Below, piece after piece: positions 1 to 33,740 of a stretch of DNA of 33,740 nt. Each line of letters opens with the position of its first letter. Positions within the stretch are counted from its first letter, which is position 1. The stretch comes from Verrucomicrobiota bacterium (GTDB lineage: Bacteria > Verrucomicrobiota > Verrucomicrobiia > Opitutales > Opitutaceae): positions 1 to 33,740 of the forward strand of contig VHCY01000015.1 of NCBI GenBank assembly GCA_016871595.1, in the 5' to 3' direction. The notes below the pieces were generated by a model, which searched no databases, was not told where the DNA came from, and saw only the letters and a list, made by a program, of their open reading frames with translations. Both the position numbers and the translations under genes were made by a program.

Positions 1-866
1 GGGTTCCGCTCGGCGTAGCGGCCGTCGTAGACCCAGAACTGGAGGTGGTCCGAGTTGGAGCAGGCGAAGCGCCGGCCGAAGTCATCGAAGCTCATCCCGT
101 ACTGCGCGCCGCCGGGCGTGAAGCCGAAGGCGTGGGTGCGGGGGTCGAACCAGAAGTTACGGCCGCCCAGTTCCTCCGCGGGGAGTTCGGGGCGCCGCAG
201 CGAGCGGATCAGGCCGCGGTTGCCGGTGCCGCCCTGGACGTGGATGCGGTTGTCGGGACCCCAGGTGAAGCTGTTGAACATCGCCTGCACGTTGAGGCGG
301 GCCAGACCCGTGCCGAAGCCGGTGAAGACCTTCTCGCGCACCTCCGCCCGGCCATCGCCGTCGCGGTCCTCGAAGCGCCAGATGTCCGGCGTGGCGCCCA
401 CGTACAGGCCCCCGCGGGCCCAGATCAGGCCGTTGGGCCACGGGAGGTTGTCCGCGAACACCCGGCTGGTCTCGAAGAACCCATCGCCGTCACGGTCCTC
501 GAGCACCGAGATGCGGCCGAGGTGCGGGTTGCGGTCCCGTTCCTCGGAATAATCGATCATCTCGCAGACGAACATCCGGCCGTTCTCGTCGAACGTCACC
601 GCGACCGGGTCGCGCACCTGCGGCTCGTTCGCGACCAGTTCGAGGCGGAAGCCCGGCTTTACCTTCCAGGTGGCGATGGCGTCCGCCGGCGCGACCGCCG
701 GGTAGCGCGGGAGGTCCTTCGCCGGGTCGACCTCGGTGGCTCCCTTGGTGGCGCCGTAGGCCTGGGCGTAGGTGTTGCGGTGGGCGAGCGACTCGGCGGC
801 GGGGGCGGCGGCGAAGGCCGGCGGCGCGAGGAGCAGGACCGGGAGGGCGAGGCGGGCGGGGATCAT
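1..866 (-). CDS. PVC-type membrane-bound dehydrogenase / haem-binding protein, N-terminal part (runs off the window)
   Basis: The minus-strand frame opens with ATG at 866-864 and stays open to the window edge, giving 288 residues of an N-terminus. It begins with a short export signal (MIPARLALPVLLLAPPAFA). This is followed by the segment typical of planctomycete/verrucomicrobial PVC-type dehydrogenases, with FRLELVANEPQVRDPVAVTF and NGRMFVCEM, then beta-propeller-like repeats with acidic DRDGDG loops (LEDRDGDGFFETS, FEDRDGDGRAEV) that resemble calcium-binding turns. In this family a cytochrome c domain usually follows at the C-terminus, which lies outside the window. It starts 35 nt after the DUF1549/DUF1553 gene on the same strand and is probably the third gene of that operon. 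A periplasmic role in sugar or alcohol oxidation is inferred from family context only; the substrate is unknown. Confidence 0.85.
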   Translation of the reverse strand, partial: MIPARLALPVLLLAPPAFAAAPAAESLAHRNTYAQAYGATKGATEVDPAKDLPRYPAVAPADAIATWKVKPGFRLELVANEPQVRDPVAVTFDENGRMFVCEMIDYSEERDRNPHLGRISVLEDRDGDGFFETSRVFADNLPWPNGLIWARGGLYVGATPDIWRFEDRDGDGRAEVREKVFTGFGTGLARLNVQAMFNSFTWGPDNRIHVQGGTGNRGLIRSLRRPELPAEELGGRNFWFDPRTHAFGFTPGGAQYGMSFDDFGRRFACSNSDHLQFWVYDGRYAERN

Positions 867-901
867 GCGCGCGGGCACCTTCCGGCGACCCGCGGGCCCG
901 G

Positions 902-3694
902 TCAATCCACGAACGCCGTCTCGTTGGCCAGGAGCAGCACCTGCGCGAGCTGCGCCAGCCGGCTCAGCGGGGGTCGCCCCGGCTTGCCCTCCGCCGCGAC
1001 CGTGGGCTCCGGCGGGGCCGGGGCCTCCGCGGCGAGGAAATGCTCCGCCCACTCCCGCTCCGCGGGGTCCGGGGCGCGCTGGTGCACGCAGCGGAACAAC
1101 GCCTCGAGCCGCGCGGACCCCGGCGCCGCGGCCGTCTCGACCCGGCCAGCCAAGGCGCGCGCCATCTCCAGCGCGAACGGGCTGTTGAGGAGGAACAGGG
1201 CCTGCTGCGGGACCGTGGTCGCGAAGCGCTGGGCCGCGGAGGCGTCGGGATTGGGAAAATCGAAGGCGCGAAACACGCCCGGAAGGTTCTGGCGGTCGAT
1301 GAACCCGTAGACCGTCCGGCGGGTCGGGAAGGGCTCGCGCCACAAGTCCTCCGCGAGTCCGCCCACCCGCGTGTCCAACCGGCCGGAGACCGCGAGTAAG
1401 GTGTCGCGCAGGCCCTCGAAATCGAGGCGGCGGCGGGGAAAGCGCGTCAGCCGCCGGTTCTCGGGATCGGCCGCGAGGGTGGCCGCCGGCGCCTCCCCCG
1501 CGCGGCGGTAGGCCGCGGAGAGCAAAATGCGGCGCTGGAGCCGCTTCACCGACCAGCCCCCGGCGATGAAGTCCGCCGCCAGCCAGTCGAGCAGGTCCCG
1601 CAGCTCCGGCTCCGCGGTCCGCACGCCGAAGTCGCTCGGGGTCCGCACCAACCCCTCCCCGAAGTGCCAGGCCCAGACGCGGTTGACGAACACGCGGGCG
1701 GTCAGCGGGTTGTCCGCCCGCGCCACCGCGCGCGCCAGTTCAAGGCGGCCGCTGCCCGCCGCGACGGGGGCGGCGTCCGCGCCGGCGACGAGGGCGGGCA
1801 CGCCGCGCGGCACGACGGGGCCCCGGGTGGCGGGATTTCCCCGGAGAAGCACGGCGGAATCGCGTGGCTGCGCGCGGTCGGCCAGCGCCATCGCCCGCAG
1901 CGGGGCGCCGGGTTCGGTCCACTCGAGCGCCGCCAGCTCGCGGCGGATCGCGGCTGTGCGGGTGTCGAGCTGGCGCCGGATCAGGGCGGCCGCCGCGGGG
2001 AACGGGAGCGTGCCGGGAAAGGCGTCCGCCGCGGCCAGCGCGCGCGGGCCGGAAGGCGGGGCGGAGTCCGCGGGGGCCGGCGCGGGACCGGCGGCGGCGA
2101 ACACGCGGTTGTAGGCCGCGGCGACGTCGGCGGGGGAACCCAGCGGCCGCGCCACCCCGGCGAGCTCGGCGACCACCGTGGGATCGAGACCGGGCGGGCG
2201 GGTGTCGGACCAGCCGCAGACGAGATCGGCGGCCGCGGCCGCGAAGCCCTCCGCCGGCAGCGCGACCAGCGCGAACCACGGGGCGAGGACCGGATGCGCG
2301 GCCGCCTCCGGGGTGGCGAGGAACTCGCGCCAGCGCCGCAGGAACTCCGGGTTGAGCTTCCGTTCCCCGGCGAAGAGTTCCGGCTTCGCGTCGGGCGGGA
2401 GCCGGGCGGAATCGTGGACGCCGAGGAGGTAATCCCCCGTCCGCGCGCGGATCCCCGCGAGGAACTTGTCCACTTCCTCGCGCTCGCGGGCCCGCACCCG
2501 CTCCTCGGTCGCGGCGCGCTGGGCGAGGTAGGCGCGGTGCTCCGCGGTGTCCGTCACCGGCGCGAGCAGGGGTTTCTCGGCCGGCTCCTCCGAGGAGGCG
2601 AAGATCCCGTGCAGCGCGTAGTAGTCCCGCATCGTGACCGGCTCGGACTTGTGGTCGTGGCAGCGGGCGCAGGCGACGGTCAGCCCGAGGAGGCCGCGGG
2701 TGACGACGTCAATCCGGTCATCGATGATGTCGTTCTGGTTGTTGAGGAACCTCCGGCCGAGGGTGAGGAAGCCGAGGGCGGCGAGGGGGCTCCGGTCCTC
2801 GCCGAAAGGAAGCAGGTCACCCGCGAGCTGCTCGGTGACAAAGCGGTCGTAGGGCAGGTCGGCGTTGAATGCCCGGATCACGTAGTCGCGGTAGGTATGG
2901 GAGAAAGCGAAGCGGCGCTCGGCCTCGCCCACGAGGTAGCCCTGGGTGTCGGCGTAACGGGCCACGTCGAGCCAGTGGCGGCCCCAGCGCTCGCCGTAGG
3001 CCGGGGAGGCGAGGAACCGTTCCACCGCGCGCGCGTAGGCGCCGGGGTCGGCGGCGTGCTCGCGGACGAACGCGTCGGTCTCCTCCGGGGTCGGGGGCAG
3101 GCCGGTGAGCGCGTAGCTCACGCGCCGGAGCAGCGTCCGGGCGTCTGCTACCGGCGCGGTCGCGGCGGCGGGGGCGCCCGGGGTGGCCCGCAGGAAGGCC
3201 TCGATCGGATCGGCGGCGGCGCCGGGGACCGGGGGCAACGCGGGGGCGCGCGGCGGTTGGAACGCCCAATGCGTGCGCGCGAGCTCGGCGGAGGTCGGCG
3301 CGGCGGCGCCCTCCCGCGGGTCGGGCGCCCCGCGGCGGATCCACGCCTCGAGGTCGGCGACCTGCGCCGGGGTGAGCGGCGGTCCCGCGTCGGCCGGGGG
3401 CATCTGCAGGTCCGGGTTACCCGGGCGGACGACGGCGAGCAGCAGGCCCTTTTCGGGATCGCCCGGCACGAGCGCGGGCCCGGAATCCCCACCGCGCCGC
3501 AGGGCCTCCCGGGTGTCCAGTTGGAGACCTCCCTTGGCCTTGCCCTCCCGGGCGCTGTGGCAGCGGTAACAGTGCTCGGCCAGCACCGGCCGGATGCGGG
3601 ACTCGAAGAAGGCCTCCTCCTCGGGGCTCAGGCCGGCGGCGGCCGCGGCCGGGGCCAGGGCGAGCCACAGCAGGGCGGCGCCACGCGGGTTCAC
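902..3694 (-). CDS. PSCyt1-DUF1549-DUF1553 protein (planctomycete-type cytochrome c)
   Basis: The 930-residue product has a signal peptide at about 1-20, then a planctomycete cytochrome c domain with haem motif CYRCH (residues 42-46) and a downstream LQMPP that may supply the axial Met. A DUF1549 domain covers about 160-375 and holds a second CxxCH (CARCH, about 342-346). A DUF1553 domain covers about 650-900 (DNPLTARVFVNRVWAWHFGE). Length and domain order match the family. The start is GTG at 3694-3692, overlapping the DUF1501 stop as GTGA, which argues for translational coupling. These proteins occur with DUF1501 partners in Planctomycetota and Verrucomicrobiota and are thought to act in the periplasm, often near glycan-degradation genes. 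The exact reaction is not established. Confidence 0.92.
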   Translation of the reverse strand: MNPRGAALLWLALAPAAAAAGLSPEEEAFFESRIRPVLAEHCYRCHSAREGKAKGGLQLDTREALRRGGDSGPALVPGDPEKGLLLAVVRPGNPDLQMPPADAGPPLTPAQVADLEAWIRRGAPDPREGAAAPTSAELARTHWAFQPPRAPALPPVPGAAADPIEAFLRATPGAPAAATAPVADARTLLRRVSYALTGLPPTPEETDAFVREHAADPGAYARAVERFLASPAYGERWGRHWLDVARYADTQGYLVGEAERRFAFSHTYRDYVIRAFNADLPYDRFVTEQLAGDLLPFGEDRSPLAALGFLTLGRRFLNNQNDIIDDRIDVVTRGLLGLTVACARCHDHKSEPVTMRDYYALHGIFASSEEPAEKPLLAPVTDTAEHRAYLAQRAATEERVRAREREEVDKFLAGIRARTGDYLLGVHDSARLPPDAKPELFAGERKLNPEFLRRWREFLATPEAAAHPVLAPWFALVALPAEGFAAAAADLVCGWSDTRPPGLDPTVVAELAGVARPLGSPADVAAAYNRVFAAAGPAPAPADSAPPSGPRALAAADAFPGTLPFPAAAALIRRQLDTRTAAIRRELAALEWTEPGAPLRAMALADRAQPRDSAVLLRGNPATRGPVVPRGVPALVAGADAAPVAAGSGRLELARAVARADNPLTARVFVNRVWAWHFGEGLVRTPSDFGVRTAEPELRDLLDWLAADFIAGGWSVKRLQRRILLSAAYRRAGEAPAATLAADPENRRLTRFPRRRLDFEGLRDTLLAVSGRLDTRVGGLAEDLWREPFPTRRTVYGFIDRQNLPGVFRAFDFPNPDASAAQRFATTVPQQALFLLNSPFALEMARALAGRVETAAAPGSARLEALFRCVHQRAPDPAEREWAEHFLAAEAPAPPEPTVAAEGKPGRPPLSRLAQLAQVLLLANETAFVD

Positions 3695-5130
3695 GCGATC
3701 AGCTCCCGCACGACCTGGCCGTGGACGTCGGTCAGGCGGTAATCGCGGCCGGCGTGGCGGTAGGTGAGCCGCTCGTGGTCGAAGCCCAGCAGCGCGAGGA
3801 GGGTGGCGTGGAGGTCGTGCACGTGCACCGGCTTCTCGACCGCGCGGAAGCCGAACTCATCGGTGGCGCCGTGGACCATCCCCCCGCGGACGCCGCCGCC
3901 GGCGAGCCACATCGTGAAGCCGTGGTGGTTGTGGTCGCGGCCGTTGACCTTGCCCGCATTGGCGCCGGCCGTGGGCAGCTCCACCACCGGGGTGCGGCCG
4001 AATTCGCCGCCCCAGATCACCAGCGTCTCGTCCAGCATCCCGCGCTCGCGCAGGTCGCGCAGGAGGGCGCCGATCGCCTGGTCGCTCTCGCGGGCGAGGC
4101 GGCGGTGGTTCACCTCGAGGTCATCGTGGTTGTCCCACGGCTGGCCCCGCCCGTGCCAAGCCTGGACGAAACGCACGCCGCGCTCGAGCAGGCGGCGGGC
4201 GATGAGGAGTTGCCGGCCGTGGGTGGTGTCGCCGTAGCGTTCCCGCATCGCGGCGGGTTCGCGGGCGAGGTCGAAGGCGTCGGTGGCCTCGAGCTGCATC
4301 CGCGAGGCCAGCTCGAAGGACTGGATGCGGGCCTCGAGCCGCGGATCGGCGGCGCGCGCGGCCGCGTGGCGGGCGTTGAGGCGGGCGAGGAGGTCGAGCT
4401 GGGAACGCTGGTCGGCGGGGCCGGTGAGCGGGCTGCGGATGTGCTCGATCAGCCGTTCCACCTCCCGGTGGCGCGTGTCGACGTACGTGCCCTGGAAGAT
4501 GCCGGGCAAAAAGGCGCTCTGCCAGTTCTGGGACTCCTGGATCGGGTACCCGCCGGGGCAGAGCGCGACGAAGCCGGGCAGATTCTGGTTCTCGGAGCCG
4601 AGGCCGTAGGTGACCCAGGAGCCGAGGCTCGGCCGCGGCAGGCGCGCGTCGCCGCAGTTCATCAGCATCAGTGAGGGCTCGTGGTTGGGCACGTCGGCCC
4701 GCATCGAGCGGATCACGGCGAGCTCATCCGCGCAGGCGGCGACGTGCGGAAAGAGCTCGCTGACCTCGAGGCCGCTGCGGCCGTGGCGGGCGAAGCGGAA
4801 CGGCGAGGCGAAAGCGGCGCCGGTGCGGCGCTCGGTCTTGAGCTCGAGGGGGAGCGGTTTCCCGTGCCAGCGCGCGAGGTCGGGTTTGGGGTCGAAGGTG
4901 TCGACCTGCGAGGGGCCGCCGTTGGCGAAGATGTGGATCACCCGGCGGGCGCGGGCCGGGAAGTGCGGCGGGCGCGGCGCGAGCGGGCGCAGCGGATCGA
5001 AGGCGGTCGCCGCTGCGGCCGGGGTGCCGGCCAGCGCCGCCAGGCCGAGCGCGCCGAAGCCCAGCCCGCAGCGGGCGAGGAAGTCGCGGCGCGGCAGGGG
5101 CGGGGCGGCGGGGACCAAGGCGGGGCGCAT
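3691..5130 (-). CDS. DUF1501 family exported protein with Tat-type signal
   Basis: The product is 479 residues. The chosen ATG at 5130 places a twin-arginine signal at the N-terminus (PRRDFLAR, Arg14-Arg15), followed by a hydrophobic stretch and an AAA-type cleavage region. The open frame extends further upstream but only through low-complexity GC-rich sequence with no family similarity. The hallmark NGGPSQVDTFDPKPDL lies near residue 70, and the C-terminal half holds WGGEFGRTPVVE and GRDHNHHGF, typical of DUF1501, which belongs to the alkaline-phosphatase-like/sulfatase superfamily. It is the first gene of the minus-strand operon and overlaps the DUF1549/DUF1553 gene by 4 nt. Export by Tat fits folding with a metal cofactor, but the substrate is unknown. 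Confidence 0.92.
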   Translation of the reverse strand: MRPALVPAAPPLPRRDFLARCGLGFGALGLAALAGTPAAAATAFDPLRPLAPRPPHFPARARRVIHIFANGGPSQVDTFDPKPDLARWHGKPLPLELKTERRTGAAFASPFRFARHGRSGLEVSELFPHVAACADELAVIRSMRADVPNHEPSLMLMNCGDARLPRPSLGSWVTYGLGSENQNLPGFVALCPGGYPIQESQNWQSAFLPGIFQGTYVDTRHREVERLIEHIRSPLTGPADQRSQLDLLARLNARHAAARAADPRLEARIQSFELASRMQLEATDAFDLAREPAAMRERYGDTTHGRQLLIARRLLERGVRFVQAWHGRGQPWDNHDDLEVNHRRLARESDQAIGALLRDLRERGMLDETLVIWGGEFGRTPVVELPTAGANAGKVNGRDHNHHGFTMWLAGGGVRGGMVHGATDEFGFRAVEKPVHVHDLHATLLALLGFDHERLTYRHAGRDYRLTDVHGQVVRELIA

Positions 5131-5182
5131 CGGGGTGCCCGAGCCAAGCGCGGACGCGGGCGGCGGGGAAGCCTCATTTTCA

Positions 5183-5194
5183 GGCGTGCACGCC
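5183..5194. promoter_or_regulatory. Perfect 12-bp palindrome between divergent genes
   Basis: GGCGTGCACGCC reads the same on both strands and lies in the 90-bp gap between the divergent DUF1501 and DUF1080 genes. It is placed as an operator might be. GC-rich palindromes also arise by chance here, so this is only a candidate. Confidence 0.25.
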
Positions 5195-5220
5195 GGGCCC
5201 CGCGCGGCCATCACGCCCGG

Positions 5221-6390
5221 ATGCGCCCCACCCTCCCCGCCCGGCTCCGCCGCGCTTTCCTCGTTCTGCTCCTGCCCGCGCTGGCCCGCGCCGCCGCCCC
5301 GGCGCCGGACGCCGACGGCTTCACGCCGCTCTTCAACGGCCGCGACCTCAGCGGCTGGGTGAACGGCAACTGCGCCCCCGAGACCTGGAGCGTGCGCGAC
5401 GGGCTGATCCACTGCACCGGGCTGCCGATCGGCGGCCTGCGCACCGAGCGCCAGTACGAGAACTTCATCCTCGAGCTCGAGTGGCGCCACCTGCGCCGCA
5501 GCGGCAACTCCGGGGTCTTCGTGTGGGGCTCGCCCATCAACGCGCCCGGCGTCCCCTTCCTGCGCGGGATCGAGGTCCAGGCGCTCGACCACGGCTACGC
5601 CGAGGACTTCCAGCGAAAGAACGGCAAGGCGTCGGACTGGTTCACCGTCCACGGCGATGTGTTCGCCATCCACGGGGCCACGATGCGCTACATCGGCCGC
5701 ACCAACGGCAAGCGCAGCTTCCCGATCGAAGACCGCAGCCGCCCCTCGCCGGAGTGGAACCATTACCGGATCGAGGCCCGGAACGGCTCGCTCCGCCTGC
5801 ACGTGAACGGCCGCGAGGTCAGCGGCGGCGACGACGCGAACTACCGCAAGGGCTACCTCGCGCTCGAGTCGGAGGGTTCGCCGGTCGAGTTCCGCAACCT
5901 GCGGATCAAGGAGCTGCCCTCCTCGGGCGCGGGTCCCGAGGTGACGGCGCCGGTGGACCCGGGCTGGCGCGCCCTGTTCAACGCGCTCGACCTCCGCGGC
6001 TGGCGCACCACCGCGGCGACGGAGGCCGCGTGGACCGTCGGGAACGGCCGGATCACGGCGCGCGCCGGCGCGGGCCCGGAGGCGGCCCTGGTGACCAGCA
6101 CGGAACTGGGCGCGGCGGAGTTCATCGTCGATTACCAGCCGCCCCGCGCGGGCCCCGCGGAGGCCGTGGTGCTGGTGCGGGGGCATCCCGTGCGCCTGAC
6201 GGGCGCGGAACCGGGGAAGTTCAGCCGCTTCACCGTGACCGTCGCGGCCGGCAAGGTCCGCGTGGCGCGCGAGGGCGGCGCCGCGACCGAGGCGGCGCTG
6301 CCCGCCGGGTTGCCGGCGAAGGGGCCGTTCGCCCTCGTGCCGGCCACGGCCGGCGGCGTCTTCACCAACCTGCACGCCCGCGACCTCTGA
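5221..6390 (+). CDS. DUF1080 (3-keto-disaccharide hydrolase-like) protein with a degenerate second domain
   Basis: The ATG at 5221 gives 389 residues starting with a signal peptide (MRPTLPARLRRAFLVLLLPA, cleavage near ALARA-AA). Residues about 30-235 form a complete DUF1080 domain: FTPLFNGRDLSGW, then FILELEWRHLRRSGNSGVFV, RGIEVQALDHGY, EWNHYRIEARNGSLRLHVNG and GYLALESEGSPVEFRNLRIK. This is a concanavalin-like jelly roll; some members hydrolyse 3-keto-glycosides. A shorter region from about 245 restarts with WRALFNALDLRGWRT and ends with GVFTNLHARDL, so it looks like a second, truncated DUF1080-like copy. The gene is divergent from the DUF1501 operon, and such families often co-occur around carbohydrate breakdown. 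The upstream open frame back to 4681 is not supported as coding because the signal peptide sits at 5221. Confidence 0.9.
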   Translation: MRPTLPARLRRAFLVLLLPALARAAAPAPDADGFTPLFNGRDLSGWVNGNCAPETWSVRDGLIHCTGLPIGGLRTERQYENFILELEWRHLRRSGNSGVFVWGSPINAPGVPFLRGIEVQALDHGYAEDFQRKNGKASDWFTVHGDVFAIHGATMRYIGRTNGKRSFPIEDRSRPSPEWNHYRIEARNGSLRLHVNGREVSGGDDANYRKGYLALESEGSPVEFRNLRIKELPSSGAGPEVTAPVDPGWRALFNALDLRGWRTTAATEAAWTVGNGRITARAGAGPEAALVTSTELGAAEFIVDYQPPRAGPAEAVVLVRGHPVRLTGAEPGKFSRFTVTVAAGKVRVAREGGAATEAALPAGLPAKGPFALVPATAGGVFTNLHARDL

Positions 6391-6421
6391 GCCGGGACGG
6401 GCGCGGGGGCGGCGGCCGCGC

Positions 6422-7654
6422 TCAGCCCCCGAGCTTGAAGCTGGAGCTGACCTGGAAGACCGCGCTCACGATGGCGAAGGCGATGAAGCCGACGAAGACG
6501 AACACCGCCATCAGGACGCCGCTGGCGATCACCTTGGTGAAGACGTTCAGTTGCCCGGAAATGCGCTTCTGGTAGGCCGCGGCGATCTGTTTGAGGCTGG
6601 GCACCACGTTGCCCGTGTTCTCGCCCACCGCGAGACGGTCGAGCACCAGCGCGGGGAAGCAGCCGGTGCGGCCGAGCGCGGCGGACAGCGCCTCGCCCTC
6701 GAGCACGCGCGCGATCGCCGCCTGGAAGGCGGAGCGGTGCACCGTGTTGCCGATCTGCTTCTCCGTCATCCGCAGCGCCTCCGCCGCGGTGATGCCGTTC
6801 TCGAGCAGGACCGAGAGCGTCTGGGCGAAGGCGAGCACCGTCTGCGCGACCACGAACGGACCCGTCAGCGGGAGCCGCAGTAGCCAAGCGTCCGTCGCCG
6901 CCCGGCCGGCCGCGGTGCGGCGCCAGCCGAGGAAGGAGCTGAAGCCCGCCAGCGCCGCCACGACGAGGCCGATGCCCCACGGGCTGAGCAGGAATTCGGA
7001 GAGCCCGATCAGGAGCGAGGTCGAGGCGGGCATCTTGCCGCCGAGCGAGGTGAGGAGCGTCTTCAGCCGCGGCAGCAGGAAGACGAGGAAGAACACGATC
7101 ACCCCGCCCGCCACCACCACCATGAACGCCGGGTAGGCCAGCGCGGCGAGCAGCTGCCGCCGCAGTTCGCGCTGCTCGGTCAGGTGCGCAATCAGCCGCG
7201 CGAGGGTGTCGTTGAGCGAACCCGTCGCCTCGCCCGCCTGGATCAGGTTGGTCACCGAAGGCTCGAAGACCTCGGGGCTCGCCGCCATCGCCCGCGACAG
7301 GGGCGCGCCCTCGCTGATGCGCTCCCAGAGCTGGCCCGCAAGCCGGCGGAGCCGCGGCTCCTGGATGCGGACCGAGAGCAGCCGCACGGCTTCGCCGGCG
7401 GACAGACCGCTGTGGACTAGGTCGTGGAGCGCCTCGAGGAAGGGCAGGCACTCGCGCCGGGTGAGCGTCCGCGCGGTCCGGGTCTCGGCCGGGCGGCGAG
7501 CGACGGCCTGGCCGGCACCCAGCTCCTCCACCGTCCGCGCCTGCACGCCCCGGGCGGCCAGCACCCGCAGGGCGTCGCGGCGCGAGGGGGCCTCGAGCTC
7601 CGCCGTGACCGGCTGGCCCGCGCGATCGCGTCCGCTGTAGGCGAAACGGGGCAT
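6422..7654 (-). CDS. gspF: Type II secretion / type IV pilus inner-membrane platform protein GspF
   Basis: The product is 410 residues, the normal size for GspF/PilC. It begins MPRFAYSGRDRAGQPVTAEL, the conserved family N-terminus. It contains two T2SSF domains, each with a helical cytoplasmic part (FLEALHDLVHSGLSAGEAVR; FAQTLSVLLENGITAAEALR), and three predicted membrane segments near residues 170-195, 220-250 and 380-402. The ATG at 7654 overlaps the gspE stop codon by one base (TAATG), so translation is probably coupled. The larger open frame to 7999 is shadow sequence inside gspE. The protein anchors the assembly ATPase in the inner membrane. The downstream neighbour is convergent, and no gspG-type pseudopilin follows. 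Confidence 0.93.
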   Translation of the reverse strand: MPRFAYSGRDRAGQPVTAELEAPSRRDALRVLAARGVQARTVEELGAGQAVARRPAETRTARTLTRRECLPFLEALHDLVHSGLSAGEAVRLLSVRIQEPRLRRLAGQLWERISEGAPLSRAMAASPEVFEPSVTNLIQAGEATGSLNDTLARLIAHLTEQRELRRQLLAALAYPAFMVVVAGGVIVFFLVFLLPRLKTLLTSLGGKMPASTSLLIGLSEFLLSPWGIGLVVAALAGFSSFLGWRRTAAGRAATDAWLLRLPLTGPFVVAQTVLAFAQTLSVLLENGITAAEALRMTEKQIGNTVHRSAFQAAIARVLEGEALSAALGRTGCFPALVLDRLAVGENTGNVVPSLKQIAAAYQKRISGQLNVFTKVIASGVLMAVFVFVGFIAFAIVSAVFQVSSSFKLGG

Positions 7655-9396
7655 TACTTCTCCACCACAGTGATGACCCGCAGTACCTCGTCGAACGTGG
7701 TGTGGCCGCGAAGCACCTTCTCCCAGCCGCTCTGCCCGAGCGTGCGCATCCCGTGGCGGCGGGCGCACTCGGCCAGCGTGCGCGTGCTTTCGCGTTTCAG
7801 CACCAGCTGGTGCATCTCCTCGTTGAGGCGGAAGATCTCGAAGATGCCGATGCGCCCGCGGTAACCCGTGCCCCGGCAGCGGTCGCAGCCCACCGGCGCC
7901 GCCAGCTCGGTCACGTCCGCCGCCTCCTGCGGATCGCAGCCGAGGATCGCCAGACTCTCGTCCAGCTTCACCCGCGAGATGGGCGCGGGGCGGGAGCACT
8001 CGGGGCAGAGCCGCCGCACCAGCCGCTGCGCGATCACCAGCTCGATCGCGGACGCCACCAGGAAGGGCTCGATGCCCATATCCACGAGACGGGTGATCGC
8101 GCCGGGCGCGTCATTGGTGTGCAGGGTCGAGAACACCAGGTGACCCGTCAGCGAGGCGCGGATCGCGATCTCGGCCGTGTCCTTGTCCCGGATCTCACCC
8201 ACCATGATCACATCCGGGTCCTGCCGCAGCACGTGGCGCAGGGCGTCGGCGAAGGTCAGCCCGATCTCGGGGCGCACCTGCATCTGGTTCACCCCGGGCA
8301 CCTCGTACTCGATCGGGTCCTCGATGGTGATGATGCGGAGGTCGGTGGAGTTGATCTTCCGCAGGAAGGCGTTGAGCGAGGTGCTCTTGCCGGAGCCGGT
8401 CGGGCCGGTGACCAGGATGATGCCGTGCGGGGTGTCGAGGACCTCGCCGATCGCCGCCTGCTCCGCCGCGCTCATCCCGAGCCGGTCCATCGTGTAAGCC
8501 TCTTTCTTTTGGTTGAGGAGGCGCAGGGAGATTGATTCCGCGTAGATCGTGGGGACGGTCGAAACGCGGATGTCGAGCGTCACGCCGCCGGCGCGAAAGT
8601 TGATGCGGCCGTCCTGGGGCAGGCGCTTCTCAGAGATGTTCATCCGCGCCATAATCTTGAGGCGGGAGATGATCGCGTCCTGGAACCGTAGCAGGTTCTC
8701 CGGGACCGGCACCGGCACCAGCAGCCCGTCGACCCGGTAGCGGATGCGCAGCTGCGCCTCCTGGGGTTCAAAGTGGATGTCCGTGGCCTGGTCCGCCACC
8801 GCCTGGGAGATGACATCGGTGACAAAGCGGACCACCGCCGCCTCCTCGTCGACCACCTCCTCCGCGGCGGCCTGGGCCGCGGGCGCGATGTAGTCCTCTT
8901 GCCCGTCCTCGAGCGAGCCGGCGCCGACGCCGAAGTTCTCGATGATGAGCTGGTGCACGCGTTCGGGGACCGCGAGGTGCCACCGCAGGGGCCGGGCGGT
9001 GAAGGTGCGGATCCACGCGGCCATATCCGCGTCCGGCAGCCACGCCGCGGCGAGGTGGAGCGGGCGCTCGAGATCCGGCACCGGCATAGGGGGCGTGCTG
9101 CCGGGGCGCGCCAGCTGCAGGGGGATAATCTGGTACTCGTGGACGAGGCGGGCCGGGAGCAGCCCGCGCGCCTCGGCATCGGCCTCGAGGTTGCTCGCGA
9201 TGTCCAGGCCGCAGGCGGCGGCGAGGGCGGTCAGCACCTCGTTCTCGGGCCGGGCGAGCGCGGCGGCCAGCGCCGCCAGCCGTTGCCCGCGCGGGGCCTC
9301 GGCGAGGGCCTGGCGCTGCTCGTCCGTGAGTTTCTCGGCGAGCGCGGCGGGCAGGAGCCCCGCGGCGGGGGCCTGAAGGTCCGCGACGGCGCTCAT
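7654..9396 (-). CDS. gspE: Type II secretion / pilus assembly ATPase GspE (PilB-type)
   Basis: The 580-residue protein has an N-terminal GspE/MshE-like domain (to about 150) and a RecA-like AAA ATPase core. Motifs in order are FEPQEAQLRIRYRVDGLL, Walker A GPTGSGKST (about 329-337), the Asp box ITIEDPIEY, Walker B region DPDVIMVGEIRD, and the His box GHLVFSTLHTNDA. A tetracysteine zinc element follows (CPEC near 464, CDRC about 40 residues later), which is characteristic of GspE and PilB and absent from PilT retraction ATPases. The ATG at 9396 overlaps the gspD stop as ATGA, and the stop overlaps the gspF start. It is cytoplasmic, docks on GspF and powers pseudopilus or pilus assembly. Confidence 0.95.
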   Translation of the reverse strand: MSAVADLQAPAAGLLPAALAEKLTDEQRQALAEAPRGQRLAALAAALARPENEVLTALAAACGLDIASNLEADAEARGLLPARLVHEYQIIPLQLARPGSTPPMPVPDLERPLHLAAAWLPDADMAAWIRTFTARPLRWHLAVPERVHQLIIENFGVGAGSLEDGQEDYIAPAAQAAAEEVVDEEAAVVRFVTDVISQAVADQATDIHFEPQEAQLRIRYRVDGLLVPVPVPENLLRFQDAIISRLKIMARMNISEKRLPQDGRINFRAGGVTLDIRVSTVPTIYAESISLRLLNQKKEAYTMDRLGMSAAEQAAIGEVLDTPHGIILVTGPTGSGKSTSLNAFLRKINSTDLRIITIEDPIEYEVPGVNQMQVRPEIGLTFADALRHVLRQDPDVIMVGEIRDKDTAEIAIRASLTGHLVFSTLHTNDAPGAITRLVDMGIEPFLVASAIELVIAQRLVRRLCPECSRPAPISRVKLDESLAILGCDPQEAADVTELAAPVGCDRCRGTGYRGRIGIFEIFRLNEEMHQLVLKRESTRTLAECARRHGMRTLGQSGWEKVLRGHTTFDEVLRVITVVEK

Positions 9397-11417
9397 TTCC
9401 CGAGGAGGCGGTCGATCGTCGAGCGAGGCGGGGCCACGTAGGAGGGATCCAACTCCTTCTTGACCTCGTCGCGGGAGGGCCAGCTATCAATCCGGCGGTA
9501 GGCGTCGGCGTTGTCGATCGCGGGCGTGTTGGTGAGAACCACCGGGCGGACGAAAAACACGAGGTCGGAGACCGTCTGGCCGCGGGAGCGCGCGCCGAGC
9601 AGGTCGCCCAAAATCGGGATGGGGCCGAAGCGGCTGGAACTGCGGAGGGAGGCGTTCTTGCGGAAGCCGCTGATGACGATGATGTCGCCGGACTTGGCGG
9701 AGACGTAGTTGGTCGATTCGCGCCGGCCGATCACGTACTGCTTGTTCTGGTCGACCAGCACCTCTCCGATCACGTCCTCGACGGTCTGCACCAAGTCCAG
9801 CTGCACCGCCCCGTCGACGCCGATAAAGGGTGTGACCGTGAGCGTGGTGCCGATCTGCTGCTGGGTGACGGTGGAGCTGGAGGCGAGGCCAGTGCTGACG
9901 CCGGCAGCAGACTGAATCGTGCCGGTGACGACGGGGCGGGTCTCGCCGTTGAAGAACTTGGCCTGCTTGCCGTGGCTGGTGACGACCACGGGCTGGGTAG
10001 TGATGGCGTTGTTGCGCGAGCGCGGCGTGGTGTTGAGCGCGATCTCGGCCGCGAGGTCGCGGGAGCCGGAAACCGCGGCGCTGCGCGAGATGGCGCCGCC
10101 GGAGATGGCCATCCCGACCGTGCTGCCGGTGAAACCGACCAGCTTATCGCCCTCGATCTTAAGCCCGAGCGCACTGATGCCGCTGGTGTGCTGGTCGTCA
10201 AGGGTCACCTCGGCGATGACCACCTCGATGCGCACCTGGGGCAGCACGATGTCGAGCTTGTCGATCAGGGCGCGGACGAGGCGGATGTCGTCCGAGGTGC
10301 CGAAAACGACCACGGCGTTGCTCCGGTCGTCGTTCACGACGGTCATGAGCGAGCTGAACTCGTTGTTGCCGTCGCCCTGGGAATTGGAGGCGGAGACGAT
10401 CGTGGGGGCCGGCACCGCGGCCGGGGCGGGCGGGCTAGGATTCGCGGCGGGCGCGGCCGGGCGCGGGCCGGCGGCCCCCTGCCGCTGGAGCGCGGTGTTC
10501 GTCCCCGAGATGATACGGCTCAGCACGTTAACCACGTCCGTGGCCTTGGCGTGCTTGAGGTAGATGACCTCGTTGCGGGTGTTCGGGTCGGCCCGGCGAT
10601 CGAGGCGCTCGATCAGGTCGTCGAAGAAGGCGTGCTGGCGCGGGTCGGTGACGAGGATGACCTGGTTGGTGCGATCGTCGGCGCTGTAGGAGGTGGCGGT
10701 GCCGATCTGCTGCTGGAGCGTGCCGGTGAGAATGCCGCGGAGCTTGTTCACCAGGTCGCTGGCCTTGGCATCCTTCAGCTGGTAAAACTTCGGCTTCATC
10801 CCGGCGGTGTTCGGCCGGTCGATATGCTGGAGCACCGTCTCGACCCGCTGCAGGTTGCTGATGCTGTCGGTGATGAGCAGGGCGTTGGCGGAGGCGAGGA
10901 TGACCGGGCCGCCGTAGAGGGCGTTGAGGAGGCCGGTGATCATCGGGGCCACCTCCTGCGCGCGGGCGAACTCCAGCGTGAACATCTTGGAGGCGGCCTT
11001 GCCCGTGGCCGGACGCACGAAGGCGGAGCCGGTGATCAGCTCCGGCGCCTCCTGGCGCACCGCCTGGATGTTCACCACCTTCAGGAACTTGTCCCCGAGC
11101 GGGGAGAGGCCGATGCCGTTCACCGCGAGCGCCGTCTCGATCGCGATGATCGCCTCGGCCTTGGTGACCGCCTGCTTGATCCGGAGGTTGTAGGTTGCCG
11201 CGGTGAGTTGCTGGGGGCGGATCACAATCCGGCCGGTGAGCTGCTCGTAGACGTTGAGGACCGTGTCCAAGTCCGCGTCCGGCAGCATGATCTGGTTCAC
11301 GGTATCCTCCTCCGCCCGAGCTGGAGCAGGGGTCGCCGCGGGGGCTTGGGCGTGGAGGTTCCCCGCGGCGAGGCCGGCGAGGGCGAGGCAGGAGGCTCGA
11401 AGAAGACGAAGGCGCAT
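9393..11417 (-). CDS. gspD: Type II secretion outer-membrane secretin GspD
   Basis: The 674-residue protein has a signal peptide (LAGLAAGNLHAQA). An N0 domain follows (IMLPDADLDTVLNVYEQLTG), then N1, N2 and N3 repeats (KMFTLEFARAQEVAPMITGL; KFYQLKDAKASDLVNKLRGI; NEVIYLKHAKATDVVNVLSR). The C-terminal secretin barrel has VRIEVVIAEV and the conserved GPIPILGDLLG near the end. The N3 repeat is interrupted by an alanine/proline-rich loop of about 45 residues (around 308-350). It heads a gspD-gspE-gspF operon with overlapping genes. The leader is pyrimidine-rich (CCTCTGCCTCCCTCCGC before ATG) and has no Shine-Dalgarno sequence. The product should form the outer-membrane channel of a type II secretion-like system; cargo cannot be told from the window. 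Confidence 0.94.
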   Translation of the reverse strand: MRLRLLRASCLALAGLAAGNLHAQAPAATPAPARAEEDTVNQIMLPDADLDTVLNVYEQLTGRIVIRPQQLTAATYNLRIKQAVTKAEAIIAIETALAVNGIGLSPLGDKFLKVVNIQAVRQEAPELITGSAFVRPATGKAASKMFTLEFARAQEVAPMITGLLNALYGGPVILASANALLITDSISNLQRVETVLQHIDRPNTAGMKPKFYQLKDAKASDLVNKLRGILTGTLQQQIGTATSYSADDRTNQVILVTDPRQHAFFDDLIERLDRRADPNTRNEVIYLKHAKATDVVNVLSRIISGTNTALQRQGAAGPRPAAPAANPSPPAPAAVPAPTIVSASNSQGDGNNEFSSLMTVVNDDRSNAVVVFGTSDDIRLVRALIDKLDIVLPQVRIEVVIAEVTLDDQHTSGISALGLKIEGDKLVGFTGSTVGMAISGGAISRSAAVSGSRDLAAEIALNTTPRSRNNAITTQPVVVTSHGKQAKFFNGETRPVVTGTIQSAAGVSTGLASSSTVTQQQIGTTLTVTPFIGVDGAVQLDLVQTVEDVIGEVLVDQNKQYVIGRRESTNYVSAKSGDIIVISGFRKNASLRSSSRFGPIPILGDLLGARSRGQTVSDLVFFVRPVVLTNTPAIDNADAYRRIDSWPSRDEVKKELDPSYVAPPRSTIDRLLGK

Positions 11418-11453
11418 GCGGAGGGAGGCAGAGGCCGCGCGACGCGGCTACGG

Positions 11454-11466
11454 TGCCACGGTGGCA
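11454..11466. promoter_or_regulatory. Inverted repeat upstream of gspD
   Basis: TGCCAC-G-GTGGCA is a perfect 6-bp inverted repeat with a 1-nt centre, 36 nt upstream of the gspD start in the divergent gap (11418-11591) shared with the Ig-like gene. It could be an operator or a hairpin in the gspD leader. No clear -35/-10 pair was identified. Confidence 0.2.
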
Positions 11467-11591
11467 GCAAAGCGGGGCGGATGTAAACGGTCTTGTCTGG
11501 CGGAAACCACGCCCGCCCCCGGGTACGACCCCCCATTTTCGCGCAACCGCACCGTGGACATCGCGTCTTCCGGTTGTTTCAAACTCCCCCG

Positions 11592-13553
11592 ATGCGCCCC
11601 GGATTCCTCGCTTTCTGCCTCCTCGTGGTCGTGACCTCCCTGCGCGGCCAGGCTCCCCTGCCCCCCGTCATCTCCGGCCAGCCGGAGAGCGCCAGCGTCT
11701 ATCCCGACGACATCGTCATCCTGCGGGTCACGGCCGAGGGCGCGAATCTCTCCTTCCAGTGGCGGCGCGAGGGGGCAGACCTCCCCGGTGAGAACGCCCC
11801 GGTCCTGATGTTCGCGGCCTCGCTCGCGATCCCGCGGGCCCGGTACGAGGTGGTCGTGACCAATCCGGGCGGGAGCGTCACCAGCCTGCCGGCGTGGGTC
11901 TTCGTTTCCCAGCGCCCGCAGACCATCACCCTCGACCTGCCCGCGCTGGTGGTCGCGGCCGGCAGCGGCGTGCGCCTGACCGCCACCGCCTCGTCGGGAT
12001 TGCCGGTGACGGTGACGCTGGTTTCCGGGGCCGCATCCCTCGCGGGCAACCTGCTCACGAGCCAGGGCGGGGACGTCGTGGTGCGGGCGACGCAGGCGGG
12101 CAACGCCACTTACGCCGCCGCGGATCCCGTGGAGCGCACGATCCGGTTTCTGGTCGGCAGCCTCGCCCCCTACCTCACCGTGCGCTTGACCGACCAGTCG
12201 CCGCTGGCGGGCGCCGACCTCACCCTGCGTGCCTCCGCCGTGGGCACGCCCCTGCCCGCCTTCCAATGGAGCCGCGACGGCGTCGCGATCCCCGGCGCCA
12301 CGCGCACCGAGCTCTCCCTGGCAGCGCTCACCCTCGCCGACACGGGCCGCTACGCGGTGACGGTGACCAACCTCGCGGGCAGTGACACCAGTGCGGCGCA
12401 GGTGACGGTCCGGGCGGCCCCGGTGTTCACCCGCCCGCCCGTGGCGCAGACCGTGGCGGCCGGGGATGAGGCCACGCTCTCCGTGGAGGTGTCCGGCTAT
12501 CCCGTGCCGGCGCTGCAGTGGCGGCGCAACGGCACGGCCCTGCCCGGGCAGACCGGCGCCACCCTTCGCCTGACGCCCGCGACCGTGGCCGCGGCCGGCG
12601 CTTACGATGTGATCGCCGCCAACGCCCTCGGCACCGCCACCAGCGCGGCCGCCGCCCTGACGGTGACCGTGCGTGACTTCACGGGCACCTATGCCGGCCG
12701 GCTGTCCGGGGGCACGGAGGGCTTGCTGCTGGTGCGCGCTGACGGCACCGCCGCGCTGCTCGCGCCCCTCGCCTCGGGCGGGGCCGCGGTGGCGCTCCTC
12801 AACGCCACCGTGGACCTCCGCGGCAACGTGCGCGGCTCCGGTTCCACCAGCGAGTCGACCCCGCGCGCCTTTGTCGCCACCGGGACGCTCGACGAGCTCT
12901 CGGGCACGGCCCAGTTGAGCCTCGCCGCCCTTAACGAGACCTTCACCGGGACGAGGATCCGCACCGAAGCCCCCGTGGCCGCGGCGGGGCTGTACCGTCT
13001 GGCCCTCGTCGGGAGCGCCGGCGGCCGGGGACACGCGCTTGTCGCCCCCGATGGGCAGGTCCTGGTCGTCACGTCCGGCGGCGCGGCCGCGGACGGCGCG
13101 GCGGGGCGTTTGGATGCGACCGGCCGCCTGCGGGCGACCTCCACCGGCGGGGCCGCGCTGGATCTGGGCTTCGCGGCGGGTGCGGTCCGGGGCTCGGTCC
13201 GCACCGCTACGGGCACCACGGGCACCCTGGCCGGGGCGATCGAGGCGCTCCTCGGCCAGGAGCAGTTGGTGAACCTGTCCGTCCGCGGGGTCACCCTGCC
13301 GGGCGCGCCGCTGATCGTCGGGTTCGCGACGGGCGGGGCGGCGGCGAAGTCCGTGCTGCTGCGCGCGGTCGGCCCGGGCATCGGCCGGCCGCCCTTCAAC
13401 GTCGCGGGGGCGCTGCCGGACCCGAACCTGCAGCTGTTCCGCGTGAACACCGCCTTGGCGCAGAACAACGACTGGGGCCAGCCGCCCGCCGGGGCCGCCG
13501 CCGGTTCACCAACGCCTCCACGCGCACCACCGTCGCCCCCGAGGCCGCGCTGA
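11592..13553 (+). CDS. Secreted Ig-like domain protein, C-terminally frameshifted
   Basis: The ATG at 11592 opens a signal peptide ([20 protein letters not shown]); the frame runs 653 residues to 13553. Four Ig-like or bacterial beta-sandwich repeats follow at about 25-125, 125-190, 195-275 and 275-360 (for example [20 protein letters not shown] and [20 protein letters not shown]). Next come a beta-rich stretch ([20 protein letters not shown]) and one copy of a C-terminal module ([50 protein letters not shown]). The copy breaks off at about 13497, and the last residues to the stop are out-of-frame proline-rich sequence. The correct frame resumes at 13502 in a second module copy. Such proteins are common extracellular proteins in Opitutaceae; the function is unknown, possibly adhesion. 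Confidence 0.8.
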
Positions 13554-13918
13554 TCGCGGGCTTCGTCATCAGCGGCACCGCCCCGCAGCGCGTGCTCATC
13601 CGCGCGGTCGGCCCGACCTTGGGCAACGCCCCGTTCAACGTCCCCGGGGTCCTCGCCAACCCCCAGCTCAACCTCTTCCGCGGCTCCACGCTGGTCCGGA
13701 CCAACGACGACTGGTTCCGCGACCCGGAGGCCAACCTGATCCGCGAGGCGGCCGCCGCCGTGCGCGCCTTCGCGCTCGGGGCGCAGAGCCTCGACGCCGC
13801 CCTGCTGGTCTACCTGGAGCCGGGCGCCTACACCGCGGTGGTCAGCGGCCCCCCCAACGCCGGGCCGAACGCCCAGACCGGCAACGCGCTGGTCGAGATC
13901 TACGAGGTCGCTCCCTGA
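13502..13918 (+). pseudogene. Out-of-frame C-terminal module of the Ig-like protein
   Basis: This frame is shifted relative to the preceding gene. It encodes [60 protein letters not shown] and GAYTAVVSG, ending EIYEVAP. It is a full second copy of the module whose first copy is cut short at about 13497. The missing stretch is roughly the last 60 codons of copy one. The simplest reading is a deletion between repeats, with GCC-rich microhomology at the junction, that also changed frame. An assembly collapse is equally possible. A GTG at 13592 could serve as a start, but there is no leader or signal peptide, so separate expression is unlikely. Confidence 0.7.
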
Positions 13919-14126
13919 CGCGACCGCGGGACCGGCGGCGGGACGCCTGCCGCTACCGGCGGCCTGATCCGGGGCGGCCTTAAAGCGAGGGGCGGGGATG
14001 GCCCACCGCCAAGGCGTGCGGCCAGCTTGGCAACCCGCGCGCAGCGGTCCGCGGAGCGCTCGGGCATAAAGGGGGCCGGCGCCAGCCGCGCCCCGCCCCC
14101 GGCGGTTCCCCCGCCTCCCGCCCGCC

Positions 14127-14510
14127 ATGAAAATCCGTCCTTTCCTCTCCCGGAGCGCCCTCGTGTTCGGCGGCACCGCCACGTGGGGCCTCCTGCTCGT
14201 CTCCTGCGTGATGGTGAACCGCACGGTGCTGATGTCCCCCAAGCGTCCCCGGCGCGACCTTCGTTGGGACCAAGGACTGCGCGCAGTGCCACGAGGACAT
14301 CACCCGCGCCTTCGGCTCCGCCACCCACGCCAAGCTGATGACCCCCGGCGACACCCGCAAGGAGATGGGTTGCGAGGCCTGCCACGGGCCCGGGAGCGTC
14401 CACTCCAAGGCGGGGGGCGGCATCGACAACGTTCTCAACCCCGCCCGGAAACCCGACACCTGTTACCAGTGCCACACGGACAAGCGCGGCGAATTCGCGC
14501 TGCCCCCGAA
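14127..14510 (+). pseudogene. Frameshifted and truncated multihaem cytochrome c lipoprotein (DmsE-like)
   Basis: The ATG at 14127 begins a lipoprotein signal (MKIRPFLSRSALVFGGTATW, then lipobox LVSC). After VNRTVLMS the frame must move by +1 to continue into GATFVGTKDCAQCHEDITRA, CEACHGPGSVHSK and CYQCHTDKRGEFALP. The three CxxCH haem sites begin at 14278, 14371 and 14461. Dropping one C from the C5 run near 14238 restores SPSVPGATFVG, so the lesion is a one-base insertion. Similarity ends at about 14505, where further CxxCH motifs would be expected, so the C-terminus is also lost. From there the frame runs without a stop into cdd. The full-length relative would be an outer-membrane or periplasmic electron carrier. 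It could be a true pseudogene or sequencing/assembly damage. Confidence 0.75.
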
Positions 14511-14613
14511 AGCGGGCCGGGGCGCAGGTGGGTGCGTCGCGGCCGGCACCCTTTTTCCCGGGCGTCCCGGCACGCCCCTTGACTCCCCTCGGGCGCGGCC
14601 CAGCCTGCGCCAG

Positions 14614-15024
14614 ATGCCCGCCGCCCTGACCGCCCCCCAGCGCCGGCGCCTGGTCGCCGCCGCCCGCCGGGCCGCCGCCGCCGCGTACGCCCCGTACTCC
14701 CATTTCCCCGTGGGGGCCGCCGTGCTGATGACGGACGGCCGCGTGTTCACCGGCTGCAACGTGGAGAACGCCTCGTTCGGCCTCACCAACTGCGCGGAAC
14801 GCACGGCCGTCTTCAGCGCGGTGGCCGCCGGCAGCCGCCGGTTGCGGGCGGTGGCGGTCTTCACCCCGACGCCCACACCCACCCTGCCCTGCGGCGCCTG
14901 CCGGCAGGTGCTGCACGAGTTCGGCCCGGGGACGACGGTGCTCAGCGTTTGCGCCGGCGAGGGCCGCGTCGAGACCACGCTCGCCGCCCTGCTGCCGCAC
15001 GCCTTCGGTCCGGCGGATCTTTAA
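14614..15024 (+). CDS. cdd: Cytidine deaminase
   Basis: The 136-residue product has the size of tetrameric bacterial cytidine deaminases, which convert (deoxy)cytidine to (deoxy)uridine in pyrimidine salvage. Visible motifs are YAPYSHFPVGAAVL, substrate-binding CNVENASFG (Asn49, Glu51), the catalytic CAE (Cys60, Glu62) and PCGACRQ (Cys93, Cys96). The three cysteines bind zinc and Glu62 is the proton shuttle. The ATG at 14614 is chosen because family similarity begins there; upstream in-frame codons belong to the broken cytochrome gene. A TTGACT at 14579-14584 could be a -35 box, but no good -10 follows. The TAA stop shares the TTAA tetranucleotide with the stop of convergent hisS. Confidence 0.93.
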   Translation: MPAALTAPQRRRLVAAARRAAAAAYAPYSHFPVGAAVLMTDGRVFTGCNVENASFGLTNCAERTAVFSAVAAGSRRLRAVAVFTPTPTPTLPCGACRQVLHEFGPGTTVLSVCAGEGRVETTLAALLPHAFGPADL

Positions 15025-16337
15025 CCGTTGCCCGCTAGGAAGTCGCGCACGTGCGCCACCACGGCGTCACGCGGGACCTCCACCTCGCTGCGCTGGCCGA
15101 GGTCGCGGACCTTGACCACCCCGCGCGCCAGCTCGTCGCCGCCGAGGATCAGCGCCAGCCGGGCCCCGGACTCCGCGGCGGCCTTGAACTGCTTGCCGAA
15201 GGCGAGGTCGCGCAACGGGTACTCGACGCGGAAACCCGCCGCCCGCAGCGCGTGGATTTCCCGGAACGCCGCCAGGCGTTCCGCCGCGCCGCCAATCACG
15301 CAGTACACGTCCGGCGCGCTCACGAGAGGCGGCAGCAGGCCCCGTTGCTCGAGGAGCAGCGAGAACGTCATATCCCCGATCGCGAACCCGACCGCCGGCA
15401 GGTCCGGACCGCCGAGCTTCTTCACCAGATCGTCATAACGGCCCCCGCCCGCCAAGGCGCGCAGGTCGCCGCGGCGGTCAAAGGCCTCGAACACGAATCC
15501 CGTGTAGTAAGCCAAGCCCCGCACCACGCCGAGGTCGACCGTCACGAAGCTCCCCAGACCCATCGCATCGAGCGCCGAGAGCACCTGCCGCCACTCGGCC
15601 AGCCGGGCCGCCAGCTTATCGCCCCCGAGCGGCGCCAGCATCGCCTCCAGCGCGGGCAGGGACTTGACCCCAAGGAACGCGAGGATGCGGGCCTTAAGGT
15701 CCTCCGGCAGCGGGCCAAAAGCATCGGTGTAGGCCGAAAAGGCGGCGTCGCCGTTCTTCTCATACCGGTCGACCACCGTCAGGACCGTCCGCGCGCGGGG
15801 CTCATCCAAGCCTAGGGCCTCCAGGAAATAGAACCAGAGGTTGCGGTCGCTCAGCCGGATGTAGAAGTCGTCGGCGGTGAGCCCGAAGGCCGCGAGGCAC
15901 TGCACCAGCAGCGCGATCAGCTCGATTTCCGCCTCCGGACCCGACTCGCCGAAGATGTCGGCGTTGAACTGGTGGAAACAGCGCCCCCGCCCCTTCTGCA
16001 TCCGCTCGTAACGGTAAAACTCCCCGATGCTGAACCACTTGATCGGCCGCCGCAGGGTGTTCGCCCGGGCCCCGACCAGCCGGCACACCGTCGGCGTCAT
16101 CTCCGGCCGCAGCGCGACCTCGCGGCCGCCCTTGTCCGTGAAACTGAAGAGTTGCGCCTCGATCTCGGACCCCGACTTGGCGCGGTAAAGGTCGAGCGGC
16201 TCGAGCACGGGCGCATCGTACTCCGCGAACCCGAAGACCCCGGCCGTCTGCCGCCAGCGGCGGAAGAGGTGGCTGCGGAGGGCAAGATCCTCCGGGTAGA
16301 ATTCCCGGAAGCCGGGCAGGGTCTGGAACGAGGCCAT
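15021..16337 (-). CDS. hisS: Histidyl-tRNA synthetase
   Basis: The 438-residue class II aminoacyl-tRNA synthetase charges tRNA-His. Motif 1 region PVLEPLDLYRAKSGSEIEAQ is followed by LRPEMTPTVCR. Motif 2 is FYRYERMQKGRGRCFHQFN, and the histidine-binding loop is GVVRGLAYYTGFVFEAFD. The C-terminal anticodon-binding domain starts near PDVYCVIGG and contains LGGDELARGVVKVRDL. Ala replaces the Asp seen in the Escherichia coli version of the histidine loop (RGLDYY), a variant I associate with other HisRS lineages. The ATG at 16337 is preceded by GAGGTGAGG, one of the few purine-rich, Shine-Dalgarno-like leaders here. The HU/IHF gene lies 67 nt upstream on the same strand. Confidence 0.95.
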   Translation of the reverse strand: MASFQTLPGFREFYPEDLALRSHLFRRWRQTAGVFGFAEYDAPVLEPLDLYRAKSGSEIEAQLFSFTDKGGREVALRPEMTPTVCRLVGARANTLRRPIKWFSIGEFYRYERMQKGRGRCFHQFNADIFGESGPEAEIELIALLVQCLAAFGLTADDFYIRLSDRNLWFYFLEALGLDEPRARTVLTVVDRYEKNGDAAFSAYTDAFGPLPEDLKARILAFLGVKSLPALEAMLAPLGGDKLAARLAEWRQVLSALDAMGLGSFVTVDLGVVRGLAYYTGFVFEAFDRRGDLRALAGGGRYDDLVKKLGGPDLPAVGFAIGDMTFSLLLEQRGLLPPLVSAPDVYCVIGGAAERLAAFREIHALRAAGFRVEYPLRDLAFGKQFKAAAESGARLALILGGDELARGVVKVRDLGQRSEVEVPRDAVVAHVRDFLAGNG

Positions 16338-16373
16338 CAGGCCTCACCTCAAGGCGCGCACGGCGGCAGGGCG

Positions 16374-16404
16374 AACCAAAAAACCGCGGCGGACGCCGGC
16401 CGGA
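16374..16404 (-). terminator. Weak intrinsic terminator candidate after the HU/IHF gene
   Basis: Just after the HU/IHF stop, the minus strand carries a GC-rich imperfect hairpin (CGGC-GTCC-GCCG core) followed by six T residues. The stem is only about 4 bp without mismatches, so this is a candidate. Read-through into hisS is possible. Confidence 0.35.
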
Positions 16405-16746
16405 TCAGGCCTCGTCCTTCTCTTCGGCCGGGCTGAAGGGCTGGATCTTCGCGAGATCGATCTTCTTGAGCTGCTGCTTCAGCACCTTGCCCGACTTGAA
16501 CTTCACCACGGCCCGCTGCGGGATGATGACTTCCGCCTCCGGCTTGTTCGGGTTGCGGCCGACGCGCTGCTTGCGCACCTGCACCTCCAGAACACCAAAG
16601 TTGCGCAATTCCACATTCCGTCCGTCCGCCAGCGCGGCTTGGATAATGTCCAGTGTCTGCTGCACCGTGTCCACGATCTGCTTCTGCGGGAAGCCCTTCT
16701 TCTTGTAGATCTCCAGCACGATCTCACGTTTGGTCAGGTTCGCCAT
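16405..16746 (-). CDS. HU/IHF-family DNA-binding protein
   Basis: The 113-residue protein is a histone-like DNA-bending protein. It has the alpha-helical dimerisation N-terminus (NLTKREIVLEIYKKKGFPQK), the core VELRNFGVLEVQVRKQRVGR and the intercalating beta-arm GRNPNKPEAEVIIPQ with its conserved proline. These are followed by FKSGKVLK and an acidic tail (SPAEEKDEA) about 15-20 residues longer than HU of enterobacteria. It resembles IHF subunits more than HU in the arm, but assignment to alpha or beta is not justified. The leader is unusual for this window: AAGGA (16759-16755) lies 8 nt before ATG, a proper Shine-Dalgarno, with a good promoter upstream. Strong expression is expected of a nucleoid protein. 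Confidence 0.93.
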   Translation of the reverse strand: MANLTKREIVLEIYKKKGFPQKQIVDTVQQTLDIIQAALADGRNVELRNFGVLEVQVRKQRVGRNPNKPEAEVIIPQRAVVKFKSGKVLKQQLKKIDLAKIQPFSPAEEKDEA

Positions 16747-16788
16747 GGGGTGTGTCCTTGTTGTTCGGAACGTTTCGACTCCGCCTAA

Positions 16789-16816
16789 AGTATTTGCCGG
16801 TCAGGGATTACGTCAA
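16789..16816 (-). promoter_or_regulatory. Sigma-70-type promoter for the HU/IHF gene
   Basis: On the minus strand TTGACG (16816-16811) and AATACT (16794-16789) are separated by 16 nt. They match the -35 and -10 consensus at 5 of 6 and 4 of 6 positions. Transcription would start near 16782, leaving a leader of about 36 nt that includes the AAGGA ribosome-binding site. Confidence 0.55.
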
Positions 16817-16865
16817 CTCTTATGAACGACTTGCCTTCCGGTCAGTTTTCGACGCCTGTCACGCC

Positions 16866-17573
16866 GTGTCTTCGCCGGACCCCCAGGCCGTCCAATCGAT
16901 GTTCGGGCGCATCGCCCGCGGCTATGATGTGGCCAACGTGATCTTGTCCGGCGGGCTCGACCGTTGGTGGCGCCGCCGGCTCGTCGCCACCGTCGGCCGC
17001 CAGGCCCCCGGCACCGTGCTGGACGTCGCCACGGGCAGCGGCGACGTCGCCTTCGCCCTGGCACGCGCCCTCGGACCCTCCGTCCCCGTGCTGGGGCTCG
17101 ACTTTTGCCCCCCGATGCTGGCGCAGGCCGAAGCGAAACAACGCGCCGCGCCGGCCGGACGTTACGATCACGTCAGGTTCGCCCCCGGCGACGGCCTGAA
17201 TCTGCCCCTGGCCAGCGCGTCCCAGGACGCGGCCACCATCTCCTTCGGGCTCCGAAACCTGGCGGACCGGGCCCGCGGCCTGAGTGAACTGCGGCGAGTC
17301 CTCCGGCCGGGCGGCCGGTTGTACATTCTCGAGTTCTCCCAGCCCTACGTTTGGTTCCGGCCGATTTACTACCTCTACCTCAGGTATTTGCTGCCGCGCG
17401 TGGCGGGTTGGGTGACCGGGGACCGCGCCGCCTACGATTACCTGAACGCGTCGATCGGCGCCTTTCCCGATCACGAGGCGCTCGGCCGGGAGATCCGCGC
17501 CGCCGGCTTCCAGTCCGTCTCTGCCCGTCGCCTGACGCTGGGCATCGTGGCCCTGCACGCGGCCCGCGCCTGA
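16866..17573 (+). CDS. ubiE: Ubiquinone/menaquinone C-methyltransferase (UbiE/MenG type)
   Basis: The 235-residue SAM-dependent methyltransferase would act in the last or a late C-methylation step of quinone synthesis. Motifs are MFGRIARGYDVANVILSGGL, the SAM site LDVATGSGDVAFALA, VLGLDFCPPML and the UbiE-specific SFGLRNLADRARGLSELRRV and GGRLYILEFSQP. The start is taken as GTG at 16866, which adds VSSPDPQAVQS before the conserved MFGRIA. An internal ATG at 16899 is the alternative, and no in-frame ATG lies between the HU/IHF promoter and 16866. It is divergent from HU/IHF and 13 nt upstream of rlmN, so the two are probably cotranscribed. Menaquinone is the likelier product in this phylum, hence menG would be an equally fair name. 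Confidence 0.85.
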   Translation: MSSPDPQAVQSMFGRIARGYDVANVILSGGLDRWWRRRLVATVGRQAPGTVLDVATGSGDVAFALARALGPSVPVLGLDFCPPMLAQAEAKQRAAPAGRYDHVRFAPGDGLNLPLASASQDAATISFGLRNLADRARGLSELRRVLRPGGRLYILEFSQPYVWFRPIYYLYLRYLLPRVAGWVTGDRAAYDYLNASIGAFPDHEALGREIRAAGFQSVSARRLTLGIVALHAARA

Positions 17574-17586
17574 GCGCCCCGCCCGT

Positions 17587-18717
17587 ATGAAATACGTGCC
17601 CGCTCGACCGCCGCTGACGGGGGAAACCCTCGATTCCCTCTCCGCCCGGTTGCGCGAGCGCGGCGAACCCGCGTTCCGGGCCCGCCAGATCCTCGATTGG
17701 CTGTACAAAAAGCGCGTCCGCTCCTGGGAGGAGATGACCAACCTGCCCCAGCCGCTCCGCCTCTGGCTGGCGGAAACCTTCGAGCTGCTGCCCGCCCGGC
17801 TCGTGCTCAACCGTCAATCGGAGGACGTTACCGACAAGTTGCTGTTGGAGTTGGGGGATCACTCCCTGATTGAAACCGTCATCATCCGCGCCCCGCAGGA
17901 GGGCGTCGGGCTCGAGCACTCCCGGAAAACCATCTGCATCTCCACCCAGGTCGGCTGCGCGATGGCGTGCGCGTTTTGCGCCAGCGGCCTCGCGGGGCTC
18001 AGGCGCGACCTGCTCGCCGGCGAGATTGTCGCGCAACTCCTCCAAGTCTGCCACCGGGAGGACGCCCGCACCCCCCGCGCCCACGCGGAACTCGCCTCCT
18101 TCGACAACATCGTGGTGATGGGAATGGGGGAGCCACTCGCCAACTACGAAGCCACCTTGCAGGCGCTCCGGATCGTGAATGCCGACTGGGGCCTCGGCTT
18201 CGGCGCGCGGCGGATCACCCTCTCCACCAGCGGCTTGGTCCCCAAAATCCTGCGCTTGGCGGAGGAGGACCTCGGCTTCCGGCTCGCGATTTCGCTCCAC
18301 GGGGCCACGGACGAGGTCCGCGAGCGGATTATGCCGGTGAACAAGGCCTACCCGCTCGCCGAGCTGATCCCGGCCATCCGCACCTTCAGCGCCCGGCACG
18401 GCCGGATGGTCACCCTCGAATTCATCCTGATCGAGGAGGTGAACGACAGCCTGGAGCAGGCAGGCAAACTGCGGGACATCGCCCTCGACCTCCACGCGCA
18501 CGTCAACCTGATCCCCTACAACACCGTCGCCGGCCTCGACTGGCGCCGGCCCAGCCTGACCCGGCAGGAACGGTTCGCGGACGTGCTCCGCGCCGCCCGG
18601 GTCTCGGTCACCCTGCGGCGGGAGAAGGGCCACGACATCGACGCGGCCTGCGGCCAGTTGCGGCTCCGGACGGAGCGGGAAGGCCTCCCGGCGCCCCCGG
18701 CGTCGAGCCCGGCTTGA
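17587..18717 (+). CDS. rlmN: Dual-specificity 23S rRNA/tRNA adenine-C2 methyltransferase RlmN
   Basis: The 376-residue radical-SAM enzyme methylates C2 of A2503 in 23S rRNA and A37 of some tRNAs. The cluster-binding motif is CAMACAFC (Cys124, Cys128, Cys131). FDNIVVMGMGEPLANYEAT follows and is strongly diagnostic of RlmN, then ISLHGATDEVRERIMPVNK, VTLEFILIEEVND and NLIPYN. The catalytic C-terminal Cys is in DIDAACGQL at residue 355. The N-terminal helical domain (FRARQILDWLYKKRVRSWEE) matches the family. The ATG at 17587 lies 13 nt after the methyltransferase stop with a CCCGCCCGT leader and no Shine-Dalgarno. Confidence 0.96.
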   Translation: MKYVPARPPLTGETLDSLSARLRERGEPAFRARQILDWLYKKRVRSWEEMTNLPQPLRLWLAETFELLPARLVLNRQSEDVTDKLLLELGDHSLIETVIIRAPQEGVGLEHSRKTICISTQVGCAMACAFCASGLAGLRRDLLAGEIVAQLLQVCHREDARTPRAHAELASFDNIVVMGMGEPLANYEATLQALRIVNADWGLGFGARRITLSTSGLVPKILRLAEEDLGFRLAISLHGATDEVRERIMPVNKAYPLAELIPAIRTFSARHGRMVTLEFILIEEVNDSLEQAGKLRDIALDLHAHVNLIPYNTVAGLDWRRPSLTRQERFADVLRAARVSVTLRREKGHDIDAACGQLRLRTEREGLPAPPASSPA

Positions 18718-18857
18718 CCCGAATTCCCGGTTTCCGGACTTGCCCTTTTTTCTTGCACGGACCGAGCTCCTGAATTTCTCGCGTCTTTCCCGGCCGGCGG
18801 CCGTCCTACCCGGACTGCCCGGCCTCCCACCCTTTTCCTCCTCCACCCCACCCCTGT

Positions 18858-19580
18858 ATGATTGAAGTCAAAGGCTTGGTTAAAACCTACGGACCGAAGC
18901 GCGCCGTCGACGGCGTCTCCTTCTCGGTGAAGCGGGGCGACATCCTCGGCTTTCTCGGCCCCAACGGGGCGGGCAAGTCCACCACGATGAAGATGATCAC
19001 CGGATTCCTCCGGCCCAACGCGGGCTCGGCGACCGTGGACGGGATCGACGTGACGCGCGACCCGGTGGCCGTGAAGGGCAAGCTGGGATACTTGCCGGAA
19101 AGCGCGCCGGCCTATCCGGAAATGACGGTGGAGGAATTCCTCGGGTTCATCGCCGAGATCCGCGGTTACCGGACGCCGGAGGCGCGCGCGGCGCAGGTCG
19201 ACCGGGCGGTGCAGCTAACGCACCTGACCCCGGTGCGGAAGCAGACGATCGAGACCCTTTCGAAGGGCTTCAAGCAGCGCGTCGGCTTCGCGCAGGCGCT
19301 GCTCCACGACCCGGCCGTGCTGGTGCTCGACGAGCCGACCGACGGCCTCGATCCGAACCAGAAGAACGAGGTCCGCGCCCTGATCAAGGGGATGGCGGAA
19401 GCCAAGGCGGTGATCCTCTCCACGCACATCCTCGAGGAGGTGGAAGCCATCTGCAACCGCGTGATCATCATCTCGCAGGGCAAGGTGGTCGCCGACGAGA
19501 CCCCGGCGCAGATGCGGGCCCGCAAGCCCGGCGCGCGCCTCGACGAAATCTTCCGCGAACTCACCCGCGGCGACCTCTGA
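18858..19580 (+). CDS. ABC transporter ATP-binding protein (GldA-like)
   Basis: The 240-residue ATPase has Walker A GPNGAGKST (34-42), the Q-loop region KLGYLPESAPAYPEMTVEEF, signature LSKGFKQRVG near 135, Walker B VLVLDEPTDGLDP near 155-167 and the switch His in STHILEEVEAI. ABC-2 type exporters paired with GldG/DUF4340 proteins use this kind of ATPase. It is the first of four closely spaced genes (28, 20 and 26 nt gaps). The 140-nt upstream gap is pyrimidine-rich, with a TTTTTT tract at about 18747 that may end the rlmN transcript. The exported or mechanically coupled substrate is unknown. Gliding is known only for Bacteroidota Gld proteins and should not be assumed. Confidence 0.93.
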   Translation: MIEVKGLVKTYGPKRAVDGVSFSVKRGDILGFLGPNGAGKSTTMKMITGFLRPNAGSATVDGIDVTRDPVAVKGKLGYLPESAPAYPEMTVEEFLGFIAEIRGYRTPEARAAQVDRAVQLTHLTPVRKQTIETLSKGFKQRVGFAQALLHDPAVLVLDEPTDGLDPNQKNEVRALIKGMAEAKAVILSTHILEEVEAICNRVIIISQGKVVADETPAQMRARKPGARLDEIFRELTRGDL

Positions 19581-19608
19581 ACGCCCCCCCAACCCTTTCG
19601 CCCCCGCC

Positions 19609-20334
19609 ATGCGTCACATCGTTCCGATCTTCAAACGCGAGTTCCTGGGCTACTTCCGGTCGCCGGTCGCCTACGTGTTCCTGATCGCCTTCCTGTTCAT
19701 CTCGGTCTCCCTCGCCTTCTCCCGCTACGGCGGCTTCTTCCGCGCGGGCGTCGCCGGGATGGATAGCTACTTCACATTCTTCCCCTGGCTGTTCCTCTTC
19801 CTCGTGCCCGCGGTGGGGATGCGGCTCTGGTCGGAGGAGAAGCGCTCGGGCACGGTCGAACTGCTCTTCACCCTTCCGATCACCACGCTGGAGGCCGTGC
19901 TGGGCAAGTTTCTCGCCGGCTGGGCATTCCTCACCCTCGCGGTCTTGGCCAGCTTCCCGATGGCCCTCACCGTGGGCTACCTCGGGGATCCGGACTGGGG
20001 CGTGATCCTCACCACCTACCTCGGGGCGGTGCTGATGGCCGGCGGTTACCTCGGGGTCTGCACCCTCGCCTCGGCGCTGACCAAGAACCAGGTCATCAGC
20101 TTCGTCATCAGCCTCGCCGCGTGCGCCGGCCTGCTGTTCCTCGGCTTCAGCAGCTTCACCGACACGCTCGAGGGCCTGCTGCCGATGGCGCTCGCGGACG
20201 CCCTGTCGAACTTCAGCTTCATCACCCATTTCGACGCGTTCACCAAGGGGATCATCGATCCGAAGGACGTGGTCTTCTTCCTCTCCCTGATGGGCTTCAC
20301 GCTCTTCCTCAACGTGGTCGTCCTCGAACGCTGA
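19609..20334 (+). CDS. ABC-2 type transporter permease (GldF-like)
   Basis: The 241-residue membrane protein begins MRHIVPIFKREFLGYFRSPV, a typical ABC-2 permease N-terminus with the KRE...YFRSP amphipathic segment. Six membrane segments can be drawn at about 21-39, 57-73, 100-122, 131-152, 165-184 and 222-239. The EEKRSGTVELLFTLP loop between segments two and three is the conserved coupling region that contacts the ATPase. It lies between the ATPase and the GldG-like gene, so the transporter is probably two ATPase plus two permease subunits with accessory GldG and DUF4340 proteins. Confidence 0.92.
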   Translation: MRHIVPIFKREFLGYFRSPVAYVFLIAFLFISVSLAFSRYGGFFRAGVAGMDSYFTFFPWLFLFLVPAVGMRLWSEEKRSGTVELLFTLPITTLEAVLGKFLAGWAFLTLAVLASFPMALTVGYLGDPDWGVILTTYLGAVLMAGGYLGVCTLASALTKNQVISFVISLAACAGLLFLGFSSFTDTLEGLLPMALADALSNFSFITHFDAFTKGIIDPKDVVFFLSLMGFTLFLNVVVLER

Positions 20335-20354
20335 ACCGTCCCCACCTGCCGCCC

Positions 20355-22256
20355 ATGAAAGCTGGAAGCAAAACCCTCGCCATCGGCCTGCTACTCGTCG
20401 GGCTGGTCCTGATCAATTTCCTCGCCTCCTCGGTGCCCGTGCGCCTCGACGCAACGGCGGAGTCGATCTACTCCCTCTCCGAGGGCACCCGGCGCATGCT
20501 GGGACGCATCGAGGAGCAGGTCACGGTCGACCTTTACTTCACGAAGGACGCCGCCGGCCTGCCGATCGCCTACAAGAACTACGCCGCGCGCGTCCAGGAG
20601 ACCCTCCGCCAGTACGTCCGCGCCTCCCGGGGCAAGGTCACGCTCAACGTGATCAATCCGCGGCCCGACACGCCCGAGGAGGAGAAGGCCACCGCCGCCG
20701 GCCTGACCCCGCAAGTCGCCCAGCAGGGCGGGGAACAGTTCTTCTTCGGCCTCGTGGTCACGCAGGTCGACCAGCAGAAGAACATTCCCGCCTTCACCCC
20801 CCAGCGGGAGCCGTTCCTCGAGTATGACCTGTCCAAGCTGATCTACTCCGTGCAGCAGCTGGACAAGCGGAAGCTCGGTCTGATCACGAGCCTGCCGCTC
20901 CAGGGCACCAGCCCGCAGGAAATGCAGATGATGATGATGATGCGCCGGCAGCCGCAACCCGCGCAGATGGTCATCACGGAGCTGGAGCAGTCCTTCCAGG
21001 TGGTGACCGTGGAGGCCTCCGCGACGGAGCTGCCGGCCGGCCTCGACGTGCTGCTCATCGCCCACCCCCAGGGCGTCTCGCCGCGCCTGCAGTACGCGAT
21101 CGACCAGTTCCTCCTCGGCGGGAAGCCGGTGATCGTGGCCGTCGATCCCTCGTCCCAGCACTTCAAGCGGCAGAGCAACCCGCAGCAGATGATGATGGGT
21201 GGCGGGGTCCAGAACGTCTCCAGCGACCTCTCCGTCCTCCTCGGCGCGTACGAGGTGGCCTATGACTCCCAAAAGGTCATCGGTGACCTCGAGAACGCGA
21301 CCCAGGTCCAGACCGGCGGCGGCGGCATCGCGCGCTTCCCGGTGTGGATCAGCCTGGCCGGGCGCGCCCCGTTCAACTCCAAGTCGCAGGCCACCGCGCA
21401 GCTCAACTCGGTGATGTTCATCGAGCCCGGCAGCGTGGCCCACAAGGCCGGCGGCTCGCTCACCTTCACCCCGCTGATCGAGACCTCCGCCCAGACCGGC
21501 GATATGCCGAGCATGATGCTCCAGTTCGCCCAGCCCGACGACGTCGCCAAGCAGCTGACGCCCAGCGGCCGCAAGACCGTCGCCGCGCTGGTGACGGGCA
21601 AATTCAAGAGCGCCTTCCCCGACGGCGCGCCCAAGGACGAAAAGCCGGCGGACGCCCCGGGCGCCCCCACCCCGCCCGCCCCCCCTCCCGCCGGCGAGGG
21701 GCTGAAGGAGTCGAAGACCACGTCCACCCTGTTCGTCATCGCGGACACGGACTGGCTTTTCGACGACTACAGCGTCCGCAAGTTCAACTTCTTCGGGCAG
21801 ACCGCCGCCCAGCCCCTCAACGACAACCTCGCCCTCGCGGCGAACACCGTGGAGTTGCTCGGCGGTTCCCCGGACCTGATCTCCATCCGCGGCAAGGGTT
21901 CATCGATCCGCCCCTTCACCGTGGTGCGGAAGATGGAGGCCGCCGCGCAGCAGCAGTACCAGTCGAAGCTCACCGAGCTCGATGGCCGGCTGCAGCAGGT
22001 GCAGACGAAGTTGACCGAGCTCCAGGGCAAGAAGGGCGAGGGCAACCGCCTCGTCGCCACGCCCGATATGGCCAAGGCCATCGAGGACTTCCAGAAACAG
22101 CAGGCGAAGATCCGCGGGGAACGCCGGGAGATCCGGCGGGCCCTGCGCGAGGACATCGACCGCCTCGAGAACCGCCTGCTCGTGCTGAACCTGCTCGGGA
22201 CGCCCCTCCTCATCGGCGGCTTCGGGATCTGGTTCTACCGTAACCGGAAGAAGTAA
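20355..22256 (+). CDS. GldG-family ABC transport auxiliary protein
   Basis: The ATG at 20355 gives 633 residues. An N-terminal membrane segment (about 7-25) is followed by the GldG-type periplasmic region with LDATAESIYSLSEGTRRML, VTVDLYFTKDAAGLPIAYKN and the DUF4350-like ALDVLLIAHPQG-style core (seen as LDVLLIAHPQGVSPRLQYAI). A low-complexity proline/alanine linker lies near 435-455, a coiled coil of about 60 residues near 530-600, and a second membrane segment (LLVLNLLGTPLLIGGFGIWF) just before the basic C-terminus. Five consecutive Met codons occur at 20928-20942 and a QQMMMGGG later, both unusual. It is third in the ABC cassette and acts on the outer face of the inner membrane; its mechanism is unknown. 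Confidence 0.9.
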   Translation: MKAGSKTLAIGLLLVGLVLINFLASSVPVRLDATAESIYSLSEGTRRMLGRIEEQVTVDLYFTKDAAGLPIAYKNYAARVQETLRQYVRASRGKVTLNVINPRPDTPEEEKATAAGLTPQVAQQGGEQFFFGLVVTQVDQQKNIPAFTPQREPFLEYDLSKLIYSVQQLDKRKLGLITSLPLQGTSPQEMQMMMMMRRQPQPAQMVITELEQSFQVVTVEASATELPAGLDVLLIAHPQGVSPRLQYAIDQFLLGGKPVIVAVDPSSQHFKRQSNPQQMMMGGGVQNVSSDLSVLLGAYEVAYDSQKVIGDLENATQVQTGGGGIARFPVWISLAGRAPFNSKSQATAQLNSVMFIEPGSVAHKAGGSLTFTPLIETSAQTGDMPSMMLQFAQPDDVAKQLTPSGRKTVAALVTGKFKSAFPDGAPKDEKPADAPGAPTPPAPPPAGEGLKESKTTSTLFVIADTDWLFDDYSVRKFNFFGQTAAQPLNDNLALAANTVELLGGSPDLISIRGKGSSIRPFTVVRKMEAAAQQQYQSKLTELDGRLQQVQTKLTELQGKKGEGNRLVATPDMAKAIEDFQKQQAKIRGERREIRRALREDIDRLENRLLVLNLLGTPLLIGGFGIWFYRNRKK

Positions 22257-22282
22257 GCCGCCGCCCAAACGCACCCACCGCG

Positions 22283-23464
22283 ATGAAACTCAAGTCCCTC
22301 GTCGTTGCCGTCCTCGTCCTCGCCGCGCTCTCCGGCGGCGCCTACCTCCTGAACCGCCCCGCCCCGCCCCCGGCGGCGGACGCCCGTCTCCAGCAGCCCC
22401 TCGTCGCCGCGAACCTGATCGAGCAGGCGGCCCGCGTGCGCCTTTCCGACGCCGGCAAGACCGTCGAGCTGGCCCGGCAGGCGGATGGCACCTGGAAGGT
22501 GCCGAGTTACCACGATATGGCCGCCGACTTCAGCAAGCTCTCCGGCTTCGTCGGCAACCTCACCGAGGCCAAGCTGCAGCGCCTCGTGACCTCGAACCCC
22601 GAGCGGATCGCCCGCCTCGAGTTCAAGGACACGAAGATCGAACTGCTCGGCGCGGACGGCAAAGCCACCTTTTCCGCCACGCTGGGGAAAAATCCCGACA
22701 CCGGCGGCGGCCGCTTCGTCCGCTTCGGCGACGAGAACAAGGCCTACCTCGCCAGCCTGAACGCCTGGATCGACGGCGAAGCGCGCAACTGGGCCAACCC
22801 GGAGCTGATCAGCCTCAAGCTGGACGACCTCGCGCGCGTGGAGATCCCGTTCGCCGAGGGCGGCCCCCTCGTCGTCTCGCGGGCCAAGAAGGAGGATGCC
22901 TGGACCGCCGACCGCACGCCGGAAGGCCAGCGCGTGAAGGCCGACAAGATCGGCTCGCTCCTCAGCACGCTCGCCACCGTGCGCTTCACCGAGTCGACGG
23001 CGACCGATGACGCCAACGCGACGGCGGCGAAGGCCAACCAGCGCACCTTCAAGGTCACGACGTTCGACAACAAGACCGTGACCCTCGCCCTCGGCCGAAA
23101 GCCCGAGGAGAAGAAGCTCAAGGCGCCCACCCCGGGCGCGGACGGCAAGAGCGGCCCGGCCGCCCTCGGCAGCGTGGCCGATCTGGCGAAGAAGGATGAC
23201 GCGAAGGCCGGGGAACCCAGGAAGGACGACAAACCCTTGGCGCCGGAATTCGAGACCATCCCCGCCGGACCGGTGTTCGCGCACATCGCGCACAGCGAGG
23301 GCAGCCAGCCGATCAACGCCCTGATGCAGAAGCGCGCGTTTCAGATCGCCGAATACTCCTTCACCAGCCTGCCCCAGAAGCCGGAGGAAATGTTCGAGCC
23401 GATCCCGCCACCCGCCCCGGCACCGGTGGCCGCCCCGCCGGCCGAGGCCCCGAAAAAACCGTGA
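22283..23464 (+). CDS. DUF4340 domain-containing protein
   Basis: The 393-residue protein has an N-terminal membrane anchor (MKLKSLVVAVLVLAALSGGA) and DUF4340 sequence: DADGTWKVPS-like QADGTWKVPSYHDMAADFSK, LSGFVGNLTEAKLQRLVTSN, ARLEFKDTKIELLGADGK and WIDGEARNWANPELISLKLD. The C-terminus is low-complexity Lys/Pro/Ala (PPAPAPVAAPPAEAPKKP). DUF4340 genes regularly follow GldG-like genes, as here (26 nt gap), and probably form part of the same envelope complex. The gene is closed by a strong terminator six bases after its stop. Confidence 0.9.
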   Translation: MKLKSLVVAVLVLAALSGGAYLLNRPAPPPAADARLQQPLVAANLIEQAARVRLSDAGKTVELARQADGTWKVPSYHDMAADFSKLSGFVGNLTEAKLQRLVTSNPERIARLEFKDTKIELLGADGKATFSATLGKNPDTGGGRFVRFGDENKAYLASLNAWIDGEARNWANPELISLKLDDLARVEIPFAEGGPLVVSRAKKEDAWTADRTPEGQRVKADKIGSLLSTLATVRFTESTATDDANATAAKANQRTFKVTTFDNKTVTLALGRKPEEKKLKAPTPGADGKSGPAALGSVADLAKKDDAKAGEPRKDDKPLAPEFETIPAGPVFAHIAHSEGSQPINALMQKRAFQIAEYSFTSLPQKPEEMFEPIPPPAPAPVAAPPAEAPKKP

Positions 23465-23469
23465 ACCCC

Positions 23470-23502
23470 GCGGCCCGGCCAATCGCCGGGCCGCTTCGTT
23501 TT
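23470..23502 (+). terminator. Strong intrinsic terminator of the ABC/GldG/DUF4340 operon
   Basis: A perfect 10-bp stem (GCGGCCCGGC with GCCGGGCCGC, loop CAATC) is followed by TTCGTTTT. It begins 6 nt after the DUF4340 stop codon. It is the best intrinsic terminator in the window. Confidence 0.85.
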
Positions 23503-23602
23503 CCACCCTTCCCACCGACCGCCCGCGCCCGTCGCCGGGCCGGACAAAACCCGGTTCGGGGCCCCGGGGCGGTAAAACTACCCGCCAGCCCGTCCTTTAC
23601 AC

Positions 23603-23634
23603 GCATCAACGATTCCGTATGCGTTGATGCATCA
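23603..23634. promoter_or_regulatory. Inverted repeat at the metF start, probable operator
   Basis: GCATCAACG (23603-23611) and CGTTGATGC (23622-23630) are perfect inverted arms around a 10-nt spacer. The right arm overlaps a perfect palindrome TGATGCATCA (23625-23634) that ends 5 nt before the metF ATG. A TTTACA at 23596-23601 could be a -35 box with a weak TATGCG at 23618-23623. If so, a bound protein would cover the promoter. ATCAA/TTGAT half-sites recall ArsR-type methionine-cycle repressors, but that link is only an inference. An RNA hairpin covering the start region is the alternative. Confidence 0.5.
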
Positions 23635-23639
23635 GCTTT

Positions 23640-24518
23640 ATGAACCCCGATCGACCGATTGCCGAACTTTTCGCCCGCGGCCGTCCCCTGCGCTCGCTGG
23701 AGTTCTTCCCGCCGAAGGACGACGCCGGAGTCGCAGCCCTGCGCGGCACGGCGGAAGCGTTGCGTCGGATGGGTCCGGACTTCGTTTCGGTCACTTACGG
23801 CGCGGGCGGCACCACTAGGGATCGGACGGCGCAGGTGAGCGCGCTGCTCAAGGGTGAGTTCGGGTTCACGGTGATGCCGCATCTGACCTGCGTCGGGCAC
23901 ACCCGGGGCGAATTGGAGACGCTGGCCGATCAGATCCACGCGCAAGGGTTCCGCAATATTATGACCCTGCGGGGTGATCCGCCGAAGGGCGCCACCTCCT
24001 TTCCGGTGCTGCCCGACGGCTTCCGGCACGCCGCGGAGCTGGTCGCCCTCCTGAAACGCCGCCAGCCGGACTTCTGCCTGGGCGTGGCTGGCTACCCCGA
24101 GAAACACCCGGAGGCGCCCTCCCTCGAGGCCGACCTCACGCACCTCAAGCGCAAGGTGGACGCCGGCGCGGACTTCATCACCACGCAGCTGTTCTTCGAC
24201 AACGCGGTCTACTACCGCTTCGTGGAGCGCTGCCGCGCCGAGGGCATCACCGTGCCCATCGTGCCCGGGATTATGCCGGTGCTTTCCCTGAAGCAAATTC
24301 AGCGCTTCACGCAGCTCTGCGGTTCCACGCTGCCGAAGCCATTGACGGCGCGCCTAGAGGTTGCGGCGGACAATCCGGACGTCGTGGAAATGGTCGGGAT
24401 CGACTGGGCGCTGCATCAAATCCGCGGGCTGCTCGCCAACGGCGCGCCCGGCTACCACCTCTACATCCTCAATCGCGCGCGCGGCGCCCTCGCCCTCTCC
24501 GCCGGCCTCGCCGCCTGA
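23640..24518 (+). CDS. metF: 5,10-methylenetetrahydrofolate reductase
   Basis: The 292-residue product is a TIM-barrel flavoenzyme that reduces 5,10-methylene-THF to 5-methyl-THF for methionine synthesis. Motifs are SLEFFPPKDDAG with the catalytic Glu, PDFVSVTYGAGGTTRDRT, PHLTCVGHTRGEL, NIMTLRGDPPKG, GADFITTQLFFDN and VPIVPGIMPVLS. Length matches bacterial MetF (about 296). The ATG at 23640 has no Shine-Dalgarno and lies directly after the inverted-repeat operator, so the transcript leader is likely very short. The gene stands alone, separated from the ABC cassette by a terminator and convergent with the SUI1-type gene. Confidence 0.95.
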   Translation: MNPDRPIAELFARGRPLRSLEFFPPKDDAGVAALRGTAEALRRMGPDFVSVTYGAGGTTRDRTAQVSALLKGEFGFTVMPHLTCVGHTRGELETLADQIHAQGFRNIMTLRGDPPKGATSFPVLPDGFRHAAELVALLKRRQPDFCLGVAGYPEKHPEAPSLEADLTHLKRKVDAGADFITTQLFFDNAVYYRFVERCRAEGITVPIVPGIMPVLSLKQIQRFTQLCGSTLPKPLTARLEVAADNPDVVEMVGIDWALHQIRGLLANGAPGYHLYILNRARGALALSAGLAA

Positions 24519-24528
24519 GCGGGGACTT

Positions 24529-24544
24529 TCCGCCCGGAGGCGGA
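24529..24544. other. Hairpin between convergent metF and SUI1-type gene
   Basis: TCCGCC-CGGA-GGCGGA is a perfect 6-bp stem with a 4-nt loop inside the 40-nt gap between the two convergent stops. There is no T tract on either strand, so it is not a standard intrinsic terminator, but the position suggests a transcript end. Confidence 0.3.
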
Positions 24545-24558
24545 CCGGGGCGGGTCAG

Positions 24559-24942
24559 TCATCCCCCGGCCATCACTGGCCGGAATCCGGCCTCCGTCAG
24601 GACCTGGGCCACCATTTCCCGGTGATCACCTTGGATCTCGATCCGCCCCTCCTTGACCGTACCCCCGGTGCCGCACGCGGTCCGGATCCGCTTCGCCAAC
24701 TGCTCCTTTTCGGGCAACCCGATGCCGACGAAGCCGTCCGCCACCGTCACCGTCTTGCCCGCCCGTCCGCCGGTCTCGCGGCGGACGTCGACGCGCCCGC
24801 GGTTCCGGGCCGGCGCGGCCTCGATTTTGGGCGCGGCCGGCGGCGGCGGAGTCCCGAGGGGGAGTCCGCTGGCGCTCAGCTTCGCGAACGGATTTTGCGC
24901 GAGCCCGCTCCCGCCGTCCGTGGGGACGTTGTCGCGGTTCAC
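24559..24942 (-). CDS. SUI1/YciH-type translation factor-like protein
   Basis: The 127-residue protein has a low-complexity N-terminal half (Ala/Pro-rich, about 1-60) and a C-terminal SUI1 (eIF1-like) domain: VDVRRETGGRAGKTVTVADG, then LAKRIRTACGTGGTVKEGRI, IEIQGDHREMVAQVLTEAGF. TACGTGGTVK is the typical SUI1 signature. Bacterial YciH proteins are thought to affect start-codon selection or stress translation. The start is GTG at 24942, chosen because it overlaps the upstream gene stop as GTGA and because GGGAGGGAAG lies just upstream as a Shine-Dalgarno. An ATG at 24972 would add ten residues. Confidence 0.88.
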   Translation of the reverse strand: MNRDNVPTDGGSGLAQNPFAKLSASGLPLGTPPPPAAPKIEAAPARNRGRVDVRRETGGRAGKTVTVADGFVGIGLPEKEQLAKRIRTACGTGGTVKEGRIEIQGDHREMVAQVLTEAGFRPVMAGG

Positions 24943-25187
24943 CGTTCTTCCCTCCCCGCGCGCCCGCCGCAACGTCCAACCGGGATATCCCCGGCGCCCC
25001 CTAAAAAGAGCAGGGCCTTGGCGTAGCTCCGCTGCTCCAAGAAGTGCACGAGTTGCGGGTGCAGCCCCGCCCGGTTAGCCTCCAGCACCGACTCGACCGC
25101 GTCCATCGCGGCGTTGATACCGGGGCCATCCCCATCCTTAATCGCTGTCATCAATCGATTTAGGTGATCCTTCAGCGGGTCGAGCAT
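24939..25187 (-). CDS. Small conserved-looking protein coupled to the SUI1-type gene
   Basis: The 82-residue product (MLDPLKDHLNRLMTAIKDGD...) has two predicted amphipathic helices with NAAMDAVESVLEANRAGLHP and QLVHFLEQRSYAKALLFLGG, then a Gly/Arg-rich tail. I do not recognise a named domain. The helical part reads like a real protein and not like shadow sequence, and its stop overlaps the next GTG by 4 nt. This suggests the two proteins are made together, possibly in translation-related work. The leader is pyrimidine-rich (TTCTCCTCTTCCCCGCCC). It is divergent from sucA. Confidence 0.75.
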   Translation of the reverse strand: MLDPLKDHLNRLMTAIKDGDGPGINAAMDAVESVLEANRAGLHPQLVHFLEQRSYAKALLFLGGAGDIPVGRCGGRAGREER

Positions 25188-25211
25188 GGGCGGGGAAGAG
25201 GAGAATGCTTA

Positions 25212-25246
25212 TCCGCCTGCTACGGATGTTAAGCGCGATTGCAATC
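25212..25246. promoter_or_regulatory. Palindromes in the sucA divergent gap
   Basis: The 182-nt gap between the small minus-strand gene and sucA holds ATCCG-N7-CGGAT (25212-25228) and a perfect 10-bp palindrome GATTGCAATC (25237-25246). Either could bind a regulator of sucA or of the small operon. No convincing -35/-10 pair was found. The rest of the gap, up to 25369, is GC-rich with one T6 tract at about 25305. Confidence 0.25.
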
Positions 25247-25369
25247 CCCCTGGAAGTCCGGCCGCCGCTTGAGCCACCGCCCGGGTCGTGGTTGGATCGC
25301 CGCCCTTTTTTCCCGTTGGGTCCCGGGCGTGCTCGCTCCGGCCTGCCGTGGAATCTCCCTCTCCCTCGC

Positions 25370-28162
25370 ATGCAACGCCCTTCCCTGCCGCTCAACGCCA
25401 ACGCCGCGCTGATCGAGTCGCTCTACGCCACCTGGCTGTCGGAGCCGGATCAGGTCGACCCGACCTGGCGGGCGTTTTTCCAGGGGTTCAGCCTCGGGGC
25501 CAACGGCCTGCCCTCCGCCAACGCGCTCGCTACCCTCGCCGCCACCGGGGAACCCGCCCGCGCCAACGCCCCGATCCTCGACAGCCTGAAGCAGTCCCGC
25601 GTCCACCAGCTGATCAACGCCTACCGCACGCTGGGGCACCGGGAAGTGCACCTGGATCCGCTGGCCGACCCGCCGCCCACCTACCCCGAGCTGGCGCTCG
25701 CGCGCTTCGACCTCGGCGAGGCGGACCTCGATGCCAGTTTCGACCTCGGGACTTATCTCGGCGGCGGGCAGATGAAGCTCCGGGACATCCTGCAGAACCT
25801 GCGGGCCACCTACTGCGGGCGGATCGGGGTCGAGTACACCCACCTCCAGGACGTCGAGGCCCGGCAGTGGCTGGAGACCCGGATGGAACAGACGCGCAAC
25901 CAGCCGGACTTCGCGCCCGCGGAACGCATCCGCATCCTCCGCCGCGTCCACAAGGCGGAGCTCTTCGAGCGCTTCCTGCACACGAAGTACGTCGGCCAGA
26001 AACGCTTCTCGCTGGAGGGCGGCGAGACGATGGTCGCGGCCGTCGACGCGCTCTTCGAGGCCTGCCCGCGCCTCGGCGTCGAGGAGGTCGTAATGGGGAT
26101 GGCCCACCGCGGCCGGCTGAACATCCTGACCAGCGTGATGCGGAAGAGCTTCGACGTGCTCTTCGAGCAGTTCTCCGAGAACTACATCCCGGAGACCGTG
26201 GGCGGCGACGGCGACGTGAAGTACCACCTCGGTTACGAGGCGGTGCTCGAGACCGCCTCCGGCGGCAAACTGGAGGTGCGCCTCGCGGCCAACCCCTCCC
26301 ACCTCGAGATCGTCAACCCGGTGGTCGAGGGCAAGACCCGCGCCCGCCAGCGGATGCGCGGCGCCACCGAGGAGCGCTGGCGCGTGCTCGCCCTGCTGAT
26401 CCACGGCGACGCGGCCTTCGCCGGCCAGGGTATCGTGGCTGAGACGCTCAACTTCTCCCAGCTGCCCGGCTACCGCACCGGCGGCACCGTGCACCTGGTG
26501 ATCAACAACCAGATCGGCTTCACCACCGAGCCGCGGGACTCCCGCTCCACCCTCTACTGCACGGACGTCGCGAAGATGATCGAGGCGCCGATCTTCCACG
26601 TGAACGGGGATGACCCCGAGGCGGTCTGCCACGCCGCCCGGCTCGCGCTCGAGTTCCGGGTGAAGTTCCAGCGCGACGCCGTCATCGATATGGTGTGCTA
26701 CCGGAAGCACGGGCACAACGAGACCGACGAGCCCGCCTTCACGCAGCCCCTCCTCTACCGGCGCATCGCCAGCCACCCCCCGATCTCCACCGTGCTCACG
26801 CGGCAGCTCGCCGCGGCGGGCGTCGTCACCGAGGCCCAGTCCGAGGCGATCCGCACGGAGTATTCCGAGGCGCTCGAGAAGCACCTGGAGAAGGCCAAGG
26901 CCAGCGAGACCGCAAAGTCCGCCCGCCGCGCCGCCGCCGCCGAGGCCCGGCGTTTCGTCGGCTCGACCGCCGTCTTCCAGCCGGACTTCCATTTCACCCC
27001 GGTGCCCACGGGCGCGGCGCCCGAACTCCTCGCGCGCGCCGCGACCGGGCTGACCACGCTGCCGGAGAGATTCCGCCCCAACCCCAAGATCCGTCGCTTC
27101 CTCGACGCGCGCGCGGCCGCCTTCCGCGACCGTGGCCCGATCGACTGGGGCTTCGCCGAGGCGCTCGCCTTCGGCACGCTCGTGCTCGAGGGCATTCCCG
27201 TCCGCCTCAGCGGGCAGGACTGCGAGCGCGGCACCTTTAGCCACCGGCACGCCGTGCTCCATGACATGGAGACGAACGCAACCCACACGCCGCTCCATCA
27301 GCTCGCGCCCGATCAGGCGCGGTTCTGCGTCTACAACAGCCTTCTCTCTGAGGCGGCCGTGCTCGCCTTCGACTACGGCTATTCCCTCGATTTCCCCGCG
27401 CTGCTGTGCATCTGGGAGGCCCAGTTCGGCGACTTCGCCAACGGCGCCCAGGTCGTGATCGACCAGTTCCTCGCCGCGGGCGAATCGAAGTGGCACCGCA
27501 CCAGCGGCATCGTGCTCCTGCTCCCGCACGGCTACGAGGGCCAGGGCCCCGAACACTCCTCCGCCCGCCTCGAGCGCTTCCTCCAGCTCTGCGCCGAGGA
27601 CAACATCCAGGTCGCGAACATCACCAGCCCCGCCAACTTCTTCCACGCCCTGCGCCGCCAGGTGAAGCGCGACGTGAAGAAACCCCTCATCGTGATGTCG
27701 CCGAAGTCCCTCCTCCGCCACCCGGCCGCCGCCTCCCGGCTCGAGGAGTTGTCCACCGGGGCCTTTCAGGAAATCCTCGACGACCCGCTCCACCCCGGAG
27801 CGCCCGCTGGGGTCAAGCGCCTCATTCTGTGCTCGGGCAAGGTCTACTACGACCTCGCCGAGCACCGGAACAAGCACGGCCACGGCGACACCGCGCTGGT
27901 GCGTCTGGAGCAGCTGTACCCGCTCCACCGGCAAAAGCTCGAGGCCATCGCCCGCAAGTACGGCTCCGCCCGGCTGGTCTGGGCCCAGGAGGAATCCGAG
28001 AATATGGGCGCGTGGACCTGGATCGCGCCCCGACTGGAGGCGATCTTCGGCCGCAAGCCGCTCTACGCCGGCCGCGACGCCTCCGCCTCCCCCGCCGTCG
28101 GCACCCTCGCGCTGCACCGCCTCGAGCTCGCCGCCTTCCTCAAGCAGGCCTTCACGATCTGA
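25370..28162 (+). CDS. sucA: 2-oxoglutarate dehydrogenase E1 component
   Basis: The 930-residue thiamine-diphosphate enzyme decarboxylates 2-oxoglutarate and hands the succinyl group to E2. The length is close to E. coli SucA (933). The N-terminal E2-binding segment ([20 protein letters not shown]) is followed by [20 protein letters not shown], the active-site [18 protein letters not shown], the region [46 protein letters not shown] and the transketolase-like second half ([40 protein letters not shown]). The ATG at 25370 follows a pyrimidine-rich leader; longer in-frame extensions upstream do not resemble the family. It heads sucA-sucB-lpdA with 13-nt gaps. Confidence 0.96.
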
Positions 28163-28175
28163 GCCCCCTCCCCCG

Positions 28176-29357
28176 ATGACCACCGTACCCGTCAAGATCC
28201 CGCCCATGGGCGAGTCCATCACCTCCGGCGTTCTCGCCAAGTGGCACGTCGCGGAGGGCGCCACCGTGCGCCGGGACCAGCCGCTGTTCGAACTGGAGAC
28301 CGACAAGATCACCTCGGAGGCCACGGCCGAGGCGGCCGGAGTGATTCGCCTCGCGGTCAAGGCCGGCGATGAGGTCCGCATCGGCCAAGTCGTCGCCACG
28401 ATCGAGGTCGGCGCCACCGCCGCCGCCCCCGCTCCCGCCCCGGCCGCCGCCACGCCCGCCGCCCCGGCGCCCGCGCCGGTCTCGCCGGCCGTCCGGCGCG
28501 TGGCCGCGGAAACCGGCCTCGACCCCGCGAAGGTCAGCGGCACCGGCAAGGCTGGCCGCGTCACCAAGGGCGACCTGCTCGCCGCCGCGGCCGCCTCGCC
28601 CGCGGCCCCCACGCCGGCTGCACCCGTGACGTCCGCCACCGCGCCCGCCGCCCCGGCCGCCCGCCAGACGCGCCGCAAGCTCTCCCCGCTGCGCGCCCGG
28701 CTCGCGCAGCGCCTCGTCGCCGCCCAGCACCAGGCCGCGATGCTGACCACGTTCAACGAGGTCGATATGTCCGCCGTGATGGCGCTGCGCGCGCGTTACC
28801 AGGACGAGTTCGTCAAGCGCCATGGCCTCAAGCTCGGGTTCATGTCCTTCTTCACCAAGGCCGTCGTCCACGCCCTGCGCGAGGTGCCGGCGGTGAACGC
28901 CCAGCTCGACGGCGAGACGCTGGTGGAGAACCACTACTACGACGTCGGCGTCGCGGTCTCCACCGACCGCGGGCTGATGGTGCCGGTGATCCGCGGCTGC
29001 GACCAGCTCGGCCTCGCGGAGGTGGAGAAAGGGATCGCCGACGCGGCCAAGCGCGCGCGCGAGGGCCGCATTACCCTCGCGGACCTCGAGGGCGGCGTGT
29101 TCACGATCACCAACGGCGGCGTCTTCGGCTCGATGCTCTCGACGCCCATCATCAACCCGCCGCAAAGCGCCATCCTCGGGCTCCACGCCATCAACGAGCG
29201 GCCCGTCGCGGTCAACGGGCAGGTCGTCATCCGCCCGATGATGTACCTCGCGCTGAGCTACGACCACCGCCTGATCGACGGACGCGAGGCGGTGACCTTC
29301 CTGGTCAAGGTGAAGCAGGCGATCGAAGATCCCGCCCGCGTCCTGATCGGCCTCTGA
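28176..29357 (+). CDS. sucB: 2-oxoglutarate dehydrogenase E2 component (dihydrolipoyl succinyltransferase)
   Basis: The 393-residue protein has one lipoyl domain with the lipoylated Lys in [10 protein letters not shown] (Lys44), an Ala/Pro-rich linker, a peripheral-subunit-binding domain ([20 protein letters not shown], near 108-140), a second Ala/Pro linker and a catalytic domain ending [16 protein letters not shown], which contains the His and Asp of the active site. [12 protein letters not shown] and the [20 protein letters not shown] stretch are typical of SucB and not of AceF. It sits 13 nt after sucA and 13 nt before lpdA; the leader is CCCCCTCCCCCG with no Shine-Dalgarno. Confidence 0.96.
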
Positions 29358-29370
29358 TCTGCCCCCCGCG

Positions 29371-30768
<1,398 letters not shown>

Positions 30769-30796
30769 GGCGGGCCGCCGGTCCGACGGCCGAGGC

Positions 30797-32394
30797 TCAA
30801 CCCTTGGCCGCCGTCAGAGTCTTCCGGGGCAGGCGCATGACGCGCACGAACCGCGCGCGGAATAGCTCGTCCAGGGTTTCCCGTACCGCGGGAGGCAGGC
30901 GCGCGACTAGGTCGTCGAGTTCGGGCGCGGGGCCGACTGGCTGCGTTTCCGCGGTCTCGGGTTCCGCGGCCGGCGTCGGCGTGGCCGACACCGCCTCCCC
31001 GCGCTCGCGGGCCTCGGCGAGGAATTGCGCCTCCGCCGACTCATCCGGCCAGGCGGCATCAGGCTCGCCGGGCGGCGCGGCCTCGACGGGAACAGGAGGC
31101 TCCGCGGCAAGCAGTCCCATCGCGGGCGACGGCGGAACGCCGGGCGGGAGTGACGCGGCGGCGGGCGTTTCCGGCGAGGCGACGGGCAGTGGCGACTGAT
31201 GCGCACGCGCCGCGGACGCGGAGGCCAGGCGGGCCTCCAGCCGGTCAATCAGGCCTTTTTTTTTTCGTCGGCCGCCGGGGCCTCCTCGGCCAGGGCGGTC
31301 AGCTCCTTGAGCAGGCTGTCGATCGCGCGGGCGCGGCTCGCCTCGACCGCGCGGAGGAGCGTGACCTCGAAATTGATCTTCTCGGCCAGCCCGAGCTTCA
31401 CCCCACCCTCCCCCTCGCGCAGCGCGTCGAGGAGCCGGGTCAACTGCTCGGTCGTCAGGGCGATGCCGCCGAGCGCGTCGCTGCGACCGCCGCGCGCGAT
31501 CGCGTCCAGTAGCGCCGCCCGGAACACGGCCTGCAGGTCGGTGAGCAGGCGCACCAGGTCGCGGCCCGCGGCGTCGCAGGCATCAACCAGGGCGACGAGG
31601 CGCCGCTGGTCCCCGGCGGCCACGGCCCCGGCGAGCTCGGCGACCTGCGCGGCGGAGACGAGGCCGTAGACCTCGAGCACGTCGGGCTCGGTCACCGTGG
31701 TCCCGCAGAACGAGATCATCTGGTCCAGGATCGACTGCGCGTCGCGCATCCCGCCGTCGGCGAGCCGGGCGATGCACGCCAGCGCGGCGGGATCGGCCTG
31801 GATGCCCTCGGCGGCGGAGATCAGCTGGAGCCGGGTGACGATGAGCTCCTCGGGGATCGGCTTGAGGTCGAAGCGCTGGCAGCGCGAGACGATCGTCGGG
31901 AGGACCTTCTGCGGGTCGGTGGTCGCGAAGATGAACTTCACGTGGGCCGGCGGCTCCTCGAGGGTCTTCAGCAGCGCGTTGAACGCGGCCGCCGAGAGCA
32001 TATGGACCTCGTCGATGATGTAGACCTTGAACCGGCCTTGGGCGGGCGCATAGCGGACGGTCTCCCGGAGGTCGCGGACCTGGTCGACGCCGTTGTTGGA
32101 GGCGCCGTCGATCTCGATCACATCGAGGTGGGAACCCTCGGCGATGGCGATGCAGGCGGGATCGGCCGGGTCGAAGTCGGCGTTGGGGCCGCCGGTGCAG
32201 TTAAGAGCCTTGGCGAAGATGCGGGCGGTGGAGGTCTTGCCGGTGCCGCGGGGTCCCACGAACAGGTAGGCGTGGGCGATCCGCTGGCGGGCGATCGCGT
32301 TCCGGAGCGTGCGCACCACGTGGTCCTGGCCGACGACGTCGGCGAACGTGCGGGGGCGCCACTTGCGGGCGATGACCTGGTAGGCGGAGGACAA
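30797..32394 (-). CDS. dnaX: DNA polymerase III subunit tau (dnaX, made by -1 frameshift)
   Basis: The frame-0 reading stops at 31249, but the -1 frame entered at the A10 run is open for 152 further codons to 30797. Joining them gives tau of about 532 residues: 380 from the clamp-loader ATPase part and 152 from the tail. The tail runs [20 protein letters not shown], then a long Pro/Ala/Glu-rich linker, and ends [29 protein letters not shown] with a basic end. It is much shorter than E. coli domains IV-V and I cannot match it to them. The tail should link clamp loader, polymerase and helicase in the replisome; that role is inferred from position. The joint is at 31255. Confidence 0.85.
31220..31238 (-). 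promoter_or_regulatory. Hairpin downstream of the dnaX slippery site
   Basis: The minus strand reads GGAGGCC-CGCCT-GGCCTCC, a perfect 7-bp stem with a 5-nt loop, starting 16 nt after the slippery heptamer. Typical stimulators sit 5-9 nt away, so its role is uncertain. Confidence 0.45.
31249..32394 (-). CDS. dnaX: DNA polymerase III subunit gamma (dnaX, in-frame product)
   Basis: The frame-0 product is 381 residues and matches domains I-III of DnaX. Walker A GPRGTGKT (47-54), [18 protein letters not shown], Walker [11 protein letters not shown], sensor [20 protein letters not shown] with the SRC motif, and [14 protein letters not shown] are all present. The start is taken as TTG at 32394, giving [17 protein letters not shown], which aligns Walker A with E. 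coli. No in-frame ATG or GTG lies nearby. Of the four zinc cysteines of E. coli DnaX only two seem to remain (Cys66 and Cys81, with Asp-rich DFDPADPAC between). The product ends KKKA-stop just after the A run. The SRP RNA gene is 89 nt upstream on the same strand. Confidence 0.9.
31255..31265 (-). promoter_or_regulatory. dnaX slippery site: A10 run with in-frame A AAA AAG
   Basis: On the minus strand the codons are GAC GAA AAA AAA AAG GCC TGA. The heptamer A AAA AAG (31261-31255) is the same type as the E. coli dnaX -1 site. The ten-A run would also permit RNA-polymerase slippage as in Thermus. Re-reading by -1 enters the tau tail. A GAGGAGG lies upstream (15 nt before the A run), as a possible stimulator. 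Confidence 0.85.
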
Positions 32395-32473
32395 GCGCGG
32401 GGAGGTTGAGCGGGGCGGGCGGGACGGCGCGAGTCGAAATCGTCGCGCGCGGCCCCGGACGCCGGCCGCGGGC

Positions 32474-32489
32474 AAAAAAAGTGGCCAGG
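32474..32489 (-). terminator. Terminator at the ffs 3' end
   Basis: The closing helix of the SRP RNA (CCTGGCC) is followed within two bases by seven T residues (32480-32474), so the RNA's own terminal stem can act as an intrinsic terminator. dnaX would then need its own promoter or read-through. Confidence 0.65.
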
Positions 32490-32578
32490 CACTCCACGGC
32501 ACTGGGAGAACGTCGTCACCGTTGCTACCTTCCGGTCCTGGCGGAGTTCACGCGCCTGCCCATGCATGGCACCTGGCC
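32483..32578 (-). ncRNA. ffs: Small bacterial SRP RNA (4.5S)
   Basis: The minus strand contains the SRP domain IV signature GCCAGGACCGGAAGGTAGCA with the GGAA tetraloop, preceded by GTGAACTCC and followed by ACGGTGACG. The outer ends pair perfectly (GGCCAGG at 32578-32572 with CCTGGCC at 32489-32483), giving a rod of about 96 nt, the size of short 4.5S RNA. The RNA binds Ffh and directs membrane-protein targeting. It is 55 nt after the LOG-family stop and 89 nt before dnaX. ffs next to dnaX is a common bacterial arrangement. No clear promoter was seen. Confidence 0.93.
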
Positions 32579-32632
32579 GAGGCGGACGATGAGCCGGGGG
32601 CGGGGCGGCGCAACCCCCAATTTGGCGCGGCG

Positions 32633-33740
32633 TCAGAGCACCTGCAGTTTGCGGCGGTAAAAGGCCACAACCTCGTCGGGATCGTCGGTGAAGAGGATGT
32701 AGTCGGTCATCCATGCGGGCGCGCGGCCCTGCTTGATCATCACGCGCAGCTGGCGGCGCAGATCCTCCCAGAACTCGGCGTTGAAGAAGACGTAGGGTAC
32801 CCGCGGGCGGATCCCCAGCTTGAGATTGCAGAGCTCGATTCCGACCTCCTCGAGGGTGCCCACGCCGCCGACGTTGAAGACGCAGAAATCTGCCGCCTCG
32901 AACCACTTCTGCCGGAAGTGACGCGAGTCCTCTTGAAACGTGTTGAAGAAGTCCACGCCGAGCTCCGGGGGCTGGGCCTCCAGCTGCAGGAAGCACGCGC
33001 CGGTGAGCGCGCCCTTGGCCCGCGCCTGCTCGGTGGCGAGGCGCATCACCCCGCCACCCCCGCCCGTAAGCACGCCGAGGTTGTGGCCGATGAAGCCCGT
33101 GACCTTGTCCACGAGCGCGGAGATGCGGCCGGCGTCGTCCGGGTCGAGGTTCACCGCCGAGCCGTAGAAGGCGAGGATGGTAGACTCGTTGAACCGGCGG
33201 GCGACCTCCTCGCGCACGAAGAAGCCGCGCTCCCGCTTGTAGGTGTGGACGTAGAGGTCGCGTGTGGTCTCGTCATACCAGTACGCGTCGATGCCTAGGG
33301 ATCGAAGCGTATCGAGTCGCCCATGGGCGTGGCTGGAGAAGAAGTACCCGTGGGTGCGCGAGGCCTGGCGGAAGACGATGCGCCGCAGGCCGAGTTCGGG
33401 CAGGCGGGCGAAAAGCTCCACCTGCTCCATCAGGCCCGGGAAGTATTCCGTGACCAGCGTGTCGGCGCCGGGCTCGGCCGCGTCGAGGGCCTGGATCATC
33501 GTGCGGTGGCCGAGGGAGCCGCGCTTCGATTCCAGGAGCCGGCGGACGTCCGCGCCGGCGCGCACCAGGAGGGCGCGGTTGTCGACCGCCCCGGACTGGC
33601 CGCGCACGGACAGCCGGGTGCGGGGCCGCGCCTCGTCGGCGACGCAGGCGGGGCAGTCGTCCATCGCCTTGAACAGGCCGGCGGCGGTCGCGAGCAGGCG
33701 GGTGCGCTTGCGGGCGAGGGTCCGCACCTCCGGGTCCTCG
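32633..33740 (-). CDS. LOG-family (lysine decarboxylase-like) protein with N-terminal extension, start outside the window
   Basis: The frame is open to the right edge. A GTG at 33727 would give 364 residues, but in-frame EDPEVRTLARKRTR continues past it, so the real start may lie beyond. The C-terminal 190 residues form a Rossmann-like LOG domain: LAFYGSAVNLDPDDAGRISA, LTGGGGGVMRLATEQARAKG, then SRHFRQKWFEAADFCVFNVG with the catalytic Arg, and VGGVGTLEEVGIEL (Glu retained; Pro of the usual PGGxGT replaced by Val). LOG enzymes cleave nucleoside monophosphates at the N-glycosidic bond. An extension of about 170 residues at the N-terminus (GADTLVTEYFPGLMEQVELF) matches nothing I can name. Activity here is inferred. 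Confidence 0.8.
   Translation of the reverse strand, partial: EDPEVRTLARKRTRLLATAAGLFKAMDDCPACVADEARPRTRLSVRGQSGAVDNRALLVRAGADVRRLLESKRGSLGHRTMIQALDAAEPGADTLVTEYFPGLMEQVELFARLPELGLRRIVFRQASRTHGYFFSSHAHGRLDTLRSLGIDAYWYDETTRDLYVHTYKRERGFFVREEVARRFNESTILAFYGSAVNLDPDDAGRISALVDKVTGFIGHNLGVLTGGGGGVMRLATEQARAKGALTGACFLQLEAQPPELGVDFFNTFQEDSRHFRQKWFEAADFCVFNVGGVGTLEEVGIELCNLKLGIRPRVPYVFFNAEFWEDLRRQLRVMIKQGRAPAWMTDYILFTDDPDEVVAFYRRKLQVL

Follow-up and report, generated by a model that had tools for sequence, protein, structure and literature searches.

How could a dnaX gene whose reading frame stops immediately behind a run of ten A's provide its bacterium with two subunits of the clamp loader? This question is raised by the minus strand of a stretch of 33,740 nucleotides from contig VHCY01000015.1 of an assembly of the Opitutaceae (order Opitutales, phylum Verrucomicrobiota; GCA_016871595.1), which is called the window in the following. 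A preliminary description had pointed to a ten-A run at the end of frame 0 of dnaX, to a 152-codon continuation in the -1 frame, and to the heptamer A_AAA_AAG in frame 0 at the run; all of these are present in the sequence as described (Table 1). The gene matched TIGR02397 with 418.6 bits (cut-off 250), and Pfam matches were DNA_pol3_delta2, DNAX_ATPase_lid and DNA_pol3_gamma3. Among nine family loci inspected, the start codon is TTG in eight and ATG in one (L012), at the same place before YQVIARK. On the minus strand, the junction reads GAC GAA AAA AAA AAG GCC TGA, with the stop one codon past the last codon of the run. The octamer CTGATTGA contains stops in two frames simultaneously; past the run, one codon precedes the stop in frame 0 and three precede it in frame +1, and the tau frame reads Leu-Ile-Asp at this place.

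Table 1. Positions of dnaX, its junction elements and its neighbours in the window.
Feature	Position	Strand	Remarks
dnaX frame 0 (gamma product)	31249..32394	-	381 aa; stop TGA 31249-31251
dnaX start TTG, inferred	32392-32394	-	same place as in family relatives, before YQVIARK
A10 run, proposed slippage site (T10 on + strand)	31256..31265	-	from the sequence
CTGATTGA octamer	31245..31252	-	TGA 31249-31251 (frame 0) and TGA 31245-31247 (+1)
Tau-specific tail, -1 frame	30797..31255	-	152 codons; stop 30797-30799
Conserved C-terminal tau motif	30815..30922, limits approximate	-	HMM and alignment of ten tails
Pyridine nucleotide-disulphide oxidoreductase gene	29371-30768	+	converges on dnaX
2-oxoacid dehydrogenase acyltransferase gene	28176-29357		adjoins the oxidoreductase gene
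Upstream neighbour of dnaX	32633-33727	-	Pfam match, C-terminal quarter only

As to the surroundings of the gene, 28 bases lie between the stop codons of dnaX and the oxidoreductase gene. The latter probably encodes the E3 of the neighbouring 2-oxoacid dehydrogenase, because the acyltransferase gene adjoins it. The upstream neighbour gave a match to the Pfam family "Possible lysine decarboxylase", and its product is presumably of the LOG type. Promoter and terminator scans of positions 30600-32800, including the gap between the oxidoreductase gene and dnaX, found none.

Runs of A8 or longer occur at one place in the window (three overlapping matches), compared to a mean of 0.01 in 100 dinucleotide shuffles, which were used for estimating the expectation. 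In the 3.6-Mb assembly, four places with A9 or longer were found on both strands, and the sole A10 is that of dnaX, in agreement with the earlier statement that such a run is rare in coding DNA of this kind. Within the frame-0 reading frame of the six nearest loci (L001, L003-L007), AAA was present at 3 of 67 other Lys codons and GAA at 15 of 131 Glu codons. Both codons are uncommon in these loci, and the sequence GAA AAA AAA AAG is therefore contrary to codon usage.

For comparative analyses, dnaX was read in 210 distinct loci, which came from searches at the level of relatives, class, phylum and order after removal of six duplicates; L002, a weak match elsewhere in the genome, was excluded. 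Among the 57 genomes of the relatives search, seven were without a usable dnaX (G005, G013, G026, G036, G037, G048, G052), as were seven of the 103 genomes of the order search at E 1e-60. The order is represented by 128 loci from 127 genomes (G224 contributes two) and the class outside the order by 43 loci, five of 48 genomes being absent (G074, G082, G085, G098, G110). Runs were scored only at query positions 395-435, and later runs (e.g., in L118 and L231) are uncounted; L178, L183 and L196, which end at contig ends, were counted as run-bearing and are outside the frame counts.

Alignment with relatives had been proposed for judging whether the A run and the -1 tail are conserved, and both proved to be so. 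A run of A9-A13 was found at the same place of dnaX in 114 of the 128 order loci (87 with A10, 23 with A9, 3 with A11 and 1 with A13), and the GC content of the 111 readable run-bearing loci ranged from 0.35 to 0.74. The nearest named records (L223-L226, Opitutaceae or Opitutae, 65-81% identity) all possess A9 or A10 with tau at -1. The tail is, judging from the alignments, under purifying selection: its dN/dS values were 0.23-0.41 in 15 pairs from six close relatives, and gaps consisted of whole codons only. In the other orders of the class, the run was present in none of the 42 loci with a readable junction (L130, the 43rd, ends short of it); among loci from the phylum's other classes, 10 of 39 carry it at the junction. 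From these sequences, the run appears to be widespread in the order, is not seen in the sampled sister orders, and reappears further out. The two dnaX loci of G224 (L151 and L217) are different from each other, and both have A10 with tau at -1; they possibly represent two strains in one bin (contamination value 4).

Relatives with one frame and no run, which the preliminary description had regarded as speaking against programmed recoding, do exist: 14 of the 128 order loci are run-less, 13 without a run at this place and one, L149, with A8, which was counted as run-less. The 114 others are unaffected by this, and the run-less loci may be read as loss or absence of the site. In seven of the 14 the tau motif (see below) was detected at E < 0.001, namely in L034, L035, L149, L050, L204, L209 and L211. 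All seven lack a run of nine and encode the motif without a break in the frame; they would thus have tau without the site. In L210, also run-less, no tail was seen beyond the frame-0 stop.

The motif at the end of the tail, LP..vR..L.ELFRA.F, occurs across the order. When families were left out one at a time, the best-scoring frame of the motif HMM agreed with the length-based choice in 110 of 112 loci, the two disagreeing loci being L193 and L176 (best score of L176, 0.4 bits); the match of L157 in its own frame was at chance level (E 21). At E < 0.001, none of the 43 loci of other orders and none of the 39 loci of other classes contained the motif, in a frame-0 reading of run-less and outside loci which excludes the -1 tails of L099 and L106 and the cut L130. 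Searches with the tail gave no Pfam family above the cut-off (best, hnRNP_Q_AcD, E 0.24) and no match in NCBIfam. The sole match of a ten-tail profile in the Protein Data Bank, a C-type lectin (E 0.0024), was taken as chance. In Escherichia coli, tau couples polymerase and helicase; by analogy, the tail may act like the tau domains IV/V elsewhere, i.e., by binding helicase and polymerase core.

The frame in which the tail is encoded is not uniform within the order. Of the 111 readable run-bearing loci, 68 have the long frame at -1, 26 at 0 and 17 at +1; counted by families, tau is at -1 in eight, at 0 in 13 and at +1 in five, and five families (f8, f19, f20, f56, f58) are of mixed tau frame. 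In the window's family, each of the 38 loci (from as many genomes) has tau at -1. One locus, L193, was first assigned to -1 by length and then to frame 0 by the motif; the third-frame closure test (see below) keeps it at -1. A gene tree of the gamma part was constructed by a quick method from 111 rows: family f1 was represented by 13 of its 38 loci, the rest of the order by every locus and the outgroup by 8 loci; support was weak at 28 of the 108 inner branches. On this tree, at least 13 changes of the tau frame are required among 86 order rows, several of them depending on single loci of draft assemblies, compared to a minimum of 31 and a mean of 36 changes in 100 label shuffles on the same tree. 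The tau frame is therefore inherited, yet often changing. Three pairs of loci with similar flanks differ by one A: L144 (A9, frame 0) and L171 (A10, frame +1); L160 (A11, frame -1) and L164 (A10, frame +1); L181 (A11, frame 0) and L183 (A10, with the contig ending in an open -1 frame). Within each pair, the number of A's in the mRNA giving tau would be equal modulo three.

The frames not used for tau are closed soon after the run. Both contain a stop within 10 codons in 101 of the 111 loci and within 20 codons in 108; a non-tau frame is open beyond 20 codons in L043, L044 and L193. The last of these (from G211) is the one locus with a non-tau frame far from closed: its tau is in frame 0 (114 codons), and a stretch of 119 open codons lacking the tau motif is present in its -1 frame. 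For the 86 loci which were scored as having tau outside frame 0, stops in the third frame, which a -1 ribosomal shift does not enter, come earlier than expected from the remainder of each gene (p = 0.0015, Fisher over 12 family medians), in a test which is crude, with overlapping null positions and L193 mislabelled, and which is weak in some families (medians of 0.47 in f11, 0.43 in f60 and 0.30 in f4). Where families encode tau in frame 0, early closure was evident for one of the other frames (p = 4e-5) and weak for the remaining one (p = 0.09). Closure of the third frame in the window's family results from the encoding of Ile by the less common ATT: 33 of the 38 loci have Ile at this place of CTGATTGA, with ATT in 31, which share ancestry and are hence non-independent, and ATC in two, compared to ATT at 237 of 1098 Ile codons in the remainder of these genes.

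The dnaX gene of the window can be considered, on these grounds, a well supported case of a recoding gene with gamma in frame 0 and tau in the -1 frame, since the site is conserved, the tail is conserved and the alternative frames are closed. Its two clamp-loader subunits are probably obtained by transcriptional slippage. RNA polymerase would slip on A10, yielding, besides mRNAs of 10 A's, some with 9, 11, 12 etc. Translation of the unslipped mRNA (10, or 13 A's) would end just past the run, with gamma (381 aa) as the product. An mRNA with one extra A (11, or 8 or 14) would have the -1 tail joined and would give a tau of 532 aa, consisting of the clamp-loader core, a linker and the conserved C-terminal motif, and the third-frame mRNA (9 or 12 A's) would stop within four codons, which should result in a second gamma-like product. 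Slippage adds or removes A's; therefore tau would be reachable from any DNA frame, and both other frames must close. The reading is favoured because three tau frames occur, including +1, because both other frames are closed, and because a stem-loop is lacking. We infer both RNA polymerase as the slipping agent and the product ratio.

Several properties of the junction bear on the question of polymerase or ribosome. The length of the run is kept more than the heptamer, A_AAA_AAG being in frame in 49 of 111 loci. The 60 nt after the run gave no indication of downstream structure, with a mean z of -0.29, one of 23 loci below -2, and a value of -0.15 for the window. No conserved Shine-Dalgarno sequence was found upstream of the run among the 23 loci checked; AGGAGG precedes the run by 15 nt in just two of them, the window and L005, and a Shine-Dalgarno-like match of 4-6 nt occurs within 22 nt in 12 of the 23, including these two. 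A gene for tRNA-Lys(CUU) was found in G000, and the same pattern gave no tRNA-Lys(UUU). For Thermus, the accessible text of PMC5009743 considers that a tRNA for AAG may explain the use of slippage rather than ribosomal shifting. The choice between ribosome, polymerase or both had been left open in the preliminary description; of these, the comparison favours the polymerase, and a ribosomal contribution is possible in the window's species and its family, where tau is always at -1 and A_AAA_AAG is common.

Programmed -1 ribosomal frameshifting on A_AAA_AAG, with the roles reversed compared to E. coli and tau as the shifted product, would make use of a heptamer which the window has in frame, as have 47 of the 68 tau-at-minus-1 loci; it would also be in line with the constant -1 position of tau in the 38 loci of the window's family and with AGGAGG upstream of the window's run, and, as far as the text seen of PMC5009743 goes, tau is apparently made in this manner in many fewer bacteria. 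Alone, however, it provides no route to the long product in the 17 loci which encode it at +1; it requires neither A9-A10 nor a closed third frame, it lacks its stem-loop signal (mean z given above), tRNA-Lys(CUU) is present, and 21 of the 68 tau-at-minus-1 loci have other heptamers. We regard it as unlikely. Any tau frame and two closed frames could be explained equally by ribosomes sliding on poly-A in several frames without an error of RNA polymerase. In the parts of PMC4363877 consulted, multi-frame sliding on A runs was reported for E. coli systems, even on AAA-AAG under a forced pause; the minimum given there for the PURE translation system is 11 A's, and the length of A9 or A10 in 110 of the 114 runs makes sliding an improbable explanation.

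Phase variation, in which DNA slippage switches cells between a gamma-only and a tau-making state, would be consistent with the one-A differences in run length between relatives. A replisome subunit would be expected to be necessary in every cell, however, a single length is kept in clades f16 (5/5 A10) and f60 (4/4 A9), and not one of the 38 loci in the window's family has tau in the template frame 0; we consider this explanation very improbable. The same is held for a separate gene in the tail, translated by reinitiation after the gamma stop. One of ATG, GTG or TTG does occur within the first approximately ten tail codons in 32 of the 85 loci with tau outside frame 0, but the first such codon in the window is tail codon 46 (median index 20 in the 85 loci), and both the A run and the relatives with tau in one frame would be left unexplained. 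A sequencing or assembly error in the homopolymer, or a decaying gene, is the least credible possibility and practically negligible. The window's genome is indeed an assembly of 444 contigs, homopolymers are error-prone, and single odd lengths in one locus (L160, L181) could be mistakes; yet tau is at the template -1 throughout the family (38 of 38 loci, 38 genomes), near stops recur in frame 0 and +1, and the tail shows the purifying selection mentioned above.

Transcriptional slippage has been described or suggested for other dnaX genes. According to the accessible text of Antonov et al. 2013 (PMC3711429), 17 two-ORF ("reversed") dnaX genes from 12 genera, all of the -1 type and dependent on recoding for tau, were described; nine of these possess 10 A's, and slippage was suggested for these nine. 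The window's gene resembles them in having gamma in frame 0, a stop right after the run and the tau tail at -1, and in a tail which is conserved as protein (the dN/dS values and the motif given above). As judged from that text, it is a member of this already known two-ORF A10 kind, and Opitutales may be among its A10 species, since its set had four Verrucomicrobia genomes. Tau at +1, drift of the frame within one order and differences of one A were not found in the portion of PMC3711429 consulted. In the open-licence literature, which was searched mostly by title, no title or abstract dealt with slippage of dnaX in Verrucomicrobiota, and the same literature yielded nothing in print on an order-wide drift of the tau frame (+1, three-way, one-A differences).

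Thermus thermophilus dnaX has A9 and uses transcriptional slippage, with tau in frame 0 and gamma resulting from slippage (PMC1088944, PMC5009743, both as far as accessible). A run of 9-10 A's before the tail and near stops in both other frames are common to both systems. The window differs in that frame 0 encodes gamma, and tau would have to arise by slippage; in 26 of the 111 order loci, tau is in frame 0. In E. coli, gamma is the shifted product, and a stem-loop, an upstream Shine-Dalgarno sequence and a sole Lys tRNA are involved (PMC5009743, PMC3711429, in the text available). The window shares with it A_AAA_AAG in frame and the gamma/tau pair, whereas it has no stem-loop signal, its gamma is unshifted, i.e., the roles are reversed, and a tRNA-Lys(CUU) gene is present in G000. 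The frameshifts in A runs of Blochmannia dnaX fall inside the tau-only part and not at the junction, according to the passages seen of PMC3017870.

Other arrangements were encountered outside the order. L088 and L094, from another class of the phylum (family f51), contain A9 and then A10, about 26 codons apart, with both non-tau frames closed within 7 codons after each of the two runs; these tandem runs are possibly a double slippage site. Five loci (L231, L239, L249, L251, L278), from records named Verrucomicrobia, Bacteroidetes and Ignavibacteria, have A9 or A10 and encode tau in frame 0, with the other two frames stopping after at most 9 codons. In L249, L278, L239 and L251 (Ignavibacteria, Bacteroidetes), the arrangement is that described for Thermus.

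For the order as a whole, we are somewhat inclined to the view that an efficient slippage site has made the tau frame nearly neutral, so that the frame in the DNA drifts between 0, -1 and +1, also through gains and losses of single A's between relatives, and selection maintains a run of at least nine A's and the stops in the other two frames. The order offers a natural series (tau in 0, -1 or +1, run lost, A9 to A13) for studying run length versus the gamma:tau ratio, which also bears on the question why some lineages manage without the site. The comparative test, i.e., a closed third frame and tau at +1, helps to separate slippage from -1 ribosomal frameshifting. Gene finders which follow one frame would truncate tau wherever it is outside frame 0, as is the case in 85 of the 111 loci. 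If slippage is true, most of a bacterial order relies on the stutter of RNA polymerase for its tau, and if the drift is true, the frame of part of dnaX would be set in the transcript rather than in the genome.
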